Positions 1-64,000 of a stretch of 64,000 nt of DNA are shown here, piece after piece. The notes below the pieces were generated by a model, which had not been told where the DNA came from, did not search any database, and saw only the letters and a list, made by a program, of their open reading frames with translations. Numbering within the stretch: position 1 is the stretch's first letter; each line of letters begins with the position of its first letter. The DNA comes from Rhizobiaceae bacterium (lineage in GTDB: Bacteria; Pseudomonadota; Alphaproteobacteria; Rhizobiales; Rhizobiaceae), in contig JAEPNK010000001.1 in the NCBI GenBank assembly GCA_017643495.1, positions 1,035,623 to 1,099,622 on the forward strand, read 5' to 3'. The translations under genes and the position numbers were made by a program.

Positions 1-444
1 GAAGCGTTGATGAACCGGGCAGGGCAAGGCCGGTTCAGGGCGTTTTCCGCCGGTTCGCAACCAAAGGGTGAGGTCCACCCGCAAGCAATCGCAACCCTGA
101 AGAAAGCGGGCTTCAGCACCGGTTTTGCCCGCTCCAAGGACTGGACGGAGTTTGCAGAAGAGGGTGCGCCGCAGATGGATTTTGTTTTCACCGTCTGTGA
201 CAATGCAGCCAGCGAGGCATGCCCGGTCTGGCCGGGGCAACCCATGTCTGCCCATTGGGGCATCCCTGACCCCGCAGCCGTGGAGGGGAGCGAGAGCGAA
301 CTTGCCATCGCCTTTGCAGAAAGCTTCCGTATGCTCGATTCGCGCATTTCGGTTTTCTGTTCGCTGCCACTGAACAGCATCGACCGCCTGTCGCTCCAGA
401 ACCGCCTCGACGAGATTGGCAGCCAGGAGAATACGCCAGCATGA
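1..444 (+). CDS. arsC: Arsenate reductase ArsC, thioredoxin-linked type (5' end cut by window)
   Basis: Arsenate reductase of the low-molecular-weight tyrosine phosphatase fold, reducing arsenate to arsenite in the cytoplasm. The frame is open from base 1, so the N-terminus with the CX5R phosphate loop lies outside the window and cannot be checked. The visible 147 residues hold the second half of the family signature: a [16 protein letters not shown] segment with the two resolving cysteines, followed by HWGIPDPA, whose Asp is the expected general acid. It is followed 43 bases later by arsH, so this is the downstream end of an ars operon. An LMW phosphatase without arsenate activity is possible but less likely given arsH. 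Confidence 0.85.
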
Positions 445-487
445 CCTTGCCCGTTTGCCCCGCTTGCCCAGAACCGGGAGGCGCTGC

Positions 488-1219
488 ATGAGCACGCCCC
501 GCCCGACAGGAAATTCCATGCCGAACATGGATCCGGACCAGATGCGCCAGCCCGACCGGGCCTTTCTGCAGGCGCCAGATGGCCCCGCCCATCCGCCGCG
601 CATCCTGTTGCTGTACGGTTCGCTTCGCAGCCGGTCTTTTTCGAGGCTTGTTGCGATGGAAGCCGAACGCCTGCTGCAATGGTTTGGCTGCGAAACCCGC
701 ATGTTCAATCCCGAAGGCCTGCCGCTACCTGATGCAGCCGAGCCGGACCACCCCAAGGTCAGCGAGCTGCGCGAACTGGCCATGTGGGCGGAGGGCATGG
801 TCTGGGTTTCGCCCGAGCGGCACGGCGCCATGACCGGGATCATGAAAAGCCAGATCGACTGGCTGCCCCTGTCGCTTGGCGGTGTCCGCCCGACCCAGGG
901 CAAAACCCTTGCCCTGATGCAGGTATCGGGCGGCTCGCAAAGCTTCAACGCCCTCAACCAGATGCGCATTCTCGGCCGCTGGATGCGGATGGTGACCATC
1001 CCCAACCAGTCTTCCGTTGCCAAGGCGTTTCTTGAGTTTGGCGATGATGACCGGATGAAGCCTTCCCCTTATTACAACCGCATTGTCGACGTGGTGGAGG
1101 AACTGGTGAAGTTCACCCTGATGGTCCGTGGCCGCTCCGACTATCTGGTTGACCGCTATTCCGAACGGGTGGAAAGCGCTGCCGACCTTTCAAAACGCGT
1201 CAACCAGGCGAGCATTTGA
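488..1219 (+). CDS. arsH: Arsenical resistance protein ArsH (NADPH-dependent FMN reductase)
   Basis: ArsH is a flavodoxin-fold FMN/NADPH oxidoreductase found in ars operons, acting on organoarsenicals or as a quinone/azo reductase. The 243-residue protein has the FMN phosphate-binding loop [10 protein letters not shown] at about 44-53 and the ArsH-typical [16 protein letters not shown] at about 111-126. The start is the ATG at 488, preceded by a GGGAGG ribosome-binding site; the frame is open further upstream but overlaps arsC without a good site. An in-frame ATG at 518 is an alternative. Same strand and close spacing suggest cotranscription with arsC. Confidence 0.9.
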
Positions 1220-1974
1220 CCTGAGAATTTGACCCGGGAATTTGACGGGGCAAATGCCCATGCGTGGTCGGCCGCTGGCCCGGCGGGCAACGGAGACAGG
1301 CAAGTGTCTTGCAAACATGCGGGGCCTTCGTGGAAAACCTGCCGTTTGTAAGTTTCTGTGGTCTTCAACAAAGACCCCGCGCAGAGATTTTTAGAACCGC
1401 CTCGGCGAGGTAAACCACCCGGGTCAGCCTTCAGGTGGCGACAAGCCCGAAACCTGCCGCAACGGGTATGCCCGGTTTCCGCTTCACCTCCGGCTTGCGT
1501 CCCTCTTTCGACGCCGCCCTGCTTGTCTGCCTGGCAACGGTTCGCGGGCTGGCAGATTTGCCTGGTCGGCAAATCCATGCCCTGCCACGGAGGGAACGCG
1601 TTTCCCTCCCACATGCGGAGAGGGAAACGACCCACTCTCCATGGCCGCAGAAAGTTTGGCAACAAGCCAAACGGTCACTGCGTGAACGGGCGCAAAGCCG
1701 GATGGCTTTGCAAAAAACAAACAGAGACCCTTCACCGCTCTGCTTTCCCACCTTCACGGAGCGACCCGGTACCGTCCCGTCGTTTGCACGCAACCAACCG
1801 CTGGCGGCTGTTTGCTCATGAAGATGCGATGGCTGGAGTATGCGGGAGGAAAGGGGAGCGGGGATAAGTTTTGAACGTGTTTTCGGCCCAGAGCAAACGT
1901 TCATCAGGTTCCGGTAGAAGGTCGGCTTTGAGCCCTTATCGTCCGAATGCTGCACATTGCTCGAATGGCTGCGT
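1220..1974. other. Gene-free stretch with three strong hairpins
   Basis: About 750 bases between arsH and the convergent DUF6552-like gene. Long open frames exist on both strands here, but none has a recognisable protein, a good ribosome-binding site or sensible composition, so I treat the stretch as noncoding. It contains three perfect stem-loops: GATTTGCC/GGCAAATC at 1555-1575, GGAGGGAA/TTCCCTCC at 1589-1609 and GCAAAGCC/GGCTTTGC at 1692-1711. None has a downstream T-run on the plus strand. The last 110 bases carry the first dispersed repeat of the accessory region. Confidence 0.5.
1867..1938 (+). repeat. Dispersed repeat, tail module copy 1
   Basis: Two blocks recur later in the same order. 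TTGAACGTGTTTTCGGCCCA (within 1867-1894) matches 4139-4164 and 5009-5039. The block around TTCCGGTAGAAGGTCGG ending in GAGCCC (1905-1938) matches 5049-5080 and 9682-9713. Here only the tail of the composite element is present; the hairpin and RIME-like body seen at 3951 and 4891 are missing. Confidence 0.6.
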
Positions 1975-2232
1975 TTATTCGTAACCGCTTGCCATACCAG
2001 CAATCATTGCGCTTAGCGCGACAAGGTGGACAAGCATGAGCGCCTTATCATTCCATAGCGCGCCAACGGCGAACCACCTCACGACGCCGACAAGAAACAG
2101 GTAGAGGTTCCAAGGTGTCCAGCCAAACGCCGTTGCGGTATATCCCATGATCTGAATGACGGATGCGCCCCACTTGACCGCAAAGACAACACGCTCATGC
2201 GTTGATGCAAAGGCCAAAGCATCAGACCGCAC
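1975..2232 (-). CDS. Small membrane protein, DUF6552-like
   Basis: An 85-residue hydrophobic protein with about two or three membrane helices. The sequence VFAVKWGASVIQIMGYTATAFGWTPWN is split here as FAVKWGASVIQIMGYTA and FGWTPWNLYLF, and it resembles what I remember of the DUF6552 family; its function is unknown to me. The start is a GTG that lies inside the last codons of the upstream SDR gene, an 11-base overlap that implies translational coupling. It is therefore probably expressed only with the SDR, whose divergent LysR neighbour is the obvious regulator. The family call is from memory of motifs and is moderately sure. Confidence 0.5.
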   Translation of the reverse strand: MRSDALAFASTHERVVFAVKWGASVIQIMGYTATAFGWTPWNLYLFLVGVVRWFAVGALWNDKALMLVHLVALSAMIAGMASGYE

Positions 2233-2926
2233 GGGTCAACCCTCCGTCAATACGCAGGTTTTGTCCGGTCATGTAGCCACCGCCTTCTGAGGCGAGCCAT
2301 GAGATTAGAGAAGATACCTCAGAAGCTGAACCGTAACGCCCCATGGGGATACGCGCTTTACGGTCTTCGGTTTCAGGCAAACTGTCTATGAAGCCCGGAA
2401 GGACATTGTTCATGCGAATATTCTCAGATGCATATTTATCTGAATAGAGCTTTGTAAATGCAGCAAGGCCGGCCCGGAAAACCCCCGATGTAGGAAAGAG
2501 CGGGTCGGGTTCAAATGCCGCAAAAGTTGAGATGTTGATGATCGACCCGTTGCCTTGCGCCTGCATGGTGGGCGTGACCAGTTTTGTCGGACGGATCACA
2601 TTCATCAGGTAGACTTCCATCCCTTGATGCCAGTCGTCGTCGCTGATCTCAAGAACCGGTCCTTTTGGTCCGTGGCCGGCGGAGTTCACTAGGACGTCAA
2701 TACGGCCCCATCGCTCCTTCGCACCCTCGACCAAAGCGTTCAGCGCTTCTCCATCAAGGTTGGAGCCGGTCACGCCGAAACCGCCGAGCTCGCCGCCAAG
2801 CGCCTCACCCTTGCCGGACGAGGATAGGATACCGACTTTGAACCCATCGTCTGCCAATTTGCGGGCTGCATCGGCACCCATGCCGCTTCCACCTGCGGTA
2901 ATTAGAGCTACTTTTTCTACTGTCAT
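2222..2926 (-). CDS. SDR family oxidoreductase with altered catalytic pair
   Basis: A 234-residue short-chain dehydrogenase fold protein. The dinucleotide loop is TAGGSGMG (10-17), the NNAG equivalent is NSAG (81-84) and the catalytic-Ser position is S133. The normally invariant YxxxK reads S147-GVF-R151, so both the tyrosine and the lysine are replaced. The rest of the fold, including the RIDGG C-terminal region, is intact. A ribosome-binding AAGGA precedes the ATG. It is read divergently from a LysR regulator across 98 bases and overlaps the downstream DUF6552-like gene. Either it is a non-canonical reductase or a binding protein; its substrate is not predictable. Confidence 0.85.
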   Translation of the reverse strand: MTVEKVALITAGGSGMGADAARKLADDGFKVGILSSSGKGEALGGELGGFGVTGSNLDGEALNALVEGAKERWGRIDVLVNSAGHGPKGPVLEISDDDWHQGMEVYLMNVIRPTKLVTPTMQAQGNGSIINISTFAAFEPDPLFPTSGVFRAGLAAFTKLYSDKYASENIRMNNVLPGFIDSLPETEDRKARIPMGRYGSASEVSSLISWLASEGGGYMTGQNLRIDGGLTRAV

Positions 2927-3024
2927 ATCTAATTTCCTTTCGCGATTAGGCCATATATTAGCCTTCCGAAGAGAAAGTTCGATTGAGAATTGATGTTACA
3001 TGACAGTAGAAATACTATTGTAAA

Positions 3025-3903
3025 ATGACCGAACTTCCCCCTCTCAACAGTTTGCGTGCTTTTGATGCAGCAGGCCGCCGTCTAAGTTTTCGCTCAGCCG
3101 CCGATGAACTGGGTGTCACGCAAGGGGCCGTTGCGCAACAAGTGCGCCAGCTCGAAACGCATCTTAGTTTAGTCTTGTTCGAACGGATGCCGAAGGGTCT
3201 GAAGTTCACATCGGCTGGACGCAGCTTTCACAACCGGATCGCCAAGATATTTGCAGACCTTCGGTCAGCAACTGCTGAATTGAAGCCAGAGCCAAACAGA
3301 GTCCTTATCAGTGTCACTCCGACCTTTGCTGCGAAATGGCTGATCCCCAATCTTCCGGACTTCTCAGCTGCACACCCGAATATTGACTTGCGGATTATGG
3401 CAACCGAAAAAGTTTCCAGCTTCTATAGCGACGGGATAGACTTGGCTGTCCGCCAAGGATCGCCGCCGTTTGGCGCATCACTGGACGTAACGCTTTTATT
3501 CAAGCAATCGCTTATCGCAGTCGCCGCGCCAAGGTTTGCGAACAAGGATGATACTCACCTTGATCCAGAAACTCTTGCCAAAAAGCCGAAGGTCCATGAT
3601 ACCCATAACCATTGGCCCAGCTATCTTGCGCATTTTGGCGTTCAGGACCAGTCTCTTCGCCACCTTCGTCTGAGCCAAACCTCTCTTGCGGTAGATGCAG
3701 CCATCGCGGGGCAAGGTGTGGCCTTGGTAAGCCGGTTTTTGGTGGCTCATGACCTTGAAGCCGGACGTTTGGTCGAGGTTGGAGCAGCTTGGAATGCGAG
3801 CGGAAATGACTTCTATGTCCTCATGCCGCGAGCCGAAAAAAACAATGAGTCAGTCGTCAAAGTCATGACGTGGCTTACGGCGCGCCCCTCCAAAGATACC
3901 TGA
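3025..3903 (+). CDS. LysR-type transcriptional regulator (GcvA-like)
   Basis: A 292-residue LysR regulator. The N-terminal winged helix-turn-helix runs over residues 6-65 (SLRAFDAAGRRLSFRSAADELGVTQGAVAQQVRQLE in pieces), followed by the periplasmic-binding-like effector domain from about 90. The PPLNSLRAFDAAGR opening is typical of the GcvA branch. It is divergent from the SDR/DUF6552 pair with a 98-base AT-rich spacer, the usual arrangement for control of the neighbour and of itself. No clear Shine-Dalgarno sequence precedes the ATG. The effector is unknown. Confidence 0.9.
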   Translation: MTELPPLNSLRAFDAAGRRLSFRSAADELGVTQGAVAQQVRQLETHLSLVLFERMPKGLKFTSAGRSFHNRIAKIFADLRSATAELKPEPNRVLISVTPTFAAKWLIPNLPDFSAAHPNIDLRIMATEKVSSFYSDGIDLAVRQGSPPFGASLDVTLLFKQSLIAVAAPRFANKDDTHLDPETLAKKPKVHDTHNHWPSYLAHFGVQDQSLRHLRLSQTSLAVDAAIAGQGVALVSRFLVAHDLEAGRLVEVGAAWNASGNDFYVLMPRAEKNNESVVKVMTWLTARPSKDT

Positions 3904-3950
3904 CTGCCTTGGCGCTTTGAGCAGTCGTTCAAATCATTCAGGCAAACGAC

Positions 3951-4164
3951 AGCAAAGTCCGCATACCGGACAACCGTTCGACCTAACCGAATGTCCGCTT
4001 CCACCTATTTCCTGACATTCCCACTGCCCGTTTATGTTTGCTTGCAAGCATGAACCGGAACGGTTCATCGGCGGGCAGCAGTTTCAGAAAAAGGTGCAAA
4101 CTTTTTCGCTCGCTAAATTGCGTTGAAAGGGGAGGACAAGTTTTTGAACGTGTTTTCGGCCCAG
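3951..4164 (+). repeat. Composite dispersed repeat, copy upstream of CPBP gene
   Basis: Two modules in series. Bases 3951-4053 hold a hairpin with CGGACA/TGTCCG arms (3967-3997) plus a tail ending TTTGCTTGCAAGCATGAAC; this is nearly the same as 8671-8775. Bases 4061-4164 hold a RIME-like body with TTTCAGAAAAAGGTGCA and AAATTGCGTTGAAA, ending in TTTTTGAACGTGTTTTCGGC; it is close to 4935-5040, roughly nine bases in ten by eye. Similar AGAAAAAG...AATTGCGT elements are known as intergenic repeats in rhizobia. The stretch 3904-4223 holds no other gene. Confidence 0.75.
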
Positions 4165-4223
4165 GCAGGTGTGTGCAGAATTGCACTTTGAAGGAATATT
4201 ATAGGAAATATTATTTCCACACC

Positions 4224-4856
4224 ATGCTTACACTGGAAAACCGAAGACTTGCCTTCTTGGTTCTTGCAACGCCATTCTTCCTAAATGACATAGGTTTCAT
4301 CGCGCTTGATGGGTCATATGGTGTTTATTTAGTCGACTACGTAACGCGTGTATTTGTCATTTTTGTGTGTTTTACATGGTCGATTAGTCGCAAGATTATT
4401 AAAGAGAAGCATACAACAAATTCTCGCTGGGACTTGCTTCTGTTTGCCGTAATTTTTCTTCCCGTAGTTGGCCGGAGTCTCTATAACTTAATTGAATTGC
4501 CGTTTGTTGCGATGACCGGTTGGTACGGATTATTTCACTTTGGTCAAATAAATAATTTTCAACTTTATTGGCTGGATTTGACAATTGGGCTGTTTCTCGT
4601 AGCACTCAGTGAAGAATTAGTATTCCGAAAACTTGCACTAAGTTGGTTCCTTAAAGCTCGCAGGCCTATTTCGCAGACCGTAGTAATTTCTGCGTGTTTC
4701 TTTTCATTGATGCATTGGGGAAGCGGTCTGGGAAGAGTGCTATTCACCTTTGTAATTGGTATTATTTACATGATGGCTTATCTGAAACTCAGAAAATTAT
4801 GGCCTTTGATACTAGCACATTGGATTGAAGATTTTATTGGGTTCGGTCCAATTTGA
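4224..4856 (+). CDS. CPBP-type intramembrane metalloprotease (CAAX/Abi family), AT-rich
   Basis: A 210-residue polytopic membrane protein of the Abi/CPBP (Rce1-like) family. The three motifs are in order: SEELVFRKL (EExxxR), FFSLMHW (FxxxH) and HWIEDF (final His). The glycine usual after EExxFR is replaced by K. The ATG at 4224 is chosen because the longer frame would start inside the flanking repeat; the ribosome-binding site is weak (GAAGGAATATT upstream). Base composition is clearly more AT-rich than all neighbours, and the gene is bracketed by direct copies of the same composite repeat, both signs of recent acquisition. The substrate is unknown; related proteins act in bacteriocin immunity or protein processing. 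Confidence 0.8.
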   Translation: MLTLENRRLAFLVLATPFFLNDIGFIALDGSYGVYLVDYVTRVFVIFVCFTWSISRKIIKEKHTTNSRWDLLLFAVIFLPVVGRSLYNLIELPFVAMTGWYGLFHFGQINNFQLYWLDLTIGLFLVALSEELVFRKLALSWFLKARRPISQTVVISACFFSLMHWGSGLGRVLFTFVIGIIYMMAYLKLRKLWPLILAHWIEDFIGFGPI

Positions 4857-4890
4857 ATATCCAATACTTGGTTGTAAAGCAGACATTGAA

Positions 4891-5080
4891 CGGACAATCC
4901 AAATTGGTCGCTTTGTCCGCATGAGTCAGCACGGCTCATGGGCAGGCAGCAATTTCAGAAAAAGGTGCAGGCTTTTGCGCTCGCGAAATTGCGTTGAAAA
5001 GGGGGGCAAGTTTTTGAACGTGTTTCCGGCCCAGAGCAGGAGCTCGTTGGATTCCGGTACAAGGTAGGTCATGAGCCCAT
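4891..5080 (+). repeat. Composite dispersed repeat, copy downstream of CPBP gene
   Basis: The element contains a hairpin with CGGACAA/TTGTCCG arms (4891-4919), then the RIME-like body (4935-5040) closely matching 4061-4164 in the same orientation, then the GATTCCGGTACAAGGTAGG...GAGCCC block (5049-5080) also seen at 1905-1938 and 9682-9713. It fills most of the 330-base gap before the P-loop ATPase. Nothing else was seen in 4857-5187. Confidence 0.75.
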
Positions 5081-5187
5081 TGCCGGCCTTCGCTGATGAC
5101 GCTAGCCTATAGCTACGCGCATCAAGTACTACCTGCATGGTCTGCCGTCTGCGCGCTCACCCCTCTATTGGAAAGCAAGGATGACAC

Positions 5188-5730
5188 ATGTGTAACCATA
5201 TGTTCGTCGTGACCGGTGGCCCCGGTTCCGGCAAGAGCACTTTGATCGACGCCCTGCATGACGTGGGACTTGCGTCCATGCCCGAGGCCGGGCGGGCGAT
5301 CATTCGAGATCAGGTTCAGATCGGCGGAACCGCCTTGCCGTGGGCAGACAAAGTCATGTTTGCCGAACTCATGCTCGGATGGGAACTGAGGTCGTGGCAT
5401 GAAGCTTCGGCGTTGGAGAAGCCGGTTCTTATGGACAGGGGAATTCCCGACGTCGTCGGCTATCTGACGCTATGTGGCCTTCGGGTTCCCGCCCATGTTG
5501 AGGCTGCCGCGAAAACATATCGCTACAACAGGATGGTCTTCATAGCCCCATACTGGGAGGCGATTTTCGGGCAGGACGCCGAACGCAAGCAGGATCATGA
5601 GGAAGCCGAAGCAACCAGCCGAGTCATGGCTGATACTTACGCCCGCCTAGACTACCAACTTGTCGAGCTGCCCAAGGTGTCAGTCGAAGAACGCGTTGCT
5701 TTCGTCATGGATTACCTAAAAGCTGAATGA
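5188..5730 (+). CDS. Orphan P-loop NTPase/kinase, AAA_28-like
   Basis: A 180-residue single-domain protein with Walker A GGPGSGKST (10-18) and a DRGIPD segment (about 84-89), where kinase-like P-loop proteins carry the Walker B or DR-type acid. The C-terminal half has basic and acidic helices of a lid-type domain. The order and size match AAA family proteins of the AAA_28 type (predicted nucleotide kinases). A good AAGGA site precedes the ATG at 5188; ATG 5200 is an alternative. It stands alone between two dispersed repeats, so the context gives no partner. Its substrate is unknown. Confidence 0.75.
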   Translation: MCNHMFVVTGGPGSGKSTLIDALHDVGLASMPEAGRAIIRDQVQIGGTALPWADKVMFAELMLGWELRSWHEASALEKPVLMDRGIPDVVGYLTLCGLRVPAHVEAAAKTYRYNRMVFIAPYWEAIFGQDAERKQDHEEAEATSRVMADTYARLDYQLVELPKVSVEERVAFVMDYLKAE

Positions 5731-5771
5731 GCGCTTCGTCCGCATGCCGGACATTCTTTCTACCTAGCCGG
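5731..5771 (+). repeat. Dispersed hairpin repeat, partial copy
   Basis: This copy starts immediately after the stop codon of the P-loop ATPase. It has CGTCCGCATGCCGGACATTC followed by TTTCTACCTAGCCGGATACC, the same left arm and loop as the 8686-8718 hairpin, but the right arm is broken (GGATACC in place of GAATGTCC). It lies between convergent gene ends and could have served as a terminator. Confidence 0.6.
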
Positions 5772-5785
5772 ATACCGTTTTGGCG

Positions 5786-6505
5786 TTAGGGCTGCAAATC
5801 GTTGTAAGGACAAACATCGTCTTCGAAAGGCACGCGCCGACGACGGAAGCTTGTATCTGGAACTGCTTCCGGATTGGTTATCCTGTCCATGCGGAAATGG
5901 CGAAAGTCGCCGCGCGAGGGATCCCAGCCGACGAGATACCACAACGGTGGCAGGATCAGCATGGCTTGCGGCTCCACTTGCCGCTCGGTGTTGCGCCCTT
6001 CTGCATCCCTGTAGCCAAACCGGATGAACTGACGCTCCAGAAACGCCGTTTCAAAGGCTGCAAGCAATTCCGGGGCCATTTTCCCGATGTTCGACAAATC
6101 CTGTAAAGGCGACAACTGGCCGATATGCAGACAGTCCAGGAAACTGCGCAGGTCTTTCACCTTGTCGGCTGGCAGTGCCTTTTCTATTTTTGCCAGTCCT
6201 GCATCGGCGAGTTCGGAGAATGGCAAGCTTCCCGCTGCCCGCATTGCCGCCACACTGATCAGCAGCGCAAACACCTCTGGCACGGACAGCTTGGCCCGCA
6301 TCTGCATCGATTGCGGATCAAGCTGAAGACCGCCGCCGCGTCCGACATCGGAATGTATCACATAGCCCTCGTCACGCAACGCGCTGATATCGCGCAACAC
6401 GGTTCGGCGGGATACGCCAACCTCATTTGCGAGGGCCTCAACGGTGGAAATGCCGTTGCGGCGAAGGGTCCGCACCAGGGCGTCGTGTCTGAGCCTCACA
6501 TTCAT
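5786..6505 (-). CDS. WYL-domain transcriptional regulator (DeoR/YafY-like)
   Basis: A 239-residue regulator. The N-terminal HTH (residues 1-60, RHDALVRTLRRNGISTVEAL then SRRTVLRDISALRDEGY) is followed by a helical linker and a C-terminal WYL domain (from about 130, with FIRFGYRDAEGR and MLILPPLWYLVGWD). WYL domains bind ligands or nucleic acid. The start chosen is the ATG at 6505; a GTG at 6541 would add 12 residues. It is divergent from the RidA-like gene across about 84 bases and probably controls it. Confidence 0.85.
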   Translation of the reverse strand: MNVRLRHDALVRTLRRNGISTVEALANEVGVSRRTVLRDISALRDEGYVIHSDVGRGGGLQLDPQSMQMRAKLSVPEVFALLISVAAMRAAGSLPFSELADAGLAKIEKALPADKVKDLRSFLDCLHIGQLSPLQDLSNIGKMAPELLAAFETAFLERQFIRFGYRDAEGRNTERQVEPQAMLILPPLWYLVGWDPSRGDFRHFRMDRITNPEAVPDTSFRRRRVPFEDDVCPYNDLQP

Positions 6506-6589
6506 GTCGCTAGCCTGCTTAATGGTGACAAAAATTGGCACTATTACGTTCTACACCAATTCCGGCAACAGAGAAAAGGAGATTGCTAC

Positions 6590-6985
6590 ATGGAACGGAT
6601 TGCAGTGAACCCCTGGGATTGGTCCGTCAGGTTAGGATACAATCAGGCCGAAATGATCGATGGCGCGACGCGGCAGGTGATCTGTGCAGGTCAGACTGCG
6701 GTAGATGGGGAAGGTGTCCCCCAGCACCCCGAAGATATGCGCGCACAGATCAGCCTTGCCATCGACAATCTGGAGGCAGTTCTTAAAGGGGCAGGCTTGA
6801 ACCTGAGTCATGTGGTCAAACTCGGTATCTATGCCACTGACGTGGATGAAGCGCTGAAGAATTTTGACGTGATGGGTATGCGTTTCGGAGAATATCAGGT
6901 CGCCCCGCCGATGACACTATTGGGAGTGACACGTCTCGCGATGCCGGGATTGCTCTTCGAGATTGAAGCGACCGCAGCAGCCTGA
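6590..6985 (+). CDS. RidA/YjgF-family protein lacking the catalytic arginine
   Basis: A 131-residue protein of the Rid (YjgF/YER057c) family, whose founding member hydrolyses reactive enamine/imine intermediates. The family fold is clear from VICAGQTAVDG (30-40), LSHVVKLGIYATD (72-84) and the C-terminal VTRLAMPGLLFEIEATA. The arginine that carries imine deaminase activity in E. coli RidA (Arg105, in a PARS context) is replaced here by Met108 in PPMT, so classical RidA activity is unlikely. A GAAAAGGAG site precedes the ATG at 6590. It is divergent from the WYL regulator. Confidence 0.85.
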   Translation: MERIAVNPWDWSVRLGYNQAEMIDGATRQVICAGQTAVDGEGVPQHPEDMRAQISLAIDNLEAVLKGAGLNLSHVVKLGIYATDVDEALKNFDVMGMRFGEYQVAPPMTLLGVTRLAMPGLLFEIEATAAA

Positions 6986-7017
6986 CGAAACTCAATCGGC
7001 CATTCTTGCTCAATGCG

Positions 7018-7509
7018 TCATGTCACGACCTTGCCGCGCGGCACATCTGATGCCTCATCGTTTGATAAATACGTCATGATGAGCGCGTCGGCGACTGGAC
7101 CGGCCCGGCGCTTCCAGGCGGCTTTTTTTAGCTCGCCACCAACAAACCCGAATCTCACGTAGATACGTATGGCGTCGGCATTGTCGGCCGCGACAGCAAG
7201 CCAGAGTGGCCGTTCAAACCTGTCCTGCGAAACCCTTTCCAGGATCGCCTTGAAAAAACGCGATCCAATACCGCAACCGGGCCTGGAGACACCGAACTCT
7301 TCGATTTTGGTTCCCTCATTGGTCCGGCGCAGCCAGCAAAAACCACCCCATTGCCCGTTCTCTTCCCAGACAAGGATGGGCATCTGCTGGTCGTCGATGG
7401 CGTCACGAATAACCTTATCTGGATAAGCTTCCAGTTTTCCCCAGTTCGACACATCGTTCAGGACAGCCTGGATCGAAGCAACATCCTTGTGTTCTGCACA
7501 TCTGATCAT
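7018..7509 (-). CDS. GNAT-family N-acetyltransferase
   Basis: A 163-residue GNAT protein. The acetyl-CoA loop is IEEFGVSRPGCGIGSRFF, a variant of the R/QxxGxG/A motif, followed by a downstream LAVAADNADAIRIYVRFGF that matches motif B (N-A-x-x-x-Y-x-x-x-G-F). The ATG at 7509 is selected because GAGGTG sits eight bases upstream; the frame is open a further 17 codons. It is convergent with the RidA-like gene, whose stop is 32 bases away. The acceptor substrate is unknown. Confidence 0.85.
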   Translation of the reverse strand: MIRCAEHKDVASIQAVLNDVSNWGKLEAYPDKVIRDAIDDQQMPILVWEENGQWGGFCWLRRTNEGTKIEEFGVSRPGCGIGSRFFKAILERVSQDRFERPLWLAVAADNADAIRIYVRFGFVGGELKKAAWKRRAGPVADALIMTYLSNDEASDVPRGKVVT

Positions 7510-7648
7510 TTGCACCTCAACCTTCTCGCTTTTCGGCGGCATGATTGATGGATTCACCAATGTAAGGCAATGGCAGGTGCGATTTCTTTGCAGGTCTTGT
7601 CCACAATAGCGGATATAGCAACTTCAGGGCTGTTTTGTGGATGAAAAA

Positions 7649-7700
7649 GCACCGTTTCATAGCTATCTTGCCGGCGCTGCTTGTCCTTCAAGCCCGAAGC
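7649..7700. repeat. Dispersed repeat E, copy 1
   Basis: The segment AGCACCGTTTCATAGCTATC and what follows to CCCGAAG is repeated at 9606-9656 with a few mismatches. It lies in the 200-base space between the GNAT and NmrA-like genes, where nothing else was seen. Confidence 0.6.
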
Positions 7701-7717
7701 TGTCGTTACCAATCTCC

Positions 7718-8551
7718 TCAAGCAAGCTTTTTGAAGCGCAGCTTGTTGCGGCGAATAAATGCCTCCAGCGTCTCGGGTTGCCTTCCCAACACCGCCCGCG
7801 TCGTATCAGATGAGGTGGGGGTCGCACGTTCAAATCGCGGAAAAAAGTGAAGGAGTAGCATCACGCCGATATAGGTCCACGTGTTGCCAGTCTTTCGTAG
7901 ATACCACACGAAGCCAGGCAGGCTCGCACGTTCATAAGATATGCGTGTCCCTGCAATGCGATTGATTGTCAGGCACACTTCCGTGAATCCTTTCAACGCT
8001 CCGGAGCAGACCGAAACCGCGGGGATAGCGAATTTCCCGGATAATGCATTCGCACAAACAGCAGCGACATCGGCAACGGACACCCAATCCAGTTTGAGAT
8101 TTCCTGCAGGCAGGTAAATTCGATGGTTTTGAACAAGTTCTGGCCACAATGTCGTCAAGAGGTTGTCCATGAAATAGCTCGGCCGAACAAACACATGCCG
8201 AAAACCAAGTTTGGTGATTACCTTCTCGATTTTGGCATGCGGCAAATAGGTTTTGGTATCTGCGCCCTGCACAGAGAGGAAAACGATCAAAGTCTCCCTT
8301 GGGTAGTTTTCAAGGAACTGTCTAAAGATCTCCGGATCAGCAAGTTGCGGCGGCCGCATCAGAAAAATCGCATCAAATTCAGCAGGCGGCGCAATGCCAC
8401 GGGTGAAATCCAGTTGAGCAGCTATAGCAGTACCACCCGCATCAAAATCAGAATTCCGGCTTCCGGCGGTGACCTCGTGTCCGTCCGCGACCAACAGTTG
8501 AATGACTTCACGCCCGACATTGCCTGTTGCGCCCGTGACTAGAATATTCAT
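7718..8551 (-). CDS. NmrA/NAD(P)-binding Rossmann protein (atypical SDR)
   Basis: A 277-residue protein with an N-terminal NAD(P)-binding motif ILVTGATGNVG (3-13) and the length and order of NmrA-like atypical short-chain dehydrogenases. FVRPSYFMDNLL (about 125-136) is typical of this group; there is no YxxxK active site, as usual for NmrA-like redox sensors and isoflavone-reductase-like proteins. The ATG at 8551 has a GGGAGAGAG site. It stands alone on its strand between repeats. Confidence 0.8.
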   Translation of the reverse strand: MNILVTGATGNVGREVIQLLVADGHEVTAGSRNSDFDAGGTAIAAQLDFTRGIAPPAEFDAIFLMRPPQLADPEIFRQFLENYPRETLIVFLSVQGADTKTYLPHAKIEKVITKLGFRHVFVRPSYFMDNLLTTLWPELVQNHRIYLPAGNLKLDWVSVADVAAVCANALSGKFAIPAVSVCSGALKGFTEVCLTINRIAGTRISYERASLPGFVWYLRKTGNTWTYIGVMLLLHFFPRFERATPTSSDTTRAVLGRQPETLEAFIRRNKLRFKKLA

Positions 8552-8670
8552 CACTCTCTCCCGCGCAGATATATGAGAAGCGTCAGGCTGGGGTCACGCG
8601 ACAACTATCTGGCGCCTGTCTCGTCTAAAGGAAATACTGCTTTCAGAGACTACTGTGCCCCCCCGACGGC

Positions 8671-8775
8671 GGCAAGGTTCGCATACCGGACATTCTTTCT
8701 ACCTAGCCGAATGTCCGGTTCCCCTAAATTCCTGTCACCTCCACTGCCCGTTTATGTTTGCTTGCAAGCATGAAC
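8671..8775 (+). repeat. Dispersed hairpin repeat, intact copy
   Basis: This is the best-preserved hairpin of the family: CCGGACATTC at 8686-8695 and GAATGTCCGG at 8709-8718, 10-base perfect arms around a 13-base loop (TTTCTACCTAGCC). The tail to 8775 (CACTGCCCGTTTATG, GCTTGCAAGCATGAAC) is almost identical to 4022-4053. It fills the centre of the 342-base gap 8552-8893; the remainder shows no gene. Confidence 0.75.
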
Positions 8776-8893
8776 AGCAGCTTTATAGGCATGCTCACCA
8801 TTGACCTTCCATTTTAGCGCTTCCCTCTAGTCGTCTTGCCCCTCTAAACTGGTGTCGAATGAAGTCAGCTTTGCGTACAGACAGGACGAAGAC

Positions 8894-9607
8894 ATGCAAA
8901 TCTCAAACCGGAAATTTGCCATCACAGGCGCAAGTCGCGGGCTTGGCGCTGCATTGGCAATTGAAATGGCCCGGGCCGGGGCGCAGCTTGTTCTGCTGGC
9001 ACGAACCAGCGAAGCCCTTCAAGATGTCGCTGCTACAATCCTTGAAGAGACAGGCCAACAGGTCAGTGTCATGGCATGTGATCTGGCAAACAGCGAAAAG
9101 GCAACCGAAGCCGGTGAAAGACTGGCAACACAACACAGTGATCTGGATGGGCTGATACACAACGGGGCGATGTGGCTGCCGGGTTCGATGGATGAAGCTT
9201 CGGATACGGACATGGAGGCATGCATCGCCTCGGCGGCGGTAGGGTCGCTCATTTTGACGCGCCATCTTCTCCCGAACCTGAAGGCAAGAGATCATGCAGA
9301 CATCCACACTGTGGTCTCAACCAGCGCTCTGCCCAATCGCCCTCTTGAGGGGGCATCAGTCGCCTTCACTGCTGCAAAGTCGGCACAAGCAGGTTTTGTT
9401 CATGGTTTGGCAGAAGAGCTGAAAGATACCCGCATTCGGGTAACTTCGGTCTTTCCCGCGGATTTTGCAGACATCTCGCCAACCAATGCGGCTTGGCACA
9501 CGGCGTCACCCGATGACACACTGAGCAATCGTGAGGTTGTCAGCGCCATACTCTTCATACTCAACCAACCGCCCAAAGTGGCAATACGTTCATTGGTGAT
9601 CGAATAG
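8894..9607 (+). CDS. SDR family NAD(P)-binding protein with Tyr-to-Phe active site
   Basis: A 237-residue short-chain dehydrogenase with TGASRGLG (11-18) and LIHNGA at the NNAG position. The active-site region reads VVSTSALPN (Ser142/144) and F158-TAA-K162, so the catalytic tyrosine of YxxxK is phenylalanine while the lysine is kept. Loss of the Tyr hydroxyl usually abolishes classical reductase activity. The ATG at 8894 follows an AGGACGAAG site; the frame is open 14 codons further. The stop codon TAG overlaps the first bases of the E repeat at 9606. No partner genes are adjacent. Confidence 0.85.
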   Translation: MQISNRKFAITGASRGLGAALAIEMARAGAQLVLLARTSEALQDVAATILEETGQQVSVMACDLANSEKATEAGERLATQHSDLDGLIHNGAMWLPGSMDEASDTDMEACIASAAVGSLILTRHLLPNLKARDHADIHTVVSTSALPNRPLEGASVAFTAAKSAQAGFVHGLAEELKDTRIRVTSVFPADFADISPTNAAWHTASPDDTLSNREVVSAILFILNQPPKVAIRSLVIE

Positions 9608-9713
9608 CACCGTTTCATCGCTATCTTGCAGCGCTGTTTGTCCTTCACCTCCGAAGGTCATCTCCATGCCGGCCATTCGCCAGATTCCGGTACAAGATCG
9701 GCAATGAGCCCTT
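9606..9713 (+). repeat. Dispersed repeats E (copy 2) and tail block F (copy 3)
   Basis: Bases 9606-9656 match 7649-7700 (AGCACCGTTTCAT, GCTATCTTGC, TTGTCCTTCA). Bases 9682-9713 (GATTCCGGTACAAGATCGG to GAGCCC) match 5049-5080 and 1905-1938. Finding E joined to F here, and F joined to the RIME-like body at 5 kb, shows that the repeat blocks are combined as modules. Confidence 0.65.
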
Positions 9714-9767
9714 CCACGACATTTGCGGCAACGCGGCGCACATAACCGGGAAGGAAGCCCATCCTCG

Positions 9768-10544
9768 CTACATTGTGATGGTGACGTTCTCGCTCATGCG
9801 CCCCGCCAACTGTCGGGCTGCATCGCGCTGGCTACTCCAATCGTCCGTGATCGCGCCGAGATACGCCCGTCGCGCATGATCAAGTATCATAGCATCTGAG
9901 CCAGATAACCGCGAAATCGCCCATTCGGCGGCGGCATCCTTCGTGACGAACTTCCCCGTGCTGGCCGTGTGCCACATCCGCGCAAGTGTCAGCAGGGCGT
10001 TCCGCTCGTCTCCGTGCAATCCATTCAGCAAGTCCGGAAGTGAATCGCGCATAGCTTGGTTGACATGCTCTCTCGAAACGCCGGTCAGAAGTTCACTCCT
10101 CGGCGGTCCGAACAACGGAATGGCCTCCTGATGGGCCTGTGCGATAACCAGAGTATATTCAGGATCACGTTCAGGCATCGGCGTCTCACCGGCCTCGAAA
10201 GCCTCCCGCAGCCATTCTCCATAAACGAACTCCGCTCGCGCCGGGTAGTCACTGCGGTTGAGCTCGGCTTGGGAAAACACCATCACCTCAAGGCAGCGGG
10301 CGCCTCCCGGCACGGCAGGATGGCGTCCGGAAAGGTGCAGCAAGTCCAGTAACAAGCCGTTGCGCTGGCTCTCGGTCAGTTCGGACTGAACCGCTGCCAG
10401 AAGATCAATGTCGCTCTGCGGCTGGAGACCGCCGGACACGGCCGATCCATGCAGATATACACCAAGCAGCGCATCGTCGAGACGACGGTGCAAGATCAAC
10501 AAAGCCGACTGTATCTGTTCTGTCTTATGGGGTGCCACATGCAT
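9768..10544 (-). CDS. AadA-like aminoglycoside nucleotidyltransferase, ANT(3'')-type
   Basis: A 258-residue protein matching the AadA family in length and motif order. The nucleotidyltransferase core is G33-S34 with D45 and D47 (HGSAVSGGLQ, QSDIDLL), the third carboxylate is E86 (LEVMVF), and the helical C-terminal domain holds GDERNALLTLARMW and TGKFVTKDAAAEWA. Residues equivalent to Trp112 and Asp178 of Salmonella AadA, needed there for streptomycin modification, appear as W111 and D179. By homology it would adenylylate streptomycin or spectinomycin, but chromosomal environmental homologues can be silent or act on other compounds. It is not in an integron: no attC site or integrase is seen. 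Confidence 0.8.
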   Translation of the reverse strand: MHVAPHKTEQIQSALLILHRRLDDALLGVYLHGSAVSGGLQPQSDIDLLAAVQSELTESQRNGLLLDLLHLSGRHPAVPGGARCLEVMVFSQAELNRSDYPARAEFVYGEWLREAFEAGETPMPERDPEYTLVIAQAHQEAIPLFGPPRSELLTGVSREHVNQAMRDSLPDLLNGLHGDERNALLTLARMWHTASTGKFVTKDAAAEWAISRLSGSDAMILDHARRAYLGAITDDWSSQRDAARQLAGRMSENVTITM

Positions 10545-10579
10545 GATGCTATTCTAACGGACATAACTCATTATCGGAA

Positions 10580-10625
10580 GGCAGCAAGGTCCGCATACCG
10601 GACATCCGTTGTTCGACCAAATCCA
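10580..10625 (+). repeat. Dispersed hairpin repeat, degraded copy
   Basis: The left part, GGCAGCAAGGTCCGCATACC followed by GGACAT, matches the copies at 3951 and 8671; the loop and right arm have diverged (TTCGACCAAATCCAATGGTC), so the hairpin is lost. This is the last copy seen, just before the ArsR-SRPBCC promoter. Confidence 0.55.
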
Positions 10626-10708
10626 ATGGTCACCCTTCCACAAATTTCCGATGAAAGCGCTCGGACTTTTGGGTTCCGAAAATTACCATTCGCAGACAAT
10701 TCACGGTT

Positions 10709-10761
10709 ATTACGCAGGTAAATACCTGCGCTTGACATGCAGGTATTTACCTGCGTAATAT
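10709..10761 (+). promoter_or_regulatory. Promoter with nested palindromic operators, probably leaderless
   Basis: A perfect 21-base inverted repeat (arms 10709-10729 and 10739-10759, 9-base spacer) in which each arm contains its own near-palindrome, GCAGGTAAATACCTGC on the left and GCAGGTATTTACCTGC on the right. A TTGACA -35 box lies at 10732-10737 and a TAATAT -10 box at 10756-10761, with an 18-base spacer that is almost exactly the second palindrome. The expected transcription start, about seven bases after the -10, coincides with the ATG at 10769, and no Shine-Dalgarno sequence is present. I infer autorepression by the downstream ArsR-type protein and a leaderless transcript. Confidence 0.8.
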
Positions 10762-10768
10762 CTCCTGT

Positions 10769-11548
10769 ATGGCAGATAATTCACATGACGACGATAAAGT
10801 ATTCAAGGCTTTGGGCGATCCCGCCCGCAGGCGGCTCATGGACCGGCTGTACCGGAAGAATGGCCAGGCACTGACCGAGCTTTGTGCATCCATGGGCATG
10901 GCACGGCAATCCGTGACCCAGCATTTGGGCTTGCTCCAGGAGGCAAACCTGATCAGTACCACGCGCCGGGGCCGGGAAAAGCTTCATTTCATTAACCCGG
11001 TCCCGCTGCACGATGTGTACCGGCGATGGGTCCGCAAGTTCGAAACCGGTCGTCTCGCACTGCTTCATGATCTCAAGCATAATCTCGAAAGGAATGAAGG
11101 AATGACCGACAAGTCGGCAAGTTTTGTCTATGTGACCTATATCCGGACGACACCGGAGAAGGTCTATGAAGCAATCACCACACCCGGGATCTCGCGTCAG
11201 TATTGGGGGCACGAGAATGTTTCCGGCTGGTCGCCCGGAGCGAGGTGGGAACACATCCGCGCAAACAATGATGCGACGGTTGAAATTGTTGGAGAGGTCA
11301 TAAAAGCCGAACCGCCCCATCTGCTGGTCATCACATGGTCAGCAGCTTCCAGGGCGGATGATCCCGACGAGGAAAGTCGCGTTACATTCGAGATGGAAGC
11401 GCAAGAAAACGGAATGGTCAAACTCACTGTGACCCATGACCAACTCCAGCCGGGTAGCGGAATGGAGCAGGGCATCGGCAAGGGATGGCCGCTGGTTCTG
11501 TCCAGCATGAAATCCTTCCTCGAAACGGGCACCGGCATTGACCTGTGA
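10769..11548 (+). CDS. ArsR-type HTH fused to SRPBCC (AHSA1-like) domain
   Basis: A 259-residue two-domain protein. Residues 8-75 are an ArsR winged HTH (FKALGDPARRRLMDRLY, SMGMARQSVTQHLGLLQEA, TTRRGREKLHF). A helical linker, residues 80-112, leads to an SRPBCC/AHSA1 ligand-pocket domain from about 118 (VYVTYIRTTPEKVYEAITTP, SPGARWEH). The HTH has no obvious metal-binding cysteines, so this is not a metal sensor of the classical ArsR type; the SRPBCC domain may sense a hydrophobic ligand. The ATG follows the -10 box by seven bases. The GFA gene starts 32 bases downstream on the same strand. The same pair occurs as separate genes at 45535-46202. Confidence 0.85.
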   Translation: MADNSHDDDKVFKALGDPARRRLMDRLYRKNGQALTELCASMGMARQSVTQHLGLLQEANLISTTRRGREKLHFINPVPLHDVYRRWVRKFETGRLALLHDLKHNLERNEGMTDKSASFVYVTYIRTTPEKVYEAITTPGISRQYWGHENVSGWSPGARWEHIRANNDATVEIVGEVIKAEPPHLLVITWSAASRADDPDEESRVTFEMEAQENGMVKLTVTHDQLQPGSGMEQGIGKGWPLVLSSMKSFLETGTGIDL

Positions 11549-11579
11549 AACCTGCAAATCATCCAGTCGGGAGATCGCA

Positions 11580-11996
11580 ATGACAAGGAAATATACGGGA
11601 CAATGCGCCTGCGGCACCGTCCGAATTGAAGCCGTGGGCGAACCTGTGGCGGAGCTTCACTGCCAGTGCAGGCACTGCCAGCTTCGCTCGGGAACCGGAC
11701 ACAGTTCTTTTTTGGTGTTTGATAAGCCGGGTACTGTCAAAATCGATGGTGAAACCAGGAACTGGACTGTCGTCGCCGACAGCGGGAATGAGAAACACCA
11801 GGCGTTCTGTCCGGATTGTGGAACGCCGACCCACGTGACATTTGCGGCCAGTCCGGATGTCACGGCGATCAGCCCCAGCCTGCTCGACAGGCCCGGCCAG
11901 TTCATGCCGAAACTCGTAACCTATGCAAGCAGCGCTGTGCCTTGGGATGCCCAGGAGCCGTTGCTGGCCAGGTTTGACAAATTGCCAACCAGCTGA
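11580..11996 (+). CDS. GFA-family zinc-binding protein
   Basis: A 138-residue protein of the GFA (glutathione-dependent formaldehyde-activating enzyme-like, CENP-V type) family. The zinc ligands are visible in order: C9 and C11 (GQCACG), C28, C30 and C33 (HCQCRHC), C77 and C80 (FCPDCGTP). Most family members have no proven enzyme activity. The ATG at 11580 has a GGGAG site. It follows the ArsR-SRPBCC gene closely and is likely in its operon, so its expression should follow that operator. Confidence 0.85.
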   Translation: MTRKYTGQCACGTVRIEAVGEPVAELHCQCRHCQLRSGTGHSSFLVFDKPGTVKIDGETRNWTVVADSGNEKHQAFCPDCGTPTHVTFAASPDVTAISPSLLDRPGQFMPKLVTYASSAVPWDAQEPLLARFDKLPTS

Positions 11997-12080
11997 ACCG
12001 CAAGGCCTCACAGTTTTGTGCCAGTCAAGCGATGCGGAGCATCGTTGACCAATACAAAGTCATGGGCTCAGGGAAAAGAA

Positions 12081-12104
12081 AAGGGCGGTCCGAAGACCGC
12101 CCTT
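12081..12104 (-). terminator. Rho-independent terminator of groESL
   Basis: Stem AAGGGCGGTC/GACCGCCCTT with a CGAA loop. On the minus strand the stem is followed by TTTTCTTTTCCC, the expected U-rich tail. It lies about 110 bases past the groEL stop. Confidence 0.85.
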
Positions 12105-12188
12105 CCATAAATCCCGGATGATGGCTCCCGGTATTTTGCTGTGCAAATGACCTGTCGCTTTTAGCTCAGGCTTTGCCGGGAGACCTCA

Positions 12189-12213
12189 CCACTTTTGGCT
12201 TTGCCAAAAGTGG
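12189..12213 (-). other. Perfect 11-base hairpin directly after the groEL stop
   Basis: CCACTTTTGGC and GCCAAAAGTGG form an 11-base perfect stem with a three-base loop, ending one base before the groEL TAA. It has no U-tract. It may be an mRNA 3' stabiliser or processing site between groEL and the real terminator at 12081-12104. Confidence 0.6.
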
Positions 12214-12214
12214 C

Positions 12215-13852
<1,638 letters not shown>

Positions 13853-13923
13853 TTAGCTCCTTTTAAAGCAGTCCGGGGACATGCCTTGTTTCTGGTAGAT
13901 TGTGTGAATGAGGCGTGTGGCTG

Positions 13924-14220
13924 TTAGCCGACAATGCCCATGATGTCGGATTCTTTCATGATCAGCAGGTCTTCGCCGTTGATCTTGACTTCCGTACCGG
14001 ACCACTTGCCGAAAAGCACATGATCGCCAGCTTTCACGTCAAGCTCGACAAGCTTGCCGTTTTCATCACGGGTTCCGGAACCCACTGCCACGATTTCACC
14101 TTCGGAAGGTTTTTCCTGGGCGGTGTCCGGAAGGATGATGCCGCCTGCAGTTTTTTCCTCTGCATTTACCCGGCGGACAACCACGCGGTCGTGCAGGGGA
14201 CGAAATTTCAGTTTTGCCAT
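13924..14220 (-). CDS. groS: Co-chaperonin GroES (10 kDa)
   Basis: A 98-residue GroES. The N-terminal [13 protein letters not shown], the mobile loop [12 protein letters not shown] (about 21-32) with the GroEL-contacting GGIIL, and the C-terminal [10 protein letters not shown] are all present. It caps the GroEL ring. It is the first gene of the groESL operon, about 60 bases downstream of the CIRCE element. Confidence 0.98.
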
Positions 14221-14281
14221 TTTGTCTTACCCATTAGTCAGAGCATGCCAAGGCACGCCGTTAATGTTTTTTGCAATTGTG

Positions 14282-14308
14282 TTAGCACTCTGATGTGGTG
14301 AGTGCTAC
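14282..14308 (-). promoter_or_regulatory. CIRCE operator of groESL
   Basis: TTAGCACTC, nine bases, GAGTGCTAC: the HrcA-binding CIRCE consensus with one mismatch in the last base of one arm. Upstream on the minus strand is a TTGACA box (14339-14344); the hexamer 17 bases further (TACTTC, 14316-14321) is a poor -10 match, so the core promoter assignment is weak. hrcA itself is not in the window. Confidence 0.9.
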
Positions 14309-14436
14309 GCGCGCTGAAGTAATGACGACCCGGCGTGATGTCAAGAAAATGCGCTCGGAAATTTCGGACTTTTTGATGATTCTTGATGATTCGGAGCGCC
14401 GAGGTCCGAAACTTGCGCCGCTGCGGCGTGACCGGC

Positions 14437-15753
14437 CTATTTTTTCGAGGCCTTTTTGCTCCCCTGGCGGCTGGTCGCCGGAAACTTCGGGGGACTGAAG
14501 AAACTTCCCTGGGCAAACCGTACCTGGTGGTCGATCAGGTGCACGGCCTGGCGCTCGTGCTCGACACCGGTCACGATCAGCGTTGCACCAGTCTCCTCAC
14601 AGGCAATCATCAGCTCGCTTTGTGGTCCGTTCAGTGAAATGGCATCAAGGCTTTCAAGCTCCGAGACGGGCATTTTGGCATAGGTGAACAGGCCTTGTGC
14701 GAGTGTTTCTCCTGCACCTTCCTGATCTTGGCAGCCGGAAAGGCAAAGGGCAAAGCCGCGCTCGAGTATCTGGCGCAATCGCGTACGCTGGGTTTTTGAA
14801 AACCCGGCATGTTCCGCCTGGCTGATTTCCCAGACGATGTTCTTGCCAAGCTTGCGCTGTGCTTCCAGCATTTCGTCAAACGCGTCAAAGGCAGAACCGG
14901 ATTTGAATGTGGTGCCAGAAACCGGCACAAAGACAAGCGGCGACTTGCCCTGGCGCCGAAGGGAGCGGACCAGGCTGAGCGCACGGTCGGCAAGGCACTT
15001 GTCGAAGCGCCGCAACTCCTTGTCGCTTTCAAGTGCCGAAAGAACGGTGGCATGATCATGCAACTGGCCTACAAAATCCTCGACGCACGCCGATGCTTCA
15101 AAGGCAAAGACTTCGCGATTGTCGAGTGAGACGGCAGGTTGCAGGCGGATCTGGATTTCATCCGTGTCAAACTCTGCCCTGCTGCGCGAACCGGACTTGT
15201 CCCTGGCTGGTGTTTGTTCGGCCTTTTTGGCAGGGGAGGGATGCAGCAGGACCACATTGCCGGTTTCGCTGATACCGGCATCTTCTGCAACGGGCTTGTC
15301 GGCTGCGGACCTGTCTTCGGGAAACAGCGTTGTTCGCGCATGAATGTTGTCCCGGTTGCTGGCAGCAATGTCGGAATGAACCCGCCCAGCCAGCTTTCGT
15401 TCCATCCGTTCGATCCGGGAGAGAGCGGGTATGCTGTTCTCAACCGTGTCAATGCGCGATGACAAGCGTCCCTCGTGTGAGCGTATCCCCGCTTCCAGCC
15501 TCCGCAATTTGCGGGTCAGCTGTTCAATGCGGATGATGGTGGCAAACGATATCAGGACAGAAAACACGATCCCGCCGGTAATCGCAGCGGGAATGAGCGG
15601 AACATCGGCATGGGTGAGCAGAAGCCATGCGGCAAGCGCCCCGGCGAGTGCCGCCCCGGTTGCCATTGCAATCATGTTGTCTGTCAGTCTCATCTTCCGG
15701 TTGCCTGTCCGTTTCTTCCGGCTCGCAGCAATGCCTGCCTGAACCGTGATCAT
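14437..15753 (-). CDS. Membrane-anchored degenerate EAL-domain protein
   Basis: About 438 residues. There are two membrane helices (about 27-47 and 54-74), a charged coiled-coil stretch (76-122), a disordered linker and a C-terminal EAL-fold domain (from about 195). The EAL signature FEALLR is FEASAC here, the second acidic motif reads VWEISQAE, and the DDFG and KID metal-binding motifs are absent or changed, so cyclic di-GMP hydrolysis is unlikely. A binding or sensor role is the inference. The start is uncertain: ATG 15753 was chosen over a TTG at 15777 and an ATG at 15693, none with a strong ribosome-binding site. Confidence 0.75.
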   Translation of the reverse strand: MITVQAGIAASRKKRTGNRKMRLTDNMIAMATGAALAGALAAWLLLTHADVPLIPAAITGGIVFSVLISFATIIRIEQLTRKLRRLEAGIRSHEGRLSSRIDTVENSIPALSRIERMERKLAGRVHSDIAASNRDNIHARTTLFPEDRSAADKPVAEDAGISETGNVVLLHPSPAKKAEQTPARDKSGSRSRAEFDTDEIQIRLQPAVSLDNREVFAFEASACVEDFVGQLHDHATVLSALESDKELRRFDKCLADRALSLVRSLRRQGKSPLVFVPVSGTTFKSGSAFDAFDEMLEAQRKLGKNIVWEISQAEHAGFSKTQRTRLRQILERGFALCLSGCQDQEGAGETLAQGLFTYAKMPVSELESLDAISLNGPQSELMIACEETGATLIVTGVEHERQAVHLIDHQVRFAQGSFFSPPKFPATSRQGSKKASKK

Positions 15754-16020
15754 GTCTACCGATAAAGGCAGGAACAAGAAATTGCGAGAATATTGCCTTC
15801 CGATGGTAAGGGAACAGGGTTAATGCAAACAGCTGGCCGAAATGCGGGCCATGGTATCAAGCACTCAATGTCATCCCGGATGGGTACCCTGTATCTTTCC
15901 CCGGAAGCGCGTGTAAAAATATGGTAACGGCGTCTTCTGTTGACCGGACGTTGCCATGGGATGTGAAATCCCGGAAACTTGAAACATTTGCGAAACACTG
16001 AAATCGGGTGGAACACGAAA

Positions 16021-16629
16021 ATGAAAACTCATGCTGGCACTTTCGCGCTATCGGTTTTGCTGGTGGCAATTGCCGGGCCAGCCCTGGCCCAACCTTCCTT
16101 CGACTGCTCGAATGTCAGAAGTGAGAGCACGGAAGCCTTGATCTGTGGCGATCCGGAACTCTCTGCCCTGGACCGGGAAATGGACCGCTTGTACAGCAAG
16201 GTGCGGGAACAGGCTTCCGCAGAGGATTTCCGGATAATCCGCGCCTATCAGATTGGCTGGGTCAAGGGGCGAAACGAAAGCTGGAAAGTGGATAATCCGC
16301 GCGAATTTGTTATGGAAGAATACCGGGAGCGTATTTCCGTTCTCAAGGTGCAGGCCGGAGAAGTCGAGGTGCCGCCTCCCGTTTCATACAAGTGCACAGG
16401 TGGCGAGTTTCAAGACCTGACGGCTGTTTTCTACGATATCGATCCCCCTGTCGGCGTGTTTACGCGGGTGCCGGGCGGGGAGTGGCCGCAATACATTGCC
16501 AATGGTTGGGATGACAATGGCGCAATCCACTACAATACCGGCGGTCTGGACTTCGTTGACCGGGATGGCAGTGCGAACCTCAACTGGGCCGGAACGCTGA
16601 TGCAGTGTACCCGGACAGGTGCAAACTAG
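16021..16629 (+). CDS. Secreted protein with LprI-like and MliC-like lysozyme inhibitor domains
   Basis: A 202-residue exported protein. The signal peptide ends at ALA|QPS (cleavage after 23). Residues 27-112 match the LprI/DUF1311 pattern (SFDCSNVRSESTEALICGDP, SALDREMDRLYSKV, YQIGWVKGRNESW). Residues 123-198 match the MliC/PliC pattern: YKCTGGEF at the start, NGAIHYNTGGLDFVDRDG in the middle and NWAGTLMQC at the end, with Cys125 and Cys196 placed for the usual disulfide. Both families are known lysozyme inhibitors of the bacterial envelope. A GGGTGG site precedes the ATG. Domain calls are from motifs only. Confidence 0.75.
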   Translation: MKTHAGTFALSVLLVAIAGPALAQPSFDCSNVRSESTEALICGDPELSALDREMDRLYSKVREQASAEDFRIIRAYQIGWVKGRNESWKVDNPREFVMEEYRERISVLKVQAGEVEVPPPVSYKCTGGEFQDLTAVFYDIDPPVGVFTRVPGGEWPQYIANGWDDNGAIHYNTGGLDFVDRDGSANLNWAGTLMQCTRTGAN

Positions 16630-16791
16630 GCACTGGTTATCGCAGGTCTGCATTGCTGGTTGGTCCAGCCCGGTCAGCCAGTGCCCCATCGCGTACAGCC
16701 TGTGGCGTAAAGCCCATGGAGTAAGGCATTGTGTATCCGTTCCATCTGTGCGACTACGCCGCAAAAAGTTTCACCATACCGGATCATCTGA

Positions 16792-17649
16792 ATGTCATCT
16801 CCTTCCCGCGTTGCCGGACTTCACTCTATTGTCGAGAATTATGATTGCATCCTCTGTGATGTCTGGGGTGTGCTTCACAACGGCAAGGCAATCTGGCCGG
16901 ATGCCGCCGAGGCACTCTCAAAGGCCCGTGATGCCGGTGTTACGGTGGTCATGATCACCAATGCGCCGCGTCCCCAGGGGCCTGTGCTGCAACAATTGCA
17001 ACGGATGAATTGCCCCGAAGGCGTCTTCGATGATCTGGTGACTTCCGGTGATGTGACCCGCGCCCTGATCAGCGAGCTTGACGGACCGGTTTATCATATC
17101 GGCCCGGAACGCGATTACGCGCTCTATGAAGGACTGAATGTCAGTTTTGCAGAACCGGCGGAAGCTGCAGGGATTGTCTGTACCGGCCTGTTTGACGATT
17201 ACAATGAACATCCCGACGATTATGTTGAGCGGTTCCGGGAATATGTTTCACTCAACCTGCCATTCATCTGTGCCAATCCCGACATTGTTGTCGAGGTGGT
17301 GGACAAACTGCTTTGGTGTGCCGGGGCGCTGGCCCGAGAATACGATACGCTTGGCGGTGAAACCAAGATTGTCGGCAAGCCGTATGCACCGATGTATGAC
17401 GAGGCATTGTCACGTGCCGAGGCGGTACGCGGCACTGCGATTGACCGCAAGCGGGTGCTGGGCATTGGCGACGGCTTGCCGACCGATCTTCTCGGCGCTG
17501 CCAATAACGGTATTGACTGCCTCTTCGTGACGAACGGCATCCATGCGGCCGACTACACCAAAGGCGAGGTGGACGAGCTTGCATTGGCGCAATTCCTGAC
17601 CGAAAACAATTCGGCCCCACAATACTGGACAAAAACCCTTGTCTGGTAA
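16792..17649 (+). CDS. HAD-superfamily hydrolase, TIGR01459 type
   Basis: A 285-residue class IIA (NagD-like) HAD protein. Motif I is ILCDVWGVLHNG (nucleophile D23, with Trp in place of the second Asp, a feature of this branch); motif II is ITNAPRP; motif III/IV is VLGIGDGLPTDLLGAANNGID near 225. Family members are annotated as sugar-phosphatase-like with unknown substrate. It lies 24 bases upstream of ribF on the same strand, a frequent alphaproteobacterial neighbour. Confidence 0.88.
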   Translation: MSSPSRVAGLHSIVENYDCILCDVWGVLHNGKAIWPDAAEALSKARDAGVTVVMITNAPRPQGPVLQQLQRMNCPEGVFDDLVTSGDVTRALISELDGPVYHIGPERDYALYEGLNVSFAEPAEAAGIVCTGLFDDYNEHPDDYVERFREYVSLNLPFICANPDIVVEVVDKLLWCAGALAREYDTLGGETKIVGKPYAPMYDEALSRAEAVRGTAIDRKRVLGIGDGLPTDLLGAANNGIDCLFVTNGIHAADYTKGEVDELALAQFLTENNSAPQYWTKTLVW

Positions 17650-17673
17650 GCTGGAAACGGGCAATCAGGTGGC

Positions 17674-18648
17674 ATGAGCTTTCTGCGGATTACCAGTCCG
17701 GGTGATTTTCCCCGAAACTTGCGGGGCGGCGTGATTGCCATCGGCAATTTCGACGGGCTTCACCGCGGACATCAGGCTGTGCTTGGCAAGGCAGTTGGGA
17801 TTGCCTGCAGTAAAGGCGTTTCTGCAAGTGTGCTCACATTTGAACCCCATCCCCGAACCGTCTTCCGTCCAGAACACCCGGTGTTCCGGCTGACCCCGGC
17901 GCCGGTAAAGGCCGAACTCATCGAAAGTCTCGGTTTCGATGCGGTTGTCGAACATCCTTTCAGTCGTGACTTTGCCTCGACCACTGCAAACCGGTTTGTC
18001 GATGACATTCTTGTTGCCGGGTTCGGGCTTGCCCATGTGGTGACAGGCTACAATTTCCATTTTGCCAGGGACCGGGAAGGAAACCCGGAATTCCTTCGCA
18101 ATGCAGGCGAACGGCTCGGGTTTTCCGTTACAACCGTTGAGCCCTTCCAGGACGAGGGTGGCGAGACCGTTTCATCAAGCCGCATACGCGAACTTCTTTC
18201 CTGCGGGGAAATCGCCGAAGCAAACGGCCTGCTTGGTTACGTCTGGAGAGTGCGTGGCGAGGTCATCCGCGGTGCCGGGCTTGGCCGTACCCTCAACTAT
18301 CCGACCGCCAACCTGTCCTTGCCACCCGAAAGCGCCCTGAAACACGGCATTTATGCAGTCCGTATCCGTCTCGAAGACGGCACGCTGCACGATGGTGTGG
18401 CCAGCTACGGACGCCGCCCGACATTCGACAATGGTGACCCGTTGCTGGAAACCTTCGTTTTTGATTTTTCCGGCGATCTTTACGGCCAGGAAGTCGAGGT
18501 ATTCCTGTATGGCTGGATCCGTGGCGAGGAGAAATTCGGCAGTACGGATGAGCTTGTTGCCCGGATGGACCGCGACAGTGAAGAAGCCCGGGCCATATTG
18601 GCGAATTTCGGCCCGGAACAGGGATTGCTGCCATTGGCTCAGCCGTGA
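17674..18648 (+). CDS. ribF: Bifunctional riboflavin kinase/FAD synthetase
   Basis: A 324-residue RibF, which makes FMN from riboflavin and then FAD. The N-terminal adenylyltransferase domain has AIGNFDGLHRGHQ and the SSSRIRELL stretch near 168-176; the C-terminal flavokinase domain has RGAGLGRTLNYPTANL (about 204-219) and GVASYGRRPTFD. The ATG has an AGGTGG site. Its 3' end is followed by a CACAGGC/GCCTGTG dyad (about 18651-18685) and a 270-base gap before ileS in which no gene was seen. Confidence 0.95.
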   Translation: MSFLRITSPGDFPRNLRGGVIAIGNFDGLHRGHQAVLGKAVGIACSKGVSASVLTFEPHPRTVFRPEHPVFRLTPAPVKAELIESLGFDAVVEHPFSRDFASTTANRFVDDILVAGFGLAHVVTGYNFHFARDREGNPEFLRNAGERLGFSVTTVEPFQDEGGETVSSSRIRELLSCGEIAEANGLLGYVWRVRGEVIRGAGLGRTLNYPTANLSLPPESALKHGIYAVRIRLEDGTLHDGVASYGRRPTFDNGDPLLETFVFDFSGDLYGQEVEVFLYGWIRGEEKFGSTDELVARMDRDSEEARAILANFGPEQGLLPLAQP

Positions 18649-18920
18649 GGCACAGGCTTGCAGCCTGCCCGGCTCCCTGCCTGTGTCGCGAAAGCGGTTA
18701 TTGCCCCTTTATTTGCCCAAAACCTGCTGGTAAGAGAAGCGCATGCAGATCAACCTTCAAATGATTATGGCCATTCGAATTATGGGCCCGGACCTCGCCT
18801 GACACGAGGTTCCGGGAATGGCTGGCCCTTGCCGACTGAAAAGGGTAACCCTCTTTTACCTGAAGTTTCTTTTTCCAAAGCCTCCGCATACTGACACCCG
18901 GAGCAGACAGGCACCTCACA

Positions 18921-21900
18921 ATGACCGATCAACAAGCAGACGAACGCGATTATTCAAAAACCCTTTTCCTGCCGAAAACCGACTTTCCCATGCGGGCCGG
19001 CCTTCCGAAGAAAGAGCCGGAAATCATTGCAAAATGGGATGAGGTGGGCCTTTACAAAAAACTGCGAGAGCAATCGAAGGGGCGCCCGAAATACGTTCTG
19101 CATGACGGCCCGCCCTATGCAAACGGCAACCTGCATATCGGCCATGCGCTGAACAAGATCCTCAAGGACATGATCAACCGTTCGTTCCAGATGCGCGGGT
19201 TTGATGCCAATTATGTTCCCGGCTGGGATTGTCACGGTCTGCCGATCGAATGGAAGATCGAGGAACAGTACCGCGCCAAGGGCAGGAACAAGGACGATGT
19301 GCCGATCAACGAGTTCCGCAAGGAATGCCGCGACTTTGCCGATCACTGGATCGGGGTGCAGACGGAAGAGTTCCGCAGGCTTGGTGTCGAGGGTGATTTC
19401 GAGACCCCGTACAAGACCATGAATTTTCCTGCAGAAGCAAAGATTGCTGCCGAACTGATGAAATTCGCGCAATCCGGCCAGCTCTACCGCGGCTCGAAGC
19501 CGATCATGTGGTCCGTTGTCGAACGCACGGCATTGGCCGAAGCCGAGATCGAATACGAACAGTATGAAAGCGACATGGTCTGGGTGAAGTTTCCCATAGT
19601 CGATGCCGCCACAATGGTTTCCGATCGTGCATCAGACAACCAGATCAGCGGTGCTGGCAGTGCGGTTGCAAGTGGCCTTTCCGGCGCATCGGTCGTGATC
19701 TGGACCACCACACCTTGGACCATTCCCGGCAACCGGGCGATTTGTTTTTCTTCAAGGATCAGTTACGGCCTTTATGAAGTGGTTTCGGCCGAAAACGATT
19801 TCGGCCCGCAACCGGGCGACAAGCTGGTTTTCGCCGACAAGCTTGCGCCTGAATGCTTCGAGAAGGCAAAGCTCGTCTATAACAGGGTTGGCGATGTAAG
19901 TGCAGCAGAACTTTCTGCCGTTACCTGCGCCCACCCGCTGCGCGAATTTAATGACGGTTACGAATTTGACGTGCCGCTGCTCGATGGCGATCACGTGACC
20001 GACGATGCCGGTACGGGCTTTGTTCACACTGCGCCCGGCCACGGTCGTGATGACTTTGAGATCTGGGTCGCGCGGCGTGCGGAGATTGAGGCTCGCGGCA
20101 TTTCATCCGAAATTCCCTTCACGGTCGCTGATGACGGCTCCTATACCGGTGATGCGCCGGGCTTTGAGGGTGCCAAGGTAATCGACGACAAGGGCAAGAA
20201 GGGCAAGGCCAACCAGGAGGTGATCACCGCACTGATCGGCCAGAACAACCTCTTTGCCCGGGGCCGGTTGAAGCATGAATATCCGCATTCATGGCGGTCA
20301 AAGAAACCGATCATCTTCCGCAACACGCCGCAATGGTTCGTGTATATGGACAAGGACGGTGTTGTCGGCGACGGCAAGGCCAGCAACATGGGCACCTTGC
20401 GGCAGACATCGCTTGCGGCCATTGACGAAACCCGTTTTGTCCCGGCTGCCGGGCAGAACCGTCTGCGGGCGATGATAGAACAGCGTCCTGACTGGGTATT
20501 GTCCCGCCAGCGTGCTTGGGGGGTTCCGATCTGTGTCTTCCACAATCCTGAAACAAACCAGATTATCCCGGGTCCGGATTTCGAAAAGTCCGGTGAGCTT
20601 GCAAGCCGCATCGAAGAGGCCTTTGCAAAAGAGGGTGCGGATGCCTGGTTTGAAGAAGGCGCTAAAGAACGGTTCCTTGACGGCATTGTTGACGATGCTT
20701 CCAATTGGGTTCAGGTACGCGACATTCTCGATGTGTGGTTTGATTCCGGGTCGACCCATGCCTTCTGCCTTGAGGAACGCGAAGACCTGAAATGGCCGGC
20801 AGATCTCTATCTTGAGGGCTCTGACCAGCATCGGGGCTGGTTTCATTCCTCCCTGCTGGAAAGCTGCGGAACACGCGGACGCGCACCATATGATGCCGTG
20901 CTGACCCACGGTTTTGTCATGGCTGAGGACGGACGCAAAATGTCAAAGTCCCTTGGAAACCAGGTAACTCCCCAAGAGGTGATCAAACAGTCCGGTGCCG
21001 ACATTCTCCGCCTTTGGGTGGCATCTGCGGATTACTCGGAAGACCTGAGGATAGGACCTGAAATCCTCAAGACTTCCGTTGATGCATACCGCAAGATGCG
21101 CAACACGCTGCGCTGGATGCTGGGCACGCTTTCCCACTACCAGGGCGAAGTGGTTGCGCTGGACGAGATGCCCGAACTGGAACGGCTGATGCTGCACCGG
21201 TTGTCGGAGCTCGATGCAATCGTTCGCAAGGGCTACGACGATTTTGATTTCAAGCGCATTTTCGCGCAGCTTTCGAACTTCATGAACATCGAGTTGTCGT
21301 CCTTTTATTTCGATGTCCGCAAGGATGCACTCTATTGTGATCCGCCTTCCAGCATCAGGCGCAAGGCATCGCTGTTTGTGGTGAAACAGCTGTTCGACCA
21401 TCTGGTCCGCTGGTTCGCGCCCATGCTGCCGTTCACGATGGAGGAATGCTTCCAGACAGAAACCGGCAATGACAGACAATCAGTCCACATGGAACAGTTC
21501 ATGGATGTGCCGGAAAGCTGGAAAGCACCGGAACTGGCTGACAAGTGGAAGAAGATCCGCTCTGTCCGCCGGGTGGTAACCGGAGCGCTTGAAATCGAGC
21601 GGCGTGAAAAGCGCATTGGTTCCTCGCTGGAGGCTGCTCCGGTGGTGCATGTCACCGACCCCGGCCTTGCTGCTGCAATCAGCGGGCAGGACATGGCGGA
21701 AATCTGTATCACCAGCGACATTGTTATCGAGGACAAGGCTGCGTCAGGCCAAGCTTTTGTTCTGGATGATGTGAAGGGCGTTGCAGTGGTTCCGGCCCTG
21801 GCCAAGGGGACAAAATGCGCCCGGTCGTGGCGGGTTCTTCCCGAAGTGGGTACAGATCCGGATTATCCGGATATTTCCCTGCGGGATGCCCGGGCCATGC

Positions 21901-21932
21901 GCGAACTTGTTGCTTCAGGCGAGCTTGGGTAA
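18921..21932 (+). CDS. ileS: Isoleucyl-tRNA synthetase
   Basis: A 1003-residue class Ia synthetase. The HIGH motif is in [14 protein letters not shown] near residue 70, the KMSKS motif is [10 protein letters not shown] near 675, and the [11 protein letters not shown] editing-domain segment lies near 258. The C-terminal zinc site appears reduced: the last region reads KCARSW where a CxxC would be needed, as I recall for other alphaproteobacterial IleS. The lspA gene that often follows ileS is absent here; a lipoprotein gene follows instead. Confidence 0.97.
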
Positions 21933-22120
21933 CGTTCATTAAGCATGTGTCACAAATAGTGAGTGACCGTTACCCCTGAAAACATTGTCAATTTTGGCCA
22001 TTTCCTGTATTGGAGGGCGGGACAGACGTGGTTTTGCCGCAATTTGACGGCAATGCATGCTTGCGCGCCAAATGATTGGCGGCAAAAAATGAACAGTGAA
22101 GAGTTCAAGGGCGGGTCCCA

Positions 22121-22807
22121 ATGAAGAAGCAGGTTTTCAGTCTCGGAACAGTGGTAGCTGCACTCATCCTCTCCGGGTGCAATAGCGGCATCACTTACGG
22201 CACAGGCAAATCCCATGAAGAGCAGACTGTAGAAGGTCTGACCAACATGTTTGCCCTGGATTCTGACAAGACCAAGAAAATCGACTATTCGGCCCGCCCT
22301 GAACTCGTCATGCCATCCGACAAGCAATCCTTGCCCGCGCCTGTTGATGGCAGTGCCGATGCCCAGCCTGACTGGCCGGTTTCTCCGGAGCAACGCATTG
22401 CATCCGTTCGGGAAGATGCTCCCGAGCCCGATGAATACGGCAATCTGCCGGCTGAATATCTGGCCGATACCAACAAGCCCGGCATTCGCAACTCGTCTGA
22501 TGTTGTCCGTCGTGCCAATCGCCCGCCAAGTGCCAAGGTCGGTGACCAGTTCATTGACGAGATTCGCAATGATGCCAATGGTGAGGGAACGGGCGTCGAA
22601 GCGCGCCGCCGTCGCGAACAGCTGCAATATTCAACCGGCGTTCAGCGCAAATACCTGACCGAGCCACCGGAACTTTACCGGACACCTTCAGCCAATGCCG
22701 AAGCCGGTGAGACGGGTATCACGCAAGAGCAGGTCGATGAAAACGTCAAGAAAGAGCGTCTTGAAAAGCGCGCTATCGACAAGGGTTACATCATACCCGG
22801 TTCCTGA
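22121..22807 (+). CDS. Conserved outer-membrane lipoprotein downstream of ileS
   Basis: A 228-residue lipoprotein: MKKQ start, hydrophobic core and lipobox LSGC with the acylated Cys at about 20. The mature part is polar and low in predicted structure, with a RPELVMPSDKQSLPAP segment that I recall from unnamed lipoproteins sitting after ileS in Hyphomicrobiales; DUF3035 proteins occupy a similar place, but I cannot equate the two. An AAGGGCGGG site precedes the ATG. It is convergent with tadA, four bases between stops. Function unknown; an envelope assembly role is speculation. Confidence 0.75.
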   Translation: MKKQVFSLGTVVAALILSGCNSGITYGTGKSHEEQTVEGLTNMFALDSDKTKKIDYSARPELVMPSDKQSLPAPVDGSADAQPDWPVSPEQRIASVREDAPEPDEYGNLPAEYLADTNKPGIRNSSDVVRRANRPPSAKVGDQFIDEIRNDANGEGTGVEARRRREQLQYSTGVQRKYLTEPPELYRTPSANAEAGETGITQEQVDENVKKERLEKRAIDKGYIIPGS

Positions 22808-22811
22808 TTGT

Positions 22812-23258
22812 TTATCGTCGGGCTGCAAAAAACCGTCTGAGAATTTCCGAACTGGTTTCCGCCTGAATGCCTGAATAGGTTTCCGGAGCATGATGGCAGG
22901 TCGCATCATTGAAATACCGCACACCGTTTTCCACGGCCCCTGATTTGACATCACTGGCTCCGAAATAAAGCCGGCGTATTCTGGCAAATGAAATTGCTGC
23001 CGCACACATGGGGCAGGGTTCAAGCGTCACATAAAGATCGCATCCCGGCAGCCTCTCGCTGCCGAGAATTTCGGCGGCCCTGCGAATAACCAGAATTTCC
23101 GCATGTGCCGTTGGATCATTCAGTTCAAGCGTACGGTTGCCGTCAGCCGCGATAATCCGGTTTTCATTGACCAGTACGGCGCCCACAGGTACTTCACCCC
23201 GTTCCGCTGCCAGTTCGGCCTCGCATATGGCGGTGTCCATGAAACTTGCTTTTGGCAT
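22812..23258 (-). CDS. tadA: tRNA-specific adenosine-34 deaminase
   Basis: A 148-residue cytidine-deaminase-fold enzyme that converts A34 to inosine in tRNA-Arg(ACG). The zinc site is complete: H52-A-E54 (PTAHAE) and P81-C82-PM-C85 with the catalytic glutamate E54. FGASDVKSGAV at 99-109 is typical of TadA. A GAGGC site precedes the ATG. It is divergent from the pseudouridine synthase gene at 23327. Confidence 0.95.
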   Translation of the reverse strand: MPKASFMDTAICEAELAAERGEVPVGAVLVNENRIIAADGNRTLELNDPTAHAEILVIRRAAEILGSERLPGCDLYVTLEPCPMCAAAISFARIRRLYFGASDVKSGAVENGVRYFNDATCHHAPETYSGIQAETSSEILRRFFAARR

Positions 23259-23326
23259 GGCTTTGCCTCAGTTAGGGTAATGACCCGTCTGAAACGGGCA
23301 ACTTTATACCGGATTGATCTACTTCC

Positions 23327-24412
23327 ATGAATAACAGGACTTTCAACAAAGGAAACAAGGCAGACAGGAAAGCTGAAAAGCCGGTGAAGACCGCCAGCGG
23401 TTTCGGTTCGCCAGAAGGCGAGCGTATTGCCAAGCGAATGGCGCGTGCCGGCCTGTGTTCCAGACGCGAGGCGGAGACCTGGATTGAAGCAGGCCGGGTC
23501 AAGGTCAACGGAAAATTGCTGACCACACCTGCTTTCAAGGTGTCGGAACGCGACCGGATCGAAGTGGATGACAAGCCCATATCCCGCAAGGAACGCACCC
23601 GCCTCTGGCTGTTTCACAAGCCGGGCGGCACCGTAACCACCAACCACGACCCGGACGGCCGGAAGACGGTATTCGAACTGTTGCCGGAAACCTTGCCCCG
23701 GATGATCACGGTTGGCAGGCTTGATATCAATACCGAAGGCCTGTTGTTGATGACCAATGATGGCGGACTGGCGAGGGTATTGGAACTGCCGGCAACCGGC
23801 TGGTTGCGCCGCTACCGGGTCCGTGTCCACGGCCGTGTAACCCAGCAGCAACTCGACCAGTTGCAGGACGGGATTGCTGTTGACGGGGTGCTCTATGGCT
23901 CGATTCATGCAGTGCTTGAGCAGGAAAAGGGTTCCAATGCCTGGCTCAATGTGGCCTTGCGCGAGGGAAAGAACCGCGAAATCAAGAATGTCATGGGCCA
24001 TCTGGGGCTGGAAGTGACGCGTCTTATCCGTGTTTCCTTCGGTCCTTTCCAGCTTGGCGACCTGCCTGCCGGTACGGTGCGTGAGGTGAGAAGCCGCACG
24101 CTCAGGGAACAGCTTGGTGAAAAACTGATCGAGGAAGCAGGCGCGGATTTCGAGGCGCCGATCATAAACCTTGCGCCCGATATCGCCAGAAGCGCAACCA
24201 GGGCTGCGATGCAGGGAGACAAGAAATCCCGTCGTCAGGCACAAAAACTCAAACCGGGCATGGCGAGCGACGAAGCCCTGTCACGCCTGACAACCCGGCC
24301 CGCAGATGGCAGAAAACCGGCAAAGGGCGCCGCGCCTTCAGGCAAGGGAAAACCGGGTGGGCGTAAAGCGGCTGCCGGCAAGCGGAAATCCCGGCCGGAC
24401 AGCAAACGCTGA
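23327..24412 (+). CDS. rluB: Ribosomal large subunit pseudouridine synthase, RluB/RsuA family
   Basis: A 361-residue RsuA-family pseudouridine synthase. The S4 RNA-binding domain covers about 31-82 (RIAKRMARAGLCSRREAE, AGRVKVNG). The catalytic domain has GRLDINTEGLLLMTNDG with nucleophile D133, and GKNREIKNVMGHLGL near 213-227. The C-terminal 70 residues are a basic Lys/Gly/Pro-rich tail typical of alphaproteobacterial RluB. RluB (23S position 2605) is favoured over RsuA by the tail, but this is not certain. Confidence 0.88.
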   Translation: MNNRTFNKGNKADRKAEKPVKTASGFGSPEGERIAKRMARAGLCSRREAETWIEAGRVKVNGKLLTTPAFKVSERDRIEVDDKPISRKERTRLWLFHKPGGTVTTNHDPDGRKTVFELLPETLPRMITVGRLDINTEGLLLMTNDGGLARVLELPATGWLRRYRVRVHGRVTQQQLDQLQDGIAVDGVLYGSIHAVLEQEKGSNAWLNVALREGKNREIKNVMGHLGLEVTRLIRVSFGPFQLGDLPAGTVREVRSRTLREQLGEKLIEEAGADFEAPIINLAPDIARSATRAAMQGDKKSRRQAQKLKPGMASDEALSRLTTRPADGRKPAKGAAPSGKGKPGGRKAAAGKRKSRPDSKR

Positions 24413-24440
24413 CCGGCAACTTGTTTACGACAGGGTATTC

Positions 24441-24989
24441 ATGAGAATAGTCGCAGGCAAATACCGGGGCGCTCGAATTGCAGCGCCGAAGGGCATGGCA
24501 ACCCGGCCGACAACAGACAGGACCAGGGAAAGCCTGTTCAACATTCTTCAAAACCGCATGGCGTTTGACGGGATACGTGTGCTCGATCTTTTTGCCGGAT
24601 CAGGTGCGCTTGGCCTTGAAGCCATGTCGCGCGGCGCATCATCCTGCCTGTTTGTGGATGACAGCCATGCTGCCCGGGCGGCCATCAGGCAGAATGTCGA
24701 AACACTAGGCCTTGCCGGGCAAACCGGCCTGTTCCGGCGTGATGCGACGCGATTGGGTTCCGTTGGGACACGCAAACCGTATGACCTTGTGTTTGCCGAC
24801 CCTCCGTACGGCAAGGGACTGGGAGAAAGGGCTGCCTCCTCACTGGTTGAAGGGGGCTGGATGAACCCGGAGGCCGTGTTTGTACTGGAAGAACGCAACA
24901 GCGCGTTTCCGCCATTGCTGCACGGTTTTGTCCTGACAGACCGCAGGGATTATGGCGAAACCACAATAGGTTTATTTGAACTTGCCTGA
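24441..24989 (+). CDS. rsmD: 16S rRNA (guanine966-N2)-methyltransferase RsmD
   Basis: A 182-residue SAM-dependent methyltransferase. MRIVAGKYRG and RPTTDRTRESLFN at the N-terminus, the SAM loop LDLFAGSGALGLEAMSRGA (48-66) and the catalytic DPPYGKG (120-126) define RsmD. The start at 24441 gives the family's usual opening; the frame is open 45 codons upstream inside rluB. It follows rluB by 28 bases, as in many alphaproteobacteria, so both modify rRNA from one transcript. Confidence 0.94.
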   Translation: MRIVAGKYRGARIAAPKGMATRPTTDRTRESLFNILQNRMAFDGIRVLDLFAGSGALGLEAMSRGASSCLFVDDSHAARAAIRQNVETLGLAGQTGLFRRDATRLGSVGTRKPYDLVFADPPYGKGLGERAASSLVEGGWMNPEAVFVLEERNSAFPPLLHGFVLTDRRDYGETTIGLFELA

Positions 24990-25041
24990 CTGGCAATTAT
25001 ATAGTCGGGACGATCTGAAACCGGCAGAGACGAGGATCTAC

Positions 25042-26379
25042 ATGCGCTTGATTGCAAGCTTGCTCATTTTTCTGGGAATGACATTTACAGCCCTGGCCCA
25101 GACAGACGCGCCCGAACCCGACATTTCAAGCAAGACGCTGGACAACGGCTTGCGCGTTGTCGTGATCCCCGACCGCAGGGCACCCGTGGTAACCCACATG
25201 ATCTGGTACAAGGTCGGGGGAGCGGATGACCCGGTCGGCAAATCGGGTATCGCGCATTTCTTTGAACACATGATGTTCAAGGAAACCAGTAACCACAAGA
25301 AGGGCGAATTTTCCGGTGCGGTTGCCGAAATCGGCGGACAGGAAAATGCCTTCACCTCGTCAGACTACACGGCCTATTACCAGAAGGTGGCTCCTTCCGC
25401 ACTTCCAACCATGATGCGGTTCGAGGCTGACCGGATGCGCAACCTCGTTTTGACTGACGAGCAGATTTTGCCGGAACGCGAAGTCATTCTCGAAGAGCGC
25501 AGCAGTCGCGTCGATACAAGTCCTGCCGCAATCCTCTCGGAGTTCGTGTCAGCTGCACAATATGTAAACCACCCCTACGGACGTCCGGTGATTGGCTGGG
25601 AAAACGAAATCCGCAAGCTCGACCGCGAGGCGCTGACTGCATTTTATGACAAATGGTACCAGCCTTGGAATGCGATTGTGGTGGTTGCAGGCGATGTCGA
25701 GCCCGATGCCGTTTTTGAAATGGCCGCAAATACATACGGGAAAATTGTGGCATCGACAGAACCCTCCGAACGCAACTGGACGAGCGATCCTGAACCGGTT
25801 GTTGCCAAAACCCTGAGCTATTCTGACCCGCGTGTGACAACTCCTTCATGGCAGAGGCGTTTCCACGCGCCGTCCTACATGACAGCCGAGCAGGGGGAAG
25901 CGGAAGCACTTGACCTGCTGGCCTCAATCCTTGGCGGTTCGGTAACCAGCCGGATCCACAAGAACATCATTCTTGAAAACAAACTTGCGGTTTCTGCCGG
26001 TGCCTATTATCGCGGCACATCAAGGGCGGACGGGTTTATCGGAATTTACGGTAGCCCGCGTGGCGATACAGAGCTTGAAACCTTGGTGGCAGCCCTCGAC
26101 CGTGAAGTGGAGCGTCTGGTTTCCGATGGCGTGAGCCAGGAAGAACTGGACCGTGCCAGACAGGCCTTCATTCGCTCGATCATATACAGCCAGGACAGCC
26201 AGGTGGCACTGGCCCGGATTTTCGGCTCTGTTTTGTCGATTGGCGGCACGGTTGAGGACTTTACCCAATGGCCGGAACGTTTGCGCTCGGTCACGGTTGA
26301 GGATGTGAATGAAGTCGCCAGAAAATACCTGAAAGAAAACCGCTCGGTCACGAGCTATCTGCTTCCGGAACAGGGATAA
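25042..26379 (+). CDS. M16 family zinc peptidase, catalytic partner
   Basis: A 445-residue exported M16 (pitrilysin/processing-peptidase-like) protein. Signal peptide MRLIASLLIFLGMTFTALAQ, then the inverted zinc motif H72-FF-E75-H76 and the third ligand in EREVILEER (146-153). The C-terminal half lacks a clear R/Y substrate-binding pair. The start at 25042 gives a complete signal peptide; the frame is open further into rsmD. The next gene, six bases on, is the non-catalytic partner, so a periplasmic heterodimer is expected. Confidence 0.92.
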   Translation: MRLIASLLIFLGMTFTALAQTDAPEPDISSKTLDNGLRVVVIPDRRAPVVTHMIWYKVGGADDPVGKSGIAHFFEHMMFKETSNHKKGEFSGAVAEIGGQENAFTSSDYTAYYQKVAPSALPTMMRFEADRMRNLVLTDEQILPEREVILEERSSRVDTSPAAILSEFVSAAQYVNHPYGRPVIGWENEIRKLDREALTAFYDKWYQPWNAIVVVAGDVEPDAVFEMAANTYGKIVASTEPSERNWTSDPEPVVAKTLSYSDPRVTTPSWQRRFHAPSYMTAEQGEAEALDLLASILGGSVTSRIHKNIILENKLAVSAGAYYRGTSRADGFIGIYGSPRGDTELETLVAALDREVERLVSDGVSQEELDRARQAFIRSIIYSQDSQVALARIFGSVLSIGGTVEDFTQWPERLRSVTVEDVNEVARKYLKENRSVTSYLLPEQG

Positions 26380-26384
26380 TTGCC

Positions 26385-27749
26385 ATGCTTTCATATGTTC
26401 ACCTGCTCCCGACCATTCGCCTGTTGCTGGTTTCCGCGACAATTGCCTGCCTGTCGGTGCTTCCTGCCCGTGCCATAGATATCCAGGAGGTCGAGACCGA
26501 ATCCGGCATCAAGGCGTTGCTTGTGGAAGATTACACCCTTCCCATCATTGCCATGTCCTATTCGTTTCTCGGGGGCGCAACACAGGATGAGCCTGGCAAG
26601 GAAGGAACCTTGCGGCTGATGACGGCACTGATGGATGAAGGGGCCGGTGAACTGGACAGTGTCGCCTTCCAGTCACGCATGGAAACCCTTGGCATCGACC
26701 TTGGCTTTTCCGCATCCAGGGACAATTTCTCCGGAAACCTTCGTACAGTCCGCTCGGAACTGGAAAGCGCCACTGACCTGCTTGCCATGGCGATCAACGA
26801 GCCGCGTTTCGATGTTGATGCGGTGGAGCGGATGCGCGACGCCTTGCGCACAAACCTGATACGCAGTGAGACGGATCCCGGTTTTCAGGCCAGACGCGCC
26901 CTTCGCAACACGGTATTTCCCGGGCACCCCTATGCCCGCAATATCGGTGGCAACCTGAAAAGCATTGATACCATCACCCGTGATGACATGCTTGCGATGA
27001 AGGAAAAAATCCTGGCCCGGGAAACCCTGATGATTGGGGTGGTCGGTGCAATCAGTCCTGAAGAATTGCGCACCATGCTGGACAGGATATTTGGCAAACT
27101 GTCAGCAAAGTCATCGCTTGACCCGGTCGCCGACATCGAACCGGTGCTGGGCAAACAGGTGGAAGTTGAAATGCCAACGCCCAACATGTCGATCCAGATG
27201 ATTTACCGGGGCATAGAGCGCAGTGATCCGGATTTCTTTGCAGCCCATATGATGAACCATGTGCTGGGCGGCGGGACCTTTTCCTCAAGGCTATATGAGG
27301 AAGTGCGTGAAAAGCGCGGTCTTGCCTATGGTGTCAATTCGGGCATTTCCATTCTCGATCATGCGCAGTTTCTTGCTGCAGGAACCTCGACAAGGGCTGA
27401 CAACGGCGCCAAGGCAATGGAGGTCATTCGCACTGAAATAAGACGCATGGTTGAAGAAGGCGTGAGTGAAGAGGAGCTCGAAAAGGCAAAGAAATATGTT
27501 GCCGGTTCCTATGCGATTGCCAACCTCGACACATCGGCCAAGATTGCCCGTGTACTGGTTGCCATCCAGCGCGAAAAGCTCGGACTTGATTATATCGATA
27601 CCCGCGAGGCGCAGATTGCCGCCGTCAGTGTAGAGGATGTGAACCGCATGGCGAGGCAATTGCTGGATGTCGACCCGACAGTGATCGTGGTGCAGCCTCC
27701 CGAACAGCCTGCGGATACTGACGGGCAGGCTGAAAGGCTTTCACAGTAA
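26385..27749 (+). CDS. M16 family protein, non-catalytic partner
   Basis: A 454-residue paralogue of the preceding gene with an N-terminal signal peptide ending near ARA|IDI. At the HxxEH position it reads LRLMTALMDEG, so no zinc site exists. The C-terminal half keeps REKRGLAYGVNSG, where the Arg and Tyr match the substrate-positioning pair of M16B enzymes. The two genes thus complement each other: one supplies zinc chemistry, the other the R/Y pair, as in known bacterial M16 heterodimers. Confidence 0.9.
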   Translation: MLSYVHLLPTIRLLLVSATIACLSVLPARAIDIQEVETESGIKALLVEDYTLPIIAMSYSFLGGATQDEPGKEGTLRLMTALMDEGAGELDSVAFQSRMETLGIDLGFSASRDNFSGNLRTVRSELESATDLLAMAINEPRFDVDAVERMRDALRTNLIRSETDPGFQARRALRNTVFPGHPYARNIGGNLKSIDTITRDDMLAMKEKILARETLMIGVVGAISPEELRTMLDRIFGKLSAKSSLDPVADIEPVLGKQVEVEMPTPNMSIQMIYRGIERSDPDFFAAHMMNHVLGGGTFSSRLYEEVREKRGLAYGVNSGISILDHAQFLAAGTSTRADNGAKAMEVIRTEIRRMVEEGVSEEELEKAKKYVAGSYAIANLDTSAKIARVLVAIQREKLGLDYIDTREAQIAAVSVEDVNRMARQLLDVDPTVIVVQPPEQPADTDGQAERLSQ

Positions 27750-27774
27750 GCCGGTTTGCACCGGGAAATTGCCG

Positions 27775-27795
27775 GACCGGGTTTGACGACCGGTC
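27775..27795. terminator. Dyad between convergent M16 and lpxK genes
   Basis: GACCGG and CCGGTC with a nine-base loop; the right arm overlaps the lpxK stop codon. No U-tract on either side, so termination is possible but not proven. Confidence 0.4.
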
Positions 27796-28825
27796 AGTGT
27801 GCGAGCTTGCGTTTTCTTGCCCGTTCAACGGCAGTATCGACAATCCGTGAAAGAATTGCAGGGTCGTTGGGAACCAGTTCGATTTTCACGGTTTCGCAAG
27901 TTTCGGCCAGTTTGTTCTGGAGTGTTCCCATGCCCTTCAGCCGGGCATGGTCCTTGGTCGTGGTAAGCAGCAGTTCGCCGCCTTTTCCCGCCCGTTGCAG
28001 CAGGTCTTCACACTCTTCTTCCAGATAGACATGGTGGTCGCCGAAGGGGAGGGCGGCAACGAGGTCGACGCCAATCTTCCTGAGCATGTCGAAAAACTTG
28101 TCCGGATCACCAATCCCGGCAAAGGCGATTGCGCGCTTGCCTGCAATCCGGGTTTTGCCAACCACGCTGACACTTGCCCGGAAAATCGGTTTTGCTGCCC
28201 GTGCAGCCTTGCGGATTACAAGCGCAGCCCCATCGCCATCGCCGATCACGATCAGGCCGTCCACATGATGCATCTGGGCGGAAACGGGAACCCGCATCGG
28301 TCCAGCGGGCATGGTAAACCCGTTGCCAAGTCCCCTGCGGGCATCGACCACCACCAGACAGTAGTCCTTGTGAAGATGAGGGTTCTGAAAACCGTCATCC
28401 ATGATGATGAGGTCACAGCCTTCTTCGGCGAGAAGTTCGGCTCCAACTAGCCGGTCGGGTGAGATGACAGTCTTGGCGAACGCCGCGTGTAGCAAGGCCT
28501 CGTCGCCGACATCATGTGCGTTGTGGCGATCGGGCTTGACGATTGTTGCCGAGGTGATTGCGCCGCCATGACCTCTGGAAAGTATGCCGGGTTGCAATCC
28601 GCGCTTGCGGGCATAGCGCACCAGCATCTGTACGGTGGGCGTCTTGCCGGCGCCACCGGTAACGAAGTTGCCGACACAGATCACGGGTACCGGTACGCTG
28701 CCCGAAGGTGCCGCGGCCATTCTGCGTGCGCTGACGCGGCCGTAGAAAAAGGCAAGTGGGGAGAGCAGGACGGCTTGCCAGCCCGGTTTTTTCCACCAGA
28801 ACGGGGGTGCCTCATCAAGCGCCAT
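27794..28825 (-). CDS. lpxK: Tetraacyldisaccharide 4'-kinase LpxK
   Basis: A 343-residue inner-membrane-associated kinase that phosphorylates the lipid A disaccharide at the 4' position. Walker A GGAGKTP (57-63), preceded by VPVICVGNFVTG, and DDGFQNPHLHKD near 141-152 are LpxK hallmarks. The N-terminal 30 residues form the membrane anchor. Its ATG overlaps the waaA stop (TGATG), so the genes are translationally coupled. Confidence 0.95.
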   Translation of the reverse strand: MALDEAPPFWWKKPGWQAVLLSPLAFFYGRVSARRMAAAPSGSVPVPVICVGNFVTGGAGKTPTVQMLVRYARKRGLQPGILSRGHGGAITSATIVKPDRHNAHDVGDEALLHAAFAKTVISPDRLVGAELLAEEGCDLIIMDDGFQNPHLHKDYCLVVVDARRGLGNGFTMPAGPMRVPVSAQMHHVDGLIVIGDGDGAALVIRKAARAAKPIFRASVSVVGKTRIAGKRAIAFAGIGDPDKFFDMLRKIGVDLVAALPFGDHHVYLEEECEDLLQRAGKGGELLLTTTKDHARLKGMGTLQNKLAETCETVKIELVPNDPAILSRIVDTAVERARKRKLAH

Positions 28826-30135
28826 CAGCCCATGCTCCCCAGGTCACGCCTGACAGTCAGCGGGAAGAGATACGCATCCAGCACATTCACTGTCTTTTCC
28901 AGCCCGCCACCAAGTTCCACGATGGATTTCAGTGCAGACAGTCCCATTCTTTCCCGTTCAGCCGGGTTGTTCAACAAAAACTCGATATTGGCGGCGAGCA
29001 TCTTTTCATCGGAAACAAGCCTGACGCCACCGGCTTCCAGCAGTTTCTTGTATGTATCGCGAAAGTTTTGCACATGCCTGCCGGAAACGATTGCCGTCCC
29101 GGTTGCAGCCGGTTCCAGCGGATTCTGACCACCGGAAGAAGCAAGGCTCTTGCCCATGAAAGCCACCTGCACCAGACTCAGAAACAGGCCCATTTCACCA
29201 ATCGTGTCACACAGGTAAATATCGGTGCCGGTTTCAATTGTCTCTCTCCTGCTGCGCCTTGCAACCTTGAGGTCATGGGCACCAAGCATCGCCTCTATGC
29301 CATCGGCGCGCTCCGGATGCCGCGGGGCAATCAGGGTCAGCAGGCCGGGTATCCGCTCACGAAGCGAGCGATGGATCCTTGCTACAATCTCCTCCTCGCC
29401 CTCATGGGTGCTGACCGCTATCCAGGTGGGACGACTGTCTATCCGTTTTTCCAGATGCGCTTTCTCTGTCTCGTCAAAAGGCAGTGTATGATTGTCTGCT
29501 TTGAGATTGCCCGAAATGCTGACCGGGTGGGCACCGAGCTTGCGGAACCGTTTGCCATCGGTTTCCGACTGGGCGACCACATGGGAGAAATGTTCAAACA
29601 GGCTTTCGGCGAGGCCCGATGCATTGGTCCAGCGCCGGAAAGAGCGGTCGGACATCCGCGCATTCACCAGAACCGAGGGGGTTTTTCTCTGGGCCAGTTC
29701 CAGCATGGTCATCGGCCAGATTTCGGATTCGGTGAAAATGGCAAGGTCAGGCTGCCAGTGATCGAGAAACCGCTCCAGCGCCGGTTTCAGGTCAAGCGGA
29801 ACATACTGGTGGAAGGATTGCTTGGGCAGGCGTTTGCGCATCACCTGCGCGGAGGTCACCGTGCCGGTGGTCATGATCGTGTTGATGCCGAGTTCGTTGA
29901 CATGTTCCACCAATGGCATCACGGCCATCGATTCACCGACGCTTGCTGCATGGAACCAGACCATGGGGCCGGCCGGTTTGTCAGCGCTCGGATAGCCGTA
30001 TCGTTCGTAACGGCGGCTACGGTCCTCTTTTCCCCTCGATGCCCGAAAACGCAGGAACGGCCCCATGAACGGGTAGGCGGCATAGCCGATGCCCCGGTAT
30101 GTACCCAGGGCTATTTTGCTGAAAAGACTGCTCAT
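28825..30135 (-). CDS. waaA: 3-deoxy-D-manno-octulosonic acid (Kdo) transferase
   Basis: A 436-residue GT30 glycosyltransferase that adds Kdo to lipid IVA at the inner membrane. An N-terminal hydrophobic anchor, the acceptor-domain segment KEDRSRRYERYG with the presumed catalytic Glu, VWFHAASVGE (about 59-68), and the C-terminal GGQNPLEPAATGTAI CMP-Kdo-binding region are clear. It overlaps the DUF374 gene upstream by four bases (ATGA) and lpxK downstream by one. Confidence 0.95.
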   Translation of the reverse strand: MSSLFSKIALGTYRGIGYAAYPFMGPFLRFRASRGKEDRSRRYERYGYPSADKPAGPMVWFHAASVGESMAVMPLVEHVNELGINTIMTTGTVTSAQVMRKRLPKQSFHQYVPLDLKPALERFLDHWQPDLAIFTESEIWPMTMLELAQRKTPSVLVNARMSDRSFRRWTNASGLAESLFEHFSHVVAQSETDGKRFRKLGAHPVSISGNLKADNHTLPFDETEKAHLEKRIDSRPTWIAVSTHEGEEEIVARIHRSLRERIPGLLTLIAPRHPERADGIEAMLGAHDLKVARRSRRETIETGTDIYLCDTIGEMGLFLSLVQVAFMGKSLASSGGQNPLEPAATGTAIVSGRHVQNFRDTYKKLLEAGGVRLVSDEKMLAANIEFLLNNPAERERMGLSALKSIVELGGGLEKTVNVLDAYLFPLTVRRDLGSMG

Positions 30136-30875
30136 TCCGGCTTTCCGGTTAACGCATAGGCCCGCCCGGTTATACGCTGCATTTCCTGCTCCAGCAATTG
30201 CCGGGCCTGCTCAAGCATTGCATCATCGGCATTGGCCGGAACCTCGACAACATCGCCCATGACAATTGCCGTGGTTCCAAATGGCAGGTTGAGCGCTGCC
30301 CGGTCCCAGGCCTTTGAGAAAACCAGCCGGCGGCTTGAAGCAATGGCAAGTGGCACAATGGGAGCGTGCGAGCGTTGAGCCAGCATGACGATCCCGAGCC
30401 CCGCACGCCGTGCAATTCCCTGCGGGATATCGGCCGTCTGCACAACATTGTCGCCTTTTTCGAGTGCCCTCATCATGTCAAGGAAACCGGTCATGCCGCC
30501 CTTGCGCAGGGTGTTTTTCTGTTCCCTGCCTCCCGACGCTCGGATCGTGCGATTGCCAAACATCTCGACCACCCGTGCGGTAACCTCGCCATCGAAATTG
30601 CGCGAGATCATGGCGGATGCATTGAGGCCGATCGGCACGGCAGGCATGAGGATATGCTGGCCGTGCCAGACACCGACGATCACGGGCAGGTGGGGCCGGA
30701 CGCGCTCAAGTGCATCCGGTGGCTCGACGACGAATCGGTTCGTGGCAACCACAAGCTTGAGATACCAATAGGCAAGGCGGGAAAGTATGGCGATTGCAAC
30801 CGGACCCTGGGTTACACGCCGGATGAATTTCCTGAATGTCTTCCGCCTGCCCTTTTTCCGGCGGTCAGACGTCAT
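30132..30875 (-). CDS. DUF374 protein, lysophospholipid acyltransferase-like
   Basis: A 247-residue protein of the DUF374 family, related to lysophospholipid acyltransferases. An N-terminal basic and amphipathic helix leads to PVIVGVWHGQHILMP (about 64-78), FGNRTIRASGG, and TADIPQGIARRAGLGIVMLA near 147-166. It always travels with waaA/lpxK in alphaproteobacteria, so a role in lipid A or envelope lipid assembly is inferred, not shown. The ATG at 30875 was preferred over the GTG three bases upstream because of GGAA spacing. It overlaps the DUF4170 gene by 11 bases. Confidence 0.85.
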   Translation of the reverse strand: MTSDRRKKGRRKTFRKFIRRVTQGPVAIAILSRLAYWYLKLVVATNRFVVEPPDALERVRPHLPVIVGVWHGQHILMPAVPIGLNASAMISRNFDGEVTARVVEMFGNRTIRASGGREQKNTLRKGGMTGFLDMMRALEKGDNVVQTADIPQGIARRAGLGIVMLAQRSHAPIVPLAIASSRRLVFSKAWDRAALNLPFGTTAIVMGDVVEVPANADDAMLEQARQLLEQEMQRITGRAYALTGKPE

Positions 30876-31104
30876 CACTTTCCGGATCTAGGAGGCGGTG
30901 CATGTGCACAATGAAATAGCGCATGTGTGCGTTGTCGACAGAAGCCTGCGCCTTTGATCTCCAGGCTTGCTCGGCTGTCGCATAATCGGGAAATATCCCG
31001 ACAATATCCAGATCCTTGAGGTCACGAAACTGTACCCCCTTGAGATCCTCAAGCTCACCGCCAAACACCAGGTGAAGGAGTTGCTTGCCCTTGTTGTCAG
31101 TCAT
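30865..31104 (-). CDS. DUF4170 small protein
   Basis: A 79-residue protein with the DUF4170 pattern: HLVFGGELEDLKGVQF, LDIVGIFPDYATAEQAW and HMRYFIVHMHRLLDPE. The ATG at 31104 is chosen because a GGAG box lies seven bases upstream; the frame also allows 31116. Function unknown. It sits between the CysQ-like gene and DUF374, and the overlaps imply a single transcript with waaA and lpxK. Confidence 0.88.
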   Translation of the reverse strand: MTDNKGKQLLHLVFGGELEDLKGVQFRDLKDLDIVGIFPDYATAEQAWRSKAQASVDNAHMRYFIVHMHRLLDPESDDV

Positions 31105-31157
31105 TACGGTCTCCATGCATTTTTGGATTGTCTAAACCATATTGCGGGGCCATGTAA

Positions 31158-32006
31158 CTATTGAATGACCCCGGTTTGTTTCGCAAGGGACAAAATTTCC
31201 CCGTGTTTTTGCCTATGGCCTGCCACCAGTCCGGGCAAAATAACCCGGCTCTGGTTGTAGCGAAGCGGATTGCTGTCGGTGTCACTCAACTGCCCGCCCG
31301 CTTCTTCGAGTATCAGGTCTGCCGCCGCAACATCCCATTCGCTGGCGCCGGGTCTGGCAAACGCGCCGTCCAGTTCGCCGATTGCAACCAGTGCCAACCG
31401 GTAGGCGAGGGAAGGAATGAAGGGCGCGCATTCGAACGGTTTTCCGGGCAGCGCCTCGATAATGCTGATCAGTTTCTTCGAGCCGGTTACCCTTGGTTTG
31501 CCTGCTGATTTTCGCGGCCGGGCCGGTACTCCCTTGAGTTCCAGCCCCTTTCCGTGGCTGGCCAAAAAGGTTCGCCCAAGCGCCGGGCAGTGCAGGATCG
31601 CATGAACCGGACGGTCATTTTCAACGATTGCAATCGAGATACACCATTCTTCACTGCCTTCGATGAAACCGCGCGTGCCGTCAATCGGGTCGGCAATCAC
31701 CACCCGGCTTCCTTCCAGCCGTTTTTCCATGCGGGCATCGGTATCGGCAGTTTCTTCGGAAAGCCAGCCGTAGGAAGGCCGTGCTTCGGCAAACCCGTTG
31801 CGAAGGAAATCGTCGATTGCATCATCGGCTTCCGAGACCGGAGAATTGCCGGATTTGTAGCGAACCTCGTTACGGGCACGAAAATAGGTAAGGCCGATCT
31901 CTCCCGCTTTTTCAGCCAAGTGAGTGAGCAGCGCCCGGTCACTTGAATATGCTTCTCCGGCCGTGCCTGCTGACGGGGGACTGCCCTTGTCCTTACTTGC
32001 CGCCAA
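31158..32006 (-). CDS. Inositol-monophosphatase-fold phosphatase, CysQ-like
   Basis: A 282-residue member of the FIG (IMPase/FBPase/CysQ) family. The metal site is visible as WLSEET (Glu), ADPIDGTRGFIEG (Asp-Pro-Ile-Asp-Gly-Thr) and EWDVAAADLILEEAGG. It probably acts as 3'(2'),5'-bisphosphate nucleotidase, the usual assignment for this gene beside pmbA and DUF4170, but inositol phosphatase is possible. The start is a TTG at 32006 inside the last codons of pmbA, with AAGG upstream; no ATG is available in the N-terminal region. Confidence 0.85.
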   Translation of the reverse strand: MAASKDKGSPPSAGTAGEAYSSDRALLTHLAEKAGEIGLTYFRARNEVRYKSGNSPVSEADDAIDDFLRNGFAEARPSYGWLSEETADTDARMEKRLEGSRVVIADPIDGTRGFIEGSEEWCISIAIVENDRPVHAILHCPALGRTFLASHGKGLELKGVPARPRKSAGKPRVTGSKKLISIIEALPGKPFECAPFIPSLAYRLALVAIGELDGAFARPGASEWDVAAADLILEEAGGQLSDTDSNPLRYNQSRVILPGLVAGHRQKHGEILSLAKQTGVIQ

Positions 32007-33345
32007 TGGTCATGCCTTCCACCAGAAGGGTTGGTGCATTGGTTGAATACTTGAAATCAAGATCACTTGCCGGTGTCATGTTCATGAACATGTCTGCCAG
32101 ATTGCCGGCAACCGTGATCTCTGCCACCGGAAACGCGATTTCTCCGTTTTCAATCCAGTAGCCGGAAGCGCCTTTTGAATAGTCCCCGGTTACCATGTTG
32201 ATGCCGTGGCCGATGGTCTCTGTGAGATAAAGCCCCTGGCTGATCTGTGAAATCATTTCTTCCGGTGTTTTTGTGCCCGGCTCCATGTAGCAATTGGTCG
32301 TTGAAGGTGAGGTGCCGGATCCGCTGCGGCTTGCTCGCCCGTTGGTCTCAAGGTCCAGTTCTCTCGCTGTTGCACAATCCAGGAACCAGTCCTGCAGAAT
32401 GCCGTCTTCAACCATAACCAGTTTCTGGCAGGTTACACCCTCACCATCGAAAAGCTTTGAGCCGGGCTTGCGCACCATCAGTGGGTCATCAATGATGCGG
32501 ATGTTCCCGGCAGCCACCTGCTTGCCCATCCGGTCGCGGAGAAAACTTGTTTTTCTGGCAACGGAGGACGCGTTGATTGCACCGCAAAGCGTACCCAGAA
32601 CGCCTGCGGAAATGCGCGGATCCATGACAATGGGAAACGCCCCGGACGGTACCTGACTGGGGTTGAGCCGACGCACGGTGCGCTCACCGGCAGCAGTGCC
32701 GATTTCAGTCGCGCTCTTGAGGTCGGCAAGATGTGTTTTGCTGTCATATTCATAGTCCCGCTCCATCGTCGTTCCCTCTCCGGCCACCAGAGAGGAGGAA
32801 AGCGAGAAGCCCGAGCGTTCAACACTGCCCACAAAGCCGTGCGAGGTTGCCAGCACGAAACCGCTGCGGCTGTATCCCATGCCACTGCCCATGGACTTGG
32901 TTATGCCGGTAACCGCAAGGCCAGCTTCTTCTGCGGCGAGGGCTTGCTCTTCCAGGAGGCTGGCATCGGGTGCCGTTTCATCCAGCAGGTCCAGCTTGGC
33001 ATTCTGTTCGGCAAGATGTTTCGGATCGAACAGGCGACCCTTGTCTGCAAGTCCCTGATATGGATCCTCGGGTGACACGCGTGCCATTGCAACGGCGCGT
33101 TCGGCAAGTGCCTCCGGATCATTGCCTTGGTTGGCACTAACGCTGGCAACACGGTTTCCGCAGAATACACGCAAGTGCAGGGCATCTGCTTCCGAACGGT
33201 TGGAGTTTTCAACGTTCCCCTCACGCACGGAGACGGCAAGTGATTCTCCGCTGGCAACAACCACATCGCAGGAATCGGCTCCTGCTTTGCGTGCAAAATC
33301 GACAAGGCGTGCCGCATTGGCTTCAAGGGATGGAAGATCAATCAT
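31993..33345 (-). CDS. pmbA: TldD/PmbA-family metallopeptidase homologue (TldE)
   Basis: A 450-residue PmbA/TldE, the non-zinc partner of the TldD/TldE proteolytic complex that matures some peptides and degrades unfolded peptides. AGADSCDVVVASGESL near the N-terminus and the glycine-rich C-terminal half (SNRSEAD, RSGSGTSPSTTNCYMEPG) match the family, and no HExxxH zinc motif is present, as expected for TldE. tldD is not in the window. It overlaps the CysQ-like gene by 14 bases and heads the minus-strand block to lpxK. Confidence 0.92.
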   Translation of the reverse strand: MIDLPSLEANAARLVDFARKAGADSCDVVVASGESLAVSVREGNVENSNRSEADALHLRVFCGNRVASVSANQGNDPEALAERAVAMARVSPEDPYQGLADKGRLFDPKHLAEQNAKLDLLDETAPDASLLEEQALAAEEAGLAVTGITKSMGSGMGYSRSGFVLATSHGFVGSVERSGFSLSSSLVAGEGTTMERDYEYDSKTHLADLKSATEIGTAAGERTVRRLNPSQVPSGAFPIVMDPRISAGVLGTLCGAINASSVARKTSFLRDRMGKQVAAGNIRIIDDPLMVRKPGSKLFDGEGVTCQKLVMVEDGILQDWFLDCATARELDLETNGRASRSGSGTSPSTTNCYMEPGTKTPEEMISQISQGLYLTETIGHGINMVTGDYSKGASGYWIENGEIAFPVAEITVAGNLADMFMNMTPASDLDFKYSTNAPTLLVEGMTIGGK

Positions 33346-33474
33346 GATAAGGTCGCAATTACAGGAGAAGTCGGGTACGAAATTTCATCGATGGGTTTCA
33401 CACTCCCTTGATAAGGTTCTACACTTTCCAAGTCCAGTTCGCTTTCGCCTTCAACGCCAGACCGGAGCTTGCAG

Positions 33475-35322
33475 ATGGCAACACCTGAAGTTTATACCCA
33501 GACCGTAATCCTCTTGGGCGGGGCTGTTCTTGCCGCTCCGGTTTCCAAGAAACTGGGTCTGGGCACGGTGCTGGGTTACCTGATTGCCGGTCTGGTTTTA
33601 GGGCCGGTGCTCGGTATTGTCAGCAATGGTGAGCGGATACTGCATTTTGCTGAACTGGGTATCGTTTTCCTGCTGTTCATTCTGGGTCTCGAAATGCGAC
33701 CGTCAAGACTGTGGGCGATGCGGCGCGACATTCTTGGGCTGGGAACCACACAGGTCATGTTTTGCGGACTGATGCTGACCACGCTCGGCATGTTTATCGC
33801 GCCAACTTTCAGTATTGCGCTGGTCGGCGGTTTCGGCCTCGCGCTGTCATCTACCGCATACGTTCTGCAGACCCTTGAAACACGCAAGGAATTCAACACC
33901 GCCTATGGTCAGAAAAGTTTCTCTGTCCTGCTGTTCCAGGACATAGCGATCATTCCCATGCTGGCCATTGTGCCGTTGTTGTCGAATGTTGCAAACACCG
34001 GCAGTGACTGGTCGGCCTTCCTGATTGGCGTGGGTGCGATTGCAATCGTGCTGTTTGCCGGTCGCTATCTGCTCAATCCGTTGTTGCGGGTGATTGCGCG
34101 TACCGGTGCGCATGAAGCAATGATTGCAACGGCACTGCTGGTTGTCTTCGGTGCGGCAATGCTGATGCAGGCAGCCGGTCTTTCCATGGCGCTTGGTTCT
34201 TTCCTTGCCGGTGTACTGCTGGCGGAATCATCCTTCAAGCTTGAACTGGAAGCCAATATCGAACCGTTCCGGGGTATCCTGCTCGGCCTGTTTTTCATGG
34301 CCGTCGGGCTTTCTCTCAATATCGATATCCTGCTGGAGAACTGGCTTGCCATCATCGCCTGTGTGCTTGTGGCAATGCTGGTCAAGTCGGCCTGCATCTT
34401 TCTTGCCTGCCGTGCGTTCGGAACGACCGTTCCCGACAGTATCCGGGCTGGTGCAATTCTTTCCCAGCACGGTGAATTCGGGTTCGTCCTGTTTGCCTCT
34501 GCTCTCAGCATTGGCGTACTTGGTCCGAAATCCTCATCCTTCCTGATTGCCATGGTGGTTCTTTCGATGGCGATGACCCCGTTATCCGTTTGGCTCGGTG
34601 GCAAGCTGATCACCTATCTGCACCGGGATGGCGAGGAAGCGGAAATGCAGGAGGATTTTTCCGGTGCGGGTCGCTCGCCTGTCCTGATGATCGGGTTTTC
34701 GAGGATTGGTCAGATCGCTGCCCAGGCGCTGCTTGCCGCCGGTGTGGATGTAACCATCATTGACAACAATCCGAACACCATCCGCAATGCGGCGCGGTTC
34801 GGTTTCAGGATTTATTTCGGCAATGGTGCACGCAAGGAAGTGCTGGTTGCTGCGGGTATCAAGGATGCATCCATTGTGGCCATCTGCACCCATTTGCCGG
34901 AAACCACCAACCGGATTGTCGACATTGTTGCCAGCGAATTTCCCGATGTCGAGATTTATGCGCGTGCCTATGACCGGCGCCACACGTTGCAATTGATGGA
35001 CAAGCCGGTGAAATTTCACACGCGTGAAACATTCGAATCCGCGCTGATCCTTGGCGAGGCAATGCTCGAAGGGCTTGGCAAAAGCCGCGACGAGGCCGAG
35101 CAGATCATCGAGGAGGTCCGGGAACTCGACAAGAAACGCCTGCAGGTCCAGTACCGCGAAGGGCTGTATGCCGGTTCGGACATCATGCATTCCAAGCCGG
35201 TTCAGCCTGAACCGCTGGTCGAGCCCCAGCACGAAGCCGAACTTCTGGATCCGCGTTCCCGCGAGGTTGTCGGTGAGGGAGCCGACGATGAATCCGACAA
35301 CCGCACCCGCGAGGATGCCTGA
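33475..35322 (+). CDS. Kef-type (CPA2) cation:proton antiporter with RCK/TrkA-N domain
   Basis: A 615-residue monovalent cation:proton antiporter-2 protein. About 12 membrane helices span residues 8-385 (LLGGAVLAAPVSKKLGLGTV, ELGIVFLLFILGLEM, FFMAVGLSLNIDIL). A cytoplasmic NAD-binding RCK domain follows (MIGFSRIGQIAAQALLAAG, TIIDNNPNTI) and an acidic tail. It most likely exports potassium under thiol or redox control. The ATG at 33475 is set by GGAG seven bases upstream. The next gene starts five bases after its stop. Confidence 0.9.
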   Translation: MATPEVYTQTVILLGGAVLAAPVSKKLGLGTVLGYLIAGLVLGPVLGIVSNGERILHFAELGIVFLLFILGLEMRPSRLWAMRRDILGLGTTQVMFCGLMLTTLGMFIAPTFSIALVGGFGLALSSTAYVLQTLETRKEFNTAYGQKSFSVLLFQDIAIIPMLAIVPLLSNVANTGSDWSAFLIGVGAIAIVLFAGRYLLNPLLRVIARTGAHEAMIATALLVVFGAAMLMQAAGLSMALGSFLAGVLLAESSFKLELEANIEPFRGILLGLFFMAVGLSLNIDILLENWLAIIACVLVAMLVKSACIFLACRAFGTTVPDSIRAGAILSQHGEFGFVLFASALSIGVLGPKSSSFLIAMVVLSMAMTPLSVWLGGKLITYLHRDGEEAEMQEDFSGAGRSPVLMIGFSRIGQIAAQALLAAGVDVTIIDNNPNTIRNAARFGFRIYFGNGARKEVLVAAGIKDASIVAICTHLPETTNRIVDIVASEFPDVEIYARAYDRRHTLQLMDKPVKFHTRETFESALILGEAMLEGLGKSRDEAEQIIEEVRELDKKRLQVQYREGLYAGSDIMHSKPVQPEPLVEPQHEAELLDPRSREVVGEGADDESDNRTREDA

Positions 35323-35327
35323 AACCC

Positions 35328-36767
35328 GTGACAACACCCGCTAACAAACCTGCCAATGGTGCCGTTTTCACCAAGGGCTCCATTCTGCGCCATGTGATCG
35401 TCATGACCTCGACCGGAGCGATTGGCCTTGTGTCGATCTTTTTCGTCGATGTCATCAACCTGTTTTACATTTCGTTGTTGGGCCAGCAGGAACTCGCCGC
35501 AGCAATCGGTTATGCGGCAACCATCATGTTTTTTACCCTGTCGATTTCCATCGGCTGCCTGATTGCCACAACAGCAATCACGGCGCGAGCGATCGGGGCG
35601 GGGGATGAAGCAGATGCCAAGCGCAAGGCTACCGCCTCGCTGGTTTACATGACGGTGATCGGGATCGCAGTCGCTGCAGTGGTCATTCCGCTTTTGCCCG
35701 TCCTGCTGGACCTCCTTGGGGCAACCGGGGAGACACGGCGTCTTTCGCTCGAGTTCATGCAGATTGCCATCCCGTCCTTTCCGTTGATGTGCCTCGGCAT
35801 GGGACTTTCCGGCCTGTTGCGTGCCGTGGGTGACGCAAAGCGGGCCATGTATGTAACCCTTTCATCGGGCGTTGCGGCACTGGTGGTCGACCCGATCCTG
35901 ATTTTCGGCTTTGGGCTGGGAATCTACGGCGCCGCCATATCGGTCTGTCTTGTGCGTGTGATCTTTGTACTGGTCGGCTTGCACGGCGTTGTTGTCGTGC
36001 ACAAGATGCTGCAATGGCCTGACCGCCTCGCGATTACCGCCAATCTCCGGTCGTTTGCGGCCATCGCCGGTCCAGCGGTTCTGACCCAGATTGCGACACC
36101 GATCGGCAATGCCTATGTGACGGCGAGCATGGCCGAGTTCGGGGATGACGCAGTTGCAGGCTGGGCGATTGTTGGCCGGATCATGCCACTTGCATTCGCT
36201 GCCGTCTTTTCGCTTTCAGGTGCCATAGGCCCGATTCTCAGCCAGAATCTCGGTGCCGGGCACTTTGATCGTGTCAGCCGCACGATGATCGACAGTCTCA
36301 GGTTTGCGCTGGTTTATTGTCTGGTCGTGTGGGGGCTTCTGGCCGTGCTGCACGATCCGGTCGCCCGTGCCTTCAATGCCGAGGGGGATGCCTATGCCCT
36401 GATCCGGTTCTTCTGCCTGTTCGTGGCAGGCAGTTTCCTTTTCAACGGGGCGTTGTTTACTGCCAATGCAGCTTTCAACAATCTCGGTTATCCGGTCTAT
36501 TCCACCATCTTCAACTGGGGGCGTGCAACGCTTGGCATCATCCCCTTCGTGTATGTCGGCAGCCAGTGGGGCGCCGAGGGCGTGTTGGCCGGGTGGGGAA
36601 TCGGCGGTATCGTTTTTGGTATCGTGTCGGTTTTCGTCTGTTTCAGGGCAATTGCCAAACTGCCCGCGCGAGCCATCACCGAAGAGGATATGGAGGAAAT
36701 CAACGCCCGGACCACGGTGCCAACCAAAAACTCGCCGTTTACCTCGGGACGCGGTTCTTCACTCTAG
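35328..36767 (+). CDS. MATE-family efflux transporter
   Basis: A 479-residue MATE (multidrug and toxic compound extrusion) protein with 12 predicted helices in two repeats; GLLRAVGDAKRAMYV and FTANAAFNNLGYPVYS are the typical cytoplasmic-loop segments. The start is a GTG five bases after the stop of the Kef-type gene, so translational coupling is likely. An export role for cationic compounds is inferred from the family. Confidence 0.88.
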   Translation: MTTPANKPANGAVFTKGSILRHVIVMTSTGAIGLVSIFFVDVINLFYISLLGQQELAAAIGYAATIMFFTLSISIGCLIATTAITARAIGAGDEADAKRKATASLVYMTVIGIAVAAVVIPLLPVLLDLLGATGETRRLSLEFMQIAIPSFPLMCLGMGLSGLLRAVGDAKRAMYVTLSSGVAALVVDPILIFGFGLGIYGAAISVCLVRVIFVLVGLHGVVVVHKMLQWPDRLAITANLRSFAAIAGPAVLTQIATPIGNAYVTASMAEFGDDAVAGWAIVGRIMPLAFAAVFSLSGAIGPILSQNLGAGHFDRVSRTMIDSLRFALVYCLVVWGLLAVLHDPVARAFNAEGDAYALIRFFCLFVAGSFLFNGALFTANAAFNNLGYPVYSTIFNWGRATLGIIPFVYVGSQWGAEGVLAGWGIGGIVFGIVSVFVCFRAIAKLPARAITEEDMEEINARTTVPTKNSPFTSGRGSSL

Positions 36768-36887
36768 CCCTGCCGAATAGCTGTGGGACACAGGGAATAC
36801 ACCATTCACAATGCAACTGGCCGTGCTTATAAATTTGCCACAATTGTAACCCGGTTGCCTTGGTGAAGGCTGGCAAAGGATGGCATC

Positions 36888-37232
36888 TTGCGCAAACCAA
36901 TTCTGTTTCTGATCCTGTTTCTGGTCTCGGCTTGCAGCGAAACAACCGATACAGCCCAAACAATCCAGCTTGTGCGTCCAAACCTGCCAACCGGCAAAAT
37001 AACCTTGCGCAACAACCAGGATTTCACCGTCGGGGTCGTCAGCTTCATGGATTGCAAGACCAAAGCGGTTGCCAAGCCTGCCCGCCAGCAAATCCTTCCC
37101 GGTGAAAGTGCAACCTACGAATTGTCTGCCGGTTGCTACCGGATCGTTTCCGGGGAAGCCGGACTGAGCTTCAACTATCTGACCGATGCCACAAGGCAAT
37201 TGGAAGCAGGCCAGCACATCATTCTGCCCTGA
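36888..37232 (+). CDS. Small lipoprotein of unknown function
   Basis: A 114-residue protein beginning MRKPILFLILFLVSAC: a short signal peptide and lipobox VSAC with Cys16. The mature part is a small beta-rich domain with two Cys (DCKTKA, AGCYRIVSG). The start is a TTG at 36888, supported by an AAAGGA box seven bases upstream; an out-of-frame ATG at 36880 competes. The sequence matches no family I recognise. Confidence 0.6.
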   Translation: MRKPILFLILFLVSACSETTDTAQTIQLVRPNLPTGKITLRNNQDFTVGVVSFMDCKTKAVAKPARQQILPGESATYELSAGCYRIVSGEAGLSFNYLTDATRQLEAGQHIILP

Positions 37233-37354
37233 AGAATAGATGTGATGTACCGGAATGTTCCCGGGTTCTGAAAGTACAGATTTGGCAGGTTTCCGGAACT
37301 ATGGCAGTATTTTCAGTACTTCCGGGGGATATTCCTGCAGACAGGGAAAGACAG

Positions 37355-38122
37355 ATGGCCATGACAGCTGCTTCAACCAGGTTTTGCATCAGCTTGGCAG
37401 TATTGTTGCTCTGGGGAGCGACAACGATGTTTGGTGCCCAACTGCTGGCTGGTGGCGAGGAAATTTCACTCAATGATCTTGTGCAACAGGGTATCGGTTG
37501 GCAGTTCGTTGGTGCCATTGTCATACTTCTGGCAGCCATCGTTGCTTTCAGGTGGAAGGATATCGGATTCAACAAACCGCATTCCCTCCTGCACGTATTG
37601 TGGTTTCCCAGCATTTATCTGGTTGTGTTTGCAGGCCTGATTGTCTTGCTCGGTCTGCCGCCGCTCATGTCCACCATGCTGGTATTCGTGAACACAATGC
37701 TGGTCGGATTTTCCGAAGAGGTCATGTTCCGCGGTATCCTGTTTCGCGCTTCTCTCAAACAGATGGCAGTCTGGCCGGCAATCATTTTGAACATGATTCT
37801 GTTTGGTGGTGTCCATGCTTTCAACGGTTTTATTACCGGCGAGTTTGGAGCGGCAATAGTACAATCATTCGCGGCAGGCATGAGCGGGTTGTTGTTCATT
37901 GCCATCTTGCTTCGAACCGGATCCATTTGGCCGGCAATCGTCTATCACGGCTTGTGGGACTTTGCGATTTTCACCCTCGGAATGTCCAGTAGCAGAGCGG
38001 GCGACGCGGCAGCAGTTGGCGACGTTTCCCCCCATTCGGTTTTCCTGCCTTTGCTGTTGAACCTGCCCAACTTTCTGTTTGCGCTTGTTCTCTTGCGCAA
38101 CATCCACAAAAAGCCGCTTTAA
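37355..38122 (+). CDS. CPBP-family intramembrane metalloprotease (second copy)
   Basis: A 255-residue polytopic protein with canonical CPBP motifs: SEEVMFRG (EExxFRG), FGGVHAF (FxxxH) and YHGLWDF (final His). It has about seven membrane helices. The ATG at 37355 follows AGGGAAAG. Unlike the AT-rich copy at 4224, its base composition matches the neighbours and the EExxFRG motif is intact, so the two have different histories. The substrate is unknown. Confidence 0.88.
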   Translation: MAMTAASTRFCISLAVLLLWGATTMFGAQLLAGGEEISLNDLVQQGIGWQFVGAIVILLAAIVAFRWKDIGFNKPHSLLHVLWFPSIYLVVFAGLIVLLGLPPLMSTMLVFVNTMLVGFSEEVMFRGILFRASLKQMAVWPAIILNMILFGGVHAFNGFITGEFGAAIVQSFAAGMSGLLFIAILLRTGSIWPAIVYHGLWDFAIFTLGMSSSRAGDAAAVGDVSPHSVFLPLLLNLPNFLFALVLLRNIHKKPL

Positions 38123-38320
38123 TCGTTCGCCGGGCAGTACATTACGAGATTCCAGCGAACAATGGCCTGCACATCAAGGGAAGTTCGCTGCCTTGCCGAC
38201 TTTTTCCGACCTGCCATAGCCCGGCATGTCATACCAGTAGACAGTATACCGTTTTCCCAGATGCGGAATTATCCTGTGCCATGAAAACAAAGACCGGTGC
38301 CAATCATCGGCAACGCCGTA

Positions 38321-38530
38321 TCAGCTCTGGTCCAGTGTGGCTTTTGCCGATGCTTCGACATCCACATAGGCTTCCTGTTTCGCAACGCTCCAGTATTTGA
38401 GCTCGTCTACCGGAATGGGTGTTCCGGTTACCGCGCAACGCACGAAACTTCCATTGGCAATGACCTGAAAGTCGCCATCAAGATACTTGAGTTTCGCTTC
38501 GCCGGATACCGGCCCCTCGAAACGGTTCAT
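38321..38530 (-). CDS. DUF2093 protein
   Basis: A 69-residue alphaproteobacterial protein with the DUF2093 pattern MNRFEGP, KLKYLDGDFQV and VRCAVTGTPIPVDELKYW. The Cys and surrounding VTG suggest a small zinc-like or redox fold, but only one Cys is present. The ATG at 38530 has an AGGAG box. Function unknown. The 200 bases before it hold no gene. Confidence 0.88.
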   Translation of the reverse strand: MNRFEGPVSGEAKLKYLDGDFQVIANGSFVRCAVTGTPIPVDELKYWSVAKQEAYVDVEASAKATLDQS

Positions 38531-38665
38531 GCGTTTTGCTCCTGCTGTCTTTTCCCCTCGTAGATAGGTGCGCGATCTGCGCCGAGTCAAGATGGCAGGC
38601 GATCAACAATCTTCTGTCGGCACGGCCGGGTGCCGGATTGTCCAAGCCGGATTGTGCAAGCCGCC

Positions 38666-39811
38666 TCAGCGAAACTTGAGGTGGTCGCGGTTCAGTTCCG
38701 AAATGCTTGAGCATCCCATCAACCGCATGTCCCGCTCGATCTCGGTTCGCATGAGGCCCAGTGCTCTCTCGACACCGGCCTGACCGGCTGCGGCGAGGGG
38801 GTAAAGGTAATAACGGCCAAGCCCGACAGCCTTGGCCCCGACAGCAAGCGCCTTGAGAACATGGGTGCCACGCTGGACGCCGCCATCCATGATGACGTCA
38901 ATCTGGTCGCCAACCGCATCAACGATCTCCGCAAGCTGGTCGAACGCCGAGCGCGAACCGTCAAGCTGGCGGCCGCCGTGATTGGAAAGGATGATCCCGG
39001 AACATCCGATATCGACCGCTTTCCTTGCATCTTCCACACTCATGATGCCTTTCAGGCAGAACTGGCCACCCCATTCCCTGACCATTTTTTCCACATCGTC
39101 CCAGTTCATCGAGGGATCGAGCATGTCGGTGAAATAGCGGCCGATCGACATGGCGCCGGAGCCCATGTCAACATGGCTTTCCAGCTGCGGCAGGCTGAAG
39201 CGTTCATGACGCACATAGTTGAGACCCCACACGGGTTTCATGGCAAACTGCATCATGCCGCCAAGTGTAAGCCGGAAGGGAATGGAAAAGCCGGTACGAA
39301 GGTCCCGCTCACGATTGCCTCCGGTGATCGAATCCACCGTCAGCATCATGACCTCAACGCCAGCCTCTTTTGCCCGTTCCATCATTGCGGTGTTGAGGCC
39401 ACGGTCCTTGTGAAAATAAAACTGGTAGACTTGCGGGTTCTTGTGTTTCTCCCGCATTTCTTCAAGGCTGACCGTGCCAAGTGATGAAACACCGAACATG
39501 GTTCCGTATTTTTCTGCAGCAGCACCCACCGCCCGTTCTCCCCTGTGGTGGAAAAGGCGTTGCAGGGCTGTCGGTGAACAATAAAACGGCAGGTCAAGCT
39601 TCTGGCCGAGAACAGTGGTTGAAAGGTCGACATTGCCAACTCCTCTCAGCACATTGGGAACAAGGTCGCATGCATCAAAGGCTGCGGTATTGCGGCGCAT
39701 GGTTTTCTCGTCATCCGCCCCGCCATCAATGTAGTTGAAAATCGGTCCGGGCAGCCGCTGTTTGGCAAGGGTGCGAAAATCATGATGGTTGTGACACTGT
39801 GCCAGGCGCAT
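38666..39811 (-). CDS. lldD: L-lactate dehydrogenase (FMN-dependent, LldD type)
   Basis: A 381-residue FMN-dependent alpha-hydroxy-acid oxidising enzyme that feeds electrons from L-lactate to the respiratory chain. PGPIFNYIDGGADDE, the FMN-binding TDMLDPSMNWDD and the active-site SNHGGRQLDGSR with the catalytic His are clear. The ATG at 39811 gives the usual N-terminus; a TTG at 39832 is the longest frame. The divergent FadR-type gene and shared dyad at 39836 indicate lactate-type regulation. Another 2-hydroxy acid as substrate cannot be excluded. Confidence 0.85.
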   Translation of the reverse strand: MRLAQCHNHHDFRTLAKQRLPGPIFNYIDGGADDEKTMRRNTAAFDACDLVPNVLRGVGNVDLSTTVLGQKLDLPFYCSPTALQRLFHHRGERAVGAAAEKYGTMFGVSSLGTVSLEEMREKHKNPQVYQFYFHKDRGLNTAMMERAKEAGVEVMMLTVDSITGGNRERDLRTGFSIPFRLTLGGMMQFAMKPVWGLNYVRHERFSLPQLESHVDMGSGAMSIGRYFTDMLDPSMNWDDVEKMVREWGGQFCLKGIMSVEDARKAVDIGCSGIILSNHGGRQLDGSRSAFDQLAEIVDAVGDQIDVIMDGGVQRGTHVLKALAVGAKAVGLGRYYLYPLAAAGQAGVERALGLMRTEIERDMRLMGCSSISELNRDHLKFR

Positions 39812-39835
39812 GGGTTCATTCCATTGTTGCAAAAT

Positions 39836-39854
39836 TGGTCTGTTAAGTAGACCA
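39836..39854. promoter_or_regulatory. Operator-like dyad between lldD and FadR-type regulator
   Basis: TGGTCT, seven bases, AGACCA, 25 bases upstream of the lldD ATG and 66 upstream of the regulator start. The TGGTC/GACCA half sites fit GntR/FadR-type operators such as those of LldR and PdhR (TGGT-ACCA core). Sharing between divergent genes fits autoregulation. Confidence 0.65.
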
Positions 39855-39919
39855 TTATGGGTTTATAGTCATGGCCACGAGAATGCAACCTCGTAAATCA
39901 TGTGACGGGAGAACAGGGC

Positions 39920-40723
39920 ATGGAAAATCATCCGACTGTATTCAGACCGGTCAACAGCCAGTCTGTAGTCGATGCGGTGGTGGAACAGTTTGAGGAATTC
40001 ATTGTCTCGGGTGTATTGCGTGAAGGCATGAAACTGCCTTCCGAACGCGAGTTGTCTGCGCGTTTTTCCGTGTCCCGTGAAAAGCTGCGCGATGCCCTTC
40101 AGGTGCTGGAAAAGGCAGGACTTGTCACAGCGCGCCAGGGAGATGGCACCTATATCGCCCAATTGACCGGCTCGGCACTTTCCCCGGCAATGGTGACCTT
40201 GTACGGACGGCACGCACGTGGCTTTGAAGACTATCTGGAATATCGCCGGGAGATTGAGGGCTTTGTTGCCCGGCTTGCGGCAACGCGGGCTACACGGATC
40301 GACAAGGAAATGATTGCCGAATGTCTTGAGCGCCAGGCTGCCGCCTTCGCAAAGGCGGACCGGGATGCCGCATTGAAGGAAGATGTCATCTTTCACACAC
40401 TGATTGCCGATGCCGCCCACAATTCCATGGTCAGGCACACAACTGCCTCGCTCTACGAACTGACGGAGAAAGGTATCTTCTACAACCGGCAGGCCATGCG
40501 CGAAATGCAATCTTCCGATCAGGAGCTGTTGCGCCAGCATCAGGCAATTGCAGAGGCTGTATTTGCAGGCTCGGGGGAGGCTGCGCTTGCTGCATCCAAC
40601 GCGCATATTGATTATGTATCTGCAGCCGTGAGGGAGGCGAGGGCGGCGCTGGCCAGGGATGATGTTGCACGAAACCGGCAAACCGTCAGCCAGACGACGG
40701 GTGCCAGGCGCAGGGCCGGTTGA
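39920..40723 (+). CDS. FadR/GntR-family transcriptional regulator (LldR-like)
   Basis: A 267-residue GntR-family regulator. Winged HTH at about 15-75 (EEFIVSGVLREGMKLPSERELSARF in pieces, SREKLRDALQVLEKAGLV), then an all-helical FCD ligand domain (about 100-235) with YRREIEGFVARLAA and HTLIADAAHN carrying Asp/His metal positions. The ATG at 39920 follows GGGAGAA. It faces lldD and should repress it in the absence of lactate. The stop codon lies inside an 18-base palindrome. Confidence 0.85.
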   Translation: MENHPTVFRPVNSQSVVDAVVEQFEEFIVSGVLREGMKLPSERELSARFSVSREKLRDALQVLEKAGLVTARQGDGTYIAQLTGSALSPAMVTLYGRHARGFEDYLEYRREIEGFVARLAATRATRIDKEMIAECLERQAAAFAKADRDAALKEDVIFHTLIADAAHNSMVRHTTASLYELTEKGIFYNRQAMREMQSSDQELLRQHQAIAEAVFAGSGEAALAASNAHIDYVSAAVREARAALARDDVARNRQTVSQTTGARRRAG

Positions 40724-40732
40724 TCAACCGGC
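40715..40732. terminator. Perfect 18-base palindrome over the regulator stop codon
   Basis: GCCGGTTGATCAACCGGC, a perfect 18-base palindrome containing the TGA stop (40721-40723) and lying between convergent FadR-type and mutL genes. AGGG and CCCT flank it. There is no U-tract; a bidirectional termination or 3'-end role is plausible. Confidence 0.5.
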
Positions 40733-40736
40733 TGCC

Positions 40737-42638
40737 CTACCTTCCAAACAGGCGCTCAATGTCTTTCAGGTCAAGCTCGATGAAGGTCGGGCGGCCGTGA
40801 TTGCACTGGCCGGAATTCGGAGTGGTTTCCATCTGCCGCAGCAACGCATTCATCTCCTGCGGTTTCAGGATGCGACCGGAACGCACCGAACCGTGACAGG
40901 CCATCGTTGCCGCCACATGTTCGAGTTTTTCCTGCAGCCCGTCGGCAGAGTTCCATTCGGCAATTTCATCAGCAAGGTCGCGGACAAGGCCCTGGCTATC
41001 GGTTTCGCCCAGCAGGGCAGGGGTTCCACGGACAGCGACAGCTCCGGGTCCGAATGCTTCCAGTTCAAGGCCGAGCCGGGCAAATTCGTTTGCATGTTCG
41101 GCAAGTCTGGCCACGTCCTCCTCGGGCAATTCGACAATGTCGGGAACCAGCAGCAATTGCGAGGCAAGGCCGTTTGCCATTCCCGCTTTCAGCTTTTCGT
41201 ACACGATCCGCTCATGGGCGGCATGCTGGTCAACGATTATCAGTCCCTTGTCAGTCTGGGAGACAATGTAATTGGCATGAACCTGCGCTCGCGCTGCGCC
41301 AAGCGGAAACGTGTTCGTCTGTCCATCGGAGTTGGTGTCTTCCGCAATCGTTGCCGCAACATGGCCGCTTGGCATTTCCGTTGCCTTGAAACCAATGAGA
41401 TCTTCGCCCAGGCCGGGCATTTCTGCCGGGGAAAATGGCGTGGCGTGCGCAGCAGTGTAAGCGCTTGCTGAGGGATCGCGGGTTGTCTGTGCCTGCGCCG
41501 GGTCAGGGGAATGCGGATATGCGGGGGCAGGCTGGTATGTGGTATCCGTACGCGGCCTGAATGCGTTCATCATTGCCTGTGCGCCCGCTTGGCTGGTCAG
41601 AGGGCCGTTGCCTGAAATTGCCTGTTTCAGGGCGCCGACGACAAGCCCCCGAACAAGGCCCGGATCGCGAAACCGCACATCGGCTTTTGCCGGGTGGACG
41701 TTGACGTCGACCATGTGGGGTTCAAGATCGAGAAACAGGGCAAGAACCGGATGCTTGCCGCGCGGAAGGAAATCCATGTATGCACCGCGAACCGCTCCCA
41801 ACAGCGCCTTGTCCCTGACCGGTCTGCCGTTCACGTAAAAATATTGCGCAAGTGCATTGCCCCGGTGATAGGTCGGTACGCTGGCATAGCCTTGCAGCCG
41901 GACCCCTTCGCGCAATGCGTCGATCTCCAGAGAGTTCTCGCAAAACGCCTTGCCAAGCACCTGGGCAAGCCTTTCGAACTGGGATGCGGCCGGATAATCG
42001 AGCGTTGAACGGTCGTCTCCGGAGATTGAAAAGCGGACGCGGGGAAAGGCCAGTGCGATACGTTTGAAAACATCGGTGATCGCGTTTGTTTCTGCCTGGT
42101 CCGATTTGAGGAATTTCAGTCTCGCCGGGGTCGCGTGAAACAGGTCGCTGACCTCGACAATGGTTCCGCTGCCAAGTGCTGCCGGTTCCGGGCCTTGCAA
42201 TCGCCCGCCATTGACCGAGATTTTCCATGCATCTTGTGCACCCTTTTCGCGGGAAGTGATGGAAAGGCGGGAGACCGAGCCAACCGATGGCAGGGCTTCA
42301 CCACGAAACCCGAGACTGCGAATATCGAGCAGGTCATCGGCAAGTTTCGATGTGCAATGGCGTTCGACTGCCAGACAAAGGTTTTCGGTACTCATGCCAT
42401 GCCCGTCATCCGTGACGCGAATGAGTGTCTTGCCACCCCCTGACGTGAGAATGCTGATGCGGCTTGCGCCGGCATCTATGGCATTTTCAACCAGTTCCTT
42501 GACCACGCTGGCCGGTCTTTCAATGACTTCCCCTGCCGCAATCTGGTTGACCATCGTTTCGGGCAGTCGAACGACCTGCCTGAACGACTGGTTGTCGGAA
42601 GTGCTGTCTTCCGTGCCGGATGGGGATGCCTGTACCAT
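40737..42638 (-). CDS. mutL: DNA mismatch repair protein MutL, endonuclease type
   Basis: A 633-residue MutL. The GHKL ATPase domain has [14 protein letters not shown] and DDGHGM (motif II) near the N-terminus. The C-terminal dimerisation domain keeps the DQHAAHE...E metal motif (from residue 470), with ACHGSVRSG (580-588) and CNHGRP (612-617). This indicates an intrinsic nicking activity as in species without MutH. The N-terminus carries about 30 residues before the usual MVNQIAAGE, so the start may be shorter. It is convergent with the FadR-type gene. Confidence 0.96.
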
Positions 42639-42830
42639 GGCTGCATTATCCTTGATTCTGGCAGGGCAAGAAAGGTTTGATGCTTGGGCACCAACAGGTT
42701 TGATCAGGCCGGAAACATTTCTGTCCAGATAGCACCCGCTTTTTATGGCCCGCTGAACATCCTGTGTTTCATGGCTCCTTGCTCTGTGCTATCGCGGGTG
42801 CAGAACCAAGCATTTGAAAGGGGTTTGACC

Positions 42831-43244
42831 GTGACCGCACTTTTTCACCTCGCCTATAACGTTACTGATCTGGATGAAACCCGGGCATTTTACGGTGCCC
42901 TGCTTGGTTGCCGCGAGGGACGCAGCACTGAAAGCTGGGTCGATTTCGACTTTTTCGGCCACCAGATTTCCCTTCATCTGGGAAAGCCTTTCGAAACGGC
43001 CAATACCGGCAAGGTGGGTGAACACATGGTTCCCATGCCGCATCTGGGCATAGTCCTGCCGATGGAAGAATGGAAAACATTGGCCGGCCGGCTTGAGGAA
43101 GAGGACCTGGATTTTGTTCTCAAACCCCAAATCCGCTTTCCCGGAGAGCCGGGCGAGCAGGCAACCATGTTCTTCCGGGACCCGTCAGGAAATCCGATAG
43201 AAGTAAAGGGTTTCCGGGATCTCGAAGGGGTTTATGCCAGCTAG
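42831..43244 (+). CDS. VOC-family (glyoxalase/dioxygenase fold) protein
   Basis: A 137-residue vicinal-oxygen-chelate protein: AYNVTDLDETRAFYGALLGCREG at the N-terminus (in pieces), GHQISLHLG, PMPHLGIVLPMEEW and FFRDPSGNPIEVKGF at the end. His and Glu residues suit a metal site. The start is a GTG at 42831 with AAGGGG seven bases upstream. Substrate unknown; it lies alone between mutL and gabD. Confidence 0.85.
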   Translation: MTALFHLAYNVTDLDETRAFYGALLGCREGRSTESWVDFDFFGHQISLHLGKPFETANTGKVGEHMVPMPHLGIVLPMEEWKTLAGRLEEEDLDFVLKPQIRFPGEPGEQATMFFRDPSGNPIEVKGFRDLEGVYAS

Positions 43245-43370
43245 CGGCCTCCTTGCGCCAAGCATGAGCTGTAAAAAAATCGCGATTACCCTTGTCTTGA
43301 TCCCATAAAAGCCTACAAGTGGCCGGTGAAATTTATTGCGCACTGCACAATAGGCTATCTGGAGACCATC

Positions 43371-44828
43371 ATGCTCGCTATTTCCGAAGAGTTTCGTAAA
43401 GAACTGAATGTCATCGGCGGAGACTGGGTGTCAGCCGATTCTGGCGAAACATTCGAGGTTACCAACCCTGCAACCGGAGAGACCATCGGCACCGTGCCGA
43501 TGTCAGGCAAGGCAGAAACGAAGCGGGCAATAACTGCAGCGCACGAAGCATTCCTGACATTTCGCAAGACTTCGGCCAAGGACCGCGCCCGCTTGTTGCG
43601 CCGTTTGCGCAAGCTGATCATCGAACACCAGGAGCCCCTTGCCCAGCTTCTTTCTGCAGAACAGGGCAAACCGATTGCCGAAGCCCGTGCCGAAGTTCGC
43701 ATGTCTGCCTCCTATGTCATGTGGTTCGCGGAAGAGGCCCGCCGCATCTATGGCGACACGGTACCGTCTCCGTGGGCGGATCGCCGTATCATGGTAACCA
43801 AGGAGCCTGTTGGCGTTGTCGGTGCCATTACGCCGTGGAACTTCCCGTCATCCATGCTGGCCCGCAAGATCGCTCCCGCACTTGCTGCCGGGTGTACCAT
43901 TGTCTGCAAACCTGCAGAAGCCACACCTTATTCCGGTCTGGCCTGGGGTGTTCTGTGCGCCAAGGCGGGTATCCCTGCCGGTGTCGTCAACATCCTGACC
44001 GGTGATCCGGTCGAAATCGGCAAGGAACTGACAGCCAACCCGCTGGTTCGCAAGATCACCTTCACCGGCTCGACCCGGGTTGGCAAAATCCTGTTGAAAC
44101 AATCTGTACCAACGGTCAAGAAAGTCTCGATGGAACTGGGCGGAAATGCGCCTTTCATCGTATTCAACGATGCCGATATCGATCGTGCGGTTGAAGGCGC
44201 AATTGCCGCGAAATACCGGAATTCCGGCCAGACTTGCGTGTGCACGAACCGGCTTTACGTCCAGTCGAAAATCTACAACAAGTTTGTTGAGAAGCTTGTC
44301 GAGGCGACAGAAGCGATGAAGGTTGGCCAGGCCAACGAGGAAGGCGTTGTCCAGGGACCGCTCATCAATGAGGCGGCTGTCGAGAAATGCGAGGATTTCG
44401 TTGCCGATGCGGTGGCCAAGGGTGGCAAGGTCGCAACCGGCGGCAAGCGCCATGAACTGGGTCACGGCTTTTTCCAGCCGACAGTGATCACCAATGCCAA
44501 GCAACGCATGAAGTTCTCGAAAGAGGAAATTTTCGGCCCGATTGCCCCGGTATACAAATTCCGCACGGAAGAAGAGGTGATCGAGCTCGCCAACAATACC
44601 GAATACGGCCTTGCCTGTTATTTCTACACGCAGGATCTGGGCCGCACTTTCCGGGTATCGGAAGCCCTGGAATACGGCCTGGTGGGTGTCAATGAAGGGA
44701 TCATCACCACAGTTGAAGCCCCGTTTGGCGGCGTCAAGGAATCCGGTATTGGCAAGGAAGGCGGCCATCAGGGCATCCAGGATTACCTGGAGGAAAAATA
44801 CGTCTGTATCGGCGGTCTCGGCCTTTAG
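43371..44828 (+). CDS. gabD: Succinate-semialdehyde dehydrogenase (NADP-type), GabD
   Basis: A 485-residue aldehyde dehydrogenase. The catalytic Glu lies in MELGGNAPFIV (about 255) and the catalytic Cys in NSGQTCVCTNR (about 289). CVCTNR and overall length fit GabD, which oxidises succinate semialdehyde to succinate in GABA catabolism. A GGAGA box precedes the ATG at 43371. A GABA transaminase gene is not adjacent, so another semialdehyde cannot be excluded. Confidence 0.85.
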   Translation: MLAISEEFRKELNVIGGDWVSADSGETFEVTNPATGETIGTVPMSGKAETKRAITAAHEAFLTFRKTSAKDRARLLRRLRKLIIEHQEPLAQLLSAEQGKPIAEARAEVRMSASYVMWFAEEARRIYGDTVPSPWADRRIMVTKEPVGVVGAITPWNFPSSMLARKIAPALAAGCTIVCKPAEATPYSGLAWGVLCAKAGIPAGVVNILTGDPVEIGKELTANPLVRKITFTGSTRVGKILLKQSVPTVKKVSMELGGNAPFIVFNDADIDRAVEGAIAAKYRNSGQTCVCTNRLYVQSKIYNKFVEKLVEATEAMKVGQANEEGVVQGPLINEAAVEKCEDFVADAVAKGGKVATGGKRHELGHGFFQPTVITNAKQRMKFSKEEIFGPIAPVYKFRTEEEVIELANNTEYGLACYFYTQDLGRTFRVSEALEYGLVGVNEGIITTVEAPFGGVKESGIGKEGGHQGIQDYLEEKYVCIGGLGL

Positions 44829-44843
44829 GACAACAGCAACAGG

Positions 44844-44875
44844 GCAGCCGCGCTTGATGGGTGAAGGGCGGCTGC
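44844..44875. terminator. Hairpin between convergent gabD and clpP genes
   Basis: GCAGCCGC and GCGGCTGC form an eight-base perfect stem with a 16-base loop, 15 bases after the gabD stop. A short U-rich segment (TTGCCTCTTT) follows on the plus strand. Confidence 0.6.
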
Positions 44876-44888
44876 TGCAATTGCCTCT

Positions 44889-45500
44889 TTAACCGGCAAT
44901 CTCCGGCTTGCGTTCTGTGAGAATGAAGTCAACAATACCCCATTCAACGGCCTCTTCCGCAGTCATGAACCTGTCTCTGTCCATGGCATTTTCAAACTCC
45001 TCGAAGCTGCGCTTGCAGTGCTCCGAGTACAGCCTTGTCACACGTTTCTTGGTTCGCAAAATTTCTTCTGCATGAATGAGCATGTCCGAGGCCTGTCCCT
45101 GAAACCCGCCGGAAGGCTGGTGGATTAGCACGCTGGCATTGGGCAAAACAGCGCGTTTTCCGGGCGCTCCCGCCATGAGCAAGAAAGAGCCCATGGAGCG
45201 TGCCGTTCCCATGCAAAGGGTATGAACAGGTGCGCGGATATACTGCATCGTGTCATACATGGCGAACCCGCTGGAAACGACCCCGCCCGGCGAGTTGATG
45301 TAGAACTGGATGGGCTGTTCACAATTTTCGGCTTCCAGAAACAGCAACTGCGCGCAAACAAGTGCTGATACATCATCATTGACTTCACCGTTCAGAAAAA
45401 TGATCCGTTCCCTCAACAGGCGCGAATAAATGTCGAAAGACCGTTCGCTGCCAGCGGATTGTTCCACCACCATGGGGACGAGTTGCATTTTGTCGCGCAT
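44889..45500 (-). CDS. clpP: ClpP-type protease subunit, paralogue away from clpX
   Basis: A 203-residue S14 serine peptidase. The catalytic Ser is in [13 protein letters not shown], where most ClpPs read QAASMGA; the His is in [14 protein letters not shown] and the Asp in DRDRFM. The start at 45500 is set by AGGAG. It lies downstream of an ArsR/SRPBCC gene pair (34-base gap) and clpX is not seen, so it is probably one of the extra ClpP paralogues common in alphaproteobacteria. Its ATPase partner is unknown. Confidence 0.88.
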
Positions 45501-45534
45501 GGCGAACTCCTGTCTGGTTTGGTTTTGATGGGTG

Positions 45535-45894
45535 TCAGGCGGCAAGCATCAGCAAACGGCGATTGCCATTGGCTGCACGTGGCGGCGACCGGTTCAGGCG
45601 GGCATCTGTCAACTGGTGGCGTATTTTCAGCAGGGTTTGTTCACCGTCGACCGGTTCGATCTGGAAAATGACTGTGCTGGCAAGATAAGGCGGCTCAGGA
45701 TCACAAAGCCTGTAACGTACCTCTCGCTGATAGTCTGAAAATACCGGCTCTGCTGTTTCCAGCCTGTCGTCAGTCAGCCATCGCTCAAGATGCTCAGGCT
45801 TCGTGATTGCCCGCCAGACTTTTTCCGGCATTGCGTCCAGAAGATACTCCTGTTCCACCGCAATCGGCATTGCTTCCGGGTTTGAAATATTCAT
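45535..45894 (-). CDS. SRPBCC (AHSA1-like) domain protein
   Basis: A 119-residue START/SRPBCC-fold protein: [27 protein letters not shown] at the N-terminus (in pieces), a hydrophobic pocket region and an unusually short C-terminus rich in Arg/Asn. Its ATG overlaps the ArsR stop by four bases (ATGA), so it is coupled to the regulator. The two genes are the separate equivalents of the fused protein at 10769. Confidence 0.82.
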
Positions 45895-46202
45895 GGATCC
45901 ATTTCCTCCAAAAGCGATTTCAGTGCGTCGATTTTCTGCGGCCAGTAGGCGCGATATCTTGTTAGCCAGTTTGCAATTGCCACAAGCCCGTCAGGGTCCA
46001 CTTCATAATTGATATAACGCCCCTGGCGTTCCTGCCGGACAAGACGGGCCTTGCAAAGCACGGCAAGATGCTGGGACATGGCGGGCTGGCTGATATTCAT
46101 GCCGTCACGCAAGGTACTTGCATTCATGCTTTCATGCGCAAGCTTCTCCAGAATGGTTCTTCGTGTCGGGTCAGCCAGTGCCTTGAAGAGTTCGTTTTCC
46201 AT
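45891..46202 (-). CDS. ArsR-family HTH regulator
   Basis: A 103-residue winged-HTH protein: MENELFKALADPTRRTILEK, SMNASTLRDGMNISQPAMSQHLAVL and RQGRYINYEVD. No metal-binding CxC is present. The start at 46202 gives the usual ArsR opening; the frame is open 17 codons upstream across an operator-like dyad, which argues against the longer start. It is likely autoregulated and controls the SRPBCC gene, possibly with clpP. Confidence 0.88.
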   Translation of the reverse strand: MENELFKALADPTRRTILEKLAHESMNASTLRDGMNISQPAMSQHLAVLCKARLVRQERQGRYINYEVDPDGLVAIANWLTRYRAYWPQKIDALKSLLEEMDP

Positions 46203-46207
46203 GAAAT

Positions 46208-46229
46208 CATATAAGCAGACACTTATGTG
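46208..46229 (-). promoter_or_regulatory. Operator-like dyad upstream of ArsR gene
   Basis: CATATAAG, six bases, CTTATGTG: arms match at seven of eight positions. It ends six bases before the ATG at 46202, so a bound dimer would cover the initiation region. Confidence 0.55.
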
Positions 46230-46374
46230 ATTCGCAAGCCCTGCCGGAAACAATTCCGGTGGCGATGAAACCTGTATCCATTTGCATTATGCAAAGCCCG
46301 GATGTTTTGCAGCGTCGGTTATCCGTGCCGGTTGAATGCCCGCATGACACTTCAGCCTGCCTGATGTCCCGGTG

Positions 46375-46806
46375 TCATGTGTCGAGCAGGTCAGACAGCT
46401 TTACGGCATCTTTCTCGCTGAATCGTTTGCCGATCTGTGTTTCAAGCACCCGCCGGTAAACCGGCCACATCCTTTTGAGCAATGTCTCACCCGATGGCGA
46501 AATATGAATGATCTGTCCCCTGCCATCCTCGTCACAACTTTGACGGTGGATATGCCCGGCTTTCTCGATACGGTCCAGAAGCCGGGACATGTTGTACTGG
46601 GGTATCAGCATCTCTGTTTGTAGCTGGAACGGCCGCAACCCTTCCGGCTTGATCCGGTCCAGTTCCAGCAGCAGGTCATACCATGACAGGGGGGGCAGTC
46701 CTTCGTCTTTCAGTCCGGTTTCGATCGCCTGCAGCACATGGGTGGAAAAACGAACCAGCCTTGCCCAGGCGGTGATATGCGATTGTGTCAGTACAGGTTT
46801 GCTCAT
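46375..46806 (-). CDS. MarR-family transcriptional regulator
   Basis: A 143-residue MarR-type winged HTH protein. Helical dimerisation segment, then LSWYDLLLELDRI, FQLQTEMLIPQYNMSRLLDRIEKAGHI (recognition region, in pieces) and the wing DEDGRGQIIHISPSGETLL. The ATG at 46806 is preferred to 46830 from family length. It is divergent from a GST gene across a 172-base spacer carrying two palindromic operators. Confidence 0.88.
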   Translation of the reverse strand: MSKPVLTQSHITAWARLVRFSTHVLQAIETGLKDEGLPPLSWYDLLLELDRIKPEGLRPFQLQTEMLIPQYNMSRLLDRIEKAGHIHRQSCDEDGRGQIIHISPSGETLLKRMWPVYRRVLETQIGKRFSEKDAVKLSDLLDT

Positions 46807-46852
46807 GACAACAGCAGGTAGCATGTACATGCGATTGCATCAAGATTGACAA

Positions 46853-46892
46853 CAAGATGCAAATGCATTTATATGAATGCAAATGCATCTTG
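46853..46892. promoter_or_regulatory. Double palindromic operator between MarR and GST genes
   Basis: ATGCAAATGCAT occurs at 46857-46868 and again at 46877-46888, centres 20 bases apart, i.e. two helical turns on the same face. The outer bases CAAGATGCA and TGCATCTTG form a perfect nine-base inverted repeat. This fits a MarR dimer pair repressing both divergent genes. Confidence 0.7.
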
Positions 46893-46978
46893 TTTGAACC
46901 TGCCAGTTAACGCTTAACGCTTACCGGTTTCGATATGCCCGGCGGTTCATCACCCATTAATCCGGAAAGGTAACCGCC

Positions 46979-47680
46979 ATGACATCAGAACTAACACTCG
47001 TCAGCCATCCACTGTGCCCCTATGTACAGCGTGCAGCCATCGCTCTTGCTGAAAAGGGGGTCGGGTTCGAGCGGACTTTTATCGACCTGGCAGACAAGCC
47101 GGACTGGTTCCTGAAAATTTCACCATTTGGCAAGGTGCCGCTGCTTCAGGTTGGCAGAGCGGGGTCTTCAGGCGTTGTTTTTGAATCAGCGGTGATTGTG
47201 GAATATCTGGAGGAAACGCAACCCAATCCGTTGCACCCGGGTGAAGCGCTGGAGCGTGCCCGTCATCGTGGCTGGATAGAGTTTGCGTCAGGCCTGTTGA
47301 ACCTGATTGCAGGCTTGTACAATGCCAAGACAGAGGAGGACTTCCGGGAAAAACAGAAAAAGCTTCGCGAAGGATTTGTCCGTCTGGAAAAAGACCTGGA
47401 AGACCGTGGTGCAGGCCCTTTCTTCGCCGGTCTGGAATTTTCGCTTGTAGATGCCGCTTTTGGCCCTGTGTACCGGTATTTCGACACGTTCGAACAACAG
47501 GCGGGTTTGTACATGCTGGATGGATTGCCACGGCTCGCCGAATGGCGCAGCAAGCTTGCTAGCCGCCCCAGTATCATGAATGCCGTCAGTGAGAACTATC
47601 CCGAATTGCTGACCGGCTTCTTGTTGAAGCGCAAGTCATATCTCGCCAGCCTGATTACCGGGTTTGCCGCCAAACCGTGA
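46979..47680 (+). CDS. Glutathione S-transferase family protein (Cys-type)
   Basis: A 233-residue GST. The thioredoxin-like domain has HPLCPYVQRA with Cys13 as likely active residue (omega/lambda-like), FGKVPLLQ and the glutathione-binding FESAVIVEYLEE. The all-helical C-terminal domain follows from about 90, with a C-terminal FSLVDAAFGP. A GGAAAGG box precedes the ATG. It is divergent from the MarR gene, so induction by an electrophile or phenolic ligand is plausible. Confidence 0.88.
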   Translation: MTSELTLVSHPLCPYVQRAAIALAEKGVGFERTFIDLADKPDWFLKISPFGKVPLLQVGRAGSSGVVFESAVIVEYLEETQPNPLHPGEALERARHRGWIEFASGLLNLIAGLYNAKTEEDFREKQKKLREGFVRLEKDLEDRGAGPFFAGLEFSLVDAAFGPVYRYFDTFEQQAGLYMLDGLPRLAEWRSKLASRPSIMNAVSENYPELLTGFLLKRKSYLASLITGFAAKP

Positions 47681-47771
47681 CCTCGGCTTGTGGATGCTCG
47701 TTCGGCCGACTGTCACCTGTCTTCATGTCTAACGGAAGGGCTTGTACGTGGCGAACACGCAACCGTTGCAG

Positions 47772-48410
47772 TCAGCATTTTTGCGCAACGATGAAGTGGC
47801 TTGGCGGCGAAGCTGGATAATTGCCCGTTTCGACGATCCGGAACCCGGTCTCTTCGACAAGCTTGTCCAGATCGGAAGTGCTCATGAATTTCACAAAAGG
47901 TGCCTTGCCGAAGAACTGCATGACCGGAATGGCAAGTCTCATAAGTCCGAACTTGAACGATGGAGTGCCCGATGGAAGACAAACGGATTTCGAGATGAAA
48001 TATCCACCCGGTCTGATTGCCTGATGTGCCCTGGCAATCACGCCTGCACTGTCTTCGAGCAAGTGCAACAGGTTGAACGCCAGCACTACGTCATGTTCCT
48101 GTCCGTTATCAAGCGCATCTTCAACGCTGGCAGCCCTGAATTCAACGTTTTCGATATCTGACTGGTCCAGCTTGCCTTTTGCCAGGGCGATCATTTCCGG
48201 TGACAGGTCGGTTGCGGTGATCCTGCCTGCCGCGTCAGCCAGCAGCAAGGCGGTCGACCCGGTTCCACATCCCAGCTCCAGAACGTCATCCGTATTCTTC
48301 AGGTAATTGCGCGTGCGCTCCATGGTCTTTTCATAGGCCGGCATGTCCTTGATGGGTGAACGGGCATATTTCCCGGCGGCATCGTTCCAGAATTTCAGTG
48401 AGTTTTGCAT
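47772..48410 (-). CDS. Class I SAM-dependent methyltransferase
   Basis: A 212-residue methyltransferase. Motif I VLELGCGTGSTALLLADAAG near 43-62, ATDLSPEMIALAKGKL and FNLLHLLED (motif IV region) are clear. The N-terminal FWNDAAGKYARSPIKD is typical of small-molecule or lipid-type methyltransferases. The start at 48410 gives this opening. Divergent from the LysR gene at 48496 across 85 bases with a palindrome. Substrate unknown. Confidence 0.82.
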   Translation of the reverse strand: MQNSLKFWNDAAGKYARSPIKDMPAYEKTMERTRNYLKNTDDVLELGCGTGSTALLLADAAGRITATDLSPEMIALAKGKLDQSDIENVEFRAASVEDALDNGQEHDVVLAFNLLHLLEDSAGVIARAHQAIRPGGYFISKSVCLPSGTPSFKFGLMRLAIPVMQFFGKAPFVKFMSTSDLDKLVEETGFRIVETGNYPASPPSHFIVAQKC

Positions 48411-48435
48411 GGGCAGGATCCTTTTCGGGAACATA

Positions 48436-48447
48436 TTGCATATGCAA
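48436..48447. promoter_or_regulatory. Palindrome in methyltransferase/LysR intergenic space
   Basis: TTGCATATGCAA, a perfect 12-base palindrome 25 bases upstream of the methyltransferase ATG and 48 upstream of the LysR start. It is a candidate site for the LysR protein. Confidence 0.45.
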
Positions 48448-48495
48448 ATGAGAACAGGAATTCCCAAAATTGGTATTCTTGATATACATAAATGC

Positions 48496-49392
48496 ATGAA
48501 TTGGAAATCTGTATCGTTTGATTGGAACCAGACGCGGGCCTTTCTTGTAACTGCAGAGGAAGGCTCCCTGTCGGCTGCTGCCCGTGCGCTGAGACTGACC
48601 CAGCCGACGCTGGGCAGGCAGGTATCGGCCCTTGAGAACCAGCTCGGCGTCACACTGTTTGAAAGGGTCGGCAAATCACTTGTACTGACCCCTTCCGGCA
48701 TGGAATTGCTGGAACATGTGCGGGAAATGGGGGATGCGGCGCGAAAGGTCTCCCTTGCTGCATCCGGCCGGTCGCAGGCGATTGAGGGCAAGGTGTGCAT
48801 CACGGCCAGCGATGTCATGGCCGCAGAAAACCTGCCCGCCTTTCTCGTCTCGCTTTATCAGGAAGCACCGCTGATCGAAATCGAGGTATTGGCTGAAAAC
48901 CAGATCACGGACCTGTTGCGCAGGGAAGCGGATATTGCCATTCGCCATACAGAGGCCGGACAGCCGCACCTTGTTTCACGGTTTATCGGCAATGCCAGCG
49001 CCCATTTTTATGCCTCCACCTCCTATCTGGAGAAGAACGGAAAGCCCGAAACAGCCGATGAATTGCAATCACACGGATTTGTGGGGTTTGGTGATAACGG
49101 GCGGCTGATAGCGCATTTGCAGGAAATCGGGGTCTCACTTTCCGAAACGAACTTTACGCATAACTCCGCAAGTGGTCTTGTTGCCTGGCAAATGGTCAGG
49201 GCAGGGCTTGGCATCTCGATCATGTCGGACCAGGTAGGCAGCAAATATTCCGGGATGGTGCGACTTGATCTCGACATTCCCCCGATCAGGTTTCCGGTTT
49301 GGTTGATCACACACCGCGAACTGTATACCAGTCGCCGGATCCATCTGGTTTTCGAGAGGCTTGAAACGTATCTGAAAGCCACACTGGTATAG
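48496..49392 (+). CDS. LysR-type transcriptional regulator
   Basis: A 298-residue LysR protein. The HTH covers about 9-68 (FDWNQTRAFLVTAEEGSLSA, RALRLTQPTLGRQVSALE) and the effector-binding domain begins near 95. The ATG at 48496 is chosen from domain length; no ribosome-binding box is evident, and in-frame upstream starts exist back to about 48441. It probably regulates the divergent methyltransferase gene. Confidence 0.85.
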   Translation: MNWKSVSFDWNQTRAFLVTAEEGSLSAAARALRLTQPTLGRQVSALENQLGVTLFERVGKSLVLTPSGMELLEHVREMGDAARKVSLAASGRSQAIEGKVCITASDVMAAENLPAFLVSLYQEAPLIEIEVLAENQITDLLRREADIAIRHTEAGQPHLVSRFIGNASAHFYASTSYLEKNGKPETADELQSHGFVGFGDNGRLIAHLQEIGVSLSETNFTHNSASGLVAWQMVRAGLGISIMSDQVGSKYSGMVRLDLDIPPIRFPVWLITHRELYTSRRIHLVFERLETYLKATLV

Positions 49393-49410
49393 ATGCCCAG
49401 ACGGTTTTTG

Positions 49411-50709
49411 CTAGGCTTGGCCCTTGGCACGCTCCATGACACAGAAGAAAAACCCGTCAGTCCCTGTCGAGGCCGGTGTCAGGGTGATGGTTTGCATGTC
49501 GGATGACCACGGTGCCGGTTTGTCATATCCGTAAAGCTCTTCCCATGCCCCTCCGGCTGATATGATCTCGAATTCCGGATTTGCTTCGACAAAGGAATAG
49601 ACCTGGTTTTCGTTTTCCTCGGGAAAGATTGAACAGGTAATGTATATGAGATAGCCGCCCGGCTTGACGAACGGTGCGCCGGCCTGAAGCACTTGCTCCT
49701 GTTGCTCAAGGCGCTGTTCAAGGTTCTTGGTATCCAGTCGCCATTTTGCATCGGGCCGCCGCCGCCAGGTGCCTGATCCTGTGCAAGGGGCATCCAGTAC
49801 CACCCGGTCCATCCGTCCATGCAGTGCGGAAAGGTCATCTTCCGGGGCATGGACCTGCACGTTGTGCGTTCCGGCCCGTTTCAAGCGTTCGTGTATGGGG
49901 GCCAGCCGCGACTTGTCGCTGTCGTAAGCGTGAACCTGCCCCTTGTTTTCCATTGCCGCTGCGAGTGCCAGAGTTTTCCCGCCTGCACCGGCACAGTAGT
50001 CCAGCACACTTTCCCCCGGCCGGGCAAAAACCAGATCGGCGACAATCTGGCTTCCTTCATCCTGGATTTCAAACCGGCCTTTCCGGAATGCTTCTTCCAC
50101 TTGAACATTGGGTTGGCGGGCAAACGGTTCCGGGGTATCGATACGCATGCCGTGCCGGGCAATCGGAGTGGGTTTCGCGCCGGTTCGGGCAATTTGCCTG
50201 AGTGTTTTTTCGCGGCTTGCCTTAAGCGTATTGACCCGCATGTCCACCGGCGGCCTGTTGCCAAAGGCCTTGAGTTCATCAATCCAGGCCTCACTGAAAT
50301 TTGCCTCGAAGCTTGGAACACACCATTCCGGCACATCTGCCTGAACATCGGCAGGCGCTTGTGATAGGTCGCGCTTCTCCATACTGGCAATTTCATCTGC
50401 GCTCAGCAGTTCGGGTGCAAACCGGTCATCCTTCAACTGGCCGTGCAGTTCTGCGGGTTTCATTCCCCAATCATTGACGAGCAGTGAGAATACCAGCAAC
50501 CGGCTGGTTTCTCCGCCGGAAAGATAGTGCAGCGATTTTTTCCGCCGCAGACAGTCGTAAACAATATTGCCGATTGCCGCGCGGTCACCCGAACCGGCAA
50601 ACCGGTGGTTGAGCCCCCAGTCTTTCAGCGCGTCAGCAGCCGGTCGCCGTCTCGTTTCAATGTCGTCGAGAACCTCGATTGCTGCCTGTATCCTGCCACC
50701 AAGACGCAT
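49411..50709 (-). CDS. RsmB/NOP-family rRNA (cytosine-5) methyltransferase
   Basis: A 432-residue SAM-dependent RNA m5C methyltransferase. The SAM loop is VLDYCAGAGGKTLALAA, motif IV is DAPCTGSGTWRRRPDAKW and the catalytic motif VI is YITCSIFPEENE. The N-terminal region resembles the NusB-like part of RsmB, so 16S C967 is the probable target. A GGGCG box precedes the ATG. It follows the MAPEG gene by nine bases on the same strand. Confidence 0.88.
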   Translation of the reverse strand: MRLGGRIQAAIEVLDDIETRRRPAADALKDWGLNHRFAGSGDRAAIGNIVYDCLRRKKSLHYLSGGETSRLLVFSLLVNDWGMKPAELHGQLKDDRFAPELLSADEIASMEKRDLSQAPADVQADVPEWCVPSFEANFSEAWIDELKAFGNRPPVDMRVNTLKASREKTLRQIARTGAKPTPIARHGMRIDTPEPFARQPNVQVEEAFRKGRFEIQDEGSQIVADLVFARPGESVLDYCAGAGGKTLALAAAMENKGQVHAYDSDKSRLAPIHERLKRAGTHNVQVHAPEDDLSALHGRMDRVVLDAPCTGSGTWRRRPDAKWRLDTKNLEQRLEQQEQVLQAGAPFVKPGGYLIYITCSIFPEENENQVYSFVEANPEFEIISAGGAWEELYGYDKPAPWSSDMQTITLTPASTGTDGFFFCVMERAKGQA

Positions 50710-50718
50710 GTTTCGCCC

Positions 50719-52751
<2,033 letters not shown>

Positions 52752-52870
52752 TTAACGATTGGCGATTGTCGTTACCATGCCGCCTGCACCATGAAAAGCT
52801 TTTTCGCGCGGTTTCGCACACTCAATGACCAATTCCCGGCGCAATGGCGGAATGTCGCCATCTCCGTGCC

Positions 52871-54727
52871 TCAGCGGCTGATCACCAGCACCCGGACACG
52901 GGCACCGCTGGGCGATACTTCCTGCATCCAGGAAGGCAGGTCGCCCCTGATGATCCTGGCCGATACCGAAGCCTCGCCAAAGCGCGAAATGTCGCCCGCA
53001 ACGTTCCCGGTGCAAAAGGCGACATAGTCGATCCCGTATTTGCCTGCGATCTGTCGCGCGGTTTGCGTGTCGGTTTCCAGAAAGTCGAGTGTAGCCAGGA
53101 TCAGCTTTTCATTGCGATGATAGGGGCCGGCAAGCACACGGTGCCTTGTGTGGGCCAGCACCGCCATGCTGTTGGACAGGTCAGCGAGTACCAGACCCTT
53201 GTCCAGGGTATCCAGAAACGCATAGTCGACATTCATCAGGCAGTGATCCGGTTCCCGTCGTGGAAGCCTGTTTTCCTTGCCTTCGGAGAGTGCTTCAACT
53301 TTCTGCGCAGGTTCACCGGAAGATGCATCGCTTTCCAGAGGAAACAGCAGCACCCCGGCGACATGCCAGAACATGCCGACAAGCGGCACCATGGCAAAGA
53401 AGGCAAAGCCGTTTCGCAGCAGCGTTTCATTTGCATACCGCACCCTGAGCCAGTCGGCGGTCATTTTGGCAAACACTACACAAAACGGAATGGTGACATA
53501 GGCTGCTGTCCGGATAACCCGAACCTGGTACAGTGTGCCAAGGGAGAATGCGACAAGCACTGCATACAATGTCAGCAGTTTGGCTGTGCGGTATTGCGGA
53601 TTTGCAAGCACTATGAGCCCGATGGCAAGCATTGCCAGCAGGTAGCCTGCCGTGGCCAGCCAGTGAAACGGGTATTCCGCAAGAACATGCGCAAGGGATT
53701 TCGCCTCACTGACCTGCTCAAGCCATCTTGTCCTTGCTGCTTCACTGACATTTCCATAGGGCCCGGCCAGACAGTCGGGAAACAGGGCAAACAGCAACAG
53801 TGCAGCCAGGACAGCCAGACAGGCGCCTGCAAAACCCTTTCTGATCAGCCGGCTTGCTGGCGAGCCGGTGTCGAGAACCGGGGAAAGCAGGTAGAGCACA
53901 ATGTAGGCAGTGCCCACCAGCAACAATGCTGCCAGATAGAAAAGCGAATTGGCATCGCAATGCGTCTGGAAATAGCCGCCGGGCGGAAAACTGAGAGCGT
54001 AAAATGCGGTGCTGGCAACCATAAGGGAAAGCCCGGTTCGCAACATGCCCCGGCCATCGCGATCCAGCCCGGCAGCCCATTCAACCCCGGTTATTGTCAT
54101 CATGACCAACACAATTGGCAGTGTGTCGAGCCCAATGGTGACCGTAAGCGCGAGCGCCCCACCCAGCAACAGGTCTCCCCACCATGTTTCGCGGGAAACG
54201 AAGCCGAGAACCATGACGGAGAAAAGCAGTATCTGGACATTGTGGTGGTCAATCCGCCCGATCCCGAATTGGTTGATCGAGGATACCGAAAGAAGTACCA
54301 GCAATGTCGGCAGATAGCGGTTGTATCCGTCCAGCAACCGGTCACAGACAAGTGTCCATGTCACGATTGTTGCCGTCAGCAGGACAATCGGCCAGACGAT
54401 CGCGGCAAGGTTTGCCGCCGTATCAAAATCAGTGACTGTGCCAAACAAAAGGATGAGGAGGCCGAGCGGAACATCAACCAGCCGCGACCAGTGCATGTCG
54501 GCACTGCTGCCTGCCGGGCCGATGCGGTATGCGGCAAGGTCGAACCATCCCTGGCCACCAAGCCAGCTCTTGACCTGTTCCATTCTCAGAAAATCATCAG
54601 GCCCGTACAATTCACCATGCCACAAAACGGAAGGTATGCGCCCCTGGCCCCAAAAAAGCTGAAACGCAATGGCGAGGCAGGCGATCAGTAAAAGTGACGG
54701 ATTTTGCAGCTGGCTTCGGGCGCGCAT
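52871..54727 (-). CDS. STT3/AglB-like membrane glycosyltransferase (GT-C) candidate
   Basis: A 618-residue polytopic protein with about 11-12 membrane helices up to residue ~480 and a C-terminal soluble part of about 130 residues. The first extracytoplasmic loop has acidic D44-D45 (YGPDDFLRM) and ADMHWSRLVDVP (77-88), and the next loops have GRIDHH (157-162). This order and spacing recall STT3/PglB/AglB oligosaccharyltransferases (DxD-like acid, MHW, GxxDHH). The WWDYG motif of the catalytic domain is not seen; instead a LAGPYHRN segment occurs. It is divergent from a GtrB/DPM1-like glycosyltransferase. I infer a polyprenyl-phosphate-linked sugar transfer role, acceptor unknown. Confidence 0.6.
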   Translation of the reverse strand: MRARSQLQNPSLLLIACLAIAFQLFWGQGRIPSVLWHGELYGPDDFLRMEQVKSWLGGQGWFDLAAYRIGPAGSSADMHWSRLVDVPLGLLILLFGTVTDFDTAANLAAIVWPIVLLTATIVTWTLVCDRLLDGYNRYLPTLLVLLSVSSINQFGIGRIDHHNVQILLFSVMVLGFVSRETWWGDLLLGGALALTVTIGLDTLPIVLVMMTITGVEWAAGLDRDGRGMLRTGLSLMVASTAFYALSFPPGGYFQTHCDANSLFYLAALLLVGTAYIVLYLLSPVLDTGSPASRLIRKGFAGACLAVLAALLLFALFPDCLAGPYGNVSEAARTRWLEQVSEAKSLAHVLAEYPFHWLATAGYLLAMLAIGLIVLANPQYRTAKLLTLYAVLVAFSLGTLYQVRVIRTAAYVTIPFCVVFAKMTADWLRVRYANETLLRNGFAFFAMVPLVGMFWHVAGVLLFPLESDASSGEPAQKVEALSEGKENRLPRREPDHCLMNVDYAFLDTLDKGLVLADLSNSMAVLAHTRHRVLAGPYHRNEKLILATLDFLETDTQTARQIAGKYGIDYVAFCTGNVAGDISRFGEASVSARIIRGDLPSWMQEVSPSGARVRVLVISR

Positions 54728-54862
54728 TGCAGGTCTTCATGCTTCGGTTAACCGGTCGCAAGCCTAGGCCGTAATCATTAAATTAAGATTTATTGGATAT
54801 GCAGTCAGCAAGCCGCAAACAGTTTTGCGCGATATTGTTTCAGGCAATAAACAGGCTTCTTG

Positions 54863-55777
54863 ATGAGTGAATATTCCGGTGTTGCCGTAATCATACCCTG
54901 CATGAACGAGGAAGCCGCCATTGCCAAGGTCGTGCAGGATTTTCGTGCCTCCCTGCCGGGATGTACGGTGCACGTTTACGACAACAATTCCACTGACAGC
55001 ACTTCGCTGGTCGCCAGTAAGGCTGGTGCTGTTGTCGGTTTCGAAAAACGTCCCGGCAAGGGCAATGTCGTTCGGCGCATGTTTTCGCAGATCGAGGCAG
55101 ACATCTACATCATGGTGGACGGCGACGACACGTATGATGCGAGCCAGGCCCCCCAGCTTGTGAAAACCCTTCGCGAGGAAGCAGTCGACATGGTTGTGGC
55201 GGCGCGCCTTGGTGCCAGTGAAAAACATGAACGGGCAGGCCACGCGCTCGGCAACCGGTTGTTCAACGTGCTTTACAATTCACTGCTCGGGCGAGAGTTT
55301 TCCGACATCTTTTCCGGCTATCGCGCTTTCAGTCGCCGTTTTGTGAAAAGCTTCCCGGCACTGTCGACCGGGTTTGAGATCGAGACTGAACTCTCTGCCC
55401 ATGCCTCACAATTGCGATTGCCTGTTGCTGAAATTCCCTTTCACTACAAGGACAGGGCCGAAGGTTCGGAAAGCAAGCTCTCCACGTTCCGGGACGGGTT
55501 TCGCATCCTCAAGACAATTGTTGTCCTGTTGAAGGAATACAAGCCGCTCTACTTTTTCGGGTTTGCCGGTTTGATCGGTGCCGTTCTCTCTGTGGCGATT
55601 TTCCTGCCGGTCTTCTTCGACTATCTCAAGGATCCCGATACCTCGCTCATTCCAACAGCTGTCCTGTCCACCGGCATCATGATTGTCGCTATCCTGTCCG
55701 TAACCGCAGGCGTTATCCTGGATTCGATCCGTCGCTTCCGGGCTGAAGTAAAGCGGCTGTTTTACAACATCAGCTGA
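54863..55777 (+). CDS. GT2 glycosyltransferase, GtrB/DPM1-like
   Basis: A 304-residue inverting GT2 enzyme. VAVIIPCMNEEAAIAKVV and YDNNSTDST near the N-terminus, the metal-binding VDGDDTYD (about 91-98), FSDIFSGYRAFSRRFV and FEIETELSAHA match polyprenyl-phosphate glycosyltransferases. Two C-terminal membrane helices (about 231-253 and 264-285) anchor it. It would make an undecaprenyl-phosphate-sugar donor on the cytoplasmic face. The ATG at 54863 is used; a TTG codon precedes it. It is divergent from the STT3-like gene, a likely functional partner. A GGCGGG/CCCGCC hairpin lies downstream at 55826-55843. Confidence 0.85.
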   Translation: MSEYSGVAVIIPCMNEEAAIAKVVQDFRASLPGCTVHVYDNNSTDSTSLVASKAGAVVGFEKRPGKGNVVRRMFSQIEADIYIMVDGDDTYDASQAPQLVKTLREEAVDMVVAARLGASEKHERAGHALGNRLFNVLYNSLLGREFSDIFSGYRAFSRRFVKSFPALSTGFEIETELSAHASQLRLPVAEIPFHYKDRAEGSESKLSTFRDGFRILKTIVVLLKEYKPLYFFGFAGLIGAVLSVAIFLPVFFDYLKDPDTSLIPTAVLSTGIMIVAILSVTAGVILDSIRRFRAEVKRLFYNIS

Positions 55778-55976
55778 AACCTTCTGCTTGCGCTTGTCTG
55801 CGCTTTCCGTGAAGGCTTGCATTTCGGCGGGCTCAGCCCCGCCATGACGCGGCAGAAGAGCCGGACGTGTGCATTTTGTCACATCGCGAACCGCAGGCTC
55901 TTGCAATACTTGTCGCGATTACCCAAGGGCATTTCTGCCTGAAGGTCTGGCAGAAAGGGGCGCAGGGGTTTTTGCA

Positions 55977-56672
55977 ATGACTGAATTTTTCACGGAATTC
56001 TGGTCGAATTTCACCCGTCCTGAAAACATTGTCGGGCACATTGCCTATGTGCTTTTGATCACTTCCATGCTGATGCGCAGCATGAACTGGCTTCGGGCGC
56101 TTGCCATCCTTTCCGGAGCGATATCCGCCACCTTTTACTTCACGCTTGCAGACTATGTATCGATGTTCTGGGAAGCGCTTTTTTCCCTGGTCAATGCCGG
56201 GCAATTGCTGATCCTGCAGATTGAAAACCGGCGCGGGACATTCTCGGAAGACGAAGACCTTTTCATCAAAACCTGCCTGCCTGATATTGAACGCGCACAC
56301 GCCCGCAAGCTGGTCAAGCTCGGTGCCTGGACGGAAGTCGGCGAAGACACGGTGCTGATCACGGAGGATACCTGCCCGGAGAACTTGAAATTCATCGTCA
56401 GGGGAGCGGCGCATGTCACCCGCGACGCCCGGACGCTTGGAAAGGTGGGGCCTGGCGATTTTCTCGGTGAAATGTCCTACCTTACCAACCAGACAGCATC
56501 TGCAACCGTTACGACATCGGAGACCGTTCGTTACCTTGCGTTCAACCGCCACAGGCTCAAGGCCCATCTGGAGCGCAACAGCGAAGTGCGACACGCACTG
56601 GAAGCCAGTTTCAACCGCAACCTAGTAACCAAGCTTGCCAAGAGCAATGAAACCCCGCAGCCAGCCCGCTGA
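55977..56672 (+). CDS. Membrane protein with cyclic-nucleotide-binding-like domain (Popeye-like)
   Basis: A 231-residue protein. Three membrane helices (about 18-35, 38-57 and 62-82) are followed by a cNMP-binding-type beta domain (about 105-205) with FIVRGAAHVTRD and GDFLGEMSYLTNQTASATVTT. In CRP the phosphate cassette reads GE...PRAATV; here the Arg position is Ala164, so cAMP binding in the CRP manner is doubtful. No HTH follows. The three-helix plus cNBD layout matches bacterial Popeye-domain proteins. The ATG at 55977 is preceded by a weak CAGGGG box. It sits between the glycosyltransferase and guaA. Confidence 0.65.
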   Translation: MTEFFTEFWSNFTRPENIVGHIAYVLLITSMLMRSMNWLRALAILSGAISATFYFTLADYVSMFWEALFSLVNAGQLLILQIENRRGTFSEDEDLFIKTCLPDIERAHARKLVKLGAWTEVGEDTVLITEDTCPENLKFIVRGAAHVTRDARTLGKVGPGDFLGEMSYLTNQTASATVTTSETVRYLAFNRHRLKAHLERNSEVRHALEASFNRNLVTKLAKSNETPQPAR

Positions 56673-56745
56673 AATTTCGCTCGAACCGGTGAGTAACCCT
56701 ACTTACGCGATTGAAACTCGTTTCGTGGTAACATAAAGAAACAAG

Positions 56746-58302
56746 ATGACAGTCACAAAAAACTCCATACTCATTCTGGACTTCGGTTCACAGGTCACAC
56801 AGCTGATTGCACGGCGTGTTCGCGAAGCCGGTGTTTACTGCGAAATCAGCCCGTTCAACCAGGCGCTTGAGGCTTTCGAGCGGATGCAACCTGCGGCCCT
56901 GATTTTTTCAGGTGGCCCGGCATCCGTCGTCGAGGATGGAAGCCCCCGCGCTCCGCAGGAAATCGTCGAGAGCGGACTTCCCATTCTGGCAATCTGTTAT
57001 GGCCAGCAAACATTGTGTACCCAGCTTGGCGGTGCGGTCGAAGGTGGACATCACCGTGAATTCGGCAATGCGGATATCGAAATCCACAAGCAAAGCCCCC
57101 TGTTCGACGGCATCTGGGAAGTCGGCAAGAAATACACGGTCTGGATGAGCCACGGCGATCGCGTGACCCGTTTGCCCGAGGGGTTTGAAGTCGTGGCAAC
57201 ATCTCCCAATGCCCCGTGTGCCATCGCTGTCGACGAGGAACGCAAACTCTATACCACCATGTTCCATCCCGAGGTGGTTCACACACCCGATGGCGCAAAG
57301 CTGCTTGCCAATTTCGTGCATGGTATCGCGAAGATCGAGGGCGACTGGACCATGGCCGCCTATCGTGAGCAGGCAATTGCAATCATCCGTGAGCAGGTGG
57401 GCGACAAGAAGGTGATCTGCGGTCTTTCCGGCGGGGTTGATTCATCCGTCGCCGCCTTGCTCATTCACGAGGCAATCGGTGACCAGTTGACCTGTATCCT
57501 AGTCGATCACGGCCTGATGCGCATGAACGAGGCCGAAGAAGTGGTTTCCATGTTCCGTGAGCATTACAACATTCCGCTGGTACATGTGGATGCTTCCGAC
57601 ATGTTTATCGGTGCGCTGGAAGGCGAGGCGGACCCGGAGGTGAAACGCAAAACCATCGGCAAGCTTTTCATAGACGTCTTCGAGGAAGAGGCGAACAAGC
57701 TGGGCGGTGCCGATTTTCTGGCACAGGGCACCCTGTATCCCGATGTGATTGAGAGTGTCTCCTTTACCGGCGGGCCATCCGTAACCATCAAGAGCCACCA
57801 CAATGTTGGCGGGTTGCCGGAACGAATGAACATGGGCCTGGTGGAGCCGTTGCGCGAACTGTTCAAGGACGAAGTGCGCCTGCTTGGCCAGGAACTCGGC
57901 CTGCCGGAGTGGTTTGTCGGTCGCCATCCGTTTCCCGGTCCCGGCCTCGCCATACGCTGCCCGGGCGGGATCAGCCGCGAGAAGCTTGATATCCTGCGCC
58001 AGGCCGATGCCATCTATCTCGATGAAATCCGCAAGGCTGGCCTGTATGATGAAATCTGGCAGGCCTTTGCTGTCCTGCTACCGGTTCAAACAGTCGGCGT
58101 CATGGGCGATGGCCGCACATATGAATTCGTCTGCGCCTTGCGGGCGGTCACCTCGGTCGACGGGATGACGGCAGACTTTTATCCTTATGACATGAAGTTT
58201 CTCGGCCGCGCCGCAACCCGGATCATCAACGAGGTCCGGGGCATTAACCGGGTCGTCTATGATGTGACTTCAAAGCCGCCCGGCACCATCGAGTGGGAAT
58301 GA
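56746..58302 (+). CDS. guaA: GMP synthase (glutamine-hydrolysing)
   Basis: A 518-residue GuaA converting XMP to GMP. The class I amidotransferase domain has ICYGQQTL with nucleophilic Cys (about 86) and FHPEVVHT with the His/Glu pair; the ATP-PPase domain has [14 protein letters not shown] (about 224-237); the C-terminal dimerisation domain ends KPPGTIEWE. Length and motifs are typical. A GC-rich hairpin follows. Confidence 0.97.
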
Positions 58303-58320
58303 TCCTGACTCCCCGGTGTG

Positions 58321-58336
58321 CCGGGCGATTGCCCGG
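58321..58336. terminator. Hairpin between convergent guaA and LysR genes
   Basis: CCGGGC-GATT-GCCCGG, extended on both sides by TCCCC and GGGGA. The downstream plus-strand sequence ATAATT is weakly U-rich. It sits between the guaA stop and the LysR stop. Confidence 0.6.
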
Positions 58337-58347
58337 GAGGGGATAAT

Positions 58348-59229
58348 TCAAAGCGGTGCCTTGATGTGCCGCGATTTTCCAAGATGATCGAGCACTGCGC
58401 GTATGCGTGCAGTCTGGCGCAGGTCGGGATGTGTCAGGAGCCAGAGGTCGGCAGCCATTTCATCAACAAACTTTCCGTGTCGTGACAAGTTCGGATCCTG
58501 GCCGGCGAGATAGGCAGGTAGGACTGCAACGCCTGTCCCTTGCTGAACAGCGCGATACATGCCGAGCACGGTGTCAATCCGGCATACGCACGCCGCGTCA
58601 AATCCGTTTTTCCCCATCCAGACCTGAAGCTGGTTATAGTTCATCGAGCGGGCAGGGCCGATCCAGGGCATGGCTTCAAGCCTGTTTTTTGCCTTGTTTT
58701 CCGCAAGCAGTTCCTTGTGTCCGTAAACTGCCTGCCGGATCACTCCCAGCTTTCGCCCGACCAGATGCTTTTCGGGCGAAAGGACAGGTCGCAATGCAAT
58801 GTCAGCCTCCCGGCGGGAAAGGTCTGATACCTCGTTCGAAACAACGACTTCCAGCGTGATGTCCGGTTCCAGTTTCCGCAGTCGGGAAATTTCGGGCGCG
58901 AGGAGACCATGAAAAAGTGTGTCCGTTGTTGCAATCCGCACTTTGCCGGCAGGCCTCAGGTCCTGTCCGGCCAGTCGCCTTTCCGCGGTAGTTGCAAGTT
59001 CTGCGATTTCCCGGGCAGTGGCGACCAGCGCTTCGCCCGCAAGGGTCGGACGATAGCCGGTCCGGAACCGGTCAAACAGCCTGACCCCGAGTCGTTCCTC
59101 AATCGCATTGATGCGGCGAAACATGGTCGGGTGGCTCAAGCCGGCAATCGAAGCTGCCTTGGCAAGGGAGCCTGCGTCTGTGATTTGCAGGATGATCCGG
59201 TAATCATCCCAGTCCAGTGAGTTGTTCAT
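58348..59229 (-). CDS. LysR-type transcriptional regulator
   Basis: A 293-residue LysR protein. HTH at about 6-62 (LDWDDYRIILQITDAGSLAK, ASIAGLSHPTMFRRINAIE), effector domain from about 92. The ATG at 59229 (MNNSLDWDD) is preferred; 59244 would add five residues, and neither has a ribosome-binding box. It is divergent from a quinone-reductase-like gene, with an inverted repeat between, the usual LysR arrangement. Confidence 0.86.
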   Translation of the reverse strand: MNNSLDWDDYRIILQITDAGSLAKAASIAGLSHPTMFRRINAIEERLGVRLFDRFRTGYRPTLAGEALVATAREIAELATTAERRLAGQDLRPAGKVRIATTDTLFHGLLAPEISRLRKLEPDITLEVVVSNEVSDLSRREADIALRPVLSPEKHLVGRKLGVIRQAVYGHKELLAENKAKNRLEAMPWIGPARSMNYNQLQVWMGKNGFDAACVCRIDTVLGMYRAVQQGTGVAVLPAYLAGQDPNLSRHGKFVDEMAADLWLLTHPDLRQTARIRAVLDHLGKSRHIKAPL

Positions 59230-59253
59230 TTGTGCAATGATCATTTGCAATTG

Positions 59254-59272
59254 TTTGATATTTACTATCAAA
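59254..59272. promoter_or_regulatory. LysR-type operator candidate
   Basis: TTTGATA, five bases, TATCAAA: seven-base perfect arms and a T-N11-A core inside, typical of LysR binding sites. It lies 25 bases upstream of the LysR start and 49 upstream of the divergent reductase. Confidence 0.65.
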
Positions 59273-59321
59273 AATGAAAAGTGAATGCTAGCGCGCAAGT
59301 TACACAGGAAGGACTTCCACC

Positions 59322-60053
59322 ATGCATGCGCACATCATTCATGCCCACCCGGAACCCGGGTCATACAATTCAGCCCTGATGCGAACAGCAGAAACAGCCC
59401 TGGCTGAAGTCGGTCACACAGTTACCACCAGCGATCTTTACGGGTTGGGGTTTGATCCTGTTGAAAAGCCGCAACATTACATCCGGCGTGAAAACCCTGA
59501 CTGTTTTGCAGCACTTGCTGAACAGCGCCATGCCTGGAATGAGGGCACGTTGCCGGATGAAGTCCGGCTGGAGATAGAAAAACTTGAAAAGGCGGATCTT
59601 GTCATATTCCAGTTTCCCCTGTGGTGGCACGGCCCTCCGGCAATTTTGAAAGGATGGATGGACAGGGTATTTGTAAGCGGCGGGCTGTATACGAGCCGCA
59701 TGCGCTACGGCACCGGGTATTTCAGGGGAAAAAGGGCACTTCTTTCAGTAACCACGGGTGCCCCTGTGCATGCCTTCGGGCCGGGCAGTCGTGGCGGCGA
59801 TTTCGATACAATGCTTTGGCCGCTACATTATTCATTGCATTACATGGGCTTTGACGTTCTGCCGCCCTACATTTCCTATGGCATTCAGGGGCATGGTTAC
59901 AGCTATGAAGGTGAGGACAGTCTGCGCGACCGGCTGGCGGGAAACCTGTGTGATTGGGCATCCTATGTGACGCATGCCGGTTCCCTTGAAACGTTGCAAT
60001 TTCCGGATTGGGATGACTGGGACGAAAACGACCAGGCCCTGCAAGCGGGGTGA
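59322..60053 (+). CDS. NAD(P)H:quinone oxidoreductase, flavodoxin-2 (MdaB/NQO1) type
   Basis: A 243-residue FMN/FAD flavodoxin-fold reductase. HIIHAHPEPGSYNSALM forms the flavin phosphate loop; FQFPLWWHGPPAILKGWMDRVF (in pieces) and the TTGAP segment are typical of the NQO/MdaB family. An AGGAAGGA box precedes the ATG. It faces a LysR regulator across an operator-like repeat, so induction by a quinone or other redox compound is likely. Confidence 0.87.
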   Translation: MHAHIIHAHPEPGSYNSALMRTAETALAEVGHTVTTSDLYGLGFDPVEKPQHYIRRENPDCFAALAEQRHAWNEGTLPDEVRLEIEKLEKADLVIFQFPLWWHGPPAILKGWMDRVFVSGGLYTSRMRYGTGYFRGKRALLSVTTGAPVHAFGPGSRGGDFDTMLWPLHYSLHYMGFDVLPPYISYGIQGHGYSYEGEDSLRDRLAGNLCDWASYVTHAGSLETLQFPDWDDWDENDQALQAG

Positions 60054-60079
60054 GCCTCATGCAGGATTATTTCAAAAGG

Positions 60080-60113
60080 CAAAAGCTGCCGCGAGCAAAC
60101 GCGACAGCTTTTG
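60080..60113. terminator. Bidirectional terminator between convergent genes
   Basis: CAAAAGCTG and CAGCTTTTG form nine base pairs, with an inner CGCG/CGCG pair and an AGCAAA loop. The stem itself supplies A- and U-tracts on both strands. It lies between the reductase stop (60053) and the BA14K-like gene stop (60133). Confidence 0.85.
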
Positions 60114-60132
60114 TATTCAGTGTCAATTCACC

Positions 60133-60534
60133 TTAGTTGAATGGCGAAGAACAAAGTTTCTTCATGCCTGATTCAGTTTCATAGGTGTTGCTTGCTTCGT
60201 CCCATGTCGGGTGGGTATCAGCACACCATTCTTCGTGGCTTTTTGCTGTACCTTCATCAAGCTGGGCTTCCATGTCGAAGCTTGGATTGCGATACTCGGG
60301 AGAACCGCTGTCCATTACAACAACATCCATTGTGTCATCATAAGGTGATGAACACTGTTTGGCCCGTGCATCCTGGTCTGTCTTGTATTCGTTAGTGGAT
60401 ACATCATAGGTCTGGAATGTGCGTGTACACCACTCAATGTGTTCGTCAGAATACTGGGCGGCAATGGCCGGGGCTGCAACAATACCTGATGTGGTCAATG
60501 CAGCGGCACAGATCAATGACTTGATCATATTCAT
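60133..60534 (-). CDS. Secreted protein with two BA14K-like motifs
   Basis: A 133-residue exported protein. The signal peptide ends near AIAA (about 26). Two repeats of a BA14K-like motif follow: H32-IEWC36...YD44...N48xY50...C61SSPY65 and H100-EEWC104...WD112...N116xY118...C128SSPF132. BA14K is a small Brucella immunoreactive/lectin-like protein family with one such motif near the C-terminus, so a tandem copy is uncommon. Each motif has two Cys likely to pair. An AGGAG box precedes the ATG. Confidence 0.7.
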   Translation of the reverse strand: MNMIKSLICAAALTTSGIVAAPAIAAQYSDEHIEWCTRTFQTYDVSTNEYKTDQDARAKQCSSPYDDTMDVVVMDSGSPEYRNPSFDMEAQLDEGTAKSHEEWCADTHPTWDEASNTYETESGMKKLCSSPFN

Positions 60535-60751
60535 AATAACTTCTCCTTTCGGTTCGTCTGTGGGGACAATGAGGTCGGCTGTCTGCTGTTCCGAAATTAT
60601 TGGTTAATTTTGTCTGGAACATTCTTGGCCAAAGCGCATTACCGATGCTTTTTCCGGCAAGGTTTTGCCCCGGAGTCACGCTTGCATGACATCTTGCAAA
60701 TTGCCGGTCCGCAACGCACTGTGCGTGTACTACCGATGCAGGGACAAAAGC

Positions 60752-61501
60752 ATGTTTCGTACTTTACTGATCATACTGGCGCCGCTGGCCGGATTGCTGA
60801 TGTCAACAAGCGTGACATATCCGGCGCAACAATGGAGTGATGATGACCGGCGTGCAGCGGTCAAGCGCTTGCTGAAGTCGAAGGCTTCAGCCTTCAAGTG
60901 CAAGCGGCGTTGCAGCCATGAAGTTTTTGATGTGCGTGAACTGGATTTCGGCGATCATACAAAGAAGCTGATCACAGCCGTTTCTTCGGACCCGTCACAT
61001 GACTGCCACGCCTGCGCGCCCGAACTCAGTTACTTCCTGTATCGCGTCGATGCGGATGGCTGGAAACTGACATCAAGCCACATCGCCTATCACCTGTTCG
61101 GAAGTTGGGGAACATATGTGCAGGACATGTTGCGGTTCGTGGCTGTTTCGCAAACGGTTCCGGCAATCATTCTGGAGTTCGGATATACAGGTCAGGGCTA
61201 TACCGAAGAATCTGCCACGGTGCTTGTTGCAAGGGACGGAAAACTCGAGAAAGTGTTGGCAACGTGCTCGGGTTCGGACAATTCGGGTGCGATTGTCGAC
61301 CCCCAGACCCAGTCACTGACAAGCTGGAGCGGCAGTGCCGAAATTGCCGGGCAGGCCGCAAGTGAGCGTATGGCGGATATTGTTTTCAATATCAGTGACA
61401 AGGCAGCCAACAGCAGTTCGACAGCAACCTTTGAATACAGTAATGGACGCTACCGTTTTGCATCCGGTGACAAACGCATGAGCGATTGCAGCTTTGAATA
61501 G
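60752..61501 (+). CDS. Exported protein of unknown function with Cys pairs
   Basis: A 249-residue protein. An N-terminal hydrophobic segment (about 2-20) ends near TYPAQQ, suggesting a signal peptide. Cys pairs CKRRC (about 49-53) and CHAC (about 85-88) and two later Cys suggest disulfides in the periplasm. I recognise no family. The ATG at 60752 follows AGGGAC; the frame is open further upstream without support. A hairpin after the stop separates it from a small convergent gene. Confidence 0.7.
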   Translation: MFRTLLIILAPLAGLLMSTSVTYPAQQWSDDDRRAAVKRLLKSKASAFKCKRRCSHEVFDVRELDFGDHTKKLITAVSSDPSHDCHACAPELSYFLYRVDADGWKLTSSHIAYHLFGSWGTYVQDMLRFVAVSQTVPAIILEFGYTGQGYTEESATVLVARDGKLEKVLATCSGSDNSGAIVDPQTQSLTSWSGSAEIAGQAASERMADIVFNISDKAANSSSTATFEYSNGRYRFASGDKRMSDCSFE

Positions 61502-61547
61502 TGTGTAAAACCGTAAGCGGTTAAACGCTACGATGCACTCAAACCGG

Positions 61548-61571
61548 GTACATGCCCCAACGGGGCTGTAC
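61548..61571. terminator. Hairpin between convergent small genes
   Basis: GTACA, one unpaired base, GCCCC, loop AAC, GGGGC, TGTAC. It lies 46 bases after the plus-strand stop and four bases before the minus-strand stop codon. Confidence 0.6.
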
Positions 61572-61575
61572 GGGG

Positions 61576-61797
61576 TCAGTCTGTTTTGACAAAGATCAGT
61601 TCGCAGATGTTGTCATGCTCGTATACCCAGGCTTCGCGACCCGGCATCATGTACCGGCGGTCTGGTGGGCACAGTTCCGGATCAAGTTCGCCAATGTCGA
61701 GCATTATGCCGTCCATTTCCTGCGCATACTTGTCTGCTTCCATCAATTGCCTGAGTGCTTCAGACATATGTTCCGTGCTGTCTTGATGACCCTTCAT
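61576..61797 (-). CDS. Small acidic protein of unknown function
   Basis: A 73-residue acidic protein starting MKGHQDSTEHMSEAL with a GGAG box nine bases upstream of the ATG. The middle is an amphipathic helix (EALRQLMEADKYAQEMDGIM) and the C-terminal part contains CPPDRRYMMPGREAWVYEHD. It has good codon structure for its length but no family I know. It is convergent with the exported protein gene. Confidence 0.5.
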   Translation of the reverse strand: MKGHQDSTEHMSEALRQLMEADKYAQEMDGIMLDIGELDPELCPPDRRYMMPGREAWVYEHDNICELIFVKTD

Positions 61798-62295
61798 TTT
61801 GCGTACTCCATACGAATCGCCTTAACGGATCCATTCTGAGTGCAGAAAGTAAGGTTTGCGTTAATTGCAGTTGAGAGATTGTCTTGAGTAGGCCGATTAT
61901 CCGGGGACGGATGCCGTATCCGGCCGGCCACGGGCAAGAACCGCTCTTCCATGGGAAGAACGGCTCAGGTCCCCGGTGACCCCGAAGGGGCATTTCTGGG
62001 TGCCCAGGAAGAGTGAAAGTCCCCCTGCAAGGGGCGTTGGCAGAGAGGACTTTCCTGATCCGCCTCCTTTCGGGTTTGGATCAAAACTGCTTGCTGAAAC
62101 AATGTTTAACTGCAGCGGCCCCGGCCAACTGTGCAATTTGGCACACTGCAAAGAGTAAATGCCCGGAAATACGTTTTGATGAAGCTCCGCCAAGACAGGG
62201 GACTTCACCACAAGATGTCTTGCGTGTGTGCCCGCACCACTCTAGGGTCCCGTTTCAGGTCAGCACCCGGCCCGCTCAACAGATGACTTGCTGCA
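61798..62295. other. Structured 500-base intergenic region
   Basis: No protein gene seen. Bases 61900-62085 carry a series of stem-loops: CGGAT/ATCCG (61909-61922), CCG.TCTTCC/GGAAGA.CGG around 61941-61963, CCCC/GGGG (61981-61990), CTGGG/CCCAG (61996-62007), an eight-base stem GAAAGTCC/GGACTTTC that encloses CCCC/GGGG (62014-62054), and TGATCC/GGATCA (62056-62082). This density suggests an RNA or a palindromic intergenic element. The remaining 210 bases before the transporter gene hold its promoter, not identified. Confidence 0.5.
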
Positions 62296-63558
62296 ATGTT
62301 TCATTCTTTCTTTCCCAATCCCAAACTGTTTTTTCCAAGCCTGCTGGTGTGGATAGCCCTTTCTGTTCTGGGCTGGTACACGATCGGTTCCGATCTTGCT
62401 GCACTGTTCGGGTTCAATATTGAATCACAGGGTGACAACCCGGTTATCGGGTTGGGTCATTTCACGACCGAGTCATTCCAGTGGTTCTATATCTACTATA
62501 TCGCGATCACTGCGATCTTTGCCGGCTTCTGGTACAGGATTTCGGACAATCGCTGGCTCTCATGGTCAATTCTGGGGTCGGCGCTGATCCTCTTTTCAAC
62601 CTACTTTTCTGTCCAGGTCTCTGTTGCGATCAACAACTGGCGGCGACCGTTCTTCGATGCGGTCCAGAATGCACTGTCCCCGACTTCAACGACAACGGCT
62701 GCCGATCTTTATTCCCTGATACTCATCTTTGCAGAGATTGCCTTGGTATGGATGGTTGTGTTTGTCGCAACCCGCTTTTTCGTCAGCCACTACATTTTCC
62801 GCTGGCGAACCGCAATGAACGACTATTACATGTCGCGGTGGAAGGAAGTGCGTCACATCGAAGGTGCTTCCCAGCGTGTTCAGGAAGACACGATGCGGTT
62901 TGCTTCCATCATGGAAAACCTCGGCGTCAATGTCGTTGATTCCGTCATGACATTGTTCGCCTTCCTGCCGATACTGTTTGCGCTTTCCATTCACGTAACG
63001 GAATTGCCTGTCGTGGGAGAGATTCCGGCACCCCTGTTTTTTGCGGCAATCTTCTGGTCACTGTTCGGCACGGTTCTGCTGGCTGCAGTCGGCATCAAGC
63101 TGCCGGGGCTGGAATTCAAGAACCAGCGTGTTGAAGCAGCTTACCGGAAAGAACTGGTCTATGGAGAGGACGATCATTCACGCGCCCAGCCGATGACGGT
63201 GGCGGAACTCTTTTCCCATGTCCGCAAGAACTATTTCCGCCTGTATTTCCACTACATGTATTTCAATGTTTTCCGTGGTCTTTACATTCAGGCAGACAAC
63301 ATCTTTTCCTATCTCATTCTCATCCCGGCCATTGCGGCGGGCAAGATTACATTCGGCATATTGCAGCAGATCCTGACGGCATTCAGCCAGGTTTCAAACT
63401 CTTTCCAGTTCCTGGTGAACTCATGGACCACCATTGTCGAACTGTTGTCCATCTACAAGCGTCTTCAGGCTTTCGAAGCTGTCCTGGATGGTGAAGAACT
63501 TCCGGACATAGACAAGGAATATCTTGAACGGCATGGCGGCAAGAAGGTTGCCGGATAA
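62296..63558 (+). CDS. bacA: SbmA/BacA-family peptide transporter
   Basis: A 420-residue inner-membrane protein of the SbmA/BacA family: seven to eight helices, with [10 protein letters not shown] near 115, [32 protein letters not shown] (in pieces, about 170-201) and the C-terminal [15 protein letters not shown]. These proteins take up antimicrobial peptides and are needed for chronic infection or symbiosis in Brucella and rhizobia. It lacks an ATP-binding domain, which separates it from the BclA/ABCD group. Expression context is isolated. Confidence 0.9.
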
Positions 63559-63571
63559 GCCGGCATGAAAG

Positions 63572-63895
63572 TCATGCACAGTTGATGCAACGTTCGGCCA
63601 TCGGGTCGATTGCCAACCGCCCGTCGGGGATTTCCGCATCACACTCGACACAATAACCGTATTCGCCATCGGCAATCCGCCGGTGCGCCATGTCTATCCG
63701 GGCAAGATCGTGCTTTCGTGACCTTTCCTGCGCTTCGGCCATTGCCTGTTGTTGCATGGCGTCCATGCGCGACAGTCTGCCAACAGCCTGCTGATCGAGT
63801 TCCACAACATTCCGTGCTTCACTCGACAACCGGGATTCGGCCTCGATCTCTTCCCGTTTGGTAGCGAGCCTCTCACGTGCCCTGTCGAGGTCCAA
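63572..63895 (-). CDS. Short DksA/TraR C4-type zinc-finger protein
   Basis: A 107-residue DksA/TraR-family protein: a helical coiled-coil stretch (about 1-70) followed by the zinc finger CVECDAEIPDGRLAIDP...CINC, four Cys. It is shorter than housekeeping DksA and is probably one of the accessory DksA-like proteins. The start is a TTG at 63895 with AAGGAG six bases upstream; no ATG is available. It may bind RNA polymerase near the secondary channel. Confidence 0.82.
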   Translation of the reverse strand: MDLDRARERLATKREEIEAESRLSSEARNVVELDQQAVGRLSRMDAMQQQAMAEAQERSRKHDLARIDMAHRRIADGEYGYCVECDAEIPDGRLAIDPMAERCINCA

Positions 63896-63985
63896 TTGTC
63901 ACTCCTTCCGGGGTGTTTTTCAGTTTCTGTCACGAGCTGATAACAATATAGTGCCAGCATTAATGAGCAAGGAAGGGTTGGTTTC

Positions 63986-64000
63986 ATGATATATCTGGTG
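63986..64000 (+). CDS. Possible gene start cut by the window edge
   Basis: ATG at 63986 opens a frame (MIYLV) running out of the window, with GGAAGGG about nine bases upstream. Five codons are too few to identify anything. Confidence 0.3.

Follow-up and report, generated by a model that had tools for sequence, protein, structure and literature searches.

According to the available part of one report (PMC8342417), AglB of A. fulgidus has Gly-Asn-Asp47 as its first motif and Asp161-His-His163 as its second, and binds the Ser/Thr of the sequon through WWDYG and DK/MI. Excerpts of a report on DPY19 (PMC10154233) describe a metal-independent enzyme that takes one sugar from the lipid monophosphate Dol-P-Man. 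Known three-component systems, as outlined in the accessible sections of two reports (PMC11127046, PMC8035078), consist of a lipid-sugar synthase, a flippase, and a GT-C transferase. Here, we describe two divergent genes in a stretch of 64,000 nucleotides (hereafter, the window) from the genome of a Rhizobiaceae bacterium (contig JAEPNK010000001.1), and compare their products with these systems. A search of full-text literature, covering sources other than subscription papers and preprints, found no description of the transferase family to which one of the products belongs.

Results

On its minus strand, the window encodes a 618-aa protein (52871-54727) that we assign, from its ORF, AF2 model, fold matches, and family alignment, as a putative OST-fold (STT3/AglB-like) GT-C transferase lacking WWDYG. 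Facing it on the plus strand is a gene for a GT2 protein of 305 aa (54860-55777), whose ORF opens with TTG at 54860 and has its likelier start at the ATG at 54863. Both genes are confirmed as real. The 132-bp intergenic region between them (54728-54859) contained no sigma-70-like promoter, in a search of little weight for this organism. A 615-aa ORF on the plus strand (52844-54691) overlaps the transferase DNA, and was read as a shadow ORF because homologues use the minus strand. Downstream of the transferase gene is what we take to be a guaB-like gene (51174-52676), named from its sequence without a family search; the gene downstream of the GT2 gene encodes a membrane protein that carries a cyclic-nucleotide-binding domain and matches Popeye weakly. 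The flanks of the pair look ordinary. No glycan assembly genes adjoin the transferase gene, which lies outside any polysaccharide cluster.

We compared the transferase with sequence families. A Pfam scan of the 618-aa protein gave no match at E ≤ 1, and the closest NCBIfam model was that of archaeal STT3, TIGR04154, with a weak E of 0.16. At E ≤ 0.01, 21 of 67 aligned family members matched this model, the best of them with 1.5e-13, and every other NCBIfam model matched at most one of the 67; the weak link of the window protein to STT3 becomes clear because its relatives match TIGR04154. An earlier sequence-only reading of this DNA had proposed a profile search against the GT66, GT39, and GT83 families; the window protein matched neither PF02516 nor PMT_2 (PF13231; E ≤ 1). 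PF02516 was unmatched in the window's genome, and none of 241 genomes of the class had a match above the cut-off. Seven of the 67 members matched PMT_2 weakly at E ≤ 1 (best 1.3e-5), and PF10034 (DPY19) matched one of the 67 at E 0.2 and not the window protein. PHROGs gave no match to the transferase, and neither the Pfam nor the NCBIfam scan returned a model naming its family as such. Searched against PDB sequences, the family profile had one weak match, the C-terminal domain of AglB (3vgp_A, E 0.16); a phmmer search with the single protein hit an unrelated enzyme at E 0.051, which was dismissed as chance-like. One homologue carries the annotation AcrB/AcrD/AcrF family protein. In hhalign against eight bacterial STT3s, the probability was a weak 8.8%, with D160 and E341 in register with STT3 motifs, a register that we took as supporting evidence only. 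Membership of the true STT3/PglB family was rejected on the missing PF02516 match (own genome; 241 class genomes above the cut-off) and this weak profile comparison.

The AF2 model of the transferase, built on the 67-row alignment, had a mean pLDDT of 91.9. When it was searched against the PDB by Foldseek, AglB 7e9s ranked top (E 1.3e-12), and OST subunits or DPY19 filled rows 1 to 22; we assumed that the translocon-complex chains among them were STT3. VIA-align matched 510 residues of the model to AglB 3waj (Z 27.2, 3.4 Å), and gave Z up to ~25 with yeast and human STT3 and Z 20 with PglB. The Z with AglB exceeded those with DPY19 (21.6), ArnT (19.8 over 411 residues), and PMT (~17). The C-terminal domain matched AglB domain 3vu0_A on its own (Z 12.2, 2.8 Å, 121 residues). 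The GT-C fold with 13 transmembrane helices and a C-terminal periplasmic domain that defines GT66 was recognized through the whole-model matches to AglB, STT3, and PglB, 13 being the figure in the definition and not a count on the model. The modeled fold of the transferase is GT-C, specifically OST-like, matching end to end, in agreement with the earlier description of the protein as STT3-like.

This fold bears on the acceptor. The enzymes that the fold matches best (STT3/AglB/PglB and DPY19) act on polypeptides, and the AglB-like C-terminal domain is kept, both of which speak for a transferase that would place one sugar on Asn, Ser/Thr, or Trp of a periplasmic or secreted protein without a WWDYG sequon motif, comparable to the transfer of one mannose from Dol-P-Man to Trp by DPY19. 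The ArnT match, together with the weak PMT_2 matches of seven members, speaks instead for an ArnT- or Gtr-like role, in which the OST fold would have been reused for an acceptor in the envelope, either a glycan or a glycolipid (lipid A, core, O-antigen, or exopolysaccharide); against this role, the OST matches stand clearly above that of ArnT (Z 27 vs 20).

Next to the fold, we examined the catalytic motifs (all motif coordinates are on the minus strand and were converted from residue positions). Alignment A1 comprised the window protein and 66 of 69 references (L045, L047, and L058 were left out, as were L001-L020), and alignment A2 the window protein and 20 of 29 references; another set of 98 sequences (97 of 110 matches, 560-720 aa, plus the query) was reduced for redundancy to 86. 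Across the 67 aligned relatives, D44, R48, W80, D160, H161, and H162 were invariant, and the position of E341 held E in 59, Q in seven, and T in one. The first DXD-type motif is G42-P43-D44-D45 (54593-54604), the second, invariant in A1, is D160-H161-H162 (54242-54250), and V339-S340-E341 (53705-53713) resembles TIXE/SVSE, with its conserved E341 in register with S-I-S-E of bacterial STT3 in the weak hhalign comparison. A further family motif, G534-PYHR-N539, with H537 invariant in the alignment, lies in the C-terminal domain (53111-53128).

Because the 80 related loci were found partly with the patterns DDFLRMEQ and IDHHNVQI, which include two of the motifs, we rechecked conservation in pattern-free sets. 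Among 18 sequences from the nearest genomes (loci L002-L020), D44, D160, and E341 were each present in 18/18 and H162 in 17/18. In 21 divergent sequences, taken from 20 regions of a class-wide sample and found without motif patterns, D44, E341, R403, and Y536 were present in 21/21, D160 and H162 in 19/21 each, and H537 in 18/21. The sequence-only reading had pointed to an acidic first-loop pair, D44 and D45; the first of these stood, but D45 was present in only 4/21 divergent sequences, which leaves D44 alone as the core residue of the pair. Its DHH motif was borne out by these counts. The MHW segment that it had listed among the STT3-like features is present (M78-H79-W80) and is a motif of the family, but we found no evidence for MHW as an STT3 motif. 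As judged from these alignments, the OST metal-site constellation (GPD44, D160-H161-H162, and, as its putative glutamate site, VSE341) is kept in the family, mostly also in the divergent set, and the motif conservation exceeds chance. The metal site follows the OST pattern, a further point for a protein acceptor. Cysteines 257, 319, 496, and 572 are conserved in the subfamily, and could form disulfides.

In OSTs, WWDYG sits in the C-terminal domain. As had been noted for the window protein, no WWDYG-like sequence was found there, nor in any of 118 family ORFs or 21 divergent sequences; this counts against a protein acceptor. The transferase tested negative for both WWDYG and PF02516, and for this reason we did not place it in GT66. 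That it is nevertheless a true N-glycosylating OST (functionally GT66), transferring a preassembled oligosaccharide to Asn, is very improbable. Such an enzyme would account for the OST fold, the catalytic residues, and the pairing of an AglJ-like with an AglB-like gene; N-glycosylation in haloarchaea starts with AglJ and ends with AglB. Against it stand the lack of WWDYG in every member, the unmatched PF02516 in its own genome, and the lack of adjoining glycan assembly genes.

The GT2 protein matched PF00535 (E 1.8e-16) and, below the model's cut-off, TIGR04182 (AglJ; E 2.6e-62), and dolichol-phosphate mannose synthase led its matches among PDB sequences. Its AF2 model (pLDDT 84.5) matched ArnC, DPMS, and GtrB, and two long helices are predicted at its end (residues 229-257 and 261-304). 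From these family and model matches, the GT2 is probably a polyprenyl-phosphate sugar synthase of the AglJ/ArnC/GtrB type, which would make the lipid-linked sugar for the transferase, the role already proposed for it.

To see whether the two genes go together, we counted them in a sample of 241 genomes of the class (transferase at E ≤ 1e-20, GT2 at E ≤ 1e-50). The transferase family was present in 33 genomes, the GT2 in 49, and both in 18, compared with 6.7 expected (Fisher p 2.2e-6); by genus (n = 191), the corresponding counts were 27, 36, and 14, with 5.1 expected (p 2.4e-5). These counts include the window's genome, ignore kinship above genus, and take the transferase and GT2 samples to be the same draw. 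The other 15 transferase-bearing genomes had no GT2 at E ≤ 1e-50. In a sample of the phylum, the family occurred in 48 of 299 genomes, four of these 48 outside the class. The transferase family is common in Alphaproteobacteria (33/241 sampled) and present in a few other Pseudomonadota.

Among the 80 loci, in which near-duplicates of the same species were kept, a GT2 adjoined the transferase gene in 39 (34 divergent and five on the same strand); 30 of these 39 GT2s were close to that of the window and nine were distant. All but one of the 39 also had a small flippase-type gene: 11 ArnE/SMR-like, 25 GtrA, and two with both. Six further loci had GtrA without a GT2, and 35 of the 80 had neither gene in the flanks covered. 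Of 46 flippase-type matches, 39 lay no more than 300 bp from the GT2 or transferase gene, and none lay farther away than 1000 bp. The flippase models were built on members of the 80 loci, and flippase identity was assigned from Pfam/NCBIfam matches of representatives, EamA and ArnE for one type and GtrA for the other. Two unrelated types of flippase and two types of GT2 accompany the same transferase. No GT2 match was found in any of the 20 divergent regions (flanks up to ~3 kb per side), indicating that GT2-transferase adjacency is a property of one subfamily.

These neighborhoods also bear on whether the two genes act together. Chance or mere inheritance could have placed genes of separate processes side by side, since they adjoin in only part of the family and close relatives share their neighborhood by descent. 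Against this, loci with all three genes recur in Rhizobiaceae, Rhodobacterales, and Caulobacterales and differ in their flippases, GT2s, and gene order, and we regard chance adjacency as very improbable.

In the window, no flippase gene adjoins the pair. Of nine genomes searched (that of the window, seven more from its genus, and one from its family), eight had an ArnE/SMR-like gene, the window's own being the sole exception. The single GtrA gene of the window's genome lies on a different contig, with no glycosylation neighbors visible.

A plasmid locus of Roseivivax has genes for phosphomannomutase, GtrA, and a GT2 opposite the transferase gene, and a mannose-1-phosphate guanylyltransferase gene adjoining. 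These mannose-pathway genes suggest mannose as the sugar at the Roseivivax locus, a lead from a single locus, and they fit an envelope glycan acceptor. Mannose as the general sugar was rejected: among the scanned loci (all except L101-L132) and the window, phosphomannomutase and ManC homologues occurred in the Roseivivax locus only, which equally weakens their value for the envelope glycan acceptor.

Discussion

Taken together, our results favor, at a probability of about 0.72, the reading that the GT2 and the transferase supply two of the three components of a periplasmic glycosylation system whose transferase has the OST fold. On the other side weigh the 35 loci with neither partner, the 15 genomes with a transferase but no GT2, the 20 divergent regions with no GT2 match in their flanks, the absence of an ArnE/SMR-like match from the window's genome, and the weak sequence link of the window protein to STT3 when taken by itself. 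The fold, the kept motifs, and the co-occurrence with the GT2 all support the periplasmic glycosylation system envisaged in the sequence-only reading; to that reading we add the flippase, the third component found in relatives. From its family and fold, the GT2 would transfer one sugar from a nucleotide-sugar to polyprenyl phosphate on the cytoplasmic side. A small flippase, ArnE/SMR-like or GtrA, whose gene in relatives adjoins that of the GT2 or the transferase, would then move the lipid-sugar across to the periplasmic side; the candidate in the window's genome is the lone GtrA encoded elsewhere. The 618-residue OST-fold protein would bind the lipid-sugar and pass the sugar to a periplasmic acceptor, with a divalent metal presumably held by D44, D160, and H162 together with E341, as in AglB. 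Since WWDYG is absent, we would not expect the transferase to recognize an Asn-X-Ser/Thr sequon, and the metal ligands that it keeps predict chemistry like that of OSTs, sensitive to EDTA.

Of the possible acceptors, we favor a conserved glycan or glycolipid of the envelope over protein by a small margin. The gene triad resembles the Arn and Gtr systems, which speaks for the envelope acceptor, held at just past even odds. The protein acceptor, which the location of the window's gene outside a polysaccharide cluster also favors, is a tentative second choice: known three-component systems with a GT2 and GtrA/SMR modify glycans, in the sections of the reports that we cite (PMC11127046, PMC8035078). 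Rather unlikely, and a shade more doubtful than a protein acceptor as such, is a bacterial protein glycosylation outside Pfam, in which a WWDYG-less OST homologue would attach single sugars supplied by a dedicated polyprenyl-phosphate synthase and flippase of the Gtr/Arn type. If our assignment is true, it links the catalytic core of OSTs with periplasmic glycosylation of the three-component kind, opens a test of kinship between OSTs and single-sugar GT-C enzymes, and predicts an unrecorded sugar modification in rhizobia and roseobacters.

Among known systems, A. fulgidus AglB (GT66) resembles the transferase in fold from end to end, in a second DXD motif that is DHH in both, and probably in a TIXE-like glutamate (E341, in a register taken from a weak profile alignment). 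The first DXD motif is GPD44 here and GND47 in AglB as partly documented, the equivalence being one of motif type and position. The donor of AglB is likewise a monophosphate lipid, according to the available text (PMC8342417). Unlike AglB, the transferase lacks WWDYG, has a shorter C-terminal part with its own conserved PYHR and Cys residues, and has a partner GT2 that suggests a single-sugar donor. The tryptophan C-mannosyltransferase DPY19 shares an OST-like fold (Z 21.6) and a single lipid-monophosphate sugar, and is a precedent for an OST-fold enzyme using one sugar from a lipid monophosphate. Unlike DPY19, metal-independent as described in the excerpts cited above, the family here keeps the OST metal ligands, and only one of 67 members matches PF10034 (E 0.2).

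The Arn (ArnC-ArnE/F-ArnT) and Gtr (GtrB-GtrA-Gtr) systems are like the loci of the relatives in keeping synthase, flippase, and GT-C transferase genes together; in contrast, the transferase here matches OST folds better than that of ArnT, and the window has no adjoining flippase gene. GT136 pentofuranosyl systems follow the same logic, with a GT-C enzyme that, in the accessible part of the report, has no sequence similarity to known families (PMC11127046). The systems differ in their parts, the donor enzyme of GT136 systems being described there as a polyprenyl phosphoribose synthase and the flippase as a member of the MATE family (PMC11127046).

Genes and reading frames around the transferase and GT2 genes

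Immediately downstream of the GT2 gene for the predicted polyprenyl-phosphate sugar synthase, on the same (+) strand, lies a gene for a membrane protein with a cyclic-nucleotide-binding domain (55968-56672, with a possible start at 55869). This protein matched PF00027, the model for that domain, at 1.7e-11, and gave a weak match to Popeye/POPDC (PF04831) at 3.9e-5. Antisense to the gene for the STT3/AglB-like transferase runs a 615-aa open frame (52844-54691, + strand) in which Cys and Gln are abundant; we took this frame to be a shadow ORF. Elsewhere in the window, the (-) strand encodes a 544-aa Cpn60-family chaperonin (12215-13849; PF00118).

Partner genes and copy number at related loci

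At nine loci, named mostly as Rhodobacterales, the transferase had as its partners a GtrA gene and a GT2 of another, distantly related type (L060, L064, L067, L070, L073, L086, L087, L093, and L095). A divergent gene for a PRK07208-group FAD-dependent oxidoreductase adjoined the transferase or its GtrA gene at 11 loci (L032, L038, L044, L048, L052, L057, L059, L072, L076, L081, and L084). In several close relatives (L002-L005, L010, and L021), the transferase was present as a tandem pair, suggesting two acceptors or two linkages.

A Sphingomonas homologue (L153, 6857-8626), which adjoins a GtrA gene, is annotated as an AcrB/AcrD/AcrF family protein, a name that is apparently wrong. The glycosylation locus of Roseivivax has a STING domain-containing protein (L155, 1258-2103) annotated a few kb away.

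PF02516, the Pfam model for STT3/PglB, scored above cut-off in 9 of 398 Pseudomonadota genomes (regions L111-L119), and two of the ORFs read from these regions contain WWDFG.
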